Assembly (NCBI RefSeq): GCF_004122035.1
Contig: NZ_SAXA01000005.1
Coordinates: 1 to 64,000 of the forward strand
Length of the DNA: 64,000 nucleotides
Origin: Ancylomarina salipaludis
Lineage (GTDB): Bacteria > Bacteroidota > Bacteroidia > Bacteroidales > Marinifilaceae
Direction: 5' to 3'
Part shown: positions 1 through 64,000 of the stretch, in pieces
Layout of the letters: every line of letters starts with the position of its first letter
How positions within the stretch are numbered: position 1 is the stretch's first letter
Made by a program: the position numbers and the translations under genes
The notes under the pieces: generated by a model
The model's input: only the letters and a program-made list of their open reading frames with translations
What the model was told of the DNA's origin: nothing
Databases searched by the model: none

Positions 1-203
1 AAAATTAAAGATTTCAGGAGATCTTTAAGAGGTGTCGTAGATATTGACTTCTTCTTATTTCGGTTAACAAAAATATTCGCCTAATTAGAATCATTATAGA
101 ATTAGACCCAACTTTTACCAGTGATCCGGGGTTATTCGCTCGCGTCTCGCTCATTAATATATTACGAACCCTATGGGTTCTCATCCATAAACATTTAGGA
201 CAT
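1..203. other. window-edge non-coding stretch
   Basis: I see no convincing gene here. A 67-codon minus-strand open frame runs through it and into the tRNA terminator, has no recognisable domain and is probably chance. The stretch holds a GC-richer patch around 125-180 in otherwise AT-rich DNA. Confidence 0.4.
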
Positions 204-239
204 AAAAAAAGCATCAAAGTTTTTTCAACCTTGATGCTT
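204..239 (-). terminator. Rho-independent terminator of tRNA-Ser
   Basis: On the minus strand a stem of AAGCATCAA paired with TTGATGCTT (231-239 with 209-217) is followed directly by a run of seven T. It starts only 8 bases past the 3' end of the tRNA. Confidence 0.85.
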
Positions 240-246
240 CAATCAG

Positions 247-331
247 CGGAGAGAGAGGGATTCGAACCCCCGGTACGTTGCCGCACAATAGTTTTCAAGA
301 CTACCGCATTCGACCACTCTGCCATCTCTCC
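247..331 (-). tRNA. tRNA-Ser (anticodon UGA)
   Basis: Read on the minus strand the 85-nt sequence folds as a class II tRNA. The acceptor stem GGAGAGA pairs with TCTCTCC and is followed by discriminator G. The anticodon loop CTTGAAA gives anticodon TGA, a long variable arm follows, and the T-arm is GGGGG-TTCGAAT-CCCTC. CCA is not encoded. The long variable arm, the discriminator G and the UGA anticodon all indicate serine. It has its own promoter and terminator, so it is monocistronic. Confidence 0.97.
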
Positions 332-367
332 ATTATTTGTAAGCGTTATCTCTTGTGATAACGGGTG

Positions 368-399
368 CAAATGTAAGTCAAAAATGAGCTTCTACCAAA
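368..399 (-). promoter_or_regulatory. Bacteroidota-type promoter of tRNA-Ser
   Basis: On the minus strand TTTG (399-396) is followed after 20 nt by TACATTTG (375-368). This matches the Bacteroidota housekeeping consensus TTTG-N19/20-TAnnTTTG. Transcription would start about 25-30 nt ahead of the mature tRNA. Confidence 0.75.
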
Positions 400-470
400 T
401 AAAAAATGCACTTGTAGCCAATATTTGTTTGAATGCTTTGATTATCAGAATAAGAATTTGTAAAAATTAA

Positions 471-1406
471 TTAGCCATGTAAATCCAGTTCATTCAGCAT
501 GTATAGTGAGTGTTCGATTGTTTTGAATATTTCATTGCAATATTCATTTACGGCCTTAGGGTTGCCTGGGAGTGTGTAAATCAATGTTTTATTCATGACT
601 CCGGCTATCCCTCTGCTCATAAGTGCATTGGCTTTTTCCATACCGTACTTCACACGAATGAGTTCCATTATTCCTGGAATCTCTTTGGTTAATAGGGGTT
701 TAACTACATCAGGCGTAATGTCTTTAGGTCCAATGCCGGTTCCGCCTGTCGTAAAAACGATGTCGTAATTTTCTGCCTGAGCTCTTAAGAGAATTGTTTT
801 TAATTGTTCTTCGTTGTCAGGAATGATTAAGGTTTCAATTTCATAATGGCGGTTTTTTGATTTAAAAAAATCTTCAGCCAGTTTTTTTAGAAGAGGACCA
901 CTTTTATCAACATATTCACCTCTACTTGCTCTGTCGCTAAGTGTAATGATGAGTGTTTTTATGATTCGGGGTTGATAATCCAACTGATCACCTGCTTTTA
1001 ATTCGCCACCCTTCAGTACACGACAAAAAATACCTTCTTTGGGCATCACACAATTCCCAACTTCGCGAAATATACTGCAATTATCACCATGGCATTTTTT
1101 ACCGATTTGGGTAACTTCCAGAAGCATATCGCCCATTGTGAAGCGGTCAAGCGGAGCTGTTTTGTGCAGAATAAGTCCCTTTGTTGTAATATTTTCAGCA
1201 AATTCGCCAAAAGCGATTTCACGTTTTGCTTGTTCAGAAAATTTATCGATACTTTCCTGAGCCAGTAAACTCACTTGTCGGTGCCAGTTTCCGGAATGAG
1301 CATCATTTGCAACACCTGTCTTGTCTAGTTCTATAGTATCTACAGGCTTTTTGATTGTCCCTTTTTGTTCCGAAATATTAACAGAGAGTATATCTATTTT
1401 AGTCAT
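471..1406 (-). CDS. MOSC-MogA fusion, molybdopterin adenylyltransferase
   Basis: A 311-residue two-domain protein. Residues 1-145 are a MOSC domain (beta-barrel family of Mo-cofactor sulfurases) with a conserved-type cysteine in KKCHGDNC at about 103-110. Residues 148-305 are a MogA/MoaB domain with the signature TTGGTGIGPKDITPD (219-233) and the active-site loop LPGNPKAV (279-286). MogA adenylylates molybdopterin before MoeA inserts the metal; MOSC domains handle sulfur or the cofactor itself. It is the last gene of the minus-strand Mo-cofactor operon, 38 nt after moaC. The adenylyltransferase role is well supported; what the fused MOSC domain does is inferred only from its family. Confidence 0.92.
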   Translation of the reverse strand: MTKIDILSVNISEQKGTIKKPVDTIELDKTGVANDAHSGNWHRQVSLLAQESIDKFSEQAKREIAFGEFAENITTKGLILHKTAPLDRFTMGDMLLEVTQIGKKCHGDNCSIFREVGNCVMPKEGIFCRVLKGGELKAGDQLDYQPRIIKTLIITLSDRASRGEYVDKSGPLLKKLAEDFFKSKNRHYEIETLIIPDNEEQLKTILLRAQAENYDIVFTTGGTGIGPKDITPDVVKPLLTKEIPGIMELIRVKYGMEKANALMSRGIAGVMNKTLIYTLPGNPKAVNEYCNEIFKTIEHSLYMLNELDLHG

Positions 1407-1444
1407 GTCAAGTGAATTTGTTGGTGCTGGGATATTAAAAGATT

Positions 1445-1903
1445 TTAAATGTCTAGTTTTGTTTTCTCATCTAATTTTATGCTCTCCATAATCATGTTTT
1501 TATCTACAGCTTTACACATATCGTATATGGTTAGTAGAGCCACACTTGCAGCAGTAAGAGCTTCCATCTCCACACCGGTTTGTCCAATACATTTCACACG
1601 GGTGTTGACTTGTACGCCACTATCTATTAATTGGCATTTTACTTCAGCTTTTGTAATCATCAGCGTATGACAGAGAGGGATGAGGTTGCTTGTTTGCTTG
1701 GCAGCTTGAATTCCAGCAATTTCGGCAAGGGTCAAAACATCACCTTTCTTCATGTTGTTATCGCGAATCAGTTCAATTGTTTTTGCTGATAAGATGATTT
1801 TGCCCGAAGCTTTAGCCTCTCTGATTTGCTGAGTTTTATGTCCGATATCGACCATATTGGCTTTGCCGTCTTTATCAATATGGCTGAATTTATTAGTGGT
1901 CAT
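1445..1903 (-). CDS. moaC: Cyclic pyranopterin monophosphate synthase MoaC
   Basis: 152 residues, normal for MoaC. It acts with MoaA to turn GTP into cyclic pyranopterin monophosphate, the first step of molybdopterin synthesis, in the cytoplasm. Visible family marks are MVDIGHK near the N-terminus (17-23), the PLCHTL segment (about 77-82) and GVEMEALTAASVALLTIYDMCKA near residues 110-132, which carries the conserved Glu/Met/Asp/Lys set. It lies 123 nt downstream of moaA and before the MOSC-MogA gene in the same operon. Confidence 0.96.
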   Translation of the reverse strand: MTTNKFSHIDKDGKANMVDIGHKTQQIREAKASGKIILSAKTIELIRDNNMKKGDVLTLAEIAGIQAAKQTSNLIPLCHTLMITKAEVKCQLIDSGVQVNTRVKCIGQTGVEMEALTAASVALLTIYDMCKAVDKNMIMESIKLDEKTKLDI

Positions 1904-2026
1904 GTTTTATTTGTAAAAGTGTGAAAGAGTGAAAAAGTTTTCTGTTTTTGGGGTGGAGGAGCGGGCGTTTGTTTTTGCATAAACATCTATCCTTAATCCT
2001 CACATTATCCAATCAGCGTATCAACA

Positions 2027-2827
2027 TTATCCTCCAATGTTATAAAATTTCCCAATTTTGTTTTGACTTCCTTCTTGAGGCTTGCTTTCAATTGTTTTTT
2101 TTATGGCATCTTTAGCACCCAGCTTTTTGATATCGAATTCATTATTATTAAAGAGACAGGGTTTTACTTTGCCGTTGGCAGTTAATCGAATGCGGTTGCA
2201 TATTTTACAATTGCCACCTTCACCACCTTCAACAATCGAAAAATCTCCGGATTCAAGGTCCATTTGTCTGATAAAACGTAAGTCAAGCCCGTTGCTTTGG
2301 CAAAATTCTTTCAGAGTGATTAATTCTGTTTCACTACTATCAGGCATGCGAACACAATTGATTTTTATAGGGGTTAGGCCTGCTTTTTTTGCTGCATCTA
2401 TTCCTTTAAAAACATCATTTATATCGCCACATCGGGTTATTTCTCTGTATTTGGCCGGATTAAGTGTATCCAAACTAATATTGACTCTTTTGAGGCCAGC
2501 CTGCGCCAATGCTTCTGCGTATTTTTCAAGTAAAATCCCATTAGTAGTGAGAGCTAAGTCTTCTACTCCCTGAACATTAGCAATAAGCCTGACCAAGTCA
2601 ATAATGCCTTTTCGAACCAAAGGTTCTCCACCCGTCAAACGAATTTTAGTAATACCTGTTTTAACCGCTTCTTCTACAAAGTTGATAATTTGCTCAAAAC
2701 TGAGCATTTCTTCGTGTGCTATCAGATCGATGCCTTCTTCAGGCATGCAATAAGTACAACGCAGATTGCATCGGTCAGTAACTGAAATTCTGAGGTAGCT
2801 TATATTTCTGTTATATTTGTCTAACAT
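2027..2827 (-). CDS. moaA: GTP 3',8-cyclase MoaA (short form)
   Basis: Radical SAM enzyme that starts molybdopterin synthesis from GTP. The N-terminal [4Fe-4S] motif CNLRCTYC lies at about 19-26. The C-terminal cluster motif CKICNRIRLTANGKVKPC is present, and the chain ends in the Gly-Gly tail (YNIGG) that MoaA needs. I start at the ATG at 2827 (MLDKYNRN), which overlaps the end of moeA by 17 nt; an in-frame ATG 30 nt upstream is less likely because the family begins close to this point. At 266 residues it is about 60 shorter than typical MoaA; the missing part lies between the TIM-barrel strands and the C-terminal cysteines. Confidence 0.93.
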   Translation of the reverse strand: MLDKYNRNISYLRISVTDRCNLRCTYCMPEEGIDLIAHEEMLSFEQIINFVEEAVKTGITKIRLTGGEPLVRKGIIDLVRLIANVQGVEDLALTTNGILLEKYAEALAQAGLKRVNISLDTLNPAKYREITRCGDINDVFKGIDAAKKAGLTPIKINCVRMPDSSETELITLKEFCQSNGLDLRFIRQMDLESGDFSIVEGGEGGNCKICNRIRLTANGKVKPCLFNNNEFDIKKLGAKDAIKKTIESKPQEGSQNKIGKFYNIGG

Positions 2828-3986
2828 GTACGAATTCTCCTTCTGTATACTCATCAACTTCTCGGGGAATAGCCATTATGCCATCCGCCTGAGTGAATGC
2901 ATTAATATGAGCCGAACCATTATAGTTGACCGGAATAACCTGATTGTTTGCATTTAAGCGAACGGGTATAAACTCCAAACGATCGGTTCGCTTGCGTTTG
3001 TAGTCACATGAAATGGGTAAACGCACAATAGCCGGGTTATAATCGTGTCCCATCAGGCGGAAGACAAGTGCTTTTCCTAAAAGTTCGAATTGAACAAATG
3101 AGGAAACCGGATTGCCTGGCATGGCAAAAACATATTTTCCCTGACGGGTTGCAAAAACAGTATGCTTTCCAGGTTTTACGCTTAGTGTATGAAACCAAAT
3201 GTTGAATTCCAATTCCTTTAATATTTGTGGTATGAAATCATATTCGCCAACCGAAACACCTCCTGAGATAATTAGCAGATCATTTTCATCAATACATTTG
3301 GCTATCATCTCTTTTGTCGCTTCTTTTGAATCAGAAACAATACCATAATAGTTTCCTGTAATACCAATCTTTTCGAGTTGAGCCAGTAATTGCCAGGAGT
3401 TTACATTTCTGATTTGCGTTGCTCCTGGAGTTTCATGTGGTTCAACCAATTCGCTACCTGTTGCAATAATTCCGATTTTTACTCTTTGGTAAACCAGAGG
3501 TTTGGCACAACCAATCTCTGCTAAAACGGATATGTGTTGTGCTTTAATACGTGTTCCTTTTTTTAGGACCACATCATTTTCCTGAATATCTTCCCCTTTT
3601 ATGCAGATGTTTGTTTTCGTTTTTGTTTCTGTAAAACGAACATGATTTGGATCTACAATCTCACTTTTTTCAACCATAACCACACAATCAGCACCTTCAG
3701 GAACCATTGCTCCGGTCATAATTCTGGAACACTGATTCTTTCCAATCGTTTTTGTTGGATGTGTTCCCGCAGGAATGGTTTCAAGAATTTCTAATGTTTC
3801 TTTTAAATCAGCTTGACGACAAGCAAAGCCGTCCATTGCAGATTTATTGAATGGTGGAATGGAAATAGGTGACACAACATCTTCAGCTAATACACGGTTC
3901 AAGCATTTTGATAGTTCAATATGTTCTTTTTCCAACTTTTTAGTTGCGTGCTTTACTGTTTTTAAAGCTTCATTAAATGTTATCAT
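2811..3986 (-). CDS. moeA: Molybdopterin molybdenumtransferase MoeA
   Basis: 391 residues, a normal length. It inserts molybdate (or tungstate) into adenylylated molybdopterin. Family motifs include PPFNKSAMDGFA near the N-terminus (about 47-58), the MogA-like nucleotide domain with IISGGVSVGEYDF (about 238-250), and PGNPVSSF at about 288-295. I choose the ATG at 3986 (MITFNEAL) because the earlier in-frame start would overlap the upstream gene and add unrelated residues. It begins 4 nt after mobB-like stops and its end overlaps moaA, so translation is probably coupled. Confidence 0.95.
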   Translation of the reverse strand: MITFNEALKTVKHATKKLEKEHIELSKCLNRVLAEDVVSPISIPPFNKSAMDGFACRQADLKETLEILETIPAGTHPTKTIGKNQCSRIMTGAMVPEGADCVVMVEKSEIVDPNHVRFTETKTKTNICIKGEDIQENDVVLKKGTRIKAQHISVLAEIGCAKPLVYQRVKIGIIATGSELVEPHETPGATQIRNVNSWQLLAQLEKIGITGNYYGIVSDSKEATKEMIAKCIDENDLLIISGGVSVGEYDFIPQILKELEFNIWFHTLSVKPGKHTVFATRQGKYVFAMPGNPVSSFVQFELLGKALVFRLMGHDYNPAIVRLPISCDYKRKRTDRLEFIPVRLNANNQVIPVNYNGSAHINAFTQADGIMAIPREVDEYTEGEFVHVRQI

Positions 3987-3990
3987 AGGG

Positions 3991-4536
3991 TTAGGTTTGT
4001 ATGGTCCAGCCAGAATTAGAAAATTGAAGATTTTCCGGATTGAAATCAAATTCGGAATCATCAAATTCAATCCATTTATCGGCAAGACCCTTGTTTTTAA
4101 TAGCTTTGGGTTTTATGTTATGATTGTTTTTTTTATTGATTATTAAGAATATTCCTGGTTTAATAAATTGTCTCAATCCTCCTGATTCACATATTATAGG
4201 TGCGTCAACAGGAAGGTGTTGAACAAGTTTGTTAAAGGCTAAATGTAATTTATTGTCCAGACACTGAATGTAATAAACTTCCTTTGATCCTGCAATAAGA
4301 AATCGTTGACTATCTTTATGACCATTGGGATTTGTTTCCTTGCTAATACTATAGTCAGCTGTTTTATCTATGATTACTGCATCCGGATTTAGAAAATGAA
4401 AATGGGGTGATATTTTAATACTTACTACGGGAAACCTGGAGGCAAAGTGTGTAATCGTTTTGCAGGCAAAAAGCGTTTTACCCACATTTTGCCCGGTTCC
4501 TGCTATTAATAATATATTTTTGTAAATATTTTCCAT
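3991..4536 (-). CDS. MobB-like P-loop NTPase
   Basis: 181 residues with a Walker A loop GTGQNVGKT at 13-21 and a downstream ESGG segment at about 117-120, as in the MobB/BioD-like fold. MobB is a GTP-binding accessory in attaching GMP to the molybdenum cofactor. First gene of the operon, directly behind the Moco-type riboswitch and 4 nt ahead of moeA, which supports a cofactor role. Sequence outside the P-loop is not diagnostic to me, so MobB-like is a family and context call. The matching MobA is encoded separately at 33993-34577. Confidence 0.75.
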   Translation of the reverse strand: MENIYKNILLIAGTGQNVGKTLFACKTITHFASRFPVVSIKISPHFHFLNPDAVIIDKTADYSISKETNPNGHKDSQRFLIAGSKEVYYIQCLDNKLHLAFNKLVQHLPVDAPIICESGGLRQFIKPGIFLIINKKNNHNIKPKAIKNKGLADKWIEFDDSEFDFNPENLQFSNSGWTIQT

Positions 4537-4617
4537 TCTGCTAAATTTAAGAAAACTCTATTTTAATTCTTAGATGGAGTTGTCTGTTATTTAGCATATT
4601 GGGGGTCGGTTTGTTAC

Positions 4618-4757
4618 AGTATAGAGCCCAGAAGCCAAATCACATATCTCTCCTTTCCAATTTAGGATCTAGTCCTGCGGGAGGTAATTAAGTTTCCTAC
4701 TTTACCCATCGGTTATTAAAACGTACCAAAGGCTTAGCCATTAATAACTCGGAGTCT
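4618..4757 (-). promoter_or_regulatory. Moco-family riboswitch heading the Mo-cofactor operon
   Basis: Reading the minus strand I can align the leader to the E. coli moaA Moco RNA. CTCCGAG opens the element. AAGCC (4735-4731) pairs with GGCUU (4636-4632). A hairpin GGTAA...TTACC (4706-4683) follows, then the hallmark CCTCCCG (4684-4678), a small AGGA/TCCT hairpin, GGAAAGG (4658-4652), and the closing GGCTTCTGGGCTC. The aptamer ends about 80 nt before the first gene. The region that forms stem P3 in E. coli is only about 24 nt here and shows no strong helix; the P3-less form was proposed to sense the tungsten cofactor. Confidence 0.85.
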
Positions 4758-5038
4758 TCATGATAAGGGTAAAGATATAAAACATTAATGAATCTAGAAA
4801 TGTGTATATGTTGTGGTGTGTGAAGTATTTAGATTGATTTGGATTCTGGATATTATCAATGATACTTAGTATGAGTGTGTTGTGATCTATTGCGCTGGTT
4901 GTTCAGATTTAAGATGAATTATTATTTGTAATTAATTTCGATAAGAATAATCTTTTTATCTTTAAGCAGTCTTGCTTTTTTTGTTCGCACACAAAGTTTT
5001 TTGTCTTCAATTATAGAAAATACATTGTTCAAAATAAT

Positions 5039-5974
5039 ATGGAAAAACACACTCATAAACACGATCATGGGCATTCGCACAGCCATGGCGATTTAAAAGG
5101 ACGAAATCTAGGGATAGCTATTTTGTTGAATATAGGAATCACTTTGGCGCAAGTTGCAGGTGGTTTTATTTCGGGAAGTTTGGCCTTGATGTCTGATGCC
5201 ATGCATAACTTCAGTGATGTATTGGCTCTCATTATTTCCTGGTTTGCCGGTAAGCTTTCCAAAAAGGATCAAACACCTTCGCAAACCTATGGCTATAAGC
5301 GCGCAGAAATATTAGCTGCCTTAATCAATGCGGTTTCTCTAATTGTCATTGCGTTCTTTTTATTAAAAGAGGCTATTTCTCGTTTTTCTGATCCTGTTGA
5401 TATTCAGACGGGTTGGGTTATGATTCTGGGAGGTCTGTCAATTGTGTTGAACGGCTTGAGTGTTTTATTGGTTCAAAAGGAAGCTAAGGATAATATGAAT
5501 ATGCGTTCAGCCTACTTGCATTTGCTTTCGGATATGATTTCGTCAATAGCTGTTGTGTTTGGCGGATTAGCGATGTATCTGTGGGGTGTTGCTTGGGTGG
5601 ATTCCGTTTTATCAATTGGAATTGCCTTGTATTTGGTTTATTCAAGTTGGGGTCTAGTAAAGGAGAGTGTTAGAATTCTGATGCAGTTTGCTCCATCTCA
5701 GGTAAATCTTGAAGAAATAAATAAAGAGTTACAGAACATTCCTGAAGTAAATAATATGCATCATGTACATGTTTGGCAACTGGATGATAGACAAATCAAT
5801 TTTGAGGCGCATATCAGTTTTATAGACGATATTAGTTTAAGCAAGGTCAATGAAATTCTTCATCAGGTGGAGCATATTCTGAATGATAAATTTGACATCA
5901 ATCATGTCACGCTTCAGCCCGAAATCAATGGTTCTTGTGGGGATGAAAGCATGGTTAATCAGGATAGTAAATAG
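5039..5974 (+). CDS. CDF-family divalent metal cation exporter (CzcD/ZitB-like)
   Basis: 311-residue inner-membrane cation diffusion facilitator that exports Zn2+ and similar ions in exchange for protons. The N-terminus is a His-rich metal-binding stretch (HTHKHDHGHSHSHG, residues 4-17). About six membrane segments span residues 24-210; the paired metal-site motifs are SDAMHNFSD (about 51-59) and HLLSDMISS (about 161-169). A cytoplasmic C-terminal domain contains MHHVHVWQL. It is transcribed divergently from the Mo-cofactor operon, and a TACATTG box at 5021 lies close to the start codon. The metal specificity cannot be read from sequence. Confidence 0.93.
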   Translation: MEKHTHKHDHGHSHSHGDLKGRNLGIAILLNIGITLAQVAGGFISGSLALMSDAMHNFSDVLALIISWFAGKLSKKDQTPSQTYGYKRAEILAALINAVSLIVIAFFLLKEAISRFSDPVDIQTGWVMILGGLSIVLNGLSVLLVQKEAKDNMNMRSAYLHLLSDMISSIAVVFGGLAMYLWGVAWVDSVLSIGIALYLVYSSWGLVKESVRILMQFAPSQVNLEEINKELQNIPEVNNMHHVHVWQLDDRQINFEAHISFIDDISLSKVNEILHQVEHILNDKFDINHVTLQPEINGSCGDESMVNQDSK

Positions 5975-6118
5975 GATCTTTAGTTTGCTGATTTAAAGTT
6001 GTTATTGTCTATTATTATGTCATTTGTGTGAGCATGACGTTATCTGTGTTCAAAAAAAATATTGATTTCGTGTAGAGAAATTAACATTATTTTGCACTTT
6101 TACGGAGCCCAAATTTAA

Positions 6119-6703
6119 ATGATTTACCCTAGTTTGTCTGTTGACCAAAATCATATTAAGAATCTAATTCATCAACTTTCCTCAAAAGATGATGAGCGTG
6201 CGTTTGAACAAATTTTTGATCTGTTCTACTCAAAAATGTATGCTACGGCTTTTCAATATCTTAAAAATAAACCCTTAGCTGAGGAGGTTGTTTCTGATGT
6301 GTTTTGTCGGATATGGAAAAAGCGATTAGAATTGGATCAGATTAAAAATTTTGAAAGCTACTTGTTTATTTCTGTTCGCAATTTATCTTTAAATTATATC
6401 AGAAATAATTCCAGACTTAGTAACGAATCTTTGGATGAACAGGCATATCATATTTCAGATCCGGTTGCACTTCCAGATGAAGTAATGCAAGCGCATGAGC
6501 TACAAGAATTACTTAACGATTCTATTGAAAACTTGCCAAAAAAATGCAAAGCAATTTTTAAAATGATTCGTTTCGATGGCCTTAAATACAAAGAAGTTGC
6601 TTCTGAATTAAATATTTCAGTCAATACTGTGGATACTCAAATGAGAATTGCAATTAAGCGCATTAGTCAATCTTTGGGGGATTTCACAATAAAGAAGCGA
6701 TAG
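6119..6703 (+). CDS. ECF RNA polymerase sigma factor (FecI/RpoE-like)
   Basis: 194 residues, with sigma region 2 (FDLFYSKMYATAFQYLKN, then AEEVVSDVFCRIWKKR at about 58-73) and region 4 (LPKKCKAIFKMIRFDGLKYKEVASELNISVNTV spread over about 140-172, a helix-turn-helix). The architecture is that of Bacteroidota ECF sigma factors that pair with FecR-type anti-sigma factors. A FecR gene follows 139 nt downstream and a TonB receptor with an N-terminal signalling (STN) domain comes next, the classic trans-envelope signalling order. It probably drives the SusC/SusD locus. Confidence 0.95.
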   Translation: MIYPSLSVDQNHIKNLIHQLSSKDDERAFEQIFDLFYSKMYATAFQYLKNKPLAEEVVSDVFCRIWKKRLELDQIKNFESYLFISVRNLSLNYIRNNSRLSNESLDEQAYHISDPVALPDEVMQAHELQELLNDSIENLPKKCKAIFKMIRFDGLKYKEVASELNISVNTVDTQMRIAIKRISQSLGDFTIKKR

Positions 6704-6842
6704 GTCAAAAGCTCTCACACTTCTCTTTTTTAGTATTTTGTTTTTAATCTTGAAAATTTTTATAAAAAAGATCAATTTTTTTTAGGGATATTTATTGGTC
6801 TTGGGGTCTTAAGGTTAAAAGCTATTATTTCGAAATAATAAA

Positions 6843-7856
6843 ATGAACGATATTCATCATATAATAACCAAGGTATTAGCCAATAGTGCTAGTAATGAGG
6901 AGAAAAGTCTGCTTGATGACTGGCTGAGGGAAAAGCTGGAGAATAAGCAGGACTTTGAATTAAGGCGTCAACAATGGGAAGAGATGCTTCTGATAGTTGA
7001 CGATAAAGATAAAAAACGCGTTTTTACAGATATTAAAAATAAAATCAATCAAGAGACTAAAGTTGTTGATTTTAATAAGTATGTTGATCGAAAGAAATCC
7101 ATAAGTTGGATGAAAGTTGCAGCCTCTGTTGTGAGTTTTATTTCATTGGGAGCTTTGAGCTATTATGAAATAACGGATCCTTTTTCACATTTAAATTTAA
7201 TTGGATACAATTTAGTTGAAACAGAGGCCGGTGTTCAACAAACACAGTTATTAACCGATGGGTCAACTGTTTATTTGAATGGTGATAGTCGTTTGAAATA
7301 TAAGATTGATTCTGAAGCCAATGAACGTACACTTTATCTTGAAGGTGAAGCATTTTTTGATGTTGCAAGAGATGAGAGCAAGCCTTTTGTAATTGGTCTG
7401 GAGGACAGTCATGTTCAGGTTTTAGGAACATCTTTTAATATAAAAGCATATTCTGAGGATGAACAGATTTCCACTTCTGTTATAAGCGGACGGGTTGCTT
7501 TTGAAGCATCAAAATCGAAATCATTAATACTTATTCCAGGCAATAAGGGAATTATTAATAAGGCTAAAAATACGATGGCTAAACTCGATGTGGATAATGC
7601 CATGGATGTAGCCTGGATGAAAAAAGCATTATATTTTGAAAATACGAGTTTGTCAGAGATGGCAAAATCATTATACCGGATGTATGGTGTGAAACTTAAA
7701 TTTTTGGATGGCAGTCTTAAAGATTTAAAAATCACAGCAAAATTCGAAAATGAAAGACTTGATGAAATCTTCAAAATTCTTGAGATGACCAATGAATTTT
7801 CATACAAGATTGAAGATGATGTAATTCTAATTGGAGGAGTTGGAAAATTTAAATAA
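6843..7856 (+). CDS. FecR-family anti-sigma factor
   Basis: 337 residues. The cytoplasmic N-terminal part (1-85) binds the sigma factor. One membrane segment lies at about 90-108 (MKVAASVVSFISLGALSYY). A periplasmic FecR domain (about 120-225, with LTDGSTVYLNGDSRLKY and LEGEAFFDVARD) follows, and a C-terminal DUF4974-like domain (about 265-335) should contact the STN domain of the partner receptor. The partner receptor is the next gene. A strong hairpin just after the stop may limit read-through into it. Confidence 0.95.
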   Translation: MNDIHHIITKVLANSASNEEKSLLDDWLREKLENKQDFELRRQQWEEMLLIVDDKDKKRVFTDIKNKINQETKVVDFNKYVDRKKSISWMKVAASVVSFISLGALSYYEITDPFSHLNLIGYNLVETEAGVQQTQLLTDGSTVYLNGDSRLKYKIDSEANERTLYLEGEAFFDVARDESKPFVIGLEDSHVQVLGTSFNIKAYSEDEQISTSVISGRVAFEASKSKSLILIPGNKGIINKAKNTMAKLDVDNAMDVAWMKKALYFENTSLSEMAKSLYRMYGVKLKFLDGSLKDLKITAKFENERLDEIFKILEMTNEFSYKIEDDVILIGGVGKFK

Positions 7857-7858
7857 AA

Positions 7859-7889
7859 AAATACCGAAAAGTGGCAGCTTTTCGGTATC
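7859..7889. terminator. Hairpin between fecR and the first susC
   Basis: ATACCGAAAAG pairs with CTTTTCGGTAT (7861-7871 with 7879-7889). On the plus strand no T-run follows; on the minus strand seven T follow. It may be an attenuator or mRNA-end stabiliser rather than a plain terminator. Confidence 0.55.
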
Positions 7890-7897
7890 TGAATAAC

Positions 7898-7924
7898 ATG
7901 TAGTAAATTTACTTGTCAAGTAAA
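7898..7924. promoter_or_regulatory. ATGTAGTAAA box plus 17-bp palindrome ahead of susC1
   Basis: ATGTAGTAAA (7898-7907) is followed at once by a perfect 17-base palindrome with central T, TTTACTTGTCAAGTAAA (7908-7924), about 40 nt before the first susC. The 11-base core ACTTGTCAAGT recurs at 11414-11424, and ATGTAGTAAA recurs at 11440-11449 and 13259-13268. Recurrence only within this locus suggests a site for a regulator or the local ECF sigma factor; this is inference. Confidence 0.4.
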
Positions 7925-7962
7925 TGTCGTTGAAATAAAAGGATTTACTTCAAAAAAACATT

Positions 7963-10900
7963 ATGTGCTACAAAATTAAGAAAAAATATTCATACTATAC
8001 GAACAAATCAGTTTTTGTTTGTAAAGCCACTGTTATTCAGGATGGTTTAAAAATGAGTATGTTCTCAATTTTATTTTTTTTATGTCTATTTACTACTTCT
8101 GTAAGCTTTTCACAATCAAATCTTATTTCTTTGGAGGGCATGAGTGTTGGTATGAGCTTAGAGGTTTTTGTTGAAACACTCGAAGCACAATCTGACTTTT
8201 CTTTTGTCTATAATTCAGCGAAATTCCAAAATCTGAAAATTAAGTCTCTTCCTCAAGAAAGCATGCCTATTGAGTCGTTGCTTAGTTACGTTTTAACACC
8301 TATTGGTTTAAATTTTATTATTTATCGGGATAAAATTATCATTAAAGAAAGGGGGGAAGGTATACCTATGACTTTGATTAAATCTTCCAATCTGATTGAG
8401 AAGTCTGATATACTTAGGGTAGAGAAGATTGTTTTAGGGCGTGTCCTGTGTGATGATGACAGTCAACCAATTGTTGGGGCGTCCATTCGTGTGAGAAATC
8501 AGGTTTATGGGACTGCTAGTGATAAAGATGGGTATTACAATCTGAAATGCAATATTGGTGATACACTTTTAGTTACAGCGATAGGTTTTGTTAGTTTTGA
8601 AACGGTTGTTGGTTTAAATATTATAGAGGACATTCGTTTAAAACCCAATATGATCAGTCTGAAAGAGGTCAATGTTATTGGGTATGGAGAAGAAGAAACT
8701 CGAGAATTGCTAGGTGCTGTTAGTTCAATATCTCCTTTGGTTAGTGGTGAAGTTCCAAATAATTTTGATGATATACTGGCAGGAAGTGCCAGTGGGTTGT
8801 GGTTTCAAAAAAGTTCAGGAGCACCGGGAAGTGCTTCAACAATAGCTATACGAGGTGTGACATCCCTTCAGCCTGATGCCAATAGTCCCCTTATTGTGGT
8901 AGATGGTGTGCCTCTTTTTTCTAGCGAAGAGAATTTGAATCAAATAACAGTAAAGTCGCAGGACGGTTCCGCCTTTGGATTGCTTAATAATTATGTCTAT
9001 GATGATATTAGGGAGACAAGTGAGTTTAGAAAGAATGGCTTGAATATGGTTAATCCTGAGGATATTGAATCTGTTTCAGTACTCAAGGATGCCTATTCAA
9101 CTTCAATATACGGGTCCAGAGGTGCTGCAGGAGTAATTTTAATTACAACTAAAAAACCGAAGAAAAAGGGGATAAGTGCCAGTTTTTTATATGAATCGAG
9201 TCTGTCACAACCGGTTGGGAAACCTGAATTAATGAATGCCAATGAGTATGCCAGATTATATAGTAACTATTATAGCGAATTAAAAAATAAAGAAGTTGTG
9301 TTTCCAAATCAGATTAATACAAATTGGTATGATTTGGTCGTTCGAAATGCTGTTGGGAATAAATTGAGTTTAGCTGTTCAGAGCAAAAAACATAACGGTT
9401 TCTTTTATATGAGTTTTTCGCAACTGAATCAGGAGAGTTACATTATCAATTCTGACTATAAAAGATATACGGGACGCTTTAATTTCCAACAAAGAGTACA
9501 TGAAAGGGTCCGGATTGGAGCAAATCTGGCAATTACTTCAGAAAAGAACAATGCTTTATTAGCACCTAAAATTTACCGCGATGCGATCCTGAAAGCGCCC
9601 AATGTGCCCGTTTATACTGAAGAGGGGGATTATCGTTTCGGGAATATGGGCAATCCGTATGGAACATATTATGAAAATCCGCTTGCCATGGCAACAACAG
9701 GTAGAGGAGAAGTGAATGATACCTATACTATAGCTAATGTTTATTTCGATTTAGAATTGACTAATTGGTTGTCTTATCGATTCGATTTTGGCATTAATTT
9801 GATTGAAACTGATGCCATTTCGGCTTATAGAAATGGATTCAGCCCTGATAAAAAAAATTCAATCGAAAGTAATGGTTATTCTCGTAAATGGATTGTAACC
9901 AATACAATAAATGGCTCTCATTCTTTTGAAGATCATTCGATGAAATTTGTTTTAGGTCAGAGTTTTGAGCAATCCAGACAAAAAGAAGAAGAAGTGTTTT
10001 TTGAAGATTTATGGGGCTTAAACACTAGTGGGAATCTTGATTTGAGTAATTATGCAATGGATAGGCGTAAGTTTGCTCTGGCTTCATGGTTTGGTCGTTT
10101 GACTTATAATTACAAGCAGAAGTTATTCGCGGGTCTCTCATATCGGATTGATGGTTCGTCTCGTTTCAGAAAAAGTAACCGTTATCAAATGTTTCCTGCA
10201 TTCTCACTCGGTTGGATCATAAAGTCTGATGTTGAAAATTCACTTTTAAACTTATTCAAGCTACGTTCAAGTTTTGGTTATTCGGGTGTGGAGCAATCGA
10301 CTTATACCTATGGTGCTTTGCGGACATATCAAACACATCCCAATAATCTGAATTATGCAGGTACGCCTATATTATCTGAAGATAATGGTGCCGAATTGGA
10401 TATTTCATGGGAAAAAACAAAGAATTTTGATTTTGGACTTGATCTGTCTTTTTTTAATGAGAAGCTTAAGACAAGTTTGGATTATTATTCTAAAGAGGTC
10501 AATAATTTACTTCTATTTACTGATGTTACTGCTGTTTCGGGGTACGAGCAACAATGGGTGAATGTGGGGAAGATGAAGAATACAGGAATTGAAATGAATC
10601 TGGATTGTCAATTAATTGATCGGAATTTTAAATGGAGTATGCTATTGTCTTCAGCTTATAATAAAAACGAAGTGGTTGCGATTAATTATATTGGAGAAGA
10701 GGTATGGGGAGCTGATCAGGCTTATAAATATTTTAAGGAAGGAAAGGAAGCTGCTCAGTTTTACCTTTATGATTGGAAGGGTGTCAATCCTGCCACCGGC
10801 AATCCGATATGGCAATATGAAAATGGGATTTTAAGTGAAGTACCACCGTCGGATAATACAGATAGAAAAGCTTTTGGTTCAGGAATTCCAACGTTTACAG

Positions 10901-11409
10901 GTGGGATAAATAACTGCCTGTCATATAAAGGTTTTGAATTAAATGCATCATTAATATTTGTATCGGGTAAAAAAATGATGAATGGAACAGCAGCTCTTTT
11001 ACATACTTATTCAACAAGTGAGGCCTATAATTTATCACCGGATGTTTTAAATTATTGGAAAAATGAGGGAGCTATGACGAATCAACCATCCTTGTTGAAT
11101 CAATCAATAACTAGTACAAACAATTATACCACCAGTCGAACAAGCTCGCGTTTTTATGAGGATGCCTCATTTATTCGTCTTAAAAGTCTTGTGTTGGCTT
11201 ATTATTTACCTAAATCGATTGTAAAAAAAATGAAACTTGAAGGCGTTAAATTTTACGCTCAGGCAACTAATTTATTTACAATTACAAACTATTCAGGAGT
11301 GGACCCCGAAGTGAGCGCTTTTGGTTCATCTTCGTTACTCTCAGGTTACGATGAAGTAACCATGCCGCAGTCAAAGTCTTTTAGCTTGGGCTTAAGAATT
11401 AACTTATAA
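7963..11409 (+). CDS. SusC/RagA-family TonB-dependent receptor with STN signalling domain
   Basis: 1148-residue outer-membrane active transporter. After a long basic N-terminus and signal peptide (hydrophobic core about 33-50) comes a secretin/TonB short N-terminal domain (about 55-130), which signals to the FecR anti-sigma factor. A carboxypeptidase-D-like beta-sandwich follows (about 155-225), then a TonB plug (about 235-390, with IRGVTSLQPDANSPLIVVDG and VLKDAYSTSIYGSRGAAGVI) and a large beta-barrel. No SusD follows directly; the next gene is a propeller lipoprotein. The STN domain and the fecI-fecR genes upstream make this the signal-transducing receptor of the locus. Substrate unknown. 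Confidence 0.95.
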   Translation: MCYKIKKKYSYYTNKSVFVCKATVIQDGLKMSMFSILFFLCLFTTSVSFSQSNLISLEGMSVGMSLEVFVETLEAQSDFSFVYNSAKFQNLKIKSLPQESMPIESLLSYVLTPIGLNFIIYRDKIIIKERGEGIPMTLIKSSNLIEKSDILRVEKIVLGRVLCDDDSQPIVGASIRVRNQVYGTASDKDGYYNLKCNIGDTLLVTAIGFVSFETVVGLNIIEDIRLKPNMISLKEVNVIGYGEEETRELLGAVSSISPLVSGEVPNNFDDILAGSASGLWFQKSSGAPGSASTIAIRGVTSLQPDANSPLIVVDGVPLFSSEENLNQITVKSQDGSAFGLLNNYVYDDIRETSEFRKNGLNMVNPEDIESVSVLKDAYSTSIYGSRGAAGVILITTKKPKKKGISASFLYESSLSQPVGKPELMNANEYARLYSNYYSELKNKEVVFPNQINTNWYDLVVRNAVGNKLSLAVQSKKHNGFFYMSFSQLNQESYIINSDYKRYTGRFNFQQRVHERVRIGANLAITSEKNNALLAPKIYRDAILKAPNVPVYTEEGDYRFGNMGNPYGTYYENPLAMATTGRGEVNDTYTIANVYFDLELTNWLSYRFDFGINLIETDAISAYRNGFSPDKKNSIESNGYSRKWIVTNTINGSHSFEDHSMKFVLGQSFEQSRQKEEEVFFEDLWGLNTSGNLDLSNYAMDRRKFALASWFGRLTYNYKQKLFAGLSYRIDGSSRFRKSNRYQMFPAFSLGWIIKSDVENSLLNLFKLRSSFGYSGVEQSTYTYGALRTYQTHPNNLNYAGTPILSEDNGAELDISWEKTKNFDFGLDLSFFNEKLKTSLDYYSKEVNNLLLFTDVTAVSGYEQQWVNVGKMKNTGIEMNLDCQLIDRNFKWSMLLSSAYNKNEVVAINYIGEEVWGADQAYKYFKEGKEAAQFYLYDWKGVNPATGNPIWQYENGILSEVPPSDNTDRKAFGSGIPTFTGGINNCLSYKGFELNASLIFVSGKKMMNGTAALLHTYSTSEAYNLSPDVLNYWKNEGAMTNQPSLLNQSITSTNNYTTSRTSSRFYEDASFIRLKSLVLAYYLPKSIVKKMKLEGVKFYAQATNLFTITNYSGVDPEVSAFGSSSLLSGYDEVTMPQSKSFSLGLRINL

Positions 11410-11732
11410 ACAAACTTGTCAAGTAAAAATAAATAATATATGTAGTAAATGAAAGGTTATTGAGTCTGGCAGGATAAGATAACCGCACCGGAAAAAATCT
11501 TAAGAAACATATCAAAGATTACATAATATCAGCTTCACAGCTGGTAATCGGGATAGGCTTTTTCTATGTTTTTAAGGTGTTATGTGAGTTAAGTTAAACA
11601 GAAAATGGATTGTTAGAAGTGAAAATGTGATGAAAAGATTGATAAAACAAGAGTCTAAGTCAGTCATAGAAATCGAATTTTGAACGATAGAATCCGAATA
11701 ATAAACCCAATTAAAACCTAAAATTAAAGTTT
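11410..11732 (+). other. Intergenic leader of the propeller lipoprotein gene
   Basis: 323 nt with no gene. It carries the second copies of the ACTTGTCAAGT palindrome core (11414-11424) and of the ATGTAGTAAA box (11440-11449), and a small stem CAGCT/AGCTG near 11530. I see no T-tailed terminator after susC1, so read-through into the next gene is possible. Confidence 0.5.
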
Positions 11733-13175
11733 ATGAAAAATTTAAGAATTTCATGGAAAATGGCTTTACCACTTATGGCCATCTTATTGAGTAGTGTGTT
11801 CACTTCTTGTAGCGACGATGAGAAAAAATTGAGTGATTTAACAGGATTTTTAAGCTTTGGATTTGCTGATGAAGCCCTTGAGAATTATGAGTTTACCATT
11901 GGGGGCGATAATGTTATTACCAATCAAATTGCTTTGCCATACGGATTTGACGCTTCTGCATTAACACCCGTATTTAGTGCTGCACCTTTGGCTCAAGTAA
12001 ATATCAATGGTATTCCTCAGGTAAGTGGTTCAATAGCCATGGATTTTACCAGTGATATCGTTTTTTCTGTTGTTGCAGAAAATGGTGATAACACTATCAA
12101 TTATACCGTAAGAGTCAATGTTGCTACAGAATTATCAGCCTGGACAAATTTATCTCCAAACGCTGGATTCCCATTATACACTCAGGTAACTGCTTTCGAA
12201 TTAGGAGGTAAGTATTATGTTATCGGTAGTCTTAAAGGTGCATCGGTTTATGGTGACCACGAAGCAGGAATTTATTCTTCAGTTGATGGTGTCGCGTTTA
12301 CCGAGGTGACTTCAACTCTTTTCCAGGATTATGGTATTGCAGTTGGATCTGCGACTGTGAAACATGGCGATAAGCAATTACTACTGGGAGGTTTGTCATA
12401 TTCAGATTATTTTGGTGGCGGAACTGGTGATGGTTCTGGTAATAATAAAGTATGGGCTTCAACTGACGGGGCTACTTGGGAGAAGATTACAACTACACAA
12501 ACCGATTACGAAGGTTGGGGGGCAGCACCTGAAGTTAATTCCTTTTCAATAAGAACTGAACCAACCGTTGCCAATATGAATGGTGATTTATATGTGGTTG
12601 GTGGTTTTTCAGTAGCTTATGGTGCTCCTCAAGGTGCGATCGCGGATGTTTGGAAATCAACTGATGGGGGAGCTACCTGGATTAATCTTGAAGCCGATTT
12701 TGGAGCAGACTTTGTTGCAAGAGCTCAAAGTCAGTTGATTGTATATAAGGATGAACTATACCTAATTGGTGGACGTACAGGATATCCGAATCAATATTTT
12801 AATGATGTATATAAGTCAGCTGATGGCATTAACTGGACAAAATTAGCTGTGGAAAAGCCATTTGATGCCTGTGCCGGTCATATTTGCTATGTGTATAACG
12901 ACAGATTCTATTTAATAGGTGGTAATGTTGCTACAGGTGAGATGGATGAAAGCACTGAAATTGCAGTACCATCGAATGCAACCTGGGTTTCAGAAGATGC
13001 AGGTTTAAACTGGACAAAGGTTACCGAAGGTGCATTGCCTGAAGGTTTTGCAGGACGTGCAGGTCATGCATTTGCCAAAGATGGAAATGTGGTTCATATT
13101 TTCGGTGGAATGGGTGCTGAAGCTGATGGTACAGCTAAAATACTGACAGACTCATGGAAAGGCACATTAAATTAA
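11733..13175 (+). CDS. Surface lipoprotein with Ig-like domain and kelch-type beta-propeller
   Basis: 480 residues. The lipobox ends at Cys26 (SVFTSC) and is followed by SDDEKK, an acidic run like the surface-export signal of Bacteroidota lipoproteins. Residues about 35-135 resemble the Ig-like module common in SusD-linked lipoproteins (the DFTSDIVFSVVAENG segment). Residues 140-480 hold repeated kelch/sialidase-like blades (VWASTDGATWEKI, VWKSTDGGATWINL, VYKSADGINWTKL, WVSEDAGLNWTKV), each with an Asp-box-like turn. This looks like the DUF6242-type architecture. It sits where a SusD would be expected after susC1, so it may be the ligand-capture lipoprotein of that receptor (inference). Confidence 0.85.
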   Translation: MKNLRISWKMALPLMAILLSSVFTSCSDDEKKLSDLTGFLSFGFADEALENYEFTIGGDNVITNQIALPYGFDASALTPVFSAAPLAQVNINGIPQVSGSIAMDFTSDIVFSVVAENGDNTINYTVRVNVATELSAWTNLSPNAGFPLYTQVTAFELGGKYYVIGSLKGASVYGDHEAGIYSSVDGVAFTEVTSTLFQDYGIAVGSATVKHGDKQLLLGGLSYSDYFGGGTGDGSGNNKVWASTDGATWEKITTTQTDYEGWGAAPEVNSFSIRTEPTVANMNGDLYVVGGFSVAYGAPQGAIADVWKSTDGGATWINLEADFGADFVARAQSQLIVYKDELYLIGGRTGYPNQYFNDVYKSADGINWTKLAVEKPFDACAGHICYVYNDRFYLIGGNVATGEMDESTEIAVPSNATWVSEDAGLNWTKVTEGALPEGFAGRAGHAFAKDGNVVHIFGGMGAEADGTAKILTDSWKGTLN

Positions 13176-13186
13176 TTTGAATTCCG

Positions 13187-13218
13187 ATTGGGAGACTACT
13201 GGCAGGTAGGCTCCCAAT
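13187..13218 (+). promoter_or_regulatory. Strong intercistronic hairpin before susC2
   Basis: ATTGGGAG pairs with CTCCCAAT, with inner CTAC pairing GTAG across a one-base symmetric mismatch, giving about 12 pairs. No T-run follows. It is probably an mRNA stability or processing element between the propeller lipoprotein and susC2. A third ATGTAGTAAA box follows at 13259-13268. Confidence 0.5.
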
Positions 13219-13278
13219 ATAAACTTCTATAGAGGTTCATCATTTGTTTTCAAATAATATGTAGTAAAATCTAATATA

Positions 13279-16200
13279 ATGAATAAAGTAATTTGTGTTA
13301 TATTTTCTGTTTTTCTGATTGTCTCAACTTTGAGTGTCCGAGCTCAAAACGTGAAGGTTCAGGAATTAAAGAAGGTTAAAATAACGGGTACACTTAAATG
13401 CTCGGAAGATAACCATCCTGTTGTGGGAGCCACGATTATCGTAAAAGGAACAACAAATGGAGTCGCAGCTGACTTTGATGGTAATTTTACTATCATGGCT
13501 AATCAGGGGGATATTCTATTGATCTCATCAATAGGTTATATCTCAAAAGAAATAAAAGTTGGAATAAAAACACATTTCGATTTGATCTTGAGTCCCGATA
13601 ATGTATCACTAAAAGAAATAGCCGTAATTGGTTATGGTGTACAGGAAAGACGCGACTTAACAGGTGCGGTATCATCTGTTAATATTGAACAGATCGATCA
13701 AGTTGCATTAAGTGTTGATAATGCGCTTTCAGGTCAAATTGCTGGCGTGCAGGTTAATTCTGCAAGTGGAACTCCTGGCAGTGCTACAGCGATAACTATT
13801 CGAGGAATTACATCGCTTTCTGCTGATAATAATCCGCTTTATATTATTGATGGGGTGCCTGTATATGGAGTTGGTGCCGGGGCTTCTACTTCTTTTCAGT
13901 CAGGAGGTGTTCCAATGGTCGCAATGGGTGGAAATACAACATCAGGCTCTATTGGGGCAACATCAGAATTTGAAAGAAACCCTTTGGCGAGTTTGAATAT
14001 GGATGATATTGAATCCATCGAGGTATTAAAAGATGCTTACGCAACAGCGATTTATGGATCAAGAGGTGCTGCTGGTGTTATTTTAATTACGACTAAAAAG
14101 GGAAAAAAAGGATTACCCAAAGTTGATCTTAATATTTCAACATCTGTTGCCAGTCCTATTGATGTTCCTGATGTTTTGAATGGAGATCAATATGTTGATT
14201 TTTATAATAGTTTTTTAGGGGCAAATACCAGTGGTGTTTATCCATTTACAAAGGGGTATAATACGGATTGGTTCGATGCTGCAACACGTACGGCAGTAAC
14301 CAATAATATTTCGGCAACAGTTTCTGCGGGAACAGATAAAAGTACCTATTTCTTATCTCTAAATTATCTGGACCAGGATTCGTATGTGATTAATAATGAT
14401 TTTAAACGTTATACCGCCCGAATTAATTATGAGTATAAATCAAGCGAGAAATTTCGTTTTGGAAATAATATAAGTTTGTCTTATACCGATAATAACTCGT
14501 TGAACTCAGGTAGTGTCTATCGAAATTCATTACTTGCTGCTCCTGACACAAGAATTAAAGATGATAATGGAGATTACGTTTTTGTACAGAGCGATCGCGA
14601 TAGATTTAATCCAATTGCTAAAGCTAAGGAGGATATTAACTTCGTTAAGGATAAACGTGTTATAGGTAACTTATATGCTGAATACAAAGTTTTGTCGTGG
14701 TTAACTTTTAAAACTGAACTTGGAATTGATTTAATGTCTTCAAAAGCTTACAATCGCAATAAGGAATACAAAGGGATCGATTCGGGTAAAGAGGTTGAGA
14801 TTATTCAAGGAAGTGCAAGTCAAACAAATATTAATAATTTAAAGCTTGTTATTAATAACACAGCATCAATTTATAAAGAATTTGGCGAGCATGTATTCAC
14901 GGGTGTTATAGGTCAAAGCTTCGAAACTTCAAAGGAAGACTATGTTCGGATTGCAGCTACAGATTTTCCAACGAACGATGTCTTAAGTATTGGTTCGGCT
15001 AACGATTCTCGAGTTGATGGTGCCGTTTTAAGAGAATGGGCTATGGTCTCGTTTTTTGGTAGAATGAACTACCGTTGGAAAGACAAATATATGGCAGGAG
15101 TAACCTATCGTGTAGATGGTTCTTCTCGATTTAATAAAAACGAAAGATATGTTGGTTTTCCCTCATTTTCGGCTGGTTGGCGAATTTCAGAGGAACAATT
15201 TATGGAACCATACCTTTGGGTTGATGATCTGAAATTTCGTGCGAGTTTAGGATTTTCAGGTATCTCCGGTTCAGGTGGCTATTACGGCAATCAAGGTCAA
15301 TATGTGGCTAGAGACTACGCTAAACAGTACGGTAATACTAATATTCTTGAAGTGCAGCAAGCCAGTAATCCTGACCTGAAATGGGAAAAAACGCATACCG
15401 TTGACATAGGATTAGACGTATCGTTATTTGAATCGAGGTTTTCTTTAACGTTTGATTATTATAATAAGAAAAGTATCGACATGTTAATTGGTTCAAGTGT
15501 ACCCTTATATTCAGGCTATTCTTCTCAAATACAAAATCTGGTTGATATGGAAAATAAGGGGATAGAGATATCATTGACCAGTGTAAATATCGATAAAGAA
15601 TTTAAGTGGACTTCGAATTTAAATTTTGCAAGGAATACCAATAAGGTAACAAAACTTAACCTGAAGGGATATGTTGCAGGTGGATCAGAAATTGGCTATG
15701 CCTATTATCAGGTTGGAGAATCGGCAACAGCATGGTTTTTGTACGATTGGCATAGTGTTGATCCTCTTACGGGTAATCCTTTATGGAGGTATTCAGATGG
15801 GAGCATTTCGACCACACCTCCAGCATCTATAAATAATAAAGAAGCGTACGATAATAAATTTGTAATGGGCGATAGAATGCCAGAATTTACAGGTGGATTT
15901 ACAAATATATTTACGTATAAGAATCTTGAATTGAGTACGCTGTTGAGTTTTTCCTATGGTGGAAAAATAATGAATGGAACTCGTGCCGAACTTTTAACGT
16001 ATACGGATAATAAAAACAGGAATCTGAGTACTGAAATTTTGGATGAGTGGATAATTGCAGGACATAAAACTGAGATTCCGAAAAAGTATAATCTGTCTAC
16101 TCCTGGAAAAATTGGAGGAGGTACAGATTACACTGTTAGTAGGGAGACTGACCGTTTTCTGGAAGATGGGTCTTTTGTGCGTTTGAAAAATGTTTCATTA

Positions 16201-16416
16201 TCTTATCGCTTTAATCCGGATAGAATTCGTAAACTGGGATTAGAAAGTTTGGTACTTTATGCGAAAGGATCAAATTTACTAACCTGGACGAATTATTCTG
16301 GTCCTGATCCTGAGGTGAGTGCCTTTGGCTCATCAGCTGCTTATGCAGGAAATGATGAATTGACCATACCTCAGCAAAAGGCCATACAGATTGGGCTTAA
16401 GATTGGTTTAAGATAA
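13279..16416 (+). CDS. SusC/RagA-family TonB-dependent receptor
   Basis: 1045-residue outer-membrane transporter without an STN domain. Signal peptide about 1-22 (ends RAQ). A carboxypeptidase-D-like domain (about 35-110, VVGATIIVKGTTNGVAADFD) is followed by a plug (about 115-275, ITIRGITSLSADNNPLYIID then VLKDAYATAIYGSRGAAGVI) and a barrel ending in the hydrophobic strand IQIGLKIGLR. It forms the SusC half of the SusC-SusD pair with the next gene. It is clearly related to susC1 along plug and barrel, so the two probably arose by duplication, with STN kept only in the first. Confidence 0.96.
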   Translation: MNKVICVIFSVFLIVSTLSVRAQNVKVQELKKVKITGTLKCSEDNHPVVGATIIVKGTTNGVAADFDGNFTIMANQGDILLISSIGYISKEIKVGIKTHFDLILSPDNVSLKEIAVIGYGVQERRDLTGAVSSVNIEQIDQVALSVDNALSGQIAGVQVNSASGTPGSATAITIRGITSLSADNNPLYIIDGVPVYGVGAGASTSFQSGGVPMVAMGGNTTSGSIGATSEFERNPLASLNMDDIESIEVLKDAYATAIYGSRGAAGVILITTKKGKKGLPKVDLNISTSVASPIDVPDVLNGDQYVDFYNSFLGANTSGVYPFTKGYNTDWFDAATRTAVTNNISATVSAGTDKSTYFLSLNYLDQDSYVINNDFKRYTARINYEYKSSEKFRFGNNISLSYTDNNSLNSGSVYRNSLLAAPDTRIKDDNGDYVFVQSDRDRFNPIAKAKEDINFVKDKRVIGNLYAEYKVLSWLTFKTELGIDLMSSKAYNRNKEYKGIDSGKEVEIIQGSASQTNINNLKLVINNTASIYKEFGEHVFTGVIGQSFETSKEDYVRIAATDFPTNDVLSIGSANDSRVDGAVLREWAMVSFFGRMNYRWKDKYMAGVTYRVDGSSRFNKNERYVGFPSFSAGWRISEEQFMEPYLWVDDLKFRASLGFSGISGSGGYYGNQGQYVARDYAKQYGNTNILEVQQASNPDLKWEKTHTVDIGLDVSLFESRFSLTFDYYNKKSIDMLIGSSVPLYSGYSSQIQNLVDMENKGIEISLTSVNIDKEFKWTSNLNFARNTNKVTKLNLKGYVAGGSEIGYAYYQVGESATAWFLYDWHSVDPLTGNPLWRYSDGSISTTPPASINNKEAYDNKFVMGDRMPEFTGGFTNIFTYKNLELSTLLSFSYGGKIMNGTRAELLTYTDNKNRNLSTEILDEWIIAGHKTEIPKKYNLSTPGKIGGGTDYTVSRETDRFLEDGSFVRLKNVSLSYRFNPDRIRKLGLESLVLYAKGSNLLTWTNYSGPDPEVSAFGSSAAYAGNDELTIPQQKAIQIGLKIGLR

Positions 16417-16482
16417 TATAAGAGAGTTTATTGTAATTATTCCTGATGCAAAGCATAGTGTCATGATACTAATTTCAAAAAA

Positions 16483-17931
16483 ATGAAAAATAGAATAATT
16501 AATATATACGGTCTTGTTCTGTTAGCTATTGTTGGTAGCTTAACAGCTTGTGATAAACAACTTGATCTTGCTCCTGAGGATACAACTGTTGAATCTGAAG
16601 TTTTTCAGACTGCAGCTTCCGCCGAATCAGCCTTAATGGATGTTTACAATAAAACCTATGAGGCGAATAAGCAAACTGCTTATACCATAGGAGATGTGAC
16701 AACAAGACTTATTGAGGTGACGAGCACATACAGTATGGCCTTGGTGTCAGGTAATTTATTAACAGATGATTATACGGCTGAAGAAATATGGTCTAAGACC
16801 TATTCGGCAATAAATGTAGCTAATGTCATCATCAAATCAGTTCCTGAGTTGGGAACCTATAATGAGGATCTTGAAAAGCAGCATGTGGCTGAAGCTAAAT
16901 TCTTAAGAGCTTACAATTACTTAGTTATGCTGCGTTTGTACGGGGATGGAGCTTTGAAAGGAAAAATGGATGGCTTATGTTTACCCTTACAACTTGCTCC
17001 CTATGCGGGAACAGAATTTGTTTCAAATAATGCATTGAAGCGTTCTACAAATGATGAGGTCTACACACAAATTATAAAGGATTTATCTGAGGCTTTACCC
17101 GATTTGAGGGTTGAATACGATGATGATTTAGAAACCAGAGCTCGCGCAACGAAGGGAAGTGTACATGCATTACTTTCAAGAGTGTATTTATACATGGGGA
17201 ATTTTCAAAAAGCAGCGGAAGAATCTGCATTTTTTGTTAATAACTCTACTTATAGATTAGCACCTGATCTTCGTTCTGTATTTCCAATTAGCAGTGGGGT
17301 TGATGTAGATTTAGATGAAGAGTTTATTTATGCAATCCCTTTAACTTTCAATGGGGGAGATCATCAGTTTGGTACACATTATTATCCTTATTATTCAAAA
17401 TCGGTTGGTTATGTATCCGATGATTATATAGGAAAATTTTCCGGTACTGATCAAAGAATAACAGATTTGATCTGGGAAGGGAATCCTTTATCAATATACA
17501 ATTCCGGCAAACTTACAACCAGTAAGTTTAATAATAAAGATGGACGTGATAATATTCCTATGATTCGCTTGTCCGAAATGTATTTGACACGTGCTGAAGC
17601 TTTGGCCAGAACTGATGGTAAAGTGCAGGAAGCGCTTGATTTGTTGAATGCTATTGCCAGTCGTGCTGATGCTGCTTTTGTTGATTACAATCTTTCTGAT
17701 TTTGCTACAACTGAGGATTTAATTGATCGTATTATGCTTGAGCGCGAGAAAGAACTGGCTTTTGAAGGATTACATCGTTACGATATTATCCGTACCGGGA
17801 GAAAGCTTCAGTTTAAAAATGGTGATGGTGTATACGAGGATGTGCCTGCTGGTCGTTATGTATTACCAATTCCCAAGCGAGAAATCGATATTACAAAAGG
17901 GAGCTTGGTTCAGAATCCGGGCTACTTGTAA
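16483..17931 (+). CDS. SusD/RagB-family nutrient-binding surface lipoprotein
   Basis: 482 residues. The lipobox is LTAC with lipidated Cys23. The N-terminal SusD-like region includes the TPR-type helices (AEAKFLRAYNYLVMLRLYGD, about 135-155). The C-terminal RagB/SusD domain carries MIRLSEMYLTRAEALAR and REKELAFEGLHRYDIIRTG, and the YVLPIPKREID signature lies near the end. It caps the SusC2 barrel on the cell surface and captures the ligand. It starts 66 nt after susC2, so the two are co-transcribed. Confidence 0.96.
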   Translation: MKNRIINIYGLVLLAIVGSLTACDKQLDLAPEDTTVESEVFQTAASAESALMDVYNKTYEANKQTAYTIGDVTTRLIEVTSTYSMALVSGNLLTDDYTAEEIWSKTYSAINVANVIIKSVPELGTYNEDLEKQHVAEAKFLRAYNYLVMLRLYGDGALKGKMDGLCLPLQLAPYAGTEFVSNNALKRSTNDEVYTQIIKDLSEALPDLRVEYDDDLETRARATKGSVHALLSRVYLYMGNFQKAAEESAFFVNNSTYRLAPDLRSVFPISSGVDVDLDEEFIYAIPLTFNGGDHQFGTHYYPYYSKSVGYVSDDYIGKFSGTDQRITDLIWEGNPLSIYNSGKLTTSKFNNKDGRDNIPMIRLSEMYLTRAEALARTDGKVQEALDLLNAIASRADAAFVDYNLSDFATTEDLIDRIMLEREKELAFEGLHRYDIIRTGRKLQFKNGDGVYEDVPAGRYVLPIPKREIDITKGSLVQNPGYL

Positions 17932-17940
17932 ATCTCAATT

Positions 17941-17966
17941 CAGTCATTTATTTGACTGGTTCTTTT
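17941..17966 (+). terminator. Weak terminator-like hairpin after susD
   Basis: CAGTCA (17941-17946) pairs with TGACTG (17953-17958), and GTTCTTTTCAATTT follows. The stem is short, so termination may be partial. Confidence 0.4.
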
Positions 17967-17999
17967 CAATTTAATAGAATACAATCATTTATGATATCA

Positions 18000-18027
18000 G
18001 GAGAAACTTCTATCATCAAGTTTCTCC
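18000..18027 (+). promoter_or_regulatory. 10-bp hairpin in the leader of the first thioredoxin gene
   Basis: GGAGAAACTT pairs perfectly with AAGTTTCTCC around an 8-nt loop, 36 nt ahead of the chosen start codon. There is no T-tail. It could be an attenuator or a transcript-end stabiliser. Confidence 0.45.
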
Positions 18028-18063
18028 GGCTGTCAGATGAATTCTATTCCTAAATTTTTACTA

Positions 18064-19203
18064 ATGAATAAAATTAAAACAATACTTGTTTGTTTGTCTT
18101 TCTGTCTGTTTTTTTGTCAGGAATCATACGCTCAACTGCAATCAGATAGTAAAGATCATGCCGGGATTAAATTTGAGCATAGCTCTTGGCAGGAGATTAT
18201 TAAGAAAGCTAAAAATGAAAACAAACTCATTTTTATCGATGCTTATACAAGCTGGTGTGGTCCCTGTAAAATGATGGCAAAGAATGTTTTTACAGACACA
18301 GAAGTTGGAACTTTCTTCAACCAGAATTTCGTTAATGTGAAATTTGATATGGAGAAAGAACCAGGTTTAAGTCTGAAATCAAAACTGCGGGTTACTGCCT
18401 ATCCAACTTTGATTTTTATTGATGCTAACGAAAAGATTGTTCATAAGGCTGTTGGTTCCATGCCCAAATCTGACTTCCTGAAATTTGCTAATAAAGCTTT
18501 AAAAGGTGAGATGAATCTTTCTGATTACAACGAAATTTATGAAAAAGAAGGCGTTTCTGATTACAAGTTTCTGGTCAATTACTTGAAGGTGCTTGAATCT
18601 GCAGGTGAAAATGTAAAACTGAAGATGGTTATCGGAAAATATTTTGATGACTTGACTTCTGATAAGTTACTAAGCCGGGAAAACTGGGATCTGGTAAAAA
18701 AGTATATCAACAATACAGATAATAAAGCTTTTCAATACTTATTGAATAATCAAGAGAAATTTGAAAACTTGTTTGGCGAAAAAGAAGTAGGTGATAAGAT
18801 TTATTACACATTCTTGCGTCAAGGGAACCAACTATGTGATAAAACAGAATCAGGAGATTTTCATTTAAATCTGGAAAGAAAATCACAATTCGAAGCTGAT
18901 CTTGAAAAGTTCAATATTAAGGATAAAGCTATGATTTTGGCTTATTCTGAGATTTCTACTGCCAGAAGCCTGAACGATTGGAAGACTTTTGTGAGTACTG
19001 TTTCGAAGTACTTAAAATCGGGCTTAATTGATAAAAGTGTCATGTCCTTATACAATTATGCCTTACCTGTAAACCGGGCTGCTGATGATAAGGAGCTTCG
19101 TGCTGAGGCCGCCAAGTGGTGCGATATGGGGCTGGCTACTGAAAATTTAGATGCTGGATTTAAAAATACTTTTCTGAAGCTGAAAGCTGAATTGCTGAAG
19201 TAA
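18064..19203 (+). CDS. Exported thioredoxin-fold protein with C-terminal helical domain
   Basis: 379 residues from the ATG at 18064 (MNKIKTIL), preferred over an upstream in-frame ATG because it opens a clean signal peptide (hydrophobic 5-18, cleavage near SYAQ). The thioredoxin domain (about 35-150) has the redox motif SWCGPCKMM with Cys65 and Cys68 and a cis-Pro in AYPTLIF. The C-terminal 220 residues are helical without a family I can name. It should act in the periplasm as an oxidoreductase. The next gene encodes a clear paralogue, and both follow the SusC/SusD pair. Confidence 0.9.
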   Translation: MNKIKTILVCLSFCLFFCQESYAQLQSDSKDHAGIKFEHSSWQEIIKKAKNENKLIFIDAYTSWCGPCKMMAKNVFTDTEVGTFFNQNFVNVKFDMEKEPGLSLKSKLRVTAYPTLIFIDANEKIVHKAVGSMPKSDFLKFANKALKGEMNLSDYNEIYEKEGVSDYKFLVNYLKVLESAGENVKLKMVIGKYFDDLTSDKLLSRENWDLVKKYINNTDNKAFQYLLNNQEKFENLFGEKEVGDKIYYTFLRQGNQLCDKTESGDFHLNLERKSQFEADLEKFNIKDKAMILAYSEISTARSLNDWKTFVSTVSKYLKSGLIDKSVMSLYNYALPVNRAADDKELRAEAAKWCDMGLATENLDAGFKNTFLKLKAELLK

Positions 19204-19435
19204 AAGGCAGAATTTGTAATTATTACAATATTTAACATTTTCTTTTTAGGGATAAAGTAAAATGTCGGGGTCTTTAAACTGATGACGTGAAATTTGCTTC
19301 GGATGAGTGACGCATATCTCGTCGTAACTAAAAGGATTATAATCTATTAATTATTATCGGACGATCTACTTTATGGCTTTGGCAGCTGGCAGGCTGTTTT
19401 GTCTCGGCAATAGAATACTTATTTAAAATAATAAC

Positions 19436-20692
19436 ATGAAAAATTTACTAACAGTGATTGTATTGGCTCTTTCGGGGCTTTTTATTTCTACAGCTTCAAT
19501 GGCACAGAATCGTTCTGTTGAGTTTGAACATGCAAAATGGGACAAGGTTTTAAAAAAGGCTAAGAAGAGCAATAAATTGATTTTTGTTGACTGCTATACT
19601 TCTTGGTGCGGACCATGTAAGATGATGGCCAAGGATGTGTTTACACAGGATCATGTTGCTGATTATTTCAATGCCAATTTTGTGAACTATAAGCTCGATA
19701 TGGAAAAAGGAGAGGGGCCTGCTCTAAAGCCAGGTTGGAAAATTAATGCTTATCCTACTTTTCTGGTAATTAATGCAAAAGGTGAAGTTATTCATCGTGT
19801 TGTCGGAGCTTATAGTGCTGATGAGTTTATCGCTTATATAAAAGAAGCGCAATCGGATGACAAAAATTTTGCTGCTTTGCAAAAAGAGTACGAAGCGGGG
19901 AAACGCGATGGCGAGTTTATGTTTTCTTATTTACGATCGCTGCGTATGGCTAACCTGGGAAAGGAAGAAGCAGAAAAGGCTGATGTTTATATTTCAAGTC
20001 TGAAAAAAGAGGATTTGTTGAAAAAGGAAAACTGGAATATTGTGAAGTATTTCATGAAGAATCCGGCAACCGACGAGTTTCGTTTTCTTGTAAAGAATAG
20101 AGCTAAGTTAGCTGAAGTGCTCGGCGCTGAGGAAGTGGATGCCAAGATTTATAAAACTTATAATAAGAAGATTGAAGAATATTCATACTTCTATCCTGGG
20201 AAAGGCCGTGTATATGACAAAAAAGGCTTTGATGCTTTGATTACTGATCTTCAAAACTCAAATTACGATAAGGCTTCTGAGTTGATTGCTATAGCTTTAA
20301 AGAATGAATATTCCCGTTTGAATGATTGGGACAAATATGCTTACACTATTGATGCAGCTCTTGATTTTTCTTTAGTGAGAGAAAATGCAGACAAATTCAG
20401 ATATTTCGATTCTGCAGCTTCGACCATTGCTAAAGTATCAAAAGACAAAGATTTATTGCTAAAAGCACTTCGCTGGGCTGATTATGCAGCCAGAAATGAA
20501 ACTCGTCCTGAGCACAAATCGGGTTATTTGGCAACCAAAGCTAACCTTTTAGAGTTGGTTGGTAATGTTGAAGAAGCTAAGGCAACACAATCCGCGTCTA
20601 AAAAAGCAGATTTAGAAGCAGAGAAAGCTGGAACAAAGATTATTTCTGTGCCAATGATTAGAATGGGGGGAATGAAACCAGCAAAGAAATAA
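19436..20692 (+). CDS. Exported thioredoxin-fold protein, paralogue of the preceding gene
   Basis: 418 residues. Signal peptide 1-23 (SMAQ). The thioredoxin domain has TSWCGPCKMMAKDVF with Cys58 and Cys61 and cis-Pro in AYPTFLV. A helical C-terminal half resembles that of the gene before it, ending in a Lys/Ala-rich tail (about 380-418). Both chains share the EHxxW...KxAKxxNKLIF opening and the same active site, indicating tandem duplication. The partner substrate is unknown; periplasmic disulfide or heme-related chemistry are options but nothing here decides. Confidence 0.9.
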   Translation: MKNLLTVIVLALSGLFISTASMAQNRSVEFEHAKWDKVLKKAKKSNKLIFVDCYTSWCGPCKMMAKDVFTQDHVADYFNANFVNYKLDMEKGEGPALKPGWKINAYPTFLVINAKGEVIHRVVGAYSADEFIAYIKEAQSDDKNFAALQKEYEAGKRDGEFMFSYLRSLRMANLGKEEAEKADVYISSLKKEDLLKKENWNIVKYFMKNPATDEFRFLVKNRAKLAEVLGAEEVDAKIYKTYNKKIEEYSYFYPGKGRVYDKKGFDALITDLQNSNYDKASELIAIALKNEYSRLNDWDKYAYTIDAALDFSLVRENADKFRYFDSAASTIAKVSKDKDLLLKALRWADYAARNETRPEHKSGYLATKANLLELVGNVEEAKATQSASKKADLEAEKAGTKIISVPMIRMGGMKPAKK

Positions 20693-20844
20693 TAAGAAAT
20701 GGCTGAGGTTCCATAAATATTAGTACTACAGCATACAATTTAACGATATATAATTCTAACTGATTGCATCTATTTTGGTTTGGCAGAATCAATATAAGAA
20801 TAGCAATCACAACCCAATGTTTATTGGGACTAAAATATTAAAAA

Positions 20845-21975
20845 ATGAAAAATTTACTTGTTGCATTTTTAGCATTAATTCTTTGCTCGTGCCAGGCACC
20901 AGTTAAAGATACCATTACGATTCATGGAAAAGTGAAATTTCCTGATAATCGGTTTAAAATGAATATTATTAAGCGAAATGGTTTTGATAAAACCATAGTC
21001 GATTCTGTAGCAGTGAATCCTGATGGGACTTATAAGTTTGAGATGAAGGTGGATAAGCCAGGTGTTTACACCTTGGATTGTCAGAAGTGGCAGTCGGTTC
21101 AATTTTGGGCTGAAGATGAAGATTTAAAAGTTGATTTCAGGGGCCAGGATACGGCTAAAATGAAGATTAAAAATCCGCCTTATGTTTATATTGATGGTGG
21201 TAAAAGTAATGAGGTAATGAATTTGTTATCTTATAATTACTATCGTAATTACCAAAGTATGATTGCTGCCGGAAAGGTTATGTATGAGGCTTCATTGTCA
21301 GATTGTGAAAAGTGGAAAGAAGTTGCCGGTAAAGGTTATAATGCTTGTTATGACGATCTTGATGCCAGAACCCGTTATATCGCAGAACATTACGCTGATC
21401 GTAATTCAATTATCTCGGTATTGAGTTCTTTAAGAAAAGAAAGTGATAAACCTTTGGTTGAGAAAATTATTAAAACTTTGGAGGCAAAGAATCCGAATTA
21501 CCAGCCTTTAATTGATTACAAAAATGCCAGAGATGAAGCAATTGCTCAAAAAGAAAGATTAGCGATTGGAAAAGAAGCGCCAATTTTTGAATTCCCTGAT
21601 GTAGATGGAAAAATGATTAATCTTAAGGATTTCAGAGGTAACTATCTGATTGTAGACTTTTGGGCATCGTGGTGCGGCCCATGCCGTAATGAAATTCCTC
21701 ATTTGAAAGAAACTTACGAGCATTATAAAGATAAAGGTGTTAATATTCTGAGTGTGTCTATTGACAAGAGCAAGAATGCCTGGAAAAAAGCAATGCGTCA
21801 GGAAAATATGCCTTGGCCACAAATTCAAGCACCAGGTGCAGGAAAAGATATCATGAAAGAATATCAGTTTAGCGGTATTCCTTATATTATTCTTTTGGAT
21901 AAAGAAGGGAAGATTGTTGGTAAACAATTGCGAGGAAAGTCTTTAACAGAGAAGTTGGAATCAATTTTTAAATAA
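20845..21975 (+). CDS. TlpA-like thiol-disulfide oxidoreductase lipoprotein with DUF4369-type N-terminus
   Basis: 376 residues. The N-terminus (LALILCSC) is a lipobox with lipidation at Cys15 or Cys17. Residues 20-120 form a beta-rich DUF4369-like domain (ITIHGKVKFPDNRF, WAEDEDLKVDF). Residues about 230-376 are a TlpA/ResA thioredoxin domain with FWASWCGPCRNEIPH (CGPC about 276-279) and cis-Pro in SGIPYIILLD. Such proteins reduce disulfides on the periplasmic face. It ends 5 nt before the SRPBCC gene, so the two share an operon. Confidence 0.92.
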   Translation: MKNLLVAFLALILCSCQAPVKDTITIHGKVKFPDNRFKMNIIKRNGFDKTIVDSVAVNPDGTYKFEMKVDKPGVYTLDCQKWQSVQFWAEDEDLKVDFRGQDTAKMKIKNPPYVYIDGGKSNEVMNLLSYNYYRNYQSMIAAGKVMYEASLSDCEKWKEVAGKGYNACYDDLDARTRYIAEHYADRNSIISVLSSLRKESDKPLVEKIIKTLEAKNPNYQPLIDYKNARDEAIAQKERLAIGKEAPIFEFPDVDGKMINLKDFRGNYLIVDFWASWCGPCRNEIPHLKETYEHYKDKGVNILSVSIDKSKNAWKKAMRQENMPWPQIQAPGAGKDIMKEYQFSGIPYIILLDKEGKIVGKQLRGKSLTEKLESIFK

Positions 21976-21980
21976 GAAAG

Positions 21981-22505
21981 ATGAAGAATACAATATCAAA
22001 GTTTTGCTTGATTGTTTTACTGTTGGTTGGAATTTCAGCCAGTGCTTTTTCACAAATGAAACCTGCTAAAATGTTACCGCCTAAAGTGAAAAGAATAGTA
22101 ACGATAAAGGCTCCGGCTAATGAAGTGTGGAAGTTGATTGCATCGCTTGAGAAAGTAGAAGAATATGCGCCTGCAATAGTAAAATCATCTTCAGCAGACG
22201 GACAAGGTCGGGATGCCGTTAGAGAAATGAAAATGGTTGATGGATCAGATCGATTAGAAACCGTTTTGATTTTTGACCCGGATAACAAGCACATTTGTTT
22301 CATTCCTTTCGATGAGTATATGCCAGCTGAATATGTGGCAGTTCATATTTATGTTACTGCACAGGGACCTAATAAATGTAAGGTGTCATATAGAGGCTAC
22401 TTAAATGTGAAAGAAGGACAATCAGAAGGTAAGTTGATTAGGCAGTTGGGATCTGAGTTTACTCAAACACTCAATGGATTAAAAGCTTACATGGAAGCTC
22501 AGTAA
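21981..22505 (+). CDS. Exported SRPBCC-family protein
   Basis: 174 residues with a signal peptide (about 1-25, ending AFSQ) and a START/Bet-v-1-like helix-grip fold. Visible marks are VTIKAPANEVWKLIASLE (about 37-54), the following VEEYAPAIVKSSS, and the long C-terminal helix with FTQTLNGLKAYMEAQ. Members bind hydrophobic ligands or act as cyclases; no specific ligand can be assigned. Last gene of the plus-strand cluster, followed by a strong terminator. Confidence 0.8.
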   Translation: MKNTISKFCLIVLLLVGISASAFSQMKPAKMLPPKVKRIVTIKAPANEVWKLIASLEKVEEYAPAIVKSSSADGQGRDAVREMKMVDGSDRLETVLIFDPDNKHICFIPFDEYMPAEYVAVHIYVTAQGPNKCKVSYRGYLNVKEGQSEGKLIRQLGSEFTQTLNGLKAYMEAQ

Positions 22506-22524
22506 GTTTGATTAATTAAAAATA

Positions 22525-22565
22525 AAAGGTGAGAGTTCAGCGATGAAGTTCTCACCTTTTTTTGT
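22525..22565 (+). terminator. Rho-independent terminator ending the SusC/D-thioredoxin locus
   Basis: AAGGTGAGA pairs with TCTCACCTT (22527-22535 with 22549-22557) and a run of T follows. Confidence 0.85.
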
Positions 22566-22636
22566 TATTACTTTACCCTTGCGTGAGTTGATATTGAGTA
22601 TGTATTATCTTTTCTTTTGAGTACTGGGTTCTAACT

Positions 22637-22984
22637 CTATTGGATTAGAAATTTTATCCACAAACAATCCTGAAAATCGGTGGACATATGAAGTAACAAG
22701 CCAATGGCTATAATTCGTGATTTTGGAAAGAAAACCATAATAAAATAAGCTGCAATGGCATGATAGGAGTGCAGGGGATGGAAACCAATACTGCATCGTC
22801 CTGCTTCGAATATAGGCGTGGCTAATAAATGATCCAAATCAACCAGCATGCTTGCAAGCATTATCAGCCAAGCCTTTTTCCATTGGTCCCGAAAAAAGAA
22901 CCAGGCTACAGCTCCAGGAAATAAAAGATGTAAGCTGTAATGCACAATCATTTGCAGGCTATACAGCAGTTCTGTCGTATTCAT
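22637..22984 (-). CDS. Small membrane protein, DUF6122/YdjM-like
   Basis: 115 residues from the ATG at 22984 (MNTTELLYSLQ); an upstream in-frame start would add an unlikely leader. Three or four membrane segments are visible, with conserved-looking His/Asp residues: HYSLHLLFPG near the start, MLVDLDHLLA in the middle, HPLHSYHA and LLHMSTDFQD near the end. The His/Asp pattern is like that of YdjM-type membrane metal-dependent hydrolases, but function is unproven. It lies just downstream of, and on the same strand as, the DUF5106-type thioredoxin gene. Confidence 0.75.
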   Translation of the reverse strand: MNTTELLYSLQMIVHYSLHLLFPGAVAWFFFRDQWKKAWLIMLASMLVDLDHLLATPIFEAGRCSIGFHPLHSYHAIAAYFIMVFFPKSRIIAIGLLLHMSTDFQDCLWIKFLIQ

Positions 22985-23069
22985 TCGGATGGATTTGTTT
23001 TTTATAATTAAGAGCGAAGTAAAAAAGCTACCCCAGTAGGATAGCTTAAGTGTCATAATTTAAACTTGT

Positions 23070-24512
23070 TTATGATTTTTCGGCTTTCACTTTTCGTTCA
23101 TGATCGAGGAAGCCCTTTAGATTTTCTAAATCCAATCGTTTAGCAATGATCTTTTTATTTTTATCTAAAAGGTAAATGGTTGGCGTTGAATACACATCGT
23201 AAAAGATTCTAAAATTGCTTTGATAGTTGGGATCGTAGCAATTCACAAAGTCATAGAGTACGTTATCCTCAATGTATTTTTGCCAGGCTTCTTTATCTTG
23301 CTGTGTGTAAATCGCCATTATTTTGATGCCTAAGTCTTTATATGGTTCAAGTATTTCAGGTATTAGGTGAGGAGTTACTTTTTTACAGTGTCCACAGTCG
23401 GTTTCAAAGAAATACAGAATGGTGTAGTTGGCATCAATTTCATGAAGCCTCACAAATTCGCCGTCAATGGTTTCAAGAGCCAAGTCCTGGGCCTTCATAT
23501 CAAGTAAATTGTATTGAAGCTTAATCACTCGCTCCTTTATATTAGCCATCAGCGTTGAGTCGGCCCAGGTGGCTTGTCCACTCAAATAGTAACGTCTGGC
23601 CAAATCGACAAAAGCAGCATCGACACCCATTATTTTTGATTTAATGGCATAATTAAGCGCATACTGCGTGTAATACTGGAAACATTTTTTGTTTGGTCGG
23701 GCTTGTTCAATCAACTTGACAGATTCTTTTACAATAGAATCGCGTTGTTGAATGAGTATGTTTTCGAAGAAAAACTTCAGTTTATCTTTTAGCAAAGGGG
23801 TGCGCAGGTATCTATCGTCAGCAGGATTCAGATTTGATAAATAATGATTTTTGGTCCAAAGGTAATTTCTGAGTTTTATTTCTTTTTCTCTGTCAGGAAC
23901 ATCGGAAGCAATCGAGTCGCTGAAATCCGGAGCTTCAGGTGAAAGCGTAAAGTTGGCAAACTCGGATACAAAGCTGGGTTTAGGGAATTTTTCATTTAAG
24001 GTTTTGATGTAGGCTTTCACTTCTTTATCGGCTTTTTCAAAAAGTGCCCGGTATTCAGCCTTGGCTTTTTCATCTTTAAGTTTGTCTTTATATTCCGCCT
24101 GTAGTTTTCGGCTGTTTTCAGTTTTTTCTTTCATAAATTTCTGAAAGTCAGCGAAAGCCTCACTTTCCTCTGATCCTTTTATGGTAAGCATATTGACAAA
24201 ATCTTCTGAGTTCGATTTGATTGAGAATTCCTGATCATTGCCAATCAAGAGATCGAAGTATTTTTGTGAGGGCAAATAAACCACGTAGATGCCTTGATCC
24301 AGTAGACTATCCTTTTGAAACAAGCCAACACCATTGACAAGTTGGGTGGTATCATCGGCAAAAATTCGCCCATCTAGATAGTGGGCAAGGTAAGCAGAGC
24401 TATCACTAACATTCTCAAGTTTGATATCAATTTTTAAGTTTTGAGCATGAGCGCTAAAACTTCCAAAAAAAACTGCAGAAAGCAGCATGAAAGATCTGTA
24501 AAGTAATTTCAT
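23070..24512 (-). CDS. Periplasmic thioredoxin-like protein with DUF4369/DUF5106-type domains
   Basis: 480 residues. Signal peptide 1-23 (SAHAQ). The N-terminal beta-domain (about 25-120) looks like DUF4369; a helical middle (about 120-340) is DUF5106-like. The C-terminal thioredoxin fold (about 345-475) carries FFETDCGHCKKVTPH (CGHC near 371-374) and cis-Pro in YSTPTIYLLD. It is a membrane- or periplasm-facing redox protein, the fourth thioredoxin-fold gene in 7 kb, but on the opposite strand from the other three and so in a separate transcript. Confidence 0.88.
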   Translation of the reverse strand: MKLLYRSFMLLSAVFFGSFSAHAQNLKIDIKLENVSDSSAYLAHYLDGRIFADDTTQLVNGVGLFQKDSLLDQGIYVVYLPSQKYFDLLIGNDQEFSIKSNSEDFVNMLTIKGSEESEAFADFQKFMKEKTENSRKLQAEYKDKLKDEKAKAEYRALFEKADKEVKAYIKTLNEKFPKPSFVSEFANFTLSPEAPDFSDSIASDVPDREKEIKLRNYLWTKNHYLSNLNPADDRYLRTPLLKDKLKFFFENILIQQRDSIVKESVKLIEQARPNKKCFQYYTQYALNYAIKSKIMGVDAAFVDLARRYYLSGQATWADSTLMANIKERVIKLQYNLLDMKAQDLALETIDGEFVRLHEIDANYTILYFFETDCGHCKKVTPHLIPEILEPYKDLGIKIMAIYTQQDKEAWQKYIEDNVLYDFVNCYDPNYQSNFRIFYDVYSTPTIYLLDKNKKIIAKRLDLENLKGFLDHERKVKAEKS

Positions 24513-24781
24513 GTGTATTATATGATAGGTGAAAAATTTAAAGCTGAAAATTACGAAATATTGGAATTAAAATAGCCGATCTTATGAATTGAAACGTCAA
24601 TAATTGTTAATTGAATCATAAATACCGTAATTTGCATCGGCTTTGTGGTTTTGAAGGGGAAAATTATGTTGTGATTTTCCAGCGTATAACTTTCAGTTAA
24701 TAGATTATGGAGAGACTTGATTGATATCTAATAATCAATTGCTATTTTTAGGGTCTCAAAAAAAATAAAACATTATTAAGC

Positions 24782-26071
24782 ATGACAAAAGAATTTCAAG
24801 CGACTCAATATAAACTGGAATCCGTAAAAACAGGTAAACGATTTGAAGATGAAGGTTGGACCTTGGATGCTCCGGGCGAAAGTGATCCGTCATTAATTCG
24901 AGCGATCTACGAAAATAAACAATTGGAAGTAAAGGATAATTCTTTAGGGATTTATAAGTTTTCTGATTGGTTGCCAATTCGTAAAACCCTGGAAGGTTCT
25001 TCAGCGCCTGCAACTTACAAGAGTGAAGGTTTAGCAAAGTATTTAGGCTTAAATAATTTGTATATCACGTTTAGTGGGTATTGGCCAGAGAAAGGGGCTA
25101 ATTTTCGTACCTGTTCATTTAAAGAGACTGAGGCATATGCGGTAAGTGGTCGATTGAATTCAACCGATCAGGTTTTGGTTGTAGCTTCTGCTGGTAATAC
25201 GGCCAGAGCTTTTGCTCGTGTTTGTTCTGATAATAATATTCCTTTGCTACTTTCAGTACCAGAGGATAACCTGTCGGCACTTTGGTTCGATGAGCCAATT
25301 AAAGATAATGTGCGTTTGATTGCAACCAAATCGGGAAGTGATTATTTTGATGCCATACATCTGTCGAATTTGGCTTGTGCTTTGGATGGCTTCGTGGCCG
25401 AAGGTGGAGCTAAGAATGTCGCTCGTCGCGATGGTATGGGAACGACGGTTCTTTCAGCGGTTAGTGAGATTGGTCAGATTCCTGATTATTACTTTCAGGC
25501 TGTAGGAAGTGGAACGGGTGCTATTGCTGCCTGGGAAGCGAATCTTCGTTTTATTGAAGATGGTCGTTATGGTCAGAACAAGATGAAGTTGATGGTTTCT
25601 CAGAATGCACCATTTCTTCCTATACACGATGCCTGGAAAGCAGATTCTCGCGCCATGTTGCCATTGGAGGATGAGTTGGCACGGAAGCAGGTTGAAGAGA
25701 TTGATGCAAAAGTATTGTCGAATCGTAAACCGCCATACCCAATTGCCGGAGGTTTGTTCGATGCGATGAAAGATGCCGGAGGTGATGTTCTCGTTGCCAG
25801 CAATGAGGAAGCGCTTGAAGCAGCCAAACTATTTCTGGAAACTGAAGGAAACGATATTCATCCCGCAGCTGCTGTTGCAGTTGCTACCTTGGTCAAACAA
25901 GCTCAGGAAGGCAAGCTTGATAAAGATGCCTGCATCATGCTAAATATCACAGGAGGTGGTGAAGAGCGAATCAAGAGAGAAAAAGAAGTGATTTATCTTA
26001 AGCCTTCACATGTTTTTGATATCGATCCAGATATGGAAACTGTAAGAGAAGTGCTGGAAAAGTTATTCTAG
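24782..26071 (+). CDS. Cysteate synthase (PLP-dependent, threonine-synthase-like)
   Basis: 429 residues. The FSGYWPEKGANFRTCSFKE stretch (97-115) holds the PLP lysine (Lys114) in the setting typical of cysteate synthase; ASAGNTARAF (substrate loop) and AVGSGTGAIA (phosphate loop) also match. The enzyme makes L-cysteate from O-phosphoserine and sulfite. In methanogens this feeds coenzyme M; in Bacteroidota it supplies the head group of sulfonolipids (capnoids). It is monocistronic, ending in a perfect terminator. Ordinary threonine synthase is the main alternative, less likely because of the YWPEKGA segment. Confidence 0.85.
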   Translation: MTKEFQATQYKLESVKTGKRFEDEGWTLDAPGESDPSLIRAIYENKQLEVKDNSLGIYKFSDWLPIRKTLEGSSAPATYKSEGLAKYLGLNNLYITFSGYWPEKGANFRTCSFKETEAYAVSGRLNSTDQVLVVASAGNTARAFARVCSDNNIPLLLSVPEDNLSALWFDEPIKDNVRLIATKSGSDYFDAIHLSNLACALDGFVAEGGAKNVARRDGMGTTVLSAVSEIGQIPDYYFQAVGSGTGAIAAWEANLRFIEDGRYGQNKMKLMVSQNAPFLPIHDAWKADSRAMLPLEDELARKQVEEIDAKVLSNRKPPYPIAGGLFDAMKDAGGDVLVASNEEALEAAKLFLETEGNDIHPAAAVAVATLVKQAQEGKLDKDACIMLNITGGGEERIKREKEVIYLKPSHVFDIDPDMETVREVLEKLF

Positions 26072-26078
26072 TCTTGAA

Positions 26079-26127
26079 GGATAAAGGATAAAGGATAAAG
26101 GATAAAGGATAAAGGATAAAGGATAAA
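26079..26127. repeat. Tandem repeat, 7 copies of GGATAAA
   Basis: Seven exact head-to-tail copies of the 7-mer GGATAAA lie between the cysteate synthase stop codon and its terminator. Two more copies of the same unit occur near 56682. The copy number is probably variable between strains by slippage. Confidence 0.95.
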
Positions 26128-26161
26128 GCCGCGAATCAAAGATTTGATTTGCGGCTTTTTT
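26126..26161 (+). terminator. Rho-independent terminator of cysteate synthase
   Basis: AAGCCGC and GCGGCTT enclose an inner ATCAAA/TTTGAT stem and are followed by a T-run. The end of the 7-mer repeat overlaps the stem base. Confidence 0.88.
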
Positions 26162-26177
26162 GTGGATTAATAAGATC

Positions 26178-27092
26178 TTAGAATATTGAAAGTTCTGATT
26201 TTGTGGTCAGTAGTTCTAAGGCTAAAATACCCTTGTACGAATTCCCTTTCTTATTTAATCGGGGACTCCAGACAGCTACAGCGTATTTGCCTGGATGAAT
26301 GGCTACAATGCCGCCTCCAACTCCTGATTTGCCTGGTAAACCCACTTTAAATGAAAACTCACCCGCTTCGTCGTAAAAACCACAGCATTGCATAATGGCA
26401 TTAATACGTTTGGATTGACTGGTTGTGATGATGCGTTCATTTGAGTTTGGAATGCAACCATTATTGGCAAAAAGCAGGAAGGTTTGTGCCAATTCTTCAC
26501 AGGTCATTTCAATGGAACAAATATCGTAGTAGAAGTCTAAAACATCATCAATGGAGTTTTCGATATTATCAAATGATTTCATCATGTTGATGAGTGCTGC
26601 ATTTCTGTAACCATGTGCTTTTTCAGATGCTGAAATCTTTGGGTTGTAATTGATATTTGAGTTAAGAGCTAGTTTTTGTACAAAAGCCAGAAAATCATCC
26701 TTTGGATTTTCGAGTTGGCTCAGTAAGATATCGCAAATAACAATGGCTCCTGCATTAATAAATGGGTTTCGTGGAATGCCGTGTTCGTATTCCAGCTGAA
26801 CTAAGGAATTAAATGGTGTGCCGGATGGTTCAACTCCAACGCGTTTCCATATTTTAACCCCTTCGTTTTTAATTGCCAGGCAAAGCGATAAAACCTTAAT
26901 GATACTTTGGCATGAAAATTTTTCCTGATGATCGCCCAGACCATAACTGTTTCCTTCAAGTGAAATGTAATGAATGCCGAATTTATTGGGATTGATATTC
27001 GCCAATTCGGGTATATAACTTGCAACCTGTCCTTTGTCATTTTTATCTGCAAGTTCGGTGTAGATGTCCTGAAGTATCTGTTTTAGTTCCAT
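26178..27092 (-). CDS. glsA: Glutaminase
   Basis: 304 residues, the usual length. It hydrolyses glutamine to glutamate and ammonia in the cytoplasm. The serine-dependent beta-lactamase-like fold is marked by the SxxK pair in CQSIIKV (Ser63, Lys66), the NPFINAGAI segment (about 119-127), and the C-terminal GLPGKSGVGGGIVA loop (about 254-267). A TACATTTG box lies just upstream, and the gene stands alone between convergent and same-strand neighbours. Confidence 0.95.
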   Translation of the reverse strand: MELKQILQDIYTELADKNDKGQVASYIPELANINPNKFGIHYISLEGNSYGLGDHQEKFSCQSIIKVLSLCLAIKNEGVKIWKRVGVEPSGTPFNSLVQLEYEHGIPRNPFINAGAIVICDILLSQLENPKDDFLAFVQKLALNSNINYNPKISASEKAHGYRNAALINMMKSFDNIENSIDDVLDFYYDICSIEMTCEELAQTFLLFANNGCIPNSNERIITTSQSKRINAIMQCCGFYDEAGEFSFKVGLPGKSGVGGGIVAIHPGKYAVAVWSPRLNKKGNSYKGILALELLTTKSELSIF

Positions 27093-27113
27093 TGTTTAAT
27101 TTATTGTGGGGCG

Positions 27114-27121
27114 CAAATGTA
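27114..27121 (-). promoter_or_regulatory. -7 promoter box of glsA
   Basis: TACATTTG on the minus strand, 22 nt before the start codon, matches the Bacteroidota -7 consensus TAnnTTTG. No clear TTTG at the -33 spacing. Confidence 0.5.
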
Positions 27122-27190
27122 ATGAATTTGTTAATGTGTAAAGATGATTCATCAAACAAGTTTTACATCCTTTTACGGCTTGAATTATTT

Positions 27191-28420
27191 TTAGGTTTTT
27201 TTTCTGTAACTGATTAAACCGGCAAGAATGATTAGTGCTCCGGAAACTATAATCAGGGATAAACCAATACCCCAGATATCGGCACTGACTCCAAAGATAA
27301 AGGCGATACCAGCCGAGAACAATGTTCGAAGTTGTGATTGTGATGAATAAACAGAGGTTAGTAGTTCACTGGGAACATGGTCTGCAACAAATGAAGTTAA
27401 AATAGGTTTGCGAACATTCTCTATAATATAAATAAGTGCAAAGGCTATAAAAGCGCCAATCCACATTTCAGAAACATAGAAAATACCACAAATAACACCA
27501 AAACTGAGGCCTAAAAAGAGCGTTTTTCTAACGAAATTGGAAGGTGCTTTTTGTAGGAAGAAAGTAGAATATTGAGAGGCATAGGCAGTTAGTAAATAAA
27601 TGGCAAAATAGAGAATTCCGATTATTAATCCGTTTTGTCTGTCTATATCAAGCCCAATAAAATTTGGAATCAGAAGAGCAATTGCCAGCATGATAGCTTG
27701 TATATAATCTTTTAAAGCCTTTAGATAAGCGGTGTGGAATGCTGATGTACTAACCAGTTTGAATACCGATTTTCGCTTCATCACCTTGTATAAACTGTTG
27801 AAGCTCTTTATTAAAGATTTATCTTCTTTTGGTTTGTGCATAATTGCTTTGTCAATTTCCGAAGGATAGCTCAGGATTAGAATGAAATTGATGGCATAGG
27901 GAATCACGGAATAGATAAAGATGTTTTGGTAGTTTCCATCTATTAAAACCAAAACTCCCGCCACTAGTGAAGATAGGGCAGAGCCACGTTGCGACCACGA
28001 TCGGGTGTGTCCGTAATATTCCGATTTAAAGTTCATCCAATTATTTAGCTTCAGATAATCCATCATCATGCCTTTGTGTGAACCCGAACGGAAGGCGTCT
28101 GCCATACCAAATATGATAAAACCTACTAGATAAAACCAAAAATTGTTTGATAGCCAGAATATAAGGAAGGAGAGTGTAAATATGAGAAGAGCTCCAGCCA
28201 AAGATTTTTTTCGTCCGTAATTATCAGCAATCAGTCCGGAAGGAATCTCGAACAGATTTGTAATGATTTCTCTGACAGCATACAGTGTCCCAATCTGGGT
28301 GTAACTCATTCCTTTATCTAAAAGAAAAAGAATGAGGAAGGCATCAAAAAAACGTAGATTTTTAAGGAAGCCATAGGCACAGAACTTTCGGTATTGGGAA
28401 TTTTTAAGCTTAATATTCAT
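27191..28420 (-). CDS. Major facilitator superfamily transporter
   Basis: 409 residues with about 12 hydrophobic segments. The loop between segments 2 and 3 has the MFS motif IADNYGRKKSLAG (about 62-74). A central basic cytoplasmic loop (about 195-215) separates the two halves. Substrate cannot be predicted; the sequence is nearer to drug/small-molecule exporters than to sugar importers, and no neighbour suggests a substrate. Confidence 0.88.
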   Translation of the reverse strand: MNIKLKNSQYRKFCAYGFLKNLRFFDAFLILFLLDKGMSYTQIGTLYAVREIITNLFEIPSGLIADNYGRKKSLAGALLIFTLSFLIFWLSNNFWFYLVGFIIFGMADAFRSGSHKGMMMDYLKLNNWMNFKSEYYGHTRSWSQRGSALSSLVAGVLVLIDGNYQNIFIYSVIPYAINFILILSYPSEIDKAIMHKPKEDKSLIKSFNSLYKVMKRKSVFKLVSTSAFHTAYLKALKDYIQAIMLAIALLIPNFIGLDIDRQNGLIIGILYFAIYLLTAYASQYSTFFLQKAPSNFVRKTLFLGLSFGVICGIFYVSEMWIGAFIAFALIYIIENVRKPILTSFVADHVPSELLTSVYSSQSQLRTLFSAGIAFIFGVSADIWGIGLSLIIVSGALIILAGLISYRKKT

Positions 28421-28940
28421 TTTAAAAGAGGATAAATTGGAGCTTCAATGCAAAATAAGAAATGATTTTCAGACTTGTAGCTAGGTTTTAGTAAAAGAAT
28501 TGGATTAAAAAATCATGTTCGCATCATGTTGTAGAACAGATTCGGACTTCAGATCATCTTTAATGTAATAAAATTGCAAATACTATTATTAACAGTACGA
28601 GATTAAGGTTAACTATGTGTTTATGTTTCTTGTTTGTGTTGTTATACTTTTGTCTGTGAGTTCGTTGTGCAGAATTACTGTAAAACGAATCAGATGGTCT
28701 ATATCGTTTGCAATAAAATGCATTTAATATTGAAAAAAATCATTAATGATAAAAGTCATGTAAATCATTAAGTGCAGGTATTGTAGAACATAGAAGAGTT
28801 AATGAAGAATTATTTCTTCAATATGAAAATATTTATAAATTTGGAATCGAAAGACAAACAGGAAATATTGTTTTGAATTCAAGCAGGCACATAATTAACT
28901 AAATGCAGCACTTGTTGCGTTTCTAATCAAGTTTAGGGAT
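28421..28940. other. Intergenic region before the duplicated carboxyltransferase gene
   Basis: 520 nt without a gene. On the plus strand TACTTTTG at 28645-28652 fits the -7 box consensus, but the -33 element is not evident. If used, the leader would be about 280 nt. I see no known RNA motif. Confidence 0.4.
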
Positions 28941-31900
28941 ATGATTAAAAATAGGAAATTATTAGTTAGAGATCTTACCTTAAGAGATGGACAACAATCG
29001 CTTTTTGCGACAAGAATGCCTCAGGCAGAAATTGAGAAGGTTCTTCATTTGTATAAAAAAGCGGGTTTTTATGCTTTGGAAGTATGGGGTGGTGCTGTTC
29101 CTGACTCAGTGATGCGTTATTTGAACGAGGATCCTTGGTATCGTCTTGAATCAATCAAAAAAGAGATTGGTGATGTTTCTAAACTGACGGCTTTGTCTCG
29201 TGGACGAAATCTGTTTGGTTACAATCCTTATCCTGAGTCGGTGATTGAAAAATTCAATACACAATCCGTTAAGTCGGGCTTGGGTATCATGCGTATTTTC
29301 GATTGTCTTAACGATATTGAGAACATGAAATCGACCATTAAGTATGTGAAAGCAGCTGGTGGTATTGCCGATTGTGCGGTTTGTTATACAGTAGATTCAA
29401 AATTTCCCGAGAAAAAAGAGGATCGTGACCGATTGACTGTTAAGAATCTTCCTGATCAGATTTTTGATCTTGAATATTTTGTAAATCTGGCCAAGAAATT
29501 GGAGGCTATGGGTGCCGACATGATTTCCTTAAAGGATATGGCAGGTTTGGCTTCACCTTCGCGTGCAGGGCAAATTATTCGCCGATTCAAAGAGGAATTG
29601 ACTGTTCCTGTTGACTTTCACTCTCATTCAACCCCGGGATACGGGTTGGCCTCAGCTTTAACAGCTATTATTAATGGTGTTGATATTATTGATACAAACA
29701 TCATGAACTTTGCTGGCGGTTCTGCGGCTCCTGCTTATGAGTTGATCTACCTTTTCTGCCAGAAATTGGGTATTGAATTGAATGGTGATGCCAAAACGAT
29801 TGTTGAGATAAATAAAATACTAAAAGAAATTCGTTTGGGAGCTTTGGCTGAAGTTGATAGCTATAAGCAATTCCCTATCGAATTTGATATTACAAAAGAT
29901 AAGCTACCGGCTGATATCGACAAATTGTTCGATGATGCCATTGAGTATGCTAAAACAGATAAAGAAGATGAGCTTTTAGTGGCTTGTCATGCTATCGAAA
30001 AATATTTTAATTTCCCGGCTCCTAACGAAATGGTTAAGAAAGCCGAGATTCCTGGTGGTATGTATACCAACATGCTGAACCAGTTGAAAGCTTTAGGTTT
30101 GGAAACCCTACTCGAGAGAGTGTTGGAAGTTGTACCAGTGGTGCGCCTGGATGCAGGCTGTCCGCCATTGGTAACTCCTTCTTCTCAAATTATCGGGGTA
30201 CAGGCTGTAAACTGTGTAATCGATGAGAATTCAGGTCGTCAGTTTTACACCAATGTTTCCAACCAATTCTTCAGTCTTGTAAAAGGAGAGTACGGTAGAA
30301 CACCTATCGAAATTGCGCCTGAATTCCGTGAGAAAATCACAGGGAAGGCTGAGAAAGAAGATTATGACGTGAGCAAATATCAGTCTCCAGAGAACCCAAG
30401 GCTTCCTCAATACGGGGACGTAAAATTGGCTAAGGACGATAAAGAGTTCATGCTTTTGGAGTTGTTCCCATTGGTAGCCAAAGGCTATTTGGAAGGTAAG
30501 CGTAAGGCTGAATTTGAAGCCAAGCGTGAGGCTAACAGAAAGTCAATTGCTGCAGAGCGTGCAAAAATAAAACGTACGGCTAAACTTAAAATTCGTGACC
30601 TGACCCTGCGTGATGGTCAGCAGTCTTTATTTGCCACTCGTGTGCCTCAGCACGAAATAGAGAAAGTATTGCCATATTATAAAGCGGCTAATTTCTATGC
30701 CATGGAAGTTTGGGGTGGGGCTATTCCTGATTCAGTAATGCGTTATTTGAATGAGGATCCATGGTATCGATTGGAATCAATTAAAAAGGAAATAGGCGAT
30801 GTGTCTTATTTAACGGCTCTGTCTCGTGGTCGTAACCTATTTGGTTATAGTCCATATCCGGAATCGGTGATCGAAGGTTTCAATAAAAATGCAGTGAAAA
30901 GTGGTTTGGGTATCATGCGTATTTTCGATTGTCTGAACGACGTGAAAAATATGGAAACCACCATTAAGTATATTAAGGAAGCGGGCGGTATTGCTGACTG
31001 TGCTGTGTGTTATACGGTTGATCCGAAATTTACACGCAAGCAGCGCATTCAAGCCATGTTTTCGGGTAAAAAGTTGCCTAAGAAAATCTTTGATGTTGAT
31101 TATTTCATAAACAAAGCAAAGCAGATGGAAGCTTTGGGTGCTGATATGATTTCAGTAAAGGATATGGCTGGATTGATTCCTCCATCACTTTCAGGAAAAA
31201 TTGTGAAGCGTCTGAAAAATGAGGTGAAAGTGCCTATCGATTTCCATACGCATTGTACACCAGGTTATGGTTTGGGTGCAGTATTGATGGCTATTGTAAA
31301 TGGAGTTGATATTGTTGATACCAATATACTGAACTTTGCCGGTGGACCAGCTGCTCCGGCTTTCGAGATCATTCAGATTTTTGCTGATAAGCTTGGTTTG
31401 GATACGGGTGTCGATTTGGATGCTGTTGTGAAGATCAATGCGGAATTGAAAGGTATTCGTGAGCGAATTGCAGAATTTGACTCATATAAGATGTTCCCTC
31501 GTGAGTTCGATATTACAGCCGATTATTTACCAGCTGATATCGATGCGCTTTTCGACAAGGCAATTTCATTGGCTAAGGCTGATAATGAAGCTGAGTTGTT
31601 GGAGGTTTGTAACGCCATTGATGCCTGGTTTAATTTCCCGGCTCCTAACGAAGAAGTTAAGAATGCTGAAATTCCAGGTGGAATGTACACCAATATGTTG
31701 GCTCAATTGAAAGGTTTGGGGCTTGAAGACTTATTGCCAACCGTACTTAAGAAAGTTCCTGAGGTTCGAGTGGCTGCCGGTTGTCCTCCTTTGGTTACAC
31801 CATCATCACAAATTATTGGTGTACAGGCTGTAAACTATGTTTTGGATGTGAACAGCGGAAAAGCACCCTATACCAATGTGAACAATCAGTTCTTCAACTT

Positions 31901-32387
31901 GGTGAAAGGGGAGTATGGTGAGACACCAATTGATATTGATCCGGATTTCCGTCAGAAAATTTGTGGTCAGCGTGAAGCAACGCCGTATGACGTGAGTAAA
32001 TATAAAGCACCTGAAAACCTAGTTTTGGAAGAGTTTGGTGGTGTTAAGCTTGCTCAGAATGAGAAGGAAATGTTGTTGTTGGAATTATTCCCAACGGTAG
32101 CCTTGCCTTACCTTAAAAATCTTAGAGCTGAAGCTTTCTATAACGAGCAGGCTGAGATAGAAGAAGAGAAGCAAAGAGAAGCGGCTGAACGTCGTGCGGC
32201 TTTCGATAGTATGTCAGCTGAAGAAAAAGAGGAAAAAGTTTTGAGAGGTTTATACAATATTGAGTGGTTGTCAGCACAAGACAAAACTGAAATTAAGCAA
32301 CCGGAATGGAAAGTGTCGAAACTTGACCAAAAAACCATCGATATGCTGAATCGCGAAAAACCTAAAAGCACACTAAAAGGAGAATAA
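28941..32387 (+). CDS. Tandem-duplicated OadA/PycB-like carboxyltransferase
   Basis: 1148 residues made of two near-full copies of a biotin-dependent carboxyltransferase alpha chain (oxaloacetate decarboxylase alpha, transcarboxylase 5S, pyruvate carboxylase B). Copy 1 spans about 1-540, copy 2 about 548-1105. Each has RDLTLRDGQQSLFATR, GLGIMRIFDCLND, the carbamylated-Lys segment SLKDMAG or SVKDMAG, a His-x-His metal motif (FHSHSTPGYG, FHTHCTPGYG) and PGGMYTNML. Thus both catalytic sites look intact. There is no biotinyl (MKM) domain at either end and no biotin carboxylase nearby. The first 150 residues of the copies are nearly identical by eye. It probably handles pyruvate/oxaloacetate; the exact reaction is not determined. 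Confidence 0.88.
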   Translation: MIKNRKLLVRDLTLRDGQQSLFATRMPQAEIEKVLHLYKKAGFYALEVWGGAVPDSVMRYLNEDPWYRLESIKKEIGDVSKLTALSRGRNLFGYNPYPESVIEKFNTQSVKSGLGIMRIFDCLNDIENMKSTIKYVKAAGGIADCAVCYTVDSKFPEKKEDRDRLTVKNLPDQIFDLEYFVNLAKKLEAMGADMISLKDMAGLASPSRAGQIIRRFKEELTVPVDFHSHSTPGYGLASALTAIINGVDIIDTNIMNFAGGSAAPAYELIYLFCQKLGIELNGDAKTIVEINKILKEIRLGALAEVDSYKQFPIEFDITKDKLPADIDKLFDDAIEYAKTDKEDELLVACHAIEKYFNFPAPNEMVKKAEIPGGMYTNMLNQLKALGLETLLERVLEVVPVVRLDAGCPPLVTPSSQIIGVQAVNCVIDENSGRQFYTNVSNQFFSLVKGEYGRTPIEIAPEFREKITGKAEKEDYDVSKYQSPENPRLPQYGDVKLAKDDKEFMLLELFPLVAKGYLEGKRKAEFEAKREANRKSIAAERAKIKRTAKLKIRDLTLRDGQQSLFATRVPQHEIEKVLPYYKAANFYAMEVWGGAIPDSVMRYLNEDPWYRLESIKKEIGDVSYLTALSRGRNLFGYSPYPESVIEGFNKNAVKSGLGIMRIFDCLNDVKNMETTIKYIKEAGGIADCAVCYTVDPKFTRKQRIQAMFSGKKLPKKIFDVDYFINKAKQMEALGADMISVKDMAGLIPPSLSGKIVKRLKNEVKVPIDFHTHCTPGYGLGAVLMAIVNGVDIVDTNILNFAGGPAAPAFEIIQIFADKLGLDTGVDLDAVVKINAELKGIRERIAEFDSYKMFPREFDITADYLPADIDALFDKAISLAKADNEAELLEVCNAIDAWFNFPAPNEEVKNAEIPGGMYTNMLAQLKGLGLEDLLPTVLKKVPEVRVAAGCPPLVTPSSQIIGVQAVNYVLDVNSGKAPYTNVNNQFFNLVKGEYGETPIDIDPDFRQKICGQREATPYDVSKYKAPENLVLEEFGGVKLAQNEKEMLLLELFPTVALPYLKNLRAEAFYNEQAEIEEEKQREAAERRAAFDSMSAEEKEEKVLRGLYNIEWLSAQDKTEIKQPEWKVSKLDQKTIDMLNREKPKSTLKGE

Positions 32388-32411
32388 TCTCTTTGTAGTT
32401 TTACTCCAGAT

Positions 32412-32445
32412 AAAAGCTCCATCCAAACAGGGTGGAGCTTTTTGT
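32412..32445 (+). terminator. Rho-independent terminator of the carboxyltransferase gene
   Basis: AAAGCTCCATCC pairs with GGGTGGAGCTTT (one G-T pair) and TTTTTG follows. Confidence 0.85.
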
Positions 32446-32476
32446 TTACATTCGGAAATGCATTCTGAATTGAGGT

Positions 32477-33055
32477 TTACCAGCTTAAGAAAAGCGTAGT
32501 CCAGAATGCTAAAGGAACAACTGTATTCCAAATAATATCCTCCCTGTGTCTGGCTCTTTCCAATCGGCAAGATTCAGCCTGATATCTCAACTTATTGATT
32601 TTTTCCTGTTCCTGATGACGTAACAACTCCTTTTCTTTATAAATATTATTCAGATAATACTCAGCCTCATAATTTTTATCAGGTCTGGCTTCTTGCACAC
32701 TGATCAGATCTTTTTCGGCATCGTCTATATAGTTTAGATGATACAGTGCCATGCCTCTTTGTAATTTGACCTCATTTAGGTAGGGCTGTTTTTTTAAGAC
32801 GTGATCAAAATCCCGGACAGCCAGTTCGTAATTCTTCAGTTGCATGTAGGCATAACCTCGGTCTTGAAATATTCTGGCATAATAGGGCATAATTTGAATA
32901 GCCGTATCTAATTGAGCAATGGCTTCCTGATACTTCCCTTCCAAAATCAACATTCTACCCTTGTCGTGATAATCCTTATAGCGCTCTACATTCTGAGCCT
33001 TAATAGAGGCAAAGCTGATTATAATAAGAGTCAGTAAAGTGATGATTTTATTCAT
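32477..33055 (-). CDS. Exported TPR-repeat protein with C-terminal membrane segment
   Basis: 192 residues. Signal peptide 1-20 (IKAQ). About three tetratricopeptide repeats span 25-130 (MLILEGKYQEAIAQLDTAIQ, RGYAYMQLKNYELAVRDFDH, RGMALYHLNYIDDAEKDL). A charged helix (about 135-172) leads to a C-terminal hydrophobic segment (175-192). TPRs mediate protein-protein contacts; no partner is evident from the neighbours. Confidence 0.85.
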   Translation of the reverse strand: MNKIITLLTLIIISFASIKAQNVERYKDYHDKGRMLILEGKYQEAIAQLDTAIQIMPYYARIFQDRGYAYMQLKNYELAVRDFDHVLKKQPYLNEVKLQRGMALYHLNYIDDAEKDLISVQEARPDKNYEAEYYLNNIYKEKELLRHQEQEKINKLRYQAESCRLERARHREDIIWNTVVPLAFWTTLFLSW

Positions 33056-33193
33056 GATATTCTGTTTTAAATAGTTTTACTTTTTAATTTTCCGAACAGA
33101 AATTAGCAAGTATTGTACCATTGTTGATTCATAATATACACCTTCTTTCATTGATCATCAAATCCTCAAATCAACATATCCCCTCATCAAGTT

Positions 33194-33808
33194 TTATTTT
33201 TTTAATTTCGATTCAAAAGCTTTTTTGAATTTCTCTATCTTTGGTTTTATTACAAAACTGCAGTAGGGTTGTGATTTATTCAAATTGTAGTAATCCTGAT
33301 GGTAGTTTTCAGCTTTATAGAATTCCTTGGCAGGAGAAATTTCTGTAACGATTGGGTCGTCCCAGGCTCCTGATTTATCAAGGGATTTTAAAAGGTCTTC
33401 TGCAATTTGTTTTTGATTGTCATTGTGATAAAAAATAACGGAACGGTATTGGGTCCCAACGTCTGCACCTTGTCTGTTTAAAGTTGTCGGATTGTGAATT
33501 TGCCAAAAAACTTCGAGAAGTTCTTCAAAGCTAATAATTGTTGGGTCAAATGTTATTTGACAAACTTCAGCATGTCCCGTCTCGCCCGTACAAACATCTT
33601 TGTAGCTTGGATTGAGAGTTTCTCCTCCCATATAGCCAGATTCGACATTAATGACGCCTTTTAATTCTTCAAAGATTGTTTCGACACACCAAAAGCACCC
33701 TGCGCCTAGTGTCGCTATTTCTGTATTTTTTTTCTCCATTTCTGATTGTGTGCTGGCCTGACTAAGTGTAGAGAGTAACAGGCCTATTATTACTAATTTA
33801 AGTTTCAT
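33194..33808 (-). CDS. msrA: Exported peptide methionine sulfoxide reductase MsrA
   Basis: 204 residues from the ATG at 33808 (MKLKLVIIG), which starts a signal peptide; the longer in-frame start lacks sense before it. It reduces methionine-S-sulfoxide in proteins. The catalytic motif GAGCFWCVE is present (Cys about 40), as are GYMGG, YKDVCTGETGHAEV and NYHQDYY. The signal peptide points to periplasmic repair of oxidised proteins. A free C-terminal-side Cys (PYCSF) may be the resolving residue. Confidence 0.95.
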   Translation of the reverse strand: MKLKLVIIGLLLSTLSQASTQSEMEKKNTEIATLGAGCFWCVETIFEELKGVINVESGYMGGETLNPSYKDVCTGETGHAEVCQITFDPTIISFEELLEVFWQIHNPTTLNRQGADVGTQYRSVIFYHNDNQKQIAEDLLKSLDKSGAWDDPIVTEISPAKEFYKAENYHQDYYNLNKSQPYCSFVIKPKIEKFKKAFESKLKK

Positions 33809-33992
33809 TTTTTTAAGTTCCGGATAGATATAAAAACTCTTATTTGAAATCATTCTAAAGGTACGAACTCAGATGTGAAAATAAAACAAAAAGATGTTAA
33901 TGTCTGGTTAATTGTAGGGTTGAGTTTGAGTAGATTATTAAGATTTTGATTATTCATATGATTATAGAAGGATATTTTATTTAGTTTTAAGC

Positions 33993-34577
33993 ATGCAAAA
34001 TAATGAAGCTAAAATTGTAGGAATTGTATTGTCTGGTGGCAAAAGCAAGAGGATGGGGCAGGAGAAAGGCTTGGTGAAGTACCGAGGCAAAGCTTTGATT
34101 GAATATGCCATTGATACTTTAAAGCCGCTTTGTCACGAACTGGTGATCAGTACTGCAAATGGCGACTATGCTTATCTTGATTTACCAATGATAGCCGATA
34201 AAATTCCCGATTGTGGACCGATTGGTGGTATCAGCACCTGTATGAAGTCTGTTGAAGCTGATATTTACCTTGTTATTTCATGCGATACCCCACATATACC
34301 AACTGCACTGTTTGTTGATTTATTGAATCAATTAAAGGGCAATGCTATCATACCCATAGACGAATCTGGTCGTCAGCAACCTTTAGTTGCTGCTTATGCT
34401 TCATCAGCATCAAATTACTTCCATCAAGCGCTTCAATCGCGGAATTTGAAAATGATGAATCTCATTTCAAGCCTGGAGACTCAATTTTTTATACTTTCAT
34501 CAGATCTTGATTATTATTCCGCAAACACCTTCACAAACTTCAATCGTATGGAAGATATTTCAGACATTAAAGTATGA
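33993..34577 (+). CDS. mobA: Molybdenum cofactor guanylyltransferase MobA
   Basis: 194 residues. It transfers GMP from GTP to Mo-molybdopterin, giving the guanine dinucleotide form used by DMSO-reductase-family enzymes. The N-terminal nucleotidyltransferase loop is VLSGGKSKRMGQEKGLV (about 11-27), followed by DCGPIGGI (about 73-80) and the metal-binding SCDTPHIP (about 97-104). It sits directly upstream, on the same strand, of a bis-MGD-dependent reductase operon, separated by 341 nt. The rest of the pathway is at 0.5-4.5 kb. Confidence 0.93.
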   Translation: MQNNEAKIVGIVLSGGKSKRMGQEKGLVKYRGKALIEYAIDTLKPLCHELVISTANGDYAYLDLPMIADKIPDCGPIGGISTCMKSVEADIYLVISCDTPHIPTALFVDLLNQLKGNAIIPIDESGRQQPLVAAYASSASNYFHQALQSRNLKMMNLISSLETQFFILSSDLDYYSANTFTNFNRMEDISDIKV

Positions 34578-34918
34578 ATATAATTCTATTTATTCACGAT
34601 CTAAATAGTTCTGTTTTCTTCTGATTTTAAGGTGATTGAATGGTTTTATTCTTTAGAATAAATCTAAAATGTTGTCAGTGATTTTAAAACATTTTTTCAA
34701 TTGCTCTTTTTATATATGTTTACATGCATAAATCTAAGTTTCTAGATGTGTTGATGTGTGTAGGTTTGCAGTTTATAGCTTGATAAGCCAACCTATTCAA
34801 CAATCTTTAAAAGCAAATTTTTATCATCTGAAGAAATTTTGTTATTGAAATAGATAAATAAGAATACCTAAATTCTATGGAGATTTCCATACGACCTAAA
34901 TATGAAAATTAGTATCAT
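34578..34918 (+). other. Intergenic region ahead of the molybdoenzyme operon
   Basis: 341 nt, very AT-rich, no gene and no T-tailed hairpin. It presumably holds the reductase promoter. TATATGTTTA near 34713 is close to, but not a match for, the -7 box. Confidence 0.4.
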
Positions 34919-37153
34919 ATGAACAGCAGAAGACAATTTTTAAAAATTAGTTCTTTAAGCGCTGCCGGATTAATCTTTGGAGGAGGCCTTTTGGATGCCT
35001 TCGCTAGTAATCTGGTTAAAACCAATCCATCCCATTTTAAGGGACCCTTTGACTTTACACGCACCCCTACATACTGTGAAGTATGTTTCTGGAAGTGTGC
35101 AGGTTGGGTTTATAAAGATGAGAATGGTCGCATAAAGAAAATCATTGGTAACAATGATGACCCTAACTGTAATGGACGTTTCTGTCCTCGTGGTACCGGC
35201 GGTGTTGGTATGTACAACGATGAGGATAGACTTAAGACACCTTTGATTCGTACAGAGGAAAGGGGTAAGCAAACTTTTCGTGAAGCAACATGGGATGAAG
35301 CTTTCGACTACATTGCTGCAAAACTGAAAAAGGTTAAAGAAGAGCATGGTCCGGAATCATTAGCTCTGTTTTCTCATGGTTCAGGAGGTAAATATTTTGG
35401 CAATGTATTAAAGGGCTTAGGCTCTAATAATATTGCAGCTCCGTCCTATGCACAATGTAGAGGTCCCCGCGAGGTTGCCTTTATTGCGACATATGGTCAA
35501 GGGATTAATTCTCCTGAGAATACAGATATTCGCGATACCAAGTGTTTGGTTCTGATTGGTTCGCATATTGGTGAAAATATGCATAATGGTCAGGTTCAGG
35601 AAATGTCTGATGCTATTGACAAAGGTGCGACTATCATCACTGTAGATCCACGCTTTTCAACAGCGGCAAGTAAATCAAAATTTTGGTTGCCAATTAAGCC
35701 ATCGACTGACATGGCTTTGCTTCTGACTTGGATGAACGTAATCATCAACGAAGAACTTTACGATAAGAAATATGTTGAAAAATATTGCTACGGTTTCGAT
35801 CAATTAAAAGAGCATGTTCAACAATATACACCTGAGTGGGCATATGGTGTAACAACACTTAAACCACAACAGATTAGAGAAACGGCTCGAGCTATGGCTA
35901 ATGCTGCTCCTGCTGTTATTGTCCACCCGGGACGACATGTAACCTGGTATGGTGACGATACGCAGAGATTGAGAGCCGTTGCCATCTTGAATGCCTTATT
36001 GGGCTCATGGGGAAGACGTGGTGGTTTTTACAATCCTGAAAAGGCAAGTGTTCCTCATTATAAGATTCCAAAGTTTCCAAAACCAAACAAATCGTGGAGA
36101 GAAGCTTTAGGTGGCAAATATAAATTAGCTGACTTAGCCTTGGCTTCGGGCCTTTGTGATGCCTCTATGCCAAGTCCGGAATTGGGACATCAAATTAAAG
36201 CCTGGATTGTAAATGGTACCAACTTAATTAACACTTTACCTAATCAAGCTAATACCTTAAAGGCGATTCAAGAGCTCGATTTAATTGCTGTGGTTGATAC
36301 CATGCCAATGGAAATCACAGGTTATGCTGATGTGGTTTTACCAGAGTGTACTTATTTAGAGCGATACGACTCTTTGAGAGTATCACAGGGAAGAGAGCCA
36401 AGTATTGCTCTTAGAATGCCTGCTGTTGAGCCTAAATATAATACTAAGCCAGCTTATTGGATGGCTAGAGAAATAGCTAAAAGACTTGACTTGCTAGATT
36501 ATTTTCCATTTGAGAATCTTGAAGATGAGATTGATTGGGAGCTTCAGCAGGTAGGTACTTCATTGGAAGAAATGCAACGAATAGGTGTGAAGCGTATTAA
36601 GCGAGAAGTTGATGATTTGTATTTTGCTAAGGATGAAGATATAGAATTCAATACCAATACAGGAAAGATTGAGCTTTATTCGACATCGCTTGCGGATGAA
36701 GGCTTTGAGCCAATGCCTGTATTTGTTCAACACCCAGAGCCTCAGGAAGGTTTCTACCGTTTAATCTACGGACGTGCACCAATGCATACTTTTAGTCGTA
36801 CGGCCAACAACCCAAACCTGACAGATTTAATGGATGAAAATACCCTATGGGTTAATCCAAAGGTTGCTAAGGAGTGGGATTTGAAAAATGATCAATATGT
36901 CTATCTGGAAAATCAAGATGGCATTATTTCCGATTTCTCAATTAAGGTAAGAGTCACCGAACGTATTCGTTTCGATTCAGTTTATATGGTTCATGGATTT
37001 GGACATGCTGATAAGCGAATGAAACGTTGTTTCGGTAAAGGAGTTAGTGATACACAACTTATCACTAATGTTATGACTGACCCAATTATGGGTGGTACCG
37101 GAATGAGAGGAAATTTTGTAACATTTAGATTTGATAATAAAAAGGAGGCCTAA
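34919..37153 (+). CDS. Molybdopterin oxidoreductase catalytic subunit, PhsA/PsrA-like (thiosulfate or polysulfide reductase)
   Basis: 744 residues, close to PhsA/PsrA. A Tat signal (SRRQFLK, 3-9, with a hydrophobic stretch to about 30) sends it folded to the periplasm. The [4Fe-4S] ligands are Cys53, Cys56, Cys60 and Cys89 (CEVCFWKC ... FCPRG). Cys180 in YAQCRGPRE is the likely Mo ligand. The C-terminal cofactor-binding domain contains GRAPMHTFSRTANN. Subunits B and C follow in one operon, and a thiosulfate-type importer and rhodanese-like gene come after, which favours thiosulfate/polysulfide over other DMSO-reductase-family substrates. Confidence 0.9.
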   Translation: MNSRRQFLKISSLSAAGLIFGGGLLDAFASNLVKTNPSHFKGPFDFTRTPTYCEVCFWKCAGWVYKDENGRIKKIIGNNDDPNCNGRFCPRGTGGVGMYNDEDRLKTPLIRTEERGKQTFREATWDEAFDYIAAKLKKVKEEHGPESLALFSHGSGGKYFGNVLKGLGSNNIAAPSYAQCRGPREVAFIATYGQGINSPENTDIRDTKCLVLIGSHIGENMHNGQVQEMSDAIDKGATIITVDPRFSTAASKSKFWLPIKPSTDMALLLTWMNVIINEELYDKKYVEKYCYGFDQLKEHVQQYTPEWAYGVTTLKPQQIRETARAMANAAPAVIVHPGRHVTWYGDDTQRLRAVAILNALLGSWGRRGGFYNPEKASVPHYKIPKFPKPNKSWREALGGKYKLADLALASGLCDASMPSPELGHQIKAWIVNGTNLINTLPNQANTLKAIQELDLIAVVDTMPMEITGYADVVLPECTYLERYDSLRVSQGREPSIALRMPAVEPKYNTKPAYWMAREIAKRLDLLDYFPFENLEDEIDWELQQVGTSLEEMQRIGVKRIKREVDDLYFAKDEDIEFNTNTGKIELYSTSLADEGFEPMPVFVQHPEPQEGFYRLIYGRAPMHTFSRTANNPNLTDLMDENTLWVNPKVAKEWDLKNDQYVYLENQDGIISDFSIKVRVTERIRFDSVYMVHGFGHADKRMKRCFGKGVSDTQLITNVMTDPIMGGTGMRGNFVTFRFDNKKEA

Positions 37154-37156
37154 ACT

Positions 37157-37690
37157 ATGAGATATGCAATGGCTATCGATACCAAAAAGTGTGTGGGCTG
37201 CAGCGACTGTGTAGTGGCTTGTCAAACCGAGAATGATGTACCTATTGGTTACTGTCGGGATTGGGTCGTAGAGGTGATGGATGGCACTTATCCGCAACTT
37301 GAAATGGAAATTCGTTCAGAGCGATGCAATCACTGTAAGAACTCTCCATGTGTGCGATGTTGTCCTACAGGTGCCAGTCATTATAATGAAGGCGGTATTG
37401 TTCTGGTTGAAAAAGATAAGTGTATAGGCTGTAGTGCTTGTATTACATCTTGTCCTTACGATGCGCGTTTTGTTCATCCTGAAGGCTATGTTGATAAGTG
37501 TACGTTTTGTTTGCACCGTGTTAAAAAAGGGATGAAACCGGCTTGCGTTTCTGTCTGCCCAACCAAGTGTATGTATTTTGGTGATTTGGATGATCCCAGG
37601 TCTGAAGTTTCTATGATTCTTAAAAAGAGAAAATGGAAGACTCTGATTCCGGAAGCAGGAACAAAACCTCAGTTATACTTTTTAATCTAA
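37157..37690 (+). CDS. Four-cluster ferredoxin subunit, PhsB/PsrB-like
   Basis: 177 residues carrying four Cys-rich motifs for [4Fe-4S] clusters: CVGCSDCVVACQ (about 11-22), CNHCKNSPCVRCCP (about 56-69), CIGCSACITSCP (about 89-100) and CTFC...CVSVCPTKC (about 116-140). It passes electrons from the membrane subunit to PhsA-like. It starts 3 nt after the catalytic gene; an AAGGAGG sequence about 9 nt before its ATG is an unusually good Shine-Dalgarno match for this phylum. Confidence 0.95.
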   Translation: MRYAMAIDTKKCVGCSDCVVACQTENDVPIGYCRDWVVEVMDGTYPQLEMEIRSERCNHCKNSPCVRCCPTGASHYNEGGIVLVEKDKCIGCSACITSCPYDARFVHPEGYVDKCTFCLHRVKKGMKPACVSVCPTKCMYFGDLDDPRSEVSMILKKRKWKTLIPEAGTKPQLYFLI

Positions 37691-37790
37691 ATGTTTTTAA
37701 TTGCTAGATTGCTAAATGATTAAAATGTTCAATATTATAATGAGCCAATTATTCCGTTTTAACAATCTAACACTATAACAATTTAATACT

Positions 37791-38732
37791 ATGCGTGAAG
37801 AAATAATTGTTAGTGGTAGAAACAACCCGCTTATCGATCCCCAGCTTCATATTTGGCACTGGGAGATTCCTTTGTATCTATTTTTAGGTGGATTGGCAGC
37901 CGGAGTTTTGTTCTTTGCTGCTTTATATACCATTAGAAACAGAGAAAATGATTACCGTACCGCTGTAAAGATTGCACCTTTTGTTGCACCTGTTGCTCTT
38001 GTTATTGGTCTGCTTGCTCTGTTTTTAGATTTGCATCACAAACTTTATTTTTGGAGACTATATACGACTATTAGATTGGATTCGCCCATGTCGTGGGGGG
38101 CTTGGACTTTAATGTTGGTTACGCCACTGTCAATGTTGTGGTGTGCTCTACATATCAAAGAGCTTTTCCCTAAGTGGGACTGGAAGTTTGATATTATAAA
38201 AGATGTGTTAGCTTTCTTTGAAAAGAATAAGAAAGTTTTAGCCTGGATCATGTTGATTTCATCAGCAATACTGGGTATTTATACGGGAATTCTGTTCTCA
38301 GCATTTAATGCTCGTCCGCTTTGGAATACATCGATTCTAGGACCTTTGTTCCTGGCATCTGGTTTATCTGCTGGTTCAGCAATTACCATTTGGTTATCGA
38401 AAGACCATGCTGAGAAAAAGCGTTTTGCACAACTTGATTTAATGATCATTGGCGTTGAATTATTCTTAATTATTCACATGTTCATGGGATTTTTGGCAAG
38501 TACACAAGTTCAGATCGAAGCAGCCAACTTATTTTTAGGTGGTGCTTATACGGCTCCATTCTGGATCTTCGTTGTTATCCTGGGGATGATTGTTCCCGCG
38601 ATATTGGAAATCCTTGAATTGAGAAAATTTAAAATACCTGTAGTTATTCCTGTAGTCCTGGTTCTATTCGGTAGTTTAATGTTACGTTTCATTATTGCTT
38701 ATGCAGGTCAAGCTAGTCGCTGGCTTTATTAA
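37791..38732 (+). CDS. NrfD/PsrC-family membrane anchor subunit
   Basis: 313 residues with about eight or nine hydrophobic segments, starting after WHWEIPLYLFLGGLAAG (about 23-39), the usual NrfD opening. It oxidises menaquinol and feeds electrons to the iron-sulfur subunit, completing a PhsABC/PsrABC complex. There is a 100-nt gap after subunit B, without a terminator, so one transcript is likely. Confidence 0.93.
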   Translation: MREEIIVSGRNNPLIDPQLHIWHWEIPLYLFLGGLAAGVLFFAALYTIRNRENDYRTAVKIAPFVAPVALVIGLLALFLDLHHKLYFWRLYTTIRLDSPMSWGAWTLMLVTPLSMLWCALHIKELFPKWDWKFDIIKDVLAFFEKNKKVLAWIMLISSAILGIYTGILFSAFNARPLWNTSILGPLFLASGLSAGSAITIWLSKDHAEKKRFAQLDLMIIGVELFLIIHMFMGFLASTQVQIEAANLFLGGAYTAPFWIFVVILGMIVPAILEILELRKFKIPVVIPVVLVLFGSLMLRFIIAYAGQASRWLY

Positions 38733-38797
38733 ATATAACAAATCAAGAATTTATAATCGTTTCTCAAGTCACATTGAGATGGTAAAATATAAATCAT

Positions 38798-39319
38798 ATG
38801 AACGAAGTAAAGAAAACTAAATATTGGAACCCATACATCGGAGGTGTCATGTTGGGTTTGGTACTATTATCTGCAAATTTTATTTCTGGTAGAGGATTAG
38901 GCGCTAGTGGCGCTTTAAAATCTGTTGTTGTAACGACTGTAAATACTGTTGCACCTGATCATGCTGAGAATACTGCATTTTATAAGGATTATAACGAAAC
39001 TCACAAAAATCCAATGAAATCATGGTTGGTTTTTCAGGTCTTTGGTGTTTTAGTAGGTGGATTTTTATCCGGAACATTTGCTAAAAGATTGAAATTTAAG
39101 GTTGAACATTCGCCTAAAATTTCGTCTAAGCGAAGATTAATTTTTGCTCTTATTGGTGGTGCTTTTTTTGGATTTGGTTCCCAGTTAGGACGAGGTTGTA
39201 CTTCTGGTTCTGCATTGAGTGGAATGGCCGTTTTATCCCTTGGTGGATTTATAACAATGGCATGTATTTTCGGAACGGCCTTCGGCTTAGCCTATTTCTT
39301 CCGTAAAAACTGGATTTAA
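38798..39319 (+). CDS. YeeE/YedE-family (TsuA-like) half-transporter, first part
   Basis: 173 residues, about four membrane segments. The family signature GRGCTSGSALSG (about 131-142) has the Cys used in thiosulfate relay by TsuA. With the next gene it makes a split version of the single-chain YeeE transporter. Its place after the PhsABC-like genes suggests import of thiosulfate or a related sulfur species. Confidence 0.88.
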   Translation: MNEVKKTKYWNPYIGGVMLGLVLLSANFISGRGLGASGALKSVVVTTVNTVAPDHAENTAFYKDYNETHKNPMKSWLVFQVFGVLVGGFLSGTFAKRLKFKVEHSPKISSKRRLIFALIGGAFFGFGSQLGRGCTSGSALSGMAVLSLGGFITMACIFGTAFGLAYFFRKNWI

Positions 39320-39392
39320 AAACTATTTCTTCAAATGTTTAAGTTTTGAGTCATAAAAACTCAATTCTAAAAACTAAAAAAAATAAAATATT

Positions 39393-39983
39393 ATGGGACC
39401 ATTAGTAGTAAATGAAATAATTTCTCCGGATACCAATTTGTTCTTAGCCTTTTTAATAGGTATTGGTTTCGGATTTGTATTAGAATCAAGTGGCTTTTCA
39501 TCCAGCAGAAAATTGGCTGGTATGTTTTATGGCTACGACACAACTGTATTGAAAGTATTCTTTACGGCTGCAATCACTGCATTACTAGGTATGTTATTCT
39601 TCAGCCTGTTTGGATGGGTAGATTTGAGCCTTATTTATATCAATCCAACTTTCCTACATTCTGCAATTGTAGGTGGTGTCATCATGGGTGCTGGTTTTAT
39701 TATGGGAGGTTTTTGCCCCGGAACAGCATTTTGTGCTATTTCAATTGGTAAACTGGATGCTTTGGCCTTTATCGGTGGTTTATTTATTGGAATCGTTGCC
39801 TTTACCGAAGGTTACCCTATGTTTGAAGAGCTTTATAAAGCGGAGTTTATGGGAACGCCTACAATCAATGAATTCTTAGGTTTATCTCGTGGTTTATTTT
39901 CTTTTGGTTTAATTGCTGCTGCTTTTGGTATGTTTTGGGTAGGCGAATGGGCTGAAAAGAAATTCCCTAGAGAAGAGTATTAA
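39393..39983 (+). CDS. YeeE/YedE-family (TsuA-like) half-transporter, second part
   Basis: 196 residues with about five membrane segments. The paired signature GFVLESSGFSSSRKLAG lies near the N-terminus (about 26-42), and GGFCPGTAFCAISIGKLDAL at about 107-126 carries the conserved Cys. It is the complementary half to the preceding gene, 73 nt downstream. Confidence 0.88.
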   Translation: MGPLVVNEIISPDTNLFLAFLIGIGFGFVLESSGFSSSRKLAGMFYGYDTTVLKVFFTAAITALLGMLFFSLFGWVDLSLIYINPTFLHSAIVGGVIMGAGFIMGGFCPGTAFCAISIGKLDALAFIGGLFIGIVAFTEGYPMFEELYKAEFMGTPTINEFLGLSRGLFSFGLIAAAFGMFWVGEWAEKKFPREEY

Positions 39984-40059
39984 AATCAATTAGGAATTTC
40001 GAATTATGATTTTGGAATAAATCTGTAATTCGTAATTTAAAATTTGTAATTCTACAATC

Positions 40060-40680
40060 ATGAATATAAGATTAAAATTAGCAGCAGTTTTCCTTCCCTT
40101 AGGATTAATTATTGCAGCTGTACCTGAAAATACAACAAAAGCTTATAAGCTAACGGCAGAAGAATTGCTTGTGGAAGCTCAGGAAGGTGCTCAGTTTATG
40201 AGTACTGATGAAATTGCTGATATGTTGGTACAAAAAGATCCATCGTTTCAGCTGATTGATGTGAGAGCTCAGAATGAGTTCGAGAAGTTTCATTTACCTA
40301 ATGCCATCAATATTCCTATTTCTGAGATTTTATCGGAAGATTGGGCTGACGTTTTGGATCAGGATGTGAAGATGAATGTTTTTTATTCAAACGGAACCTT
40401 AAAAGCCAATGAGGCATGGATGATTACACGTCAGTTGGGTTTTAACAACAATTATGTGCTTCAGGGTGGTTTGAACTACTGGATTGAAACAATTCTGAAT
40501 CCAACTGCTCCAGCCTCAACAAGTCCTGATGAAGAGATTGCTAAATACGATTTCCGTAAGGGGGCTGGTATGGCTCTTGGTGGTGCTTCAGTGAGTACGA
40601 CAAGCGCTACAACATCGAGTTCTCCTATGCCAGCTGTTAAGAAGAAAAAGAAGAAAAAACGTGCTGCGGGTGGTTGTTAA
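40060..40680 (+). CDS. Exported rhodanese-like protein with Ser in place of catalytic Cys
   Basis: 206 residues. Signal-like N-terminus (hydrophobic 5-20). The rhodanese fold (about 45-145) shows LIDVRAQNEFEKFHLPNAIN (65-84) and GGLNYW (136-141). The active-site loop reads VFYSNGTLKANEAW: residue 110 is Ser where rhodaneses that carry sulfane sulfur have Cys. The C-terminus is low-complexity Ser/Thr, then seven Lys and RAAGGC, so the only Cys is the last residue. It probably binds or delivers sulfur species to or from the reductase, or is a non-catalytic partner; the terminal Cys could act instead (speculation). Confidence 0.85.
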   Translation: MNIRLKLAAVFLPLGLIIAAVPENTTKAYKLTAEELLVEAQEGAQFMSTDEIADMLVQKDPSFQLIDVRAQNEFEKFHLPNAINIPISEILSEDWADVLDQDVKMNVFYSNGTLKANEAWMITRQLGFNNNYVLQGGLNYWIETILNPTAPASTSPDEEIAKYDFRKGAGMALGGASVSTTSATTSSSPMPAVKKKKKKKRAAGGC

Positions 40681-40700
40681 TCCTCTTGTAATACGAGTAT

Positions 40701-40738
40701 AAAAAAAGTGCTTACCAATTTGGTGAGCACTTTTTTTG
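40701..40738. terminator. Bidirectional terminator between convergent genes
   Basis: GTGCTTACC and GGTGAGCAC form a stem flanked by A7 on the left and T7 on the right, so it can end both the plus-strand sulfur operon and the minus-strand Lys/Cys-rich gene. Confidence 0.9.
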
Positions 40739-40756
40739 TTTCTTGTTTTTGCAAGC

Positions 40757-41113
40757 TTATTTTTTAGTTTCTTTTTTGCTACAAGTCTTTTTGCAATCAG
40801 TTTTACATGCTTTTTTTGCTTCCTTATTGCAACATGCTTTTGTACAGTCTGCTTTGCAATCTTTCATTTCAGCCTTTGTACAACAAGCCTTTTTGTCTGC
40901 TTTAGTACAAGCTTTTTTGTCAGCCTTTGTACAGCAAGCCTTCTTATCAGCTTTTTTACAACAAGCTTTCTTATCAGTTTTTTTAGTGTCTTTTTTCTGA
41001 TCTTGTTGTTGAGTTAATGTGATATTAGAATCTGTTGTGATAATTTGGTTAGCTGCTACGCTTACTAAACTCATTGAGAAAACAAACAGAAGTCCGAATA
41101 CTAATCTTTTCAT
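40757..41113 (-). CDS. Exported Lys/Cys-rich repeat protein (KKACC repeats)
   Basis: 118 residues. A clear signal peptide (1-20, SVAA) is followed by a short linker and then residues 40-118 built from imperfect repeats of about nine residues, KKACC(T/K)KAD. I count 14 Cys, mostly as CC pairs, with Lys nearly every other position and almost no hydrophobic residues. No family is known to me. Exported and dense in thiols, it might bind metals or sulfur species, like a secreted metallothionein. It converges on the sulfur operon and diverges from a two-component system, but those links are inference. Confidence 0.75.
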   Translation of the reverse strand: MKRLVFGLLFVFSMSLVSVAANQIITTDSNITLTQQQDQKKDTKKTDKKACCKKADKKACCTKADKKACTKADKKACCTKAEMKDCKADCTKACCNKEAKKACKTDCKKTCSKKETKK

Positions 41114-41414
41114 AATTAATAATTTAAATTGTTTATAAAGTTCTAACCCAGTTCAAATTGGTATGTTAAAGATAATAAAAAGATATTCGAGTCTTCTGTT
41201 AATGAATTGTTAAAGGGCTCAGATTTTAATAAATAAAGCCTATTTTTGAATCATAATTTAGTTGATTAAAAGAGTTTTAGAGTTGGATTGGAAATTTGTT
41301 TACAATGTGTTGGTGAATCTATTTTTCAGACATCAGTATTCAATTTTATCACATTAAATCGAAATTTTAATAGAATGAAAGCGAGTTTTGTTTCGCTCTT
41401 TTTTAAGAATACAT
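41114..41414. other. Divergent intergenic region of the Lys/Cys-rich protein and sensor kinase
   Basis: 301 nt, no gene seen. It must hold the promoters of the minus-strand Lys/Cys-rich gene and the plus-strand kinase; no consensus box or operator stands out to me. Confidence 0.4.
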
Positions 41415-42647
41415 ATGAATCGATATAAATCACACATATTTATAGGTGTCTCAATTCTAGTTTTGATTATTCTACTGATGATACAAGTTCAGTGGATTAA
41501 TCAGGCCCGAAAATTGAACGAAGAACAGTTTAGGCATTTAGTGGGACTAGCTCTTCACGAGTCGGTAAGCGAATTTATGAAAGACCAGCAATCCTGTTAT
41601 GAGATGAGTGAGTGTATGAAAAAACTCAAGTCTAAGTCGGATAGTGCCAGATTAAAGTCAGAAATAAAACGCTTGAATACGATAATTGATGATAAGTTTA
41701 AACAGCATCAGATTGAATCGAGTTACACGATTGAAGTTTTATCTAAGGCTGACAAACAACCTCATAGTCGCTGTTTTTATTATAGCATGCAAAAGGCTTT
41801 AAGTGATGATAAAGCCATGTTGAATGTGTATTTTGATAAGCGTGAAAAAAACTTGCTTGATAGTATGGGAACCATGTTTATGGCATCTTTGATTGCGATT
41901 ATAATTTTGTTTTCCCTTTTTGGAATCACCGTTTTATCCTTAATGAGAGATAAAAAGATTCTGGGCAGAACAACTGATCTGATTAATAATATTGCTCACG
42001 AATTTAAAACACCCATGGCGAGTATTGCACTGGCATGTGGTATGCTTAAACGTGAGAAGGTTTTATCACAACCGGAAAATGTAGCACATTATTCTGATAT
42101 TATAGATACCGAGAATAACCGATTGCGATCGCAGGTTGAACAATTGCTTAAATTGGCATGCATCGAGAGGGGCGAATTGAAACTGAATGCCAATGAAGTT
42201 TCTATTCATAATCTGCTTACCGAATGCGCCGCATGTCTTGATATTCATCTTAAAGAGAAACAAGGGCAAATTGAATATGAACTGGATGCCAGTCATGATT
42301 GTGTAAATGTTGATAAAGATCTGCTTCAGGATGTGTTTAAGAATTTAATTGACAACGCCATCAAGTATTCCGGTGTTCATCCGCAAATAAAAATTTGTAC
42401 CGAAAGTAAAAACGACCAGCTTCTGGTTTCAATCAGTGATAAGGGCATTGGTATGACCAGAGAAGAACAAAAGCATATTTTCGATCGTTATTACAGAGCA
42501 CAAACTGGTGATATTCATAATGTGAAAGGGTTCGGAATTGGTTTATCCTATTCAAAAATGATTGTTGATGCGCATAAAGGAACGATTAAAGTTTGGAGTA
42601 AAAAGAATATTGGTAGTACATTTACAGTTGTATTACCATTAAGTTAA
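41415..42647 (+). CDS. Membrane sensor histidine kinase
   Basis: 410 residues from the ATG at 41415 (MNRYKSHIF); an upstream TTG start is unneeded. Membrane segments at about 8-27 and 153-177 enclose a periplasmic sensor domain of about 120 residues that holds three Cys (SCYEMSEC at 60-67 and RCF near 120). The cytoplasmic kinase has the H-box IAHEFKTP (His195), N-box NLIDNAIKYS, G1 DKGIGM and G2 GFGIGL. It phosphorylates the response regulator encoded 4 nt downstream. The signal is unknown; the cysteines would allow redox, metal or sulfur sensing. Confidence 0.95.
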   Translation: MNRYKSHIFIGVSILVLIILLMIQVQWINQARKLNEEQFRHLVGLALHESVSEFMKDQQSCYEMSECMKKLKSKSDSARLKSEIKRLNTIIDDKFKQHQIESSYTIEVLSKADKQPHSRCFYYSMQKALSDDKAMLNVYFDKREKNLLDSMGTMFMASLIAIIILFSLFGITVLSLMRDKKILGRTTDLINNIAHEFKTPMASIALACGMLKREKVLSQPENVAHYSDIIDTENNRLRSQVEQLLKLACIERGELKLNANEVSIHNLLTECAACLDIHLKEKQGQIEYELDASHDCVNVDKDLLQDVFKNLIDNAIKYSGVHPQIKICTESKNDQLLVSISDKGIGMTREEQKHIFDRYYRAQTGDIHNVKGFGIGLSYSKMIVDAHKGTIKVWSKKNIGSTFTVVLPLS

Positions 42648-42651
42648 GTTT

Positions 42652-43353
42652 ATGAATTCTGTAAAAATTCCCAATATTCTTCTGGTTGAAGACGATCCCA
42701 GTTTAGGTATGCTAATGAAAGATTTTCTTGGCATGGAAGGTTTTAATGTAACGCTTGCGCGTGACGGTGTTGAAGGCTTGTCTTCTTTTGTTTCGAATAA
42801 ATTTGATTTATGCCTGTTGGATGTGATGATGCCTTTGATGGATGGTTTTACTCTGGCACGTAAAATCAGAAAAAAGAATGAAGAGATTCCCATTATCTTT
42901 TTAACTGCAAAATCTTTAAAGGAGGATAAATTGAATGGTTTTGACCTGGGAGGTGATGATTACATTACTAAACCATTTGATGAGGACGAACTGGTAAGGC
43001 GAATTCATGCCGTTCTAAAGCGTTCATTCAAAGTTGAGGATGATGAAGAGTATAAATGCAAAATTGGAAAATTTGAATTTGATCATCCCAATCTTGAACT
43101 CACGTACAAGGGCGAGACGACTCGTATTACCAAAAAAGAGGCTGATGTATTAATTATGCTTTGTAATAGTCGTAATTCTTTGGTCAAGCGTGAAGATATT
43201 CTGGTGAAGGTATGGGGCGAGAATGATTATTTTATGGGGAGAAGCCTTGATGTATTTATTACAAAATTACGCAAGCATTTAAAACCTGATCCCAATATCA
43301 AAATTGAAAATGTCCATGGGGTTGGTTTTATTTTGAGTGATGGTACCAGGTAA
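42652..43353 (+). CDS. OmpR/PhoB-family response regulator
   Basis: 233 residues. Receiver domain 1-125 with acidic pocket EDD (13-15), phosphoacceptor Asp57 (CLLDVMMP), Thr in LTAKS and Lys in TKPFDE. A winged-helix DNA-binding domain spans about 135-232 (TKKEADVLIMLCNSRNSLVK, then SLDVFITKLRKHLK). It pairs with the kinase just upstream. Targets are unknown; the adjacent divergent gene and sulfur operon are candidates. Confidence 0.96.
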   Translation: MNSVKIPNILLVEDDPSLGMLMKDFLGMEGFNVTLARDGVEGLSSFVSNKFDLCLLDVMMPLMDGFTLARKIRKKNEEIPIIFLTAKSLKEDKLNGFDLGGDDYITKPFDEDELVRRIHAVLKRSFKVEDDEEYKCKIGKFEFDHPNLELTYKGETTRITKKEADVLIMLCNSRNSLVKREDILVKVWGENDYFMGRSLDVFITKLRKHLKPDPNIKIENVHGVGFILSDGTR

Positions 43354-43509
43354 GCTTTTTTGAAAAGATTTATGGTATTTGATGTTTTTCCTAAACGAAA
43401 ATATAAATTCGATCTGCATATAGATAAAAGCTATTCCAATTAATGTCTTACTAAATTTCAATATCCTTTCTAAAATTGTAATTTTGGGGAGGATTTTAAA
43501 TTTAATACA

Positions 43510-44172
43510 ATGAGTATTTCAAAAAATATAGATGAAATTTTAAATAGCATTCCGGAAAGTGTTAAACTTATTGCGGTTTCAAAAACCAAACCAAAAGAAG
43601 ATATTGTAGAGGCTTACGAGGGAGGTTATAAGATTTTTGGGGAGAATAAACCTCAGGAACTAAAGCAGAAATTTGAAGCACTTCCTAAAGATATCGAGTG
43701 GCATTTTATTGGTCATTTGCAGACGAATAAAGTTAAATATATTGCCGAATTTGTTCATCTTATTCATGCTGTAGATAGTCTGAAACTTTTAACTGAGATC
43801 AATAAGCAGGCTCTGAAACACAATCGTATTATCAATTGTCTGTTGCAATTTCATATCGCCAAAGAAGAGAGTAAGTTCGGATATGCTTTGAATGAAGCTC
43901 AGGATATGTTGAATTCTGAGGAATTCAGAAATCTTGAAGGCATCAATATTGTTGGCGTTATGGGGATGGCGACTTTTACTGATGATCAGGATCAGGTTCG
44001 ATCAGAATTTAAGCAACTGAAGACTAATTTCGATGTTTTAAAAACGGAATTCTTCAAAGAAAAAGCTGATTTTAAAGAAATATCTATGGGAATGTCTGGT
44101 GATTACCAACTGGCCATTGAAGAGGGAAGTACAATGGTACGAGTAGGAAGTTCTATTTTTGGTACCAGATAA
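43510..44172 (+). CDS. YggS/PROSC-family PLP-binding protein
   Basis: 220 residues. The family helps keep PLP homeostasis. PLP lysine is Lys25 in IAVSKTKP; IFGENKPQEL, WHFIGHLQTNKV (about 77-88) and SMGMSGDYQLAIEEGSTMVR (about 190-209) are characteristic. A TAATTTTG box at 43479-43486 could be its -7 promoter element. Stand-alone gene. Confidence 0.95.
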   Translation: MSISKNIDEILNSIPESVKLIAVSKTKPKEDIVEAYEGGYKIFGENKPQELKQKFEALPKDIEWHFIGHLQTNKVKYIAEFVHLIHAVDSLKLLTEINKQALKHNRIINCLLQFHIAKEESKFGYALNEAQDMLNSEEFRNLEGINIVGVMGMATFTDDQDQVRSEFKQLKTNFDVLKTEFFKEKADFKEISMGMSGDYQLAIEEGSTMVRVGSSIFGTR

Positions 44173-44269
44173 GTTTTGTAGTGTACAACTTAATTGATAC
44201 CAAGTGAACTTATTCTCCTTTGATTTAGTATTAAGTCAGTTAAAATGATAATTGATTCCTTGAATTAAT

Positions 44270-44277
44270 TATATTTG
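44270..44277 (+). promoter_or_regulatory. -7 promoter box of the DHODH-like gene
   Basis: TATATTTG fits TAnnTTTG, 30 nt before the chosen ATG. A TTG at 44252-44254 is 15 nt upstream, shorter than the usual spacing. Confidence 0.45.
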
Positions 44278-44307
44278 TTTCAATCAAAAAAAATAAAGAA
44301 TACTAGC

Positions 44308-45312
44308 ATGATAAATCTTGAAACCACCTATATGGGATTGACTTTAAAAAATCCCATTGTAGTTAGCAGTTCTGGTTTAACCAACTCTGTTCGTAAAATT
44401 AAAATATTAGAAGAAAAAGGTGCCGGCGCTGTTGTTTTGAAATCTCTGTTTGAAGAACAAATCACCAACGAAGCTTCACATTTAATCTCTTCAGATCCTA
44501 AAAACACGGCTTATCCTGAGGCTGAAGATTACATTATTAATTATGTGAAAGGCAATTCAATTTCGAACTATCTGGAACTAATTCGTGAGGCTAAAAAGGC
44601 TGTTTCAATACCGGTTATTGCAAGTATCAATTGTGTTTCAGCTAAAGATTGGACATCTTTTGCAAAAGAGATTGAAAAGGCTGGTGCTGATGCTATCGAG
44701 TTAAATGTTTTTATTGTACCCAACGATAGAAACAAATCTTCAGAGGCATATGAAAAACTGTATTACGATGTTTTCTCAGCTGTGAAAAAACAGGTAAATA
44801 TTCCAATTGCGATGAAATTGGGAATCTATTTTACCAATGTGATGGCTGTTGCCAACCGTTTGAATGCTGATGGTGCTGATGCTTTAGTTTTGTTCAACCG
44901 TTTTTATGAGCCGGATATTGATATCGATAAGATGGAAATGACTTCAGCGGATGTATTGAGTTCTCCTTCTGATATTCGTAAATCACTACGTTTTGTTGGA
45001 ATGCTCAGTGATAAAATTCGCGGTATTGATATTTCTGCATCTACAGGTATTCATGATGGAAAGGCAGCAATTAAGCAGTTGCTGGCTGGTGCTAAAACCG
45101 TTCAGCTTTGCTCTACAATCTATGAAAATGGTTTCGATAGGGTATCGGATATTCTGACTGATATAGCCAAGTGGATGGAAGAGAAGGAATTCAAATCTGT
45201 TGCAGAATTCAGAGGTAAATTGAGTTATGGCAGAGGTGAGGATTCAGCGATGTATGAAAGAGCTCAGTTTATGAAATATTTTTCAAATACTAAAAAAGAG
45301 GTTTTGCAATAA
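44308..45312 (+). CDS. Dihydroorotate dehydrogenase-like FMN protein
   Basis: 334 residues from the ATG at 44308 (MINLETTYMG), the normal family start. TIM-barrel FMN-binding fold with LKNPIVVSSSGLT (about 10-22), SINCVSAKDW, ELNVFIVPND (about 131-140), AMKLG (about 169-173) and STGIHDGKAAIKQLLAGA near the phosphate site. Catalytic-base positions differ from pyrD proper, so it may be a paralogue acting on another substrate. It stands alone with its own terminator. Confidence 0.85.
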   Translation: MINLETTYMGLTLKNPIVVSSSGLTNSVRKIKILEEKGAGAVVLKSLFEEQITNEASHLISSDPKNTAYPEAEDYIINYVKGNSISNYLELIREAKKAVSIPVIASINCVSAKDWTSFAKEIEKAGADAIELNVFIVPNDRNKSSEAYEKLYYDVFSAVKKQVNIPIAMKLGIYFTNVMAVANRLNADGADALVLFNRFYEPDIDIDKMEMTSADVLSSPSDIRKSLRFVGMLSDKIRGIDISASTGIHDGKAAIKQLLAGAKTVQLCSTIYENGFDRVSDILTDIAKWMEEKEFKSVAEFRGKLSYGRGEDSAMYERAQFMKYFSNTKKEVLQ

Positions 45313-45332
45313 AACGTCTTTTGATCATATTT

Positions 45333-45361
45333 TAGTCCGAATTATTGTTCGGACTTTTTTT
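45333..45361 (+). terminator. Rho-independent terminator of the DHODH-like gene
   Basis: AGTCCGAA and TTCGGACT around a short loop, followed by seven T. Confidence 0.9.
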
Positions 45362-45393
45362 ATGCTTTGTTGCGATTTGCTTTATTTTTCTTC

Positions 45394-45423
45394 TTGCAGA
45401 TTGAGAAAAAATCCTTACATTTG
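45394..45423 (+). promoter_or_regulatory. Promoter of rplS
   Basis: TTG (45394-45396), 19 nt, then TACATTTG (45416-45423), a full Bacteroidota consensus. The leader to the start codon would be about 75 nt; a conserved autoregulatory fold could lie in it but I cannot assign one. Confidence 0.65.
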
Positions 45424-45504
45424 CGGCGAATTCGTGCGTAATCTCTGGCATCAAGACAGTTATATGTTTATATTGCGTTCGTGAATCTAAAAAAAATCAA
45501 TACG

Positions 45505-45852
45505 ATGGATTTAATTAAAGTTGCTGAGCAAGCATTTGCTACAGGCGTTGAAGTTCCTGCTTTTGGAGCAGGTGACACTATTAGTGTTTCTTACAAAATT
45601 AAAGAGGGTAACAAAGAAAGAATTCAGATCTTTAGAGGTGTAGTTATCCAAATTAAAGGTACTGGTACAACCAAAACTTTTACTATTCGTAAAATGTCTG
45701 GTAACGTTGGTGTAGAAAGAATTATTCCAATGAGTTCTCCATTCATCGATAAGATTGAAGTGAACAAAAGAGGTCGTGTTCGTAGAGCTAGAATTTTCTA
45801 CTTACGTGCTCTTACTGGTAAAAAAGCTAGAATCAAAGAAAGAAGATTCTAA
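45505..45852 (+). CDS. rplS: 50S ribosomal protein L19
   Basis: 115 residues, normal for L19, from the ATG at 45505 (MDLIKVAEQ); a GTG 24 nt upstream would add residues the family lacks. L19 lies at the 30S-50S interface. Typical segments are [44 protein letters not shown] and the basic C-terminal [20 protein letters not shown]. It is transcribed alone from its own promoter and ends at a strong terminator. Confidence 0.97.
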
Positions 45853-45873
45853 TCAGCTTTTAAGAATATTGAA

Positions 45874-45902
45874 AAAAGCCTTCCGTTTGGAAGGCTTTTT
45901 TT
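45874..45902. terminator. Terminator of rplS, likely bidirectional
   Basis: GCCTTCC-GTTT-GGAAGGC with A6 before and T7 after, between convergent rplS and the patatin gene. Confidence 0.9.
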
Positions 45903-45940
45903 ATATCCAGGGTTTTTGCTTGACAGATGCTGTTGTTGGA

Positions 45941-46783
45941 CTAAAGCTGATAGAATTTTTCAATCGCAATTTTCCCCATGTTTTTCCCAATTTCATAATC
46001 GGTTATAAGGGTTTGATAATCTTGAGTGAATCGGGTGGTTTTGAAATGTTCAGGAGGACAAATTTCTATAATTTCAACACCCTTAGGTGGATTTTTAATG
46101 AAATCAATAGATCGATTGTAAACTTTGTAACGGTTCTTTATAGCTTCCAGAAGTCCCTTGTGTTTGCTAAACATCAGGTTGGCTAGTTTAAACTCAAAAC
46201 CGTTTTGCATGCGGTACGACTCGGGTCTCGAACGCAGAACCATAATACGAGTAGCACCTTTTTCGTAGGCTCGTTCAACAGGAATGGGGGCTGCAACCCC
46301 GCCATCTGAAACAACTTGCCCATCTACTTTAAGATAATTACGATAAAAGAGAGGAATCGTGCACGAGGCTTTAAGGTAATGGCTTAGATTTTCGGCATTA
46401 GGGTTTAGAAAGAAGGCTTCTCCACTTTCATTTTTTGTGAAGCCAATTTCAAAATCGATATTTTTTTTAAAAAGTAGGTCGGTATTGATAGGGAGTTCCT
46501 TTTCTGTAACCTGCCAAAGCCAATCGAGATCGATAAAATGTTTTCCCTTTAAAAAGTTTTTAAGGCTAATGTATTCGGGATGGAGCGAGTAGTTGGTGTA
46601 AACCTCAAAGTTACGTCCTTTGTGATCTGCAAGATAGGCTGCTGCATTAATTGAACCTGCCGAAACGCCGATGATAATATCGAAGGGATTGAACTGCTCT
46701 TCTAAAAATTGATCCATGATTCCAGCTGAAAATATGCCTCTCATGGCACCTCCCTCGACAACTAAAGCTGTTTTTACTGGCAT
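45941..46783 (-). CDS. Patatin-like phospholipase
   Basis: 280 residues. Ser-Asp dyad hydrolase: oxyanion loop GGAMRGIFSAG (11-21), nucleophile elbow GVSAGS (Ser41) and catalytic Asp160 in SDGG. It probably removes acyl chains from phospholipids or other lipids. It lacks a signal peptide, so it is cytoplasmic or membrane-associated. It starts 10 nt after the PlsC gene ends, so the two form a lipid-turnover pair. Confidence 0.92.
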   Translation of the reverse strand: MPVKTALVVEGGAMRGIFSAGIMDQFLEEQFNPFDIIIGVSAGSINAAAYLADHKGRNFEVYTNYSLHPEYISLKNFLKGKHFIDLDWLWQVTEKELPINTDLLFKKNIDFEIGFTKNESGEAFFLNPNAENLSHYLKASCTIPLFYRNYLKVDGQVVSDGGVAAPIPVERAYEKGATRIMVLRSRPESYRMQNGFEFKLANLMFSKHKGLLEAIKNRYKVYNRSIDFIKNPPKGVEIIEICPPEHFKTTRFTQDYQTLITDYEIGKNMGKIAIEKFYQL

Positions 46784-46793
46784 AGCGTAAGTT

Positions 46794-47531
46794 TTATTGA
46801 CCTAATTCAGTTCGGATAAGTTTTTCAATTTTTGCTGTTAACTCTTCAGCAGTATAGGCAGAGGGCTCAATCGGATCTAATACCGTATAGCTTCCTTTCT
46901 CACCAAAAGATAGTGGAAATTTGCCATTTTTTTCAATTTTATAGTTGCCATCAACCACAAAGGGAACAACCAATGCATTGGGTGCTTCTTCCAATAGAGT
47001 TGCGAGTCCTCCCGATTTAAATTGTTTTAGCTTACCTGTTCTGCTTCGGGTTCCTTCTGCAAAGATACACGCACAATAATTATTATCCGCAATTAATTTC
47101 CCAAGTTTTCGGATTTCAGCCAAAGCCTGATTTCTGTTTTTACGATTGATTAATGCTGCTCCTGAATGACGCAGATTATAGGAAATACTGGGCAGATTTT
47201 TAGCCAGTTCAATTTTTGAGATAAATTTAGGATGATGTTTTCTGAACATCCAAACAATGGGAGGGATGTCGTAGGTTCCCTGATGATTAGATACAACAAT
47301 AATGGGGCGATTGGTTGGTAAGTCGACCTTATTGTTGAATTTTATTCTGAACCCGATAAGAATGACCAATCGCATCAGAATATAATTCAGAATATCAACA
47401 GAAACTTTGTGAGCTTTATAGCCGAATAGGGTTCTGCAAATAACCTGGATCGGATGAAAAACCACCAAAGCCAGAATGAATGAAAAATAGAAAAGTGGAG
47501 TGCTTATATATGACAGTAACTTTTTCATCAA
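46794..47531 (-). CDS. 1-acylglycerol-3-phosphate acyltransferase (PlsC family)
   Basis: 245 residues. N-terminal membrane segment (about 9-30). The catalytic HX4D motif is SNHQGTYD (His83, Asp88), with the substrate-binding FAEGTRSRTG (157-166) and VVPFVVDGNY further on. It acylates lysophosphatidic acid to phosphatidic acid at the membrane. Co-transcribed with the patatin gene that follows. Confidence 0.93.
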   Translation of the reverse strand: MMKKLLSYISTPLFYFSFILALVVFHPIQVICRTLFGYKAHKVSVDILNYILMRLVILIGFRIKFNNKVDLPTNRPIIVVSNHQGTYDIPPIVWMFRKHHPKFISKIELAKNLPSISYNLRHSGAALINRKNRNQALAEIRKLGKLIADNNYCACIFAEGTRSRTGKLKQFKSGGLATLLEEAPNALVVPFVVDGNYKIEKNGKFPLSFGEKGSYTVLDPIEPSAYTAEELTAKIEKLIRTELGQ

Positions 47532-47644
47532 TGAGAAATATTTTATGCGACTTAATTGTTGTATTAATTTAGATTCGTTGTATTCTTAGCCCTTATATAA
47601 GCTAGTTTGCGATTGAATCTTCTAAATTTTAAACTGCACAAAAT

Positions 47645-47677
47645 TAAAAAACGATAGTTGATTTTCAACTATCGTTT
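47645..47677 (-). terminator. Terminator of the SIMPL-domain gene
   Basis: Perfect 12-bp stem AACGATAGTTGA/TCAACTATCGTT with a 3-nt loop, followed on the minus strand by a T-rich tail. Confidence 0.88.
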
Positions 47678-47731
47678 GTAAATATCGGAATAATACTTTC
47701 GATATAAGAATTTACATGTTTTTAACTTGGC

Positions 47732-48445
47732 TTATTTCAGTTCGAAACGAACCATTAGCTGGCATTCAAGTTTGATTTTTTCGAATTCAATTTGTGGAGC
47801 CGCATCTGACATTTCTAAACTTGATACGCCTCTAATCATTATTCTTTTATCTTGTGGACGGGCTTGATAGGTGCTGTAAGAACTTTCGTTGATATAAATA
47901 GCCTTACCAATTTCCTGGTCCAGTGCAGCTGTTAAAGCCTTTGCTTTAGCTTTAGCTGACTTTATGGCTTTCACTTTAAGTTCGAGTTTAAGTGCTTCAA
48001 TTTTTGAATGGTCAACTTTTTCAATGTTGATATTCGAAATTCCAATATCTTCTAAAGAACGATATAAATTTGCAAGGGTTTTTGTATCATGAACAATGAC
48101 TTGATAAGATTTTGATTTCATGATATCTTTCTTTTTCAGAAAATAGCTTTGAAAATTACTTGTGAAATCAACAACTGAAACCTGTTTTTCGATATCGAGA
48201 CCTATTTTCGTTAAGGTATTCAGCATGTCTTTTTCAAGCTCGTCTACACTCTCTTTGTTCTTGGTGTCTTTTTCACTCAAATTGATATTCAGATAGATTT
48301 GATCCGGAACGATTTCGATTTTGGCTTTTCCGTTAACCTCAATATAATTCTGATCAATGAAATTTTTTGTTCCTGCCTGAGCAAAAGAAAGTTGTGTCAT
48401 TATAAGGGCAAAGCCCAATAAAAATAGTCGTTTCATACGTCTCAT
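47732..48445 (-). CDS. Exported SIMPL-domain (DUF541) protein
   Basis: 237 residues, signal peptide about 1-23 (LSFAQ). The remainder is a SIMPL/DUF541 domain with the opening VNGKAKIEIVPDQIYLNINL and long helical section rich in Lys/Ala (about 150-175, KSAKAKAKALTAALDQEIGK). The family is periplasmic or outer-membrane-associated and of poorly known function. It stands alone with its own terminator. Confidence 0.88.
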   Translation of the reverse strand: MRRMKRLFLLGFALIMTQLSFAQAGTKNFIDQNYIEVNGKAKIEIVPDQIYLNINLSEKDTKNKESVDELEKDMLNTLTKIGLDIEKQVSVVDFTSNFQSYFLKKKDIMKSKSYQVIVHDTKTLANLYRSLEDIGISNINIEKVDHSKIEALKLELKVKAIKSAKAKAKALTAALDQEIGKAIYINESSYSTYQARPQDKRIMIRGVSSLEMSDAAPQIEFEKIKLECQLMVRFELK

Positions 48446-48636
48446 ATTTTAGTTTATTTTATCATTTGATTCCAAACAGCCGTATTGGTTGCGTCCCAAT
48501 TTTGCTTATTTATTCGAATCTTTTTTGTCATTTAAAGTGAGTACAGAGGCAATTATGATGCCAATGATTTCATCTTTAAAGATGGATTAATGAATTTAAT
48601 CATAAATTTTTAGTTTAGAACTGTTTAGGAGATACA

Positions 48637-48665
48637 AATAAAGCCACCCTTTTCAGGATGGCTTT
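48637..48665 (-). terminator. Terminator of the arsenic operon
   Basis: AAGCCATCC pairs with GGGTGGCTT (one G-T pair) on the minus strand, with a T-rich tail, about 60 nt after the acr3 stop codon. Confidence 0.7.
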
Positions 48666-48726
48666 TAGCATATTCATCTCGGTTTAGTTGTAAGTATAAA
48701 CGTTCAAGAATTAGTAATATGCTATT

Positions 48727-49806
48727 CTAATTAATATCGTTGGCACATTTCTTAATAACGACCTTATTCTTGAAATATTGTCGTTTAAATAAAAGAGAAA
48801 GATTAACAAGGGCAATGAGTACCGGTACTTCAACCAGTGGACCAATAACCGCAGCAAAAGCAACACCGGAATCAATTCCAAATACTGCAATGGCAACTGC
48901 AATAGCTAATTCAAAATTATTACTCGCTGCCGTGAACGAAAGGGTTGCTGTTTTCTCGTAGCCCGCATCAAATTTTTTCCCCATAAAGAAGGAAACCAGG
49001 AACATGATCACAAAATAGATCAATAGTGGAATCGCAATTTTTACAACATCGAAAGGCAGCTGAATGATATTTTCACCTTTTAACGAGAACATCACAAAGA
49101 TGGTAAACAAAAGGGCTACTAAAGTCAGAGGACTGATTTTTGGAATGAATTTCTCCTGATACCATTGCTTGCTTTTTCGTTTCAGTAGCAAGTAACGTGT
49201 CAACATGCCTGCTAAGAAAGGAATTCCAAGGTAGATGAAAACGGATTGAGCAACTTCACTCATGGTGATATCAACAACTGAGCCTTCCAAACCGAAATAC
49301 TGTGGTAAAAGCGTGATGAAAACATAGGCGTAGATGGAGAAGAAGAAGACCTGAAATATGCTGTTGAAAGCAACCAAACCTGCGGCGTATTCAGTATCTC
49401 CTTTGGCTAAATCATTCCAAACAATAACCATGGCAATGCATCGTGCCAAACCAATCAGGATCAAACCCGTCATATATTCGGGGTAATCTCTTAGAAATAA
49501 AATGGCCAGACCGAACATTAATGTGGGGCCCAGAATCCAGTTTTGAACTAAGGAAAGTAAGAGAATTTTTCGGTTCTTAAAAACATCTTTTAGCTCTTCA
49601 TATTTCACTTTGGCCAGTGGCGGATACATCATAATGATCAGTCCGATGGCAATGGGTATATTGGTGCTGCCCGATGACATGGAATTCCAAAAATTAGCAA
49701 TGTTTGGAAAAAGAAATCCTGATCCAACACCTGCGGCCATAGCAACAAAAATCCAGAGGGTTAAATACCGATCCAGAAACGATAGTTTTTTAGTTAAGCT
49801 TCCCAT
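48727..49806 (-). CDS. acr3: Arsenite efflux permease, ACR3 family
   Basis: 359 residues with about ten membrane segments. The conserved thiol for As(III) is Cys123 in [16 protein letters not shown], and the FNSIFQ segment in the fifth helix is typical of ACR3 and unlike ArsB. It exports arsenite at the inner membrane. Third gene of the minus-strand arsR-arsC-acr3 operon, 96 nt after arsC. Confidence 0.94.
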
Positions 49807-49865
49807 TTTATTTAATGTGGTTTATTTTGGTTAATAGTTGTTTGTAGTCAGTTATCAAAATCTCT

Positions 49866-49908
49866 TTTGACTTTCCGACCTTTCGACTTTTTGACCTTTC
49901 GACTATTT
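49866..49908. repeat. Degenerate CGAAAGGTC-type repeat tract
   Basis: Imperfect tandem copies of about 10 nt, on the minus strand reading GTCGAAAGGTCAAAAAGTCG and then GAAAGGTCGGAAAGTCAAAA, between arsC and acr3. Similar tracts occur at 53941-54020 and 56680-56730. Confidence 0.6.
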
Positions 49909-50328
49909 CTTATTTAAAATGTATTCTTCGTTGAATTTGGCAAAATCACGACGAATTTCATCTCTAACTCTTCTGAAAACATTCATCACTTCTTCTTCGT
50001 TTCCTTCAGCATATGCCGGATCGTCAAAGCCAATGTGCAGACGTTTGCCAACCGGGCCAATAAATGCCGGACAAGCTTCCTTCGCACCACCACAAACCGA
50101 GATTAAAAAGTCAACACCTTCTTCAAGGAAAACATCGACCATCTTAGGTCTTAGGTGACTGATGTCAATTCCAATTTCAGCCATGGCTTTTACGGCTAAG
50201 GGATGTACCTCATTGGCAATTTTAGTTCCGGCCGATACAACGGTTAGTTCCGGGTTAATATCTCTTAAAATGGCTTCACCCATTTGACTGCGGCAAGAAT
50301 TGCCTGTGCATAAAATAAGGACTTTCAT
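49903..50328 (-). CDS. arsC: Arsenate reductase, thioredoxin-coupled ArsC
   Basis: 141 residues from the ATG at 50328 (MKVLILCTG), the family start. Low-molecular-weight-phosphatase fold with P-loop CTGNSCRSQ; the three redox cysteines are Cys7, Cys79 and Cys86 (CGGAKEAC), with Asp in DDPA (102-105). It reduces arsenate to arsenite, which ACR3 then exports. Middle gene of the operon. Confidence 0.95.
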   Translation of the reverse strand: MKVLILCTGNSCRSQMGEAILRDINPELTVVSAGTKIANEVHPLAVKAMAEIGIDISHLRPKMVDVFLEEGVDFLISVCGGAKEACPAFIGPVGKRLHIGFDDPAYAEGNEEEVMNVFRRVRDEIRRDFAKFNEEYILNKK

Positions 50329-50412
50329 AGTTTGATTTATAATTATCAATTAATGATTAACAATTGTGTTTTGTCATGTTATCGTTTTATTAGAAACGAA
50401 GAGACGATAAGT

Positions 50413-50739
50413 TTAACAGCATTCTTTGTTTTGGGGTTGTATGCTGGTGACAAAATCTGAAAAAATCTGATTTAATGCTTCTATTGCTTTATCATCAAGG
50501 CAGTATCTCATTTTTAAACCCTCAACTTCACCTTTGATTAAACCAATCTCCTTAAGTTCTTTTAAATGTTGTGAGACTGTAGTTCGGCTCAGGGGCAGAT
50601 GATCTGAAATATCACCTGAGATGCAGGTATTGCACGAGGCCAAGTATTGAAGAATGGCAATACGTGCGGGATGTGACAATACTTTTGCCCACTTGGCCAA
50701 GTCCTGTTGATGTTTATCGAATAGTTCTAATTTTTTCAT
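50413..50739 (-). CDS. arsR: ArsR-family arsenic-responsive repressor
   Basis: 108 residues, winged helix-turn-helix (SRTTVSQHLKELKEIGLI, about 51-68). A Cys pair in the helix before it (SCNTC, about 35-39) is placed like the As(III)-binding cysteines of ArsR, and the C-terminus adds CC. It should repress its own operon until arsenite binds. First gene of arsR-arsC-acr3. Confidence 0.93.
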   Translation of the reverse strand: MKKLELFDKHQQDLAKWAKVLSHPARIAILQYLASCNTCISGDISDHLPLSRTTVSQHLKELKEIGLIKGEVEGLKMRYCLDDKAIEALNQIFSDFVTSIQPQNKECC

Positions 50740-50758
50740 CGGTTAATGTTTTATGACG

Positions 50759-50766
50759 CAAACATA
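50759..50766 (-). promoter_or_regulatory. -7 promoter box of the arsenic operon
   Basis: TATGTTTG on the minus strand, 20 nt before the arsR start codon, fits TAnnTTTG. No clear -33 partner. ArsR would be expected to bind over it. Confidence 0.5.
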
Positions 50767-50919
50767 CGACATTGTATTAAAACTCAGTTTAAAGAATTGT
50801 TAATTTTTTAGTTTGAGATAAAAAAACACTCGATTTTGCTCGCATATCTGCTGAATCTATTGTCTTTTCAAGAAAAGAAAGTATCTTTTGGGACTTAACA
50901 AAAAATGATTGCTACACCT

Positions 50920-53900
50920 ATGAAAACGATTCTATATTTTCTGGCGCTGATGTTGATTTCAACGGCTTCCTTTTCTCAATATTACAGTACAGGACAAGAG
51001 CCGTCAAGCCTGGAATGGAAGCAGATTAATACCCATGATTTTCGAATTGTATTTCCGGTTCAATACGAGTCTAAAGCTCGTTATTTAGCCACCCTTTTTC
51101 AGGATTTGAAAGCCAAAGCCGGTAAAGATTTGAAACACACCCCCAAGAAGTTTTCAATTGTATTGCATACGCAATCTGCCACATCAAATGGTATGGTGGT
51201 TTGGGCACCTAAGCGGATGGAGCTTTATGCAACGGCTCCTCAGGATGGAGATAACCAGGATTGGTTGAATCATTTGGCAACACATGAGTATCGCCATATC
51301 ATTCAGATGGATATATTGGAGCGGGGCTTTACACGTATTTTGAATACCTTATTCGGTCAGCAGGCTACTGCTTTGGTTGTTGGCCTGTACTTGCCTGCCT
51401 GGTTTATGGAAGGCGATGCTGTTTGTGTGGAAACGGCATTAAGTGAATCGGGCAGAGGACGTCAGCCTGAATTTGAGCAGGAGTTAAAAGCTCAGTTACT
51501 CGAAAAAGGGACTTATTCTTATGACAAAGCTGTTTTAGGATCTTATAAGGATTTTATTCCGAATCGTTACACCTTAGGTTATTATTTGGTGGGCAAATCG
51601 CGACAACATTATGGCGATGAATTTTGGAGAAATACCCTTCGTAAAGTTGGGGCCGAGTCGATGAAGGTGAATTGTTTCTCTACGGGCTTAAAGCTCGGGA
51701 TGATGCATAAGCGAAATCAAGTGTTTGCAGAACTAAAGGAGAGGCAGGCAATTCATGCAAATACGGAATTTGATGTGGAAAACATCGATTGGGATCAGGT
51801 GCAGGAACTCAATACGCATAAGGATGGCAAGTTGACCCTGTATGCCGATGTCATGTCGGAATTGAAGTGGGAGTGGCAGGTTCAGGATAAAAAACGTATT
51901 GCTGCGCCATCAAAATGGATCACAAAACCCAAAGCGATTTATACCCATTATCGTTTTCCGCACCTAAGCGATGAAGGAGATCTTTTGCTAAGCAAATCGG
52001 GATTAGCCGATGCGCAGTCCTTTGTTTCAATCGATGCCCAGGGGACAGAAAAGACGGTTTTTATTCCTGGTTTCGATTACAGAACAGGTTACGATTATAA
52101 AAATGGGAAGCTATTGTGGTCGGAATACAAGGCTGATTTGCGATGGCAACATGCTGACAAGGCTTTAATTGTGAGCTACGACACAAAAACCGGTAAGCGA
52201 AAAACATACAAGCAGAAACAAAATTGTTATGCTCCAGTTTTTTCAGGTGATGGGAAACGTATTTTAGCCGTTGAAATGCATCCGGATGGGACCTGTGCGC
52301 TGGTGATTATCGATGAAAATACCAATGAAATGATTCAGCGTATAAAAGCGAATGGTAATGCGTTTTTTATGACACCTCAGTGGGCTAAAAATGATAAAAG
52401 CATTATTGTGATGATACAGTCTAATGATGAGAAGTGTTTGGTTGATATTGATCTGAAGTCCGAAAAAAGACGGGTTCTGTATCGGGCCGGGAAAACAAAT
52501 ATATCGCAGCCTTTGGTGAGTGATCGCTATGTGTTTTTCACGTCTTCACATACGGGAACTGATAATATTTTTGCCTATGAATGGGAGAGTGGTCAGGTTT
52601 CGCAGTTGACATCGTCTCGTTTTGGAGCCAGAGATCCCTATTTTGATGCAGACCATAATACACTCTACTATTCTGATTATTCGGCTGATGGTTATGAGCC
52701 ACATGCTGTTGATATTGATCACTGCTTGTGGAAAAAGCAGGAGGGTGAGGCTTATACATTCCCTTTAGCCGGGCAGTTGTCAGATCAGTTGGGAGAGAAA
52801 CTTCAGGCGGATACTTTAAATTTGGCACAATGGCAGGTTAAGCCCTACAATCGTTTAACACATACTTTTAATTTTCATTCCTGGGCTCCCGTTTTCATTT
52901 CGCCTGATGAAGAGAATATGGATATTGGGATTTCGGCTTCCAGTCAGAATTTATTAAATACCCTGTTCACCACGGTGGGTTACAGAAAACAAGAGGGCTA
53001 CGATAAGGGGCAATTTTATCTGAATTTATCCTACCAGCGTTTCTTTCCCATTTTCAATTCAAAATTGGAATACGGAAAGCCATCTTTGGCTTATTTTGGA
53101 CAGCGTAAAAATTTGAGTACAGGTGAAGATGAGTCATTACCCCTTGATACAGAATGGAAGCAAGTAGAGTGGGAAAATTCAGTGACTTTGCCTTTTAATT
53201 TATCGTCGGGACGTCATTCTGTGTTTTTAAGACCCAAGTTTTCATATAATATCTATCAGTTTAGAGATTATCAAACCCAAATTTTGAGTTCTGAATTCAA
53301 TCCTCAGTTTTATAATCTGAATATTGCAAACAGAACGCTGACCGAACTGGAATACCAGTTGTATTTCAGCCATTCAGTCAAGGCTTCGAAACGCGATTTG
53401 CAGTCGCCCTGGGCTCAATATTTACAGTTTGCTTATCGCAATAGCCCATCTAAAGAGTCTAATGCAGGCGAGCTGTGGTCGGCGCTTGGTCAGTTTAATT
53501 TTCCGGGTTTTGCCAAGCATCATGGTATAAGCCTTTATGCGGGTTATCAGAATCGTTCAGAATTGAATACCATTTTTGGCAACAGCATTAAATCGCCCCG
53601 TGGCGTGTCTGATTTATTCGGTTTTGATTGTGCGATTGTGAGTGCGGATTATCGAATGCCCATAGCTTATCCGGATTGGAGCATGGGAGGCTTGGCTTAT
53701 TTTAAGCGAATTAAGATGGGGGCTTTTATCGATTATGGTATAGAAAAAGGCCATTTTATTCATAATGAAAGCCTGATCAATTTTGATAATCGAATTACTT
53801 CAGCCGGGCTTGAGTTTACGGCGGATATGCACGTTTTGCGTTTGCCTATTCCTTTGAATTTGGGTTTCCGATTGGGCTACGAGAACGAAACGAATGCCGT

Positions 53901-53940
53901 ATTTGGGAATCTTCTTTTATCCTACAGTTTTGATTTGTAA
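50920..53940 (+). CDS. Secreted HExxH metallopeptidase-like protein with beta-propeller and outer-membrane barrel regions
   Basis: 1006 residues from the ATG at 50920 (MKTILYFLA), chosen to start the signal peptide (about 1-20). Residues about 30-270 look like a gluzincin peptidase: HEYRH (122-126) and a downstream WFMEGD with Glu164 supply the zinc ligands. Residues about 340-620 contain TolB/WD40-like propeller strands (PVFSGDGKRILAVEM, YFDADHNTLYYSDYSADGYE). The C-terminal 350 residues are aromatic alternating strands typical of an outer-membrane barrel. I know related Bacteroidota proteins of this layout but no assigned function. Stand-alone gene, divergent from arsR. Confidence 0.8.
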   Translation: MKTILYFLALMLISTASFSQYYSTGQEPSSLEWKQINTHDFRIVFPVQYESKARYLATLFQDLKAKAGKDLKHTPKKFSIVLHTQSATSNGMVVWAPKRMELYATAPQDGDNQDWLNHLATHEYRHIIQMDILERGFTRILNTLFGQQATALVVGLYLPAWFMEGDAVCVETALSESGRGRQPEFEQELKAQLLEKGTYSYDKAVLGSYKDFIPNRYTLGYYLVGKSRQHYGDEFWRNTLRKVGAESMKVNCFSTGLKLGMMHKRNQVFAELKERQAIHANTEFDVENIDWDQVQELNTHKDGKLTLYADVMSELKWEWQVQDKKRIAAPSKWITKPKAIYTHYRFPHLSDEGDLLLSKSGLADAQSFVSIDAQGTEKTVFIPGFDYRTGYDYKNGKLLWSEYKADLRWQHADKALIVSYDTKTGKRKTYKQKQNCYAPVFSGDGKRILAVEMHPDGTCALVIIDENTNEMIQRIKANGNAFFMTPQWAKNDKSIIVMIQSNDEKCLVDIDLKSEKRRVLYRAGKTNISQPLVSDRYVFFTSSHTGTDNIFAYEWESGQVSQLTSSRFGARDPYFDADHNTLYYSDYSADGYEPHAVDIDHCLWKKQEGEAYTFPLAGQLSDQLGEKLQADTLNLAQWQVKPYNRLTHTFNFHSWAPVFISPDEENMDIGISASSQNLLNTLFTTVGYRKQEGYDKGQFYLNLSYQRFFPIFNSKLEYGKPSLAYFGQRKNLSTGEDESLPLDTEWKQVEWENSVTLPFNLSSGRHSVFLRPKFSYNIYQFRDYQTQILSSEFNPQFYNLNIANRTLTELEYQLYFSHSVKASKRDLQSPWAQYLQFAYRNSPSKESNAGELWSALGQFNFPGFAKHHGISLYAGYQNRSELNTIFGNSIKSPRGVSDLFGFDCAIVSADYRMPIAYPDWSMGGLAYFKRIKMGAFIDYGIEKGHFIHNESLINFDNRITSAGLEFTADMHVLRLPIPLNLGFRLGYENETNAVFGNLLLSYSFDL

Positions 53941-54020
53941 GGAAGAAAAGATTGAAAAGTATGAAGAGTCAAAAGGTTTGAAAAGTTAAAGAGTTCAAAA
54001 GTAGAAGGTTAAAAAAAAGT
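53941..54020. repeat. Degenerate AAAAGTC-type repeat tract
   Basis: Imperfect short repeats with consensus near GAAAAGTCAAAAGG (gaaaagattgaaaagtatga and following) directly after the stop codon. It belongs with the tracts at 49866-49908 and 56680-56730. Confidence 0.55.
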
Positions 54021-54062
54021 GAAGTAAGAGAAAATAATCCTATAATGATTAATGAAAAAATA

Positions 54063-54091
54063 AGCCATCTCAACTAAGATTGAGATGGCTG
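54063..54091. terminator. Bidirectional terminator between convergent genes
   Basis: Perfect 11-bp stem AGCCATCTCAA/TTGAGATGGCT with a 6-nt loop. T-rich tails on both strands. Confidence 0.85.
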
Positions 54092-54111
54092 ACTTTTTGT
54101 TTTAAATTGTA

Positions 54112-55275
54112 TTATTCGCAACGTGTATAAGTGAACCTGCTGTTTTGTTGCCAGGTCTTTCCCTGATCGTGAGAGACCTTCTTCATCAGAATAAAACTGT
54201 TCGCCATTCTGTCACTAATTGAGAATTGTGTATAAGTCTCCTCTTTCTCAACAGAATTATCAAAAATAAAATCCTGATCTGAGAAATCCCCCTCAAAAAC
54301 TTCAAAGGTAGAGGATAAATCGTCGAGGATAGAAATCCTGTATTTTCCCTTTGCTTCGTTATAGGTATAGTTTATGGTCATATTCCGGGGAAGGTCGGGT
54401 TCGAGTTTTATCTTTTCCTGAAGGATATTTGTATCTGAAAAGTCAATAACAGAACGGGTTTGTCCCATAGGGCGCCAGGTTCCTCTTCGTGTAAAGGCTT
54501 CAATTTTCACATTCCAATTGCCTTGCATAAAGGCCAGTTTCTTAATCTCTTCTCTTTTGGGCATTATAAGCCAGTTTTGATCAAAGCCAGGGTTGATTTC
54601 TACATCTTCAATCTGTATCACTCTGTCGCGTTGCCAGAATGTCCGTTCAATAAAGAAGGGCATAACGAGACCATCAACTGTTCTAAAATCATCAAAGAAA
54701 GTCTCTGAAGGCATTTCGGAAGCAAAGTCGACCCATTTGGATTCGCATTTGTATTCCAGATAGGTGTTGGCATCCAGATACCATTTTTCAATCTTGCCGT
54801 TGGAGCGTGTTAGCTTCAAAACAAAAACATCAAGCCTTTCAAGTTTTTCTTTTCCAATAAATTCCACCTGATGCCCTTTTTCTTTGTAATTGAAAAATGG
54901 GCTTGTGAATTCAGCTTTCTGGGCGAAAACATTTTCTTCGCCTGAGTTAATTCGTCGGGCATAAGAGATTTCCTGCCAGGGATCTATAGTCCATCCTTTT
55001 TTGCCATCGAAAGCTTCAATAACCCGATGTTGTCCCAATTGAAAATCGGCGTAATACTGACCCGAACGTGTTTTCCAGGCCATATATTCCTTTTCGATAC
55101 TAAAGGCTGTAAACCGACCAGTTATTTTCATTGTTTCAACCTGGTTCCACTTTTTCAGTCCGCCGTGTGCTTCTATATGTTTGGCGATGATGGTTTCTAC
55201 ATTTTCAGCCATAAGCAGGCTTGGCAAACAAAGCGAAAGACAGACTAAGATGAGTTGATATATTTTTTTGTTCAT
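54112..55275 (-). CDS. Exported LolA-like/DUF1579-like protein
   Basis: 387 residues, signal peptide about 1-23 (LLMAE). The N-terminal half (about 25-240) resembles outer-membrane lipoprotein-sorting (LolA/LolB-fold) proteins, opening with ETIIAKHIEAHGGLKKWNQV and including EKWYLDANTYLEYKCESKW. The C-terminal part (about 245-385) opens KKLAFMQGNWNVKIEAF, as in DUF1579 proteins. Function unknown; lipid binding is plausible. It is followed 37 nt upstream on the same strand by a PQQ-propeller gene, probably one operon. Confidence 0.75.
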   Translation of the reverse strand: MNKKIYQLILVCLSLCLPSLLMAENVETIIAKHIEAHGGLKKWNQVETMKITGRFTAFSIEKEYMAWKTRSGQYYADFQLGQHRVIEAFDGKKGWTIDPWQEISYARRINSGEENVFAQKAEFTSPFFNYKEKGHQVEFIGKEKLERLDVFVLKLTRSNGKIEKWYLDANTYLEYKCESKWVDFASEMPSETFFDDFRTVDGLVMPFFIERTFWQRDRVIQIEDVEINPGFDQNWLIMPKREEIKKLAFMQGNWNVKIEAFTRRGTWRPMGQTRSVIDFSDTNILQEKIKLEPDLPRNMTINYTYNEAKGKYRISILDDLSSTFEVFEGDFSDQDFIFDNSVEKEETYTQFSISDRMANSFILMKKVSHDQGKTWQQNSRFTYTRCE

Positions 55276-55312
55276 TGTTTAATATTTAAATCGTAATAAA
55301 TCACTAATCCAA

Positions 55313-56542
55313 TTAATTGAACTTGTAACAAGCCATTTCAGTTTGGTTTCTTAGGTAAAGTTTCCCTTTAACAAATGAGGGGGCTGTCCACGATTTTCCT
55401 TCAATGGCCTGAAAGCGTCTTTGTTCGCTGTAGGCTGTCGGGTCGGCTTTAATCTGAATCAGCTGACCTTTATCAGAAAGCACCAGAAGTTTATCGCCAA
55501 CCAAAATCAGACTCCCTTTGCCAAAACCTCTTTTGGTCCATTTTTTCTCACCGGTTTCAGCCGATATGCATTGCAGGGCAGCCACATTAAAACCATAAAA
55601 ATGCCCTTTGTAATAGATGGTTGAGCTGTAGTCGTTTTTCATGGTAGGCGCTTGTAGGACTTCACTTAGCATATTGTTTTTAACTTCTACAATTTCGAAA
55701 CCCGAGCTGCGGACAGTAGAGATAAAAATCTTATTTGCATCAACCAATGTGGGCATGGCTGTTGGGGCGTTCATCTTCATGGCGTAAGTCCAAAGGGTTT
55801 CGCCTTTGCTGTTGTAGGATGATAAGGTTTTCTGATTGGCGAAGATGATTTGCGTTTGACCATCAATTTCAGCCACAAGGGGAGAGCAGTACGAGGCATT
55901 CCCTTTGCCCTTAGCCCAAAGTAATTTGCCTGTGTTCTGATCGAATGCCACAAAAGCTCTCGATTCGGTTCCACCCGCTTCCATAATCAGGATGCCATCA
56001 ACCTGTACAGGCGATGAGGAGAAGCCCCAACGAGGCAGTTTGCTGCCAAATTCTTTCATAAAGTCGACCTGCCACAATTGTTTGCCATCTGTTTTAGCAT
56101 GTGCGGTTAACTTGCCGTAGCTACTAAAACTGAAAATTGTGTTTTCGCCAATCAGCGGGGTAGACCGGGGACCGTCGCCAAAGCCATCCTTATCGATAAA
56201 GATAGAATCGACTTTGTTTCGCCAAATCTCTTTCCCTGTTTGGGCATCAAAGGCTGCCATATATTCCCAGCCGGAAAGACTGTCTGTTTTTTCACTGAGC
56301 ATGGTGTAGAGTTTATCGCCCGAGGTGGTTATTTCTGAAAAGGCGCAACCAATTTTTTTCTTCCAGATTAATTCAGGTGCAGGATCGCTCATTTGGCTGT
56401 CAGCGATGCTCTCTGTTGAGATACCCGAACGGGCAGCTCCTCTGAATTGTGTCCAGTCTTCACTTGTTTGAGCAAATGTGATGGGGGATTGCAGCATTAA
56501 GACAAATGCCAGCAAGCATGAATAGATTGTTCGTTTCTTCAT
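55313..56542 (-). CDS. Exported PQQ-like beta-propeller protein
   Basis: 409 residues, signal peptide 1-24 (ITFAQ). About eight propeller blades follow with recurring A-x-D-x-x-T-G-K-x-x-W elements (AAFDAQTGKEIWRN, AFDQNTGKLLWAKG, ISAETGEKKWTK). Related to BamB and to the propeller of quinoprotein dehydrogenases, but the active-site residues of dehydrogenases are not evident. It probably works as a scaffold in the periplasm. Starts the minus-strand pair with the LolA-like gene. Confidence 0.88.
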   Translation of the reverse strand: MKKRTIYSCLLAFVLMLQSPITFAQTSEDWTQFRGAARSGISTESIADSQMSDPAPELIWKKKIGCAFSEITTSGDKLYTMLSEKTDSLSGWEYMAAFDAQTGKEIWRNKVDSIFIDKDGFGDGPRSTPLIGENTIFSFSSYGKLTAHAKTDGKQLWQVDFMKEFGSKLPRWGFSSSPVQVDGILIMEAGGTESRAFVAFDQNTGKLLWAKGKGNASYCSPLVAEIDGQTQIIFANQKTLSSYNSKGETLWTYAMKMNAPTAMPTLVDANKIFISTVRSSGFEIVEVKNNMLSEVLQAPTMKNDYSSTIYYKGHFYGFNVAALQCISAETGEKKWTKRGFGKGSLILVGDKLLVLSDKGQLIQIKADPTAYSEQRRFQAIEGKSWTAPSFVKGKLYLRNQTEMACYKFN

Positions 56543-56974
56543 TTTGGGTTTTTCCAGGGTTTAGAAATGTTGTTTTGTTTTTTTTCATACCTAAGATAAA
56601 CATGTTTCCCCGTAAGAAGCTGTAACAAAATAAGAATTAGATGAAAGGTGATCTTTGCACGATTTCTTTTGAAGGTGAAAGGATAAAGGATAAAAAGTCA
56701 AAAGGTCTGAAAAGTCCACAAAGTCATAGAAAATATCCTTATGTCTTCTGATTGTAGTTGAAGTCCTGATTCGTTAGTGCCATCATTTAAATACTTGCAT
56801 TTCAATTCTGCTCAATGTCCGTATTTTTCCGAAAGCTCCAATAAAAAAAAATCTCCCTTTTAGGGGAGATTCCGGCAGGGAGAGGGGTGTTTTTCCATTG
56901 TCTGGAAAATCATCAATCCCAAATCAATATTTTAATCTTTTTTCATTACATATTAAGCTTGTTTCCTTTAAGCT
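56543..56974. other. Intergenic region with repeats
   Basis: 432 nt, no gene. It contains two GGATAAA units (near 56682), an AAAAGTCAAAAGG-type tract to about 56730, and the terminator of the VOC gene. Nothing else recognised. Confidence 0.5.
56841..56871 (-). terminator. Terminator of the VOC-family gene
   Basis: AATCTCCC pairs with GGGAGATT on the minus strand and is followed by nine T. The flank ccggcagggagaggggtg is GC-rich compared with its surroundings. Confidence 0.8.
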
Positions 56975-57388
56975 TTATTTGGTTCTTCCTTCGGCCATGT
57001 TGTCGTATTCCTCATCATCGGCTTCCCAAAGCTGAATTTTATTGCCTTCGGGGTCGATGATGTGGGCAAACTTTCCGTATTCCAGGCATTCAATTTCATC
57101 CAAAACTTCCACGCCTTCTTTTTTAAGTTCTTCCAGCAGCCATTCCAGATCTTCAACCCGGTAGTTCACCATAAACTCTTTATCCGAAGGTTCGAAGTAT
57201 TTGGTGTTGGCATCAAAAGGACTCCAGACTGAAAATCCCTTTTTATTGGCATCATCCGCCTGGCGCCATTCGAATGAAGTGCCATACTCATCGGTATTAA
57301 AACCCAAATGTTTGGTATACCAGTCTTTCATCGACTTTGGATTTCGGCACTTGAAAAAGATGCCGCCTATTCCTGTTACCCGTTTCAT
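56975..57388 (-). CDS. VOC-superfamily (glyoxalase-like) protein
   Basis: 137 residues from the ATG at 57388 (MKRVTGIGGIFFK), where the fold begins; an in-frame start 105 nt upstream gives residues without fold. The paired beta-alpha-beta-beta-beta modules show MKDWYTKHLGFNTDEYG (about 20-36) and AHIIDPEGNKIQLWE (about 109-123), where Glu123 is a likely metal ligand. The acidic C-terminal tail is DDEEYDNMAEG. Substrate unknown. Confidence 0.88.
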   Translation of the reverse strand: MKRVTGIGGIFFKCRNPKSMKDWYTKHLGFNTDEYGTSFEWRQADDANKKGFSVWSPFDANTKYFEPSDKEFMVNYRVEDLEWLLEELKKEGVEVLDEIECLEYGKFAHIIDPEGNKIQLWEADDEEYDNMAEGRTK

Positions 57389-57585
57389 ATAGATAGAATT
57401 AGATTTCACACTGAAGATAAAGAATATTAAACAATCTTCACAAATTTGTTTATCGGGAAAGGGGCTTGTCCATTTTTTTTTATTTTTGTTCACGAAGATT
57501 TAAAGTTATCAGGCTTTAACCATATTTTGCCTTTTGATATCTACTGAAATACTTCAACTATTAACAAACATTTTAAAATTTAAAC

Positions 57586-57963
57586 ATGAAACGTTTTATC
57601 AATTCAGAAAAAGCCCCTAAGGCTATTGGTCCTTATTCACAAGCCGTAGAAGCTAACGGGACTTTATATATTTCGGGTCAGCTGCCAGTTGATGTGGCTA
57701 CAGGAAAATTTGTTGAAGGTGGTGTGAAAGAGCAAACCGAGCAGGTGATGAAAAACATTGGTTATATTCTTGAAGAAGCGGGTTACAGTTATAAGGATGT
57801 GGTAAAATCAACTTGTTTGTTGAGCGATATTGCAGGTTTTGCTGAGATGAATGCGGTTTATGGTGAGTATTACACCGAGGATTGCCCTGCACGTGCTGCC
57901 TTTGCCGTAAAGGATTTGCCTCTTGGTGCTTTGGTCGAAATCGAAACCATTGCCGTGAAGTAA
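57586..57963 (+). CDS. ridA: RidA-family enamine/imine deaminase
   Basis: 125 residues, the family length. It hydrolyses reactive 2-aminoacrylate-type imines. Signature elements: APKAIGPYSQAVEANGTLYI, SGQLPVD, VVKSTCLLSDIAGFAEMNAVY, and the active-site Arg in PARAAFAVKDLPLGALVEIE. Stand-alone, ended by a strong terminator. Confidence 0.96.
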   Translation: MKRFINSEKAPKAIGPYSQAVEANGTLYISGQLPVDVATGKFVEGGVKEQTEQVMKNIGYILEEAGYSYKDVVKSTCLLSDIAGFAEMNAVYGEYYTEDCPARAAFAVKDLPLGALVEIETIAVK

Positions 57964-57986
57964 TTTCATTTTACGATATGATAAAG

Positions 57987-58021
57987 AAAGGCTGCCAATC
58001 CGCGATTGACAGCCTTTTTTA
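57987..58021 (+). terminator. Rho-independent terminator of ridA
   Basis: AAGGCTGCCAATC and GATTGACAGCCTT (one mismatch) around a 3-nt loop, followed by T6. Confidence 0.88.
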
Positions 58022-58058
58022 TGTGTTTTAAAAGATGACTTGTTTTGAAGTGAAAGTC

Positions 58059-58208
58059 CTATTTTGAAAACATTTTTACCAACCACAAGATTAGGTATAG
58101 CCCTATTCCGGCTCCAAAAAATAGCACGGATACAACAAAGGCTATTCTGATCAGTTTCACATCCCAACCCAATTTTCCACTCAGCCATTCGGCAACTCCT
58201 AAAATCAT
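58059..58208 (-). CDS. PspC-domain microprotein
   Basis: 49 residues: opening MILGVAEWLSGKLGWDVKLI, then RIAFVVSVLFFGAGIGLYLI and LWLVKMFSK. It matches the core of the PspC domain, an N-terminal amphipathic GVxxxLxxxxGWD segment followed by one membrane helix (about 22-44) ending YLILWLV. PspC proteins act in envelope-stress sensing; a version of only this domain may modulate another membrane protein. Found by reading the minus strand between ridA and gltA. Confidence 0.8.
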   Translation of the reverse strand: MILGVAEWLSGKLGWDVKLIRIAFVVSVLFFGAGIGLYLILWLVKMFSK

Positions 58209-58527
58209 AATTTTATCTTTTTAGATTTATACATTGATTCAAAAATACGAAATATTTCCTTGTTTATAAGCGAAACAAATGCCCTGAGCTCACGATCAGA
58301 TGGATTAAGATTCCTAAAATTGCTCTGCCTGGATAGTGTCAGAGACTCTTAGCAAAAAATAAGATTCTATTTATTCTTGCTCTATATTACTTGTTAAGTT
58401 GTTAATAATCTATGTCTTGAATTTCTTGATTAGCCGTTTTTTTGTAACTTATAGGGAGTCTTCTTTTCCTTATTAAGTGTGATTTTATACACTGTGTTGC
58501 AGATTTGTGTTTAAACCTAATAATTTG
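58209..58527. other. Intergenic region between the PspC gene and gltA
   Basis: 319 nt, no gene. It must hold the divergent promoters; I see no consensus -33/-7 pair. Confidence 0.4.
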
Positions 58528-59820
58528 ATGGATATGTCTGATCTAAAAAAAGGAATTCAAAATCATATAATTGAATTGCAGTCAGAAATTGACACCATTT
58601 TTGCCAAAGGCCGTGATTCCGTTGTTTCGGAAGTTAACATTGGGCAAATTTATGGTGGAATGCGTGGATTGGTTGCATTGGTTTGTAACACATCCTATGT
58701 TGATCCTTATTCGGGGCTTTATATTGGCGAGTATACCACAGAAACTTTTTCGAATAAGTTACCCGAGGAAATATTTTTTCTTCTGTCTACCGGGAAATTT
58801 CCGGATACGAAATCCCTTGCTGAGTTTCAGAATGAATTGAATGAACGCGCACCAATTCCTGAATATGTTTGGGATGTTTTGCGTGATCTGCCTCAGGATA
58901 CGCACCCAATGACCATGTTGAGCCTCGGTATTTTATCCATGGAAAATGAGTCTGTTTTTAAGAAGGCCTATCAAAAGGGGTTGAAAAAATCGGAATACTG
59001 GCAATACAGCCTGGAGGATGCAATCAATATACTGGCAAAGCTGCCAGGACTTGCAGGGGGAATTTATCGAATACGATTTGGTGATGGGCATTTAATTCCA
59101 CACGATTCCGGTTTGGATTGGTCGGGAAATTTGGCACATATGCTGGGTGTGAGCGATGATGCGGGTTTTGCTGATTTAATACGCCTGTATTTGGTTTTGC
59201 ATTGCGATCATGAAGGCGGGAATGTGAGTGCCTTTACATCGAGAGTGGTGAATTCAGCTCTTTCAGATTTGTATTATGCCGTATCTGCCGGATTGAATGG
59301 TTTGGCCGGTCCCTTGCATGGATTAGCCAATCAGGAATGTTTGCGATTTATTCTGGAAATTCACGAAAAATATGGCGCAGATCCCGATGAAGAGGCGTTG
59401 AGAACGCATATTTTGGACGTGCTGAATTCGGGCAATGTGATTCCGGGTTACGGGCATGCGGTCTTGCGTGTTACCGACCCTCGATTTATTGCTTTTATGA
59501 ATTTTGGTGAAACGAATTGCGAAAGCAGTCCTTGTTTTAAGATTGCAAAGAAACTTTTCTCGGTTGTTCCGGATATTTTAATGCATTATAAGGAAGGTAA
59601 AGTTGCCAATCCTTGGCCCAATGTCGATGCCATGTCGGGTTCACTTCTGCATCATTACGGGGTGAATGAGTTCGATTTTTATACCGTTTTGTTTGGGGTA
59701 TCCCGAGTGATGGGATTTTGTGCTCAGAATATCCTTGCACAGGGATTAGGGCAGCCAATTATCAGACCTAAAAGTGTGACCAATAAATGGGTGCTTGAAA
59801 GACTTAAAGCGAAAGACTAA
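58528..59820 (+). CDS. gltA: Citrate synthase (eukaryotic-like type)
   Basis: 430 residues from the ATG at 58528; another ATG lies 6 nt on. It condenses oxaloacetate and acetyl-CoA at the entry to the TCA cycle. Active-site elements: HCDHEGGNVSAFTSR, AGPLHGLANQECL, PGYGHAVLRVTDPRF (catalytic His) and the last-third Asp segment. The sequence resembles mitochondrial-type synthase rather than E. coli type. The last 107 codons (from 59498) and the following 180 nt are repeated at 61908-62384, so the 3' end of this gene is probably of mosaic origin. Confidence 0.95.
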   Translation: MDMSDLKKGIQNHIIELQSEIDTIFAKGRDSVVSEVNIGQIYGGMRGLVALVCNTSYVDPYSGLYIGEYTTETFSNKLPEEIFFLLSTGKFPDTKSLAEFQNELNERAPIPEYVWDVLRDLPQDTHPMTMLSLGILSMENESVFKKAYQKGLKKSEYWQYSLEDAINILAKLPGLAGGIYRIRFGDGHLIPHDSGLDWSGNLAHMLGVSDDAGFADLIRLYLVLHCDHEGGNVSAFTSRVVNSALSDLYYAVSAGLNGLAGPLHGLANQECLRFILEIHEKYGADPDEEALRTHILDVLNSGNVIPGYGHAVLRVTDPRFIAFMNFGETNCESSPCFKIAKKLFSVVPDILMHYKEGKVANPWPNVDAMSGSLLHHYGVNEFDFYTVLFGVSRVMGFCAQNILAQGLGQPIIRPKSVTNKWVLERLKAKD

Positions 59821-59996
59821 GGGTATTTTACCAGATCAGGATTTAAGCATCAGATCTGTTTGATAGAATTTGGATGAAAAAGAGTCAGTATACTCATCGA
59901 TTCTGATGATACAAATAAAGGCTGCCAAGCGGGGATTGGTAGCCTTTTTTGTTCCTTTAGAGTGACTTGTAGCTTGTGCAACGCTTACTTTTGTTA
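59498..59996 (+). repeat. Direct repeat copy A: gltA 3' end plus terminator
   Basis: It aligns base for base with 61908-62384 at an offset of 2410 through the coding part; small indels occur after the stop codon. The repeat ends in ACTTTTGTTA in both copies. From 59531 to the stop codon I count 13 differences, 12 of them silent. See copy B and findings. Confidence 0.95.
59918..59950 (+). terminator. Rho-independent terminator of gltA
   Basis: AAGGCTGCCAA/TTGGTAGCCTT with a GCGGGGA loop (one G-T pair) and a T-run. Also present in copy B with a perfect stem. Confidence 0.88.
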
Positions 59997-60028
59997 TAGG
60001 TTCGGTTTTTCTCCACTTTCCAAAACAA

Positions 60029-60142
60029 TTACTTTGGATTATTCCAACCAGTTAGAAATTCCCCTAAAGCAAAATCAAGAAAGATGACAATCACAAGTAT
60101 CGATACAATAATTCCAATAATTTTTAATGCTTTTTTATTCAT
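60029..60142 (-). CDS. 37-residue membrane microprotein
   Basis: MNKKALKIIGIIVSILVIVI, then FLDFALGEFLTGWNNPK, read on the minus strand with ATG at 60142 and TAA at 60029. One membrane helix (about 7-24) follows a basic start, with a short polar C-terminus. Its composition and start context look coding but the protein is too short to be certain. No family known to me. Lies just past repeat copy A, at the start of the inserted segment. Confidence 0.5.
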   Translation of the reverse strand: MNKKALKIIGIIVSILVIVIFLDFALGEFLTGWNNPK

Positions 60143-60425
60143 TTTTCGATGTTTATTTAATTGGTAATCTCTCTTTTTAAACTGACCTGTAACGGGAAAC
60201 TGGATGAGTAGTGGCAGATTATTCGCTATCGCTTATGAACTCACTCCGTTCGGTTGCGTGGTAGTTTCCTGTCAAACCGCTACGCGGTTTGAGCGGGCTG
60301 CAAAATCCCAAAACTCATACTGAACCTGCCATTACTTATACAAAGTGATATGCGCTGGTATTCATTTTTTTAATCTATTTTATTATTATCGGAGTCAACC
60401 AAATTCTAAAATTCTGTTATTTAAT
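60143..60425. other. Hairpin-rich intergenic patch in the inserted segment
   Basis: GC-richer than its surroundings. It has a perfect 9-bp palindromic stem TCAAACCGC-TAC-GCGGTTTGA at 60272-60292 and CGCTATCGC-type short repeats near 60225. The right end of the window (63917-63926) has a related TCAAACCGCG piece. It could be a junction or recombination remnant; no gene seen. Confidence 0.45.
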
Positions 60426-61475
60426 CTAAATATCGTATGAAACCCCAATTGAAAAATTGTGAGGAATATCTTGAAATTGTAAAATATGATTTACTTCAAA
60501 ATACAAATCGAAATTATTAGTTACATGATATTCATAACCAAGACTAGGACTTAGTCTAGGTACAATATATAAATCATTTTCAGTGTCATTCCATAATTTT
60601 GCAATATCAAAAAGTCTAAAACCTATGTAAATATTTGATTTTGGCATTTTATAAAAGTCATATAAATAATTAATATTTACGTTAAAGTATTTCTCCCAAG
60701 ACTTGTATATTTCGTCTTCAAATTTTCCATATTCAATACCTAACTTGAATGAATGTCTTGAATTCTTTGAAATAAAAAATTCACCTCCTACTTGAATAAA
60801 CGATATTGCTGAAGTATTGTCAGAGAAATGTGGATCACTTGTATAGTTCGAATATTGGGAGTAAAATTTCCAATCTATTTCTCTTTTTTGAACTTCGGTT
60901 TCTTTATTCTTGAAATAAGAAATCTTACCATTATTATAAGCAATAATTATATTAGAGATATCTTTTTCATTATATCTAATATCATCAACTTTATTAAAGA
61001 GGTAGTTGTTGTCACTTATCAAATATTTTAAAACGCCCTTATATTTATTGTTTTCTTTATTATAAGTTTTGGAGTCAACTTTAACTATCTCAGATCCAGA
61101 ATCTAGTGATCTCATTTGATTGTCTTTAAGAACATATAACTGGATATGATCATTAAACATTGTTTTATAAAGACTTATCTTAATTCCTTCGACAACACTT
61201 TCAAATAATTTTGCCTCTCCGTTATACTGAATGTTTCTAATAATACTTGTTTGCCCTTCAATAAAATCGATGTCTGAAATCTGATAGGTTTGCTTTGCTC
61301 CTATGCTATCTACTACTTTAACAATATCAGGGATTGATGGGTAGAGGTAAAGATCACCATTAACAATGGTGTTATTTTTTAAATGTACTTTTGAATCTTT
61401 TATATACTCCTGAGAAAACAAAGAAGAAAAAGAAATTAACAATAAGAGGGTAGTGGTAAAGGTTTTCATTTTCAT
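60426..61475 (-). CDS. Hypothetical exported protein, barrel-like C-terminus
   Basis: 349 residues from the ATG at 61475 (MKMKTFTTT), which starts a signal peptide (about 1-21, LFSQ). Residues 25-180 are beta-rich and polar, beginning YIKDSKVHLKNNTIVNGDL, with no family I recognise. Residues 190-349 alternate aromatic/polar residues (WKFYSQYSNYTSDPHF, SNIYIGFRLFDIAKLW) and end FSIGVSYDI, with the strand pattern and C-terminal hydrophobic residue of small outer-membrane barrels. DNA is more AT-rich than the core genes. Sits between the two gltA 3' end copies, so it was probably acquired. Confidence 0.65.
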   Translation of the reverse strand: MKMKTFTTTLLLLISFSSLFSQEYIKDSKVHLKNNTIVNGDLYLYPSIPDIVKVVDSIGAKQTYQISDIDFIEGQTSIIRNIQYNGEAKLFESVVEGIKISLYKTMFNDHIQLYVLKDNQMRSLDSGSEIVKVDSKTYNKENNKYKGVLKYLISDNNYLFNKVDDIRYNEKDISNIIIAYNNGKISYFKNKETEVQKREIDWKFYSQYSNYTSDPHFSDNTSAISFIQVGGEFFISKNSRHSFKLGIEYGKFEDEIYKSWEKYFNVNINYLYDFYKMPKSNIYIGFRLFDIAKLWNDTENDLYIVPRLSPSLGYEYHVTNNFDLYFEVNHILQFQDIPHNFSIGVSYDI

Positions 61476-61907
61476 ATTTATTAATAATTGATACACTGCA
61501 AAACTATTCTAAGATTTTATGTGAGATAATTCTAAAATCAAAGGCTGTCTTGTTCTTTTAATATTTATTTGGGATTAATATTTATGTTGTATTTTTAATA
61601 AGGTATTATCATCATTTTTATTTAATAGACAGAAAGATTTTATAGTTAGGCTATATTATCAATAAGTATTTATGTTTTTCGAAACTAAAATAAGAAATTT
61701 TTATTAATATTTTACTTTATATAGGTTAATTATGATTATTTCGATTGTTTATTTTTGAATACCTAAACTTTTGGGAATGTGGCTTATTGAAAGACTTATG
61801 TATCTTATTTTGTTGTGTAATTTACCTTTTTATTGTTTCCATGTTATGTGCTAAATAGAATTGTTGCTGATTAAGCTTGTTTAGGCATTTTTATACAATA
61901 TCAAACG
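61476..61907. other. Very AT-rich intergenic region up to repeat copy B
   Basis: 432 nt, among the most AT-rich parts of the window. No gene seen. It ends abruptly where the gltA homology starts at 61908. Confidence 0.5.
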
Positions 61908-62230
61908 TGAATTTTGGTGAGGTTAATTGCGCAGCTAGTCCTTGTTTTAAGATTGCAAAGAAACTCTTCTCAGTTGTTCCGGATATTTTAATGCATTATA
62001 AGGAAGGTAAAGTGGCCAACCCATGGCCCAATGTTGACGCCATGTCGGGTTCACTTCTGCATCATTACGGGGTGAATGAATTCGATTTTTATACCGTTTT
62101 GTTTGGGGTGTCCCGAGTGATGGGATTTTGTGCTCAGAATATCCTTGCACAGGGACTAGGGCAGCCAATTATCAGACCTAAAAGTGTAACCAATAAATGG
62201 GTGCTTGAAAGACTTAAGGCGAAAGGCTAA
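61908..62230 (+). pseudogene. Headless citrate synthase fragment
   Basis: 106 residues equal to the C-terminal quarter of the gltA product with four changes (T to V, E to A, S to A near the left edge and last residue D to G). No initiation region or N-terminal three-quarters, so it cannot work as a citrate synthase. The reading frame is intact to the stop, pointing to recent displacement rather than long decay. An in-frame TTG at 61877 could start a 117-residue product but nothing supports translation. Confidence 0.9.
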
Positions 62231-62302
62231 GGGTATTTTACCCAATCAGGATTTAAGCATTCAGATGTGTTTTTATAATAATCTGATTTTGATGATATGA
62301 AT

Positions 62303-62336
62303 AAAGGCTACCAAGCGGGGATTGGTAGCCTTTTTT
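62303..62336 (+). terminator. Terminator copy in repeat B
   Basis: AAAGGCTACCAA/TTGGTAGCCTTT perfect stem and T-run; counterpart of the gltA terminator. Here the stem base change G to A restores a full Watson-Crick pair. Confidence 0.88.
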
Positions 62337-62379
62337 GTTCCTCTAGAGCGAGCTTGTAGCTTGTGCAACGATTACTTTT

Positions 62380-62388
62380 GTTAGCAAC
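62380..62388 (+). repeat. Inverted repeat GTTAGCAAC, left of KAP gene
   Basis: GTTAGCAAC here and GTTGCTAAC at 63865-63873 form a 9-bp inverted pair that closely brackets the KAP NTPase gene. The left unit abuts the right edge of repeat copy B. It may be chance at this length. Confidence 0.4.
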
Positions 62389-62428
62389 TGGGCTTTATTC
62401 TAGCAATCCTATTTATATTTCTTATCTA

Positions 62429-63823
62429 TTACTTAATTGTTTCAATTAGATCAATTTTTTCTGTCAAATGCTTTATGCTCAATTCAGATGAATTACTACT
62501 GAATTGACTTAAAGATTGAAACATATCAAGAAGTGTTTGGTTATTAATTGAAGTATCGATTTTCGATTTTATAATCAGTTTATTTTCAGCGACTATAGTT
62601 TCTTTGTTATTATAATCTCTTGAATTGTTATAGGAGTTAATAAGAATAGCTTCAGTATAGATGAAAGTCCTCAAATCACCATTTTCTAATCCTTTAGGAA
62701 TTATATTTTCAATTTGATCTATTAATTCTTGAAGTGAATAGAAACCTCCTTTAATATTATCATAGACGGACTGATGAGAGATTTTTAAATAGATAAGAAA
62801 TATAAAGAGGCTAGGAATAAGATAATCATTGCTATAAAAAGAACGTAAGGCTAAACGAGCGTGTGCAAATATTTTTTCTTGTAACCTTAATGGAAGTCTC
62901 TCATAATTAAATAAAGCTGTTGAAAATTCAATAAGTTTATTACTATCACCTTTAAGTTCAGAATACTTTATCCTTTCATCTGAACTTATAAAATCACTAA
63001 ACTTAAAGTAGTCATATAAATGTTTACAAAAAAGTTTTGTACTGGGTTCAGGTATAGCATATTCAATATCAATAAATCTTCTCAAATATTCGTCTGCATT
63101 TATATTATCGCTTCCATATACACCTCGTACTGCATGACCTAATTGAACCTTATCAATTGAAAGAACAAAAATAATACCTGGTACCGAGAAAAGATGCTTG
63201 ATTTGTTCTAGAACTTCAACAGCATAGTTAGGTCGGCAGCGGTCAAGTTCATCTATAATGAAAATTACTGGTAAATTATCGTCTGTTAATTTCACAAACT
63301 TTTCAAGGCTTTTCTTAAATTCATCAATACTATTTTTACGACTCGCGTATGATTGTATTCGTTCTTCCAAACCTTTAGCCAATGCTTCTGAAGTCAGGTT
63401 TAATGGACCATTGACGAAATTATCACCAACATATTTTTTTATTTGAGTTTTGAGTAAACCAAGAGCTAAACCTTTTACTAGGGGAGCTGCATTTTGGACT
63501 ACATTTTTAAAAACCTTTTCAGTTGTTGTCCCTTTTAGTGCTTCTAACTCTGACATTAATGAAACAAGAACATCATCTTCAAAATCGTTCTCCCAAGCAT
63601 TAAAATAAAGTGTCTTATACTTTTGATTCTTTAAATGCTGTTCCCACATTTTTATAAATGTAGACTTGCCTGTTCCCCATTCATTGTTTATGGCCAATAC
63701 AAAACCATCTGCATAGCTGTTTACAATTTCTGTAAGCACTAATGCATAAGGTTCTCGTTCTAATTTACAATTGGTAAAAGGATTAATTTTATCAATAACT
63801 ATTTCTTCATTCTTTAATTTCAT
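62429..63823 (-). CDS. KAP-family P-loop NTPase (possible phage-defence protein)
   Basis: 464 residues. Walker A is NNEWGTGKST (46-55). The family marker FNAWEND lies at 74-80. Walker B with the KAP signature, PVIFIIDELDRC, is at 185-196. Hydrophobic stretches near 112-125 and 330-345 fit the membrane-linked segments of KAP proteins. C-terminal 130 residues are helical without a family. The KAP family includes PifA, the F-plasmid protein that excludes phage T7, and occurs often in defence loci. It lies alone in AT-rich DNA next to the gltA duplication, supporting acquisition by transfer. The actual function is unproven. Confidence 0.88.
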   Translation of the reverse strand: MKLKNEEIVIDKINPFTNCKLEREPYALVLTEIVNSYADGFVLAINNEWGTGKSTFIKMWEQHLKNQKYKTLYFNAWENDFEDDVLVSLMSELEALKGTTTEKVFKNVVQNAAPLVKGLALGLLKTQIKKYVGDNFVNGPLNLTSEALAKGLEERIQSYASRKNSIDEFKKSLEKFVKLTDDNLPVIFIIDELDRCRPNYAVEVLEQIKHLFSVPGIIFVLSIDKVQLGHAVRGVYGSDNINADEYLRRFIDIEYAIPEPSTKLFCKHLYDYFKFSDFISSDERIKYSELKGDSNKLIEFSTALFNYERLPLRLQEKIFAHARLALRSFYSNDYLIPSLFIFLIYLKISHQSVYDNIKGGFYSLQELIDQIENIIPKGLENGDLRTFIYTEAILINSYNNSRDYNNKETIVAENKLIIKSKIDTSINNQTLLDMFQSLSQFSSNSSELSIKHLTEKIDLIETIK

Positions 63824-63864
63824 TAGACTAGTATTTCATTCTATATGGCTAGTTTATTTGCCTT

Positions 63865-63873
63865 GTTGCTAAC
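63865..63873 (-). repeat. Inverted repeat GTTGCTAAC, right of KAP gene
   Basis: Partner of 62380-62388 in inverted orientation, 42 nt upstream of the KAP start codon. Confidence 0.4.
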
Positions 63874-63957
63874 GGTCTTGCTAAGTTTTGTGGGCGATTA
63901 AAACAGTTGCCTTATCAAACCGCGCGGAAGCAAGCCGCTTAAATTTGCTTATATTTT

Positions 63958-63986
63958 CCAGCAATCCAATTTTAATGGCTTGCTGG
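63958..63986. other. Imperfect hairpin at the window edge
   Basis: CCAGCAA pairs with TTGCTGG, with inner CCA/TGG across a one-base mismatch. Followed by TGTTTGTTAATTG. It resembles neither a T-tailed terminator nor a known attachment site; it could mark the far edge of the accessory block, which continues past the window. Confidence 0.4.
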
Positions 63987-64000
63987 TGTTTGTTAATTGT

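Follow-up and report, generated by a model that had tools for sequence, protein, structure and literature searches.

Islands in the 3′ ends of genes leave a second 3′ end past the inserted DNA. Sequential displacement of effector genes has also been described at T6SS loci, where the far joint was proposed to form by homology-facilitated illegitimate recombination; the same paper cites displacement of rhs C-terminal ends (PMC5361080). A third point of reference is given by integrons and CALIN, the clusters of attC sites without integron-integrases (PMC9024848).

We describe a locus with features of all three. The window, meaning the whole 64,000-nt stretch of DNA analyzed, belongs to genome G000, and positions given as C45 continue on its contig past the window's end. 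This draft assembly has 55 contigs and a contamination estimate of 1.84%; the contig with the locus is 248 kb long. G000 was compared with the Ancylomarina genomes G001, G003, and G004, five species of the genus were searched, and searches of the family Marinifilaceae covered 56 genomes (G000 and 55 others).

A Duplicated gltA 3′ End

The features discussed below are as follows, in order of position.

58525–59820, plus strand: gltA-A, a complete citrate synthase gene (Pfam Citrate_synt, 8.4e-90; NCBIfam PRK09569, above cut-off).
59498–59996, plus strand: copy A, the live gltA 3′ end with trailer, terminator, REP-like stretch, and 24-nt tail (sequence alignment).
59993–60193, minus strand: orf37 cassette, start box GTTACAGGT, end box ACCTATAAC (boxes matched, 8/9).
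About 60029–60142, minus strand: 37-aa ORF within the orf37 cassette (by reading).
60193–60357, minus strand: attC-like site between P1 and orf37, with a degenerate end box (by reading).
60426–61496, minus strand: P1, a 356-aa protein whose start resembles a secretion signal (ORF reading).
61497–61907, no strand assigned: leader-A, a diverged, truncated leader copy (BLAST homology at 61579–61857, remainder by alignment only).
61907–61908, no strand assigned: leader-A joined to gltA-B, codon 325/326 (no longer stretch of homology visible).
61908–62384, plus strand: copy B, a 5′-truncated, orphaned 3′ end from another gltA allele, again with trailer, terminator, and the tail seen in A (sequence alignment).
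62380–63872, minus strand: KAP cassette, start box GTTAGCAAC, end box GTTGCTAAC (boxes perfect complements, 9/9).
62429–63823, minus strand: KAP-family P-loop NTPase (Pfam, 5.3e-41; PADLOC PDC-S20, 4.1e-164, residues 1–463 of 464).
63873–64000, continuing to about C45:64055, minus strand: attC-like site belonging to the following cassette (among the 18 sites aligned).

G000 encodes two citrate synthases, the other one (C45:236217–237443) being 46% identical to gltA-A. An earlier note on this DNA, made from the letters alone, had treated gltA as a core gene; it encodes the second of two citrate synthases and some relatives lack it, a protein search having failed to find it in two of the five Ancylomarina species searched. 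Within the genus this gene adjoins a cassette array of integron-like grammar, past which come a leader and then a 235-aa gene that is conserved.

The duplication of the gene's end is real. Copies A and B are 87% identical across the entire 499-base query (59498–59996 vs. 61908–62383), with 94% ungapped identity in the first 300 nt, 93.4% in coding sequence and 85.3% in the trailer, and the homology reported in the earlier note for 3′ codons, stop, trailer, and terminator runs on into the tail, to about 59998/62384. In the codons that both copies have (from 326 onward), 21 of 318 bases differ. They affect 17 codons, of which 13 are synonymous and four replacing (330, 333, 334, and 431); counted as bases, 13 differences are silent and eight lie within replacing codons. 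The previously reported 13 differences, 12 of them synonymous, are reproduced when codons are counted from 335 on, and the three amino-acid changes placed at the left edge are codons 330, 333, and 334. Copy B has neither a stop nor a frameshift in its reading frame. The tails of A and B each abut a cassette's end box, and the two cassettes are not the same.

A third, shorter copy (copy C) lies beyond the window at G000:C45:67720–67926 and is 94% identical to A across trailer, terminator, and the final 66 bases of coding sequence. It is a separate scar adjoining the remains of a putative IS element; the names ABC-F, REP, and IS3 are used here as putative labels. A second copy of the gltA end was not seen in the 55 other family genomes (at most 11 candidates scored per genome) or in the four other genus genomes (24–40 candidates scored each). 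A protein search of those 55 genomes (E up to 1e-20, with every candidate scored) likewise gave no second end, at a threshold that also misses copy C, so that short scars would escape. The two pieces in G037 lie at contig ends. In a second collection of 59 loci (flanks up to 10 kb), the gltA end was present in 56 and never twice.

A Probably Exchanged Block and a Second, Leader-Like Stretch

Close relatives differ in arrangement: G001 and G004 have a single gltA end and different cargo, which is the kind of strain the earlier note had proposed to look for. Between G000 and G004, identity is 92.6–93.7% in the left flank and 97.6% in the 235-aa gene (632 of 708 bases compared), vs. 84.7–90.5% in gltA and 76.7% in the leader. 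G004 is closer to G001 than to G000 in three of four gltA segments, and equally close in the fourth. G001 is more distant than G004 from G000 in the flanks; for a gene further left, identity to G000 is 85% for G004 and 72% for G001, and at 58040–58230 G001 (91.2%) is nearly level with G004 (92.6%). Since the flanks group G000 with G004 while gltA and the leader do not, the block from gltA to the leader appears to have been exchanged between lineages. The drop in G000–G004 identity begins at about 58262 and, left of gltA, passes about 90 nonaligning bases; the comparison yielded neither a homologous anchor point nor a fixed crossover position.

A second line of evidence comes from the DNA immediately left of copy B. 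Leader-A matches four leaders with E values of 5e-17 to 8e-12 (best of 100 shuffles, 6e-8) and is collinear with those of G000, G001, G003, and G004; in the family search (five candidates scored per genome), the matches listed for 61668–61818 are all at the leaders of G001, G003, and G004. Its global identity to other leaders is 54.5–57.1%, vs. 70–73% among themselves, and BLAST homology ends about 50 bases before the joint, so either the donor was more distant than that of gltA-A or leader-A has decayed. The stretch left of copy B thus resembles a leader at 61579–61857, and not cargo. The payload, placed between the copies by the earlier note, in fact lies on both sides of B, and B's left neighbor is leader-like.

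Given this leader-like stretch, G000 appears to hold gltA-A, an array, and leader-A, followed by the gltA-B end, an array, leader-1, and the 235-aa gene. We consider it probable that a single exchangeable locus is present here as two tandem alleles, fused by recombination without homology at the joint. Each allele would consist of gltA on the plus strand, an array of minus-strand cassettes, a leader, and the conserved 235-aa gene. An incoming allele, presumably from another strain, would have recombined with the resident one so that leader-A was joined to codon 325/326 of gltA-B, leaving one whole gltA, the truncated end of the other allele as a scar, and both cargos. The likeliest mechanism would be homology-facilitated illegitimate recombination, with a homologous anchor on one side, an illegitimate joint on the other, and uptake of linear DNA by transformation or conjugation; no extended shared stretch is seen at 61907/61908. 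Both alleles have the same tail joint and different adjacent cassettes, which plain joining of alleles leaves unexplained. The earlier interpretation is partly supported overall: its incoming segment with its own gltA end survives as foreign-lineage DNA joined into the locus, with the difference that the segment between the copies includes leader-like sequence.

Silent Divergence and the Alternative of Duplication Within the Lineage

Tandem duplication within the lineage, with one copy then decaying, would agree with the tree, in which A and B are sisters (84/89), with seven informative sites for A+B, three for B+G004, and one for A+G004. They also share a tail, and leader-A is the most diverged leader. 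A tree with B and G004 together is not rejected (p-AU 0.142), and the terminal branches leading to A and to B have the same length (0.035), which counts against duplication with decay. The ratio of silent to replacing codons, 13:4, does not differ from the ratios found for this part of the gene in seven pairs of working orthologues (Fisher 0.5–1.0) and is far from an all-neutral expectation (p 1e-5 by codons, 3e-4 by bases). Changes on B, polarized by positions at which G004 and G001 agree, are silent in three of three cases, and codons 330 and 334 contain several unpolarized replacing differences. Neutrality of B alone since the split, as this alternative would have it, gives p 0.10 if half of the change fell on B and 0.03 if 65% did; against B-only neutrality, the silent excess is weak evidence. 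With the silent bias, the different cargo after each copy, and a relationship in the gltA and leader blocks that conflicts with that in the flanks, we regard duplication within the lineage as unlikely.

Copy B appears to derive from a gene that was functional until the fairly recent past. Recent protein-level selection on B, as the earlier note had it, is supported by the silent-biased differences and weakened by the p values for B alone. The same note had named two outcomes that would speak against an incoming segment, and neither is seen: close relatives do not have this arrangement in common, and A and B, sisters in the tree, diverge with a synonymous bias, one that is weak as evidence against neutrality of B alone.

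Cassettes and Recombinases

Read by the general grammar of attC sites, all five cassettes at the gltA locus (five of five) lie on the minus strand, with copy B followed by the KAP cassette and more cassettes downstream. After five short BLAST rows of 23 were dropped, 18 attC-like sites of 179–184 nt were aligned. AAC and GTT served to locate the YAAC/GTTR boxes, hence Y and R alone count as free letters; both hold in 18/18 sites. In every one of the 18, pairing of the arms exceeds that in 95% of 200 shuffled versions. The cargo appears partly phage-defence-like, the KAP protein matching the anti-phage candidate PDC-S20 and a PD-T7-4 homologue being further cargo; P1 has no match in Pfam, NCBIfam, or PADLOC. 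Units like orf37 occur in G028, G050, and G040 at 86–89% identity, with the start border common to G050, and support a mobile unit. Treating them as one identical attC was rejected, as their borders agree just partly with those of the orf37 unit in the window. Stretches of the site between P1 and orf37 (query 173–388) were found in 21 of 56 family genomes, G000 included, among the matches listed. An Rfam search of L020 (E up to 0.1) gave no match. No paper in the literature searched combines integrons with Marinifilaceae.

The 24-nt tail was considered as half an attC, an idea dropped in part given the inverted second arm at two other loci. At these (L123 and L132) the same 24 nt lead to an inverted second arm and then to an attC start flanked by ACAAAAG, and L134 and L138 have a diverged version of the arrangement (all by reading). 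The unit with the 24-nt tail looks like an element inserted in an attC. Several copies of the tail-type element in G000 have about 195–215 nt in common.

None of the five genus genomes has an integron integrase above the TIGR02249 cut-off. The best candidates score 202.5 (G000) and 211.2 (G004) vs. a cut-off of 265 bits, and the same recombinases reach 218.6 and 218.2 with NF040815 vs. 220. Consistent with the integrase-free reading in the earlier note, no recombinase gene was found between copies A and B (ORFs, Pfam scan), nor among the longer ORFs that lie between gltA and the 235-aa gene (the 37-aa ORF aside). A tyrosine recombinase gene does adjoin another array in G000. A possible kinship of the 235-aa protein with a 309-aa protein beside that gene was discarded, the two not being similar.

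That gene raises a further alternative, in which a cassette recombinase moved a gltA 3′ end, fused to a broken attC, into a secondary GTT-like site before P1. Both copies stop at cassette end boxes, in keeping with such a move, and start and end boxes match each other at 9/9 (KAP) and 8/9 (orf37). At the left joint of B, however, homology to gltA gives out two bases short of the nearest GTT (minus strand), the gltA of relatives lacks a G there, and the neighboring sequence resembles a leader, not a cassette. We find this route quite unlikely.

A site-specific element that integrated in the gltA 3′ end, restored the gene, and lost its integrase is very unlikely: the end is restored on one side and displaced on the other, as expected, but the logic of such elements, invoked by the earlier note, does not fit a repeat of about 480–500 bases at 87% in place of a short identical att core, an interval with a leader-like piece in which no recombinase gene was found, or the relatives read, in which no such element is seen at gltA. 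Least probable of all is an assembly artefact from a mixed culture, which the draft status and contamination estimate might suggest, since the joint has no shared stretch to mislead an assembler, A and B are only 87% identical, and the contig is long.

Implications and Comparison With Known Systems

Orphan gene ends make past exchanges at a variable locus readable from one genome, and the case suggests that displacement scars are not confined to toxin loci and can form at a gene of metabolism too. Should this hold more widely, a search for spare 3′ ends next to arrays might reveal such exchange loci. The cassettes point to an integron-like system in marine Bacteroidota with a recombinase not recognized as IntI. 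A broader picture is doubtful, and we offer it tentatively: in Marinifilaceae, a non-IntI tyrosine recombinase might run an integron-like cassette system in which, at one array, the citrate synthase end became part of the attachment site and gene ends, cassettes, and leaders were reshuffled as whole alleles, the scars recording successive exchanges of phage-defence cargo.

Like islands in gene 3′ ends, the locus has a second 3′ end beyond an insert; unlike them, it shows neither an integrase nor a short att core, and its displaced end comes from another allele. With integrons and CALIN it shares cassettes in one orientation, YAAC/GTTR attC-like sites, pairing arms, and variable cargo; it differs in that the array has no integrase, the best recombinases of the genus fall below the integron-integrase cut-off, and the sites form one 182-nt family (PMC9024848). 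In T6SS and rhs displacement, a conserved gene part anchors incoming DNA and older parts move downstream with their cargo (PMC5361080), which is also the course proposed for this locus. Here, by contrast, a metabolic gene would take the place of the effector gene as anchor, most differences in the orphan end are silent, a cassette array with defence-like genes makes up the cargo, and the leader-like sequence at the joint suggests fusion of whole alleles.

Two gltA alleles probably in tandem

The duplication of the gltA 3' end is real and informative. Sequence matching confirmed where the earlier note had placed copy A, the end of the complete gltA-A (59498-59996), and copy B, the end of the 5'-truncated gltA-B (61908-62384). 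Over their shared 318 coding bases the copies differ at 21 bases and 17 codons, 13 of the 17 silently; the note's tally of 13 differences from 59531 onward, 12 of them silent, holds exactly. The left-edge cluster it described comprises codons 330, 333 and 334, in a stretch (codons 330-334) that also varies among species. The trailer is more diverged (85.3% identity) than the coding part (93.4%). A third copy, C, lies outside the window (C45:67720-67926) and was invisible to that reading. Elsewhere in the family, a second gltA piece in one genome (L039, G037:C447) sits at a contig end and was therefore rejected as a scar, being an assembly break.

Copy B is preceded on its left by 411 seemingly empty bases (leader-A, 61497-61907) that are nevertheless collinear with the leader, the stretch between the cassette array and a conserved 235-aa gene, at the same locus in the window's genome (G000, leader-1) and in three other Ancylomarina genomes (G001, G003, G004). 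BLAST homology to leaders spans at most 61579-61857, with E values of 5e-17 to 8e-12, compared to 6e-8 for the best of 100 block-of-two shuffles. In a family-wide search with the insert (five candidates scored per genome), the matches listed for G004, G001 and G003 place the leader-like stretch at their leaders and at no other position; leader-1 was absent among the matches listed for G000. Global identity of leader-A to the other leaders is about 55-57%, below the 70-73% among those others, and BLAST homology stops ~50 bases short of the joint, both of which count against its being a leader. gltA-B starts at 61907 (codon 325/326), and no shared stretch was seen at this joint. Because a leader-like stretch lies left of B and gltA-B starts at the joint, we conclude that two alleles probably stand in tandem: gltA-A, array, and leader-A joined to the gltA-B end, array, leader-1, and 235-aa gene.

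Selection history of copy B

The ratio of silent to replacing codons between A and B (13:4) resembles that of working orthologues: A-G004 20:8, B-G004 15:8, A-G001 25:6, B-G001 28:6, G004-G001 21:9, and, with a Labilibaculum-like genome (L061), A-L061 21:11 and B-L061 27:10 (Fisher 0.5 to 1.0 for these seven pairs vs. A-B). It departs from wholly neutral change, which predicts 25% silent (p 1e-5 by codons and 3e-4 by bases). A stricter null lets B evolve neutrally after the split while A stays constrained; this one is not securely rejected (p 0.10 with half of the change placed on B, 0.03 with 65%). Changes polarised by G004 and G001 number three in B and three in A, every one silent. In a tree built on the shared end, A and B group as sisters (support 84/89) with equal branches of 0.035 each; grouping B with G004 was not rejected (p-AU 0.142), and grouping A with G004 was (p-AU 0.036). 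Given these data together with the open reading frame of copy B, we take B to have remained part of a functional gene during much of the period after its split from A.

Cargo and exchange of the block

In G000, G001 and G004, gltA is followed by mostly minus-strand genes, the leader and the same 235-aa gene; in G004 these are preceded by one gene on the plus strand, which has a 2OG-Fe(II) oxygenase domain. The G000 cargo comprises orf37 (a 37-aa ORF), P1 (356 aa), a KAP-family P-loop NTPase (PADLOC PDC-S20 match, 4e-164), a 219-aa protein, and, just past the window, a two-gene cassette with a PD-T7-4 homologue (L020 9271-9897; PADLOC 1.5e-83). That of G004 includes Gabija GajA (4e-281) and GajB (2e-249) near gltA (L027 2576-6675), and neither of the two G001 cargo genes was matched in Pfam or PADLOC. 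Imperfect ~21-nt tandem repeats (GGCGGAA...) were read between leader and 235-aa gene (L020 10420-10640, L026 10930-11180). Other genes occupy the place of gltA in G003, and G002 likewise is without this gltA by protein search. In L061, as read, gltA is followed by a putative ABC-F gene and no array. All 16 family genomes having this gltA also have a second citrate synthase (45-48%), which eight others show alone.

G000-G004 identity is 92.6-93.7% left of gltA, falls from ~58262, and recovers shortly before the 235-aa gene (97.6%); leader-1 and the G004 leader share 76.7%. G001 is more distant from G000 (flank genes 81.6% and 84.7%, one short stretch 91.2%, 235-aa gene 82.5%), and a gene further left has the same sister pattern (85% to G004, 72% to G001). 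In gltA itself the three are roughly equidistant. At least one of these lineages has had its block replaced, consistent with an allele-joining event. B is marginally nearer G004 than A is (91.5 vs. 90.5%), but G004 may itself carry a replaced gltA.

Cassette boundaries and a candidate recombinase

Eighteen repeats (179-184 nt, six loci), located via AAC and GTT with 5 short BLAST rows of 23 left out, all have Y before AAC at the start and R after GTT at the end, and arm pairing in these attC-like sites exceeds that of 95% of 200 shuffles in 18/18. One of them sits in the gltA-locus array.

Cassette units and recombinases
gltA locus, minus strand: KAP unit, start GTTAGCAAC, end GTTGCTAAC
gltA locus, minus strand: orf37 unit, start GTTACAGGT, end ACCTATAAC
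L140 (G000:C20) 6329-7417: tyrosine recombinase, 362 aa, adjoining an array with four aligned 182-nt attC-like sites
L141 (G004:C4) 122-1246: tyrosine recombinase, 374 aa, G004 counterpart of the L140 gene

Both recombinases match NCBIfam NF040815 best, slightly below its cut-off. Their integron-integrase scores (202.5 bits in G000, 211.2 in G004) fall below the cut-off of 265, which was exceeded in none of the five genus genomes; we therefore say that the array behaves like an integron's, yet do not class it as one. The L140 enzyme is a candidate non-IntI cassette recombinase. A short repeat array lies near its locus (L140 8920-9150). Further aligned sites of the attC-like family occur in L194 (G001:C35, six), L195 (G000:C18, four) and L142 (G000:C4, two). 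Among the matches listed, G025 has at least five copies within 3104620-3116801, so larger arrays probably exist.

A 24-nt sequence follows cassette end boxes (window 59974-59999 and 62361-62384; L005-L008, L119-L138). It is lengthened to ~215 nt in some copies, and in a few is followed by an inverted arm and then an attC flanked by ACAAAAG; perhaps it is an element targeting attC. The A and B alleles have the same tail joint, but different cassettes abut it, which may reflect recombination at the cassette end box itself.

Copy C

Copy C begins at the apparent right end of a deleted element, presumably IS3-type; contig C17 holds a longer copy with matching ends. What remains of this element at the left edge of copy C (L020 11670-11720) reads as a scar, left and right ends fused and the middle missing. 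Apart from copy C itself, the ~5 kb to the right have matches in other genus genomes only within the last ~570 bases (up to 40 candidates scored each). Copy C resembles A in sequence (trailer identity 91.5%, against 79.3% to B), and we read it as a separate scar.

Comparison with known displacement systems

The earlier note had proposed that incoming DNA carrying its own gltA 3' end pushed the resident end downstream, or the reverse, by the logic of elements integrating at 3' ends; the displacement was right in kind, and the insertion element did not hold. In PMC5361080, homology-facilitated illegitimate recombination is proposed for displaced T6SS effectors, and the same mechanism is cited there for rhs ends. 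At gltA, DNA would have been transferred into the locus by way of a homologous anchor, and the joint is without homology.
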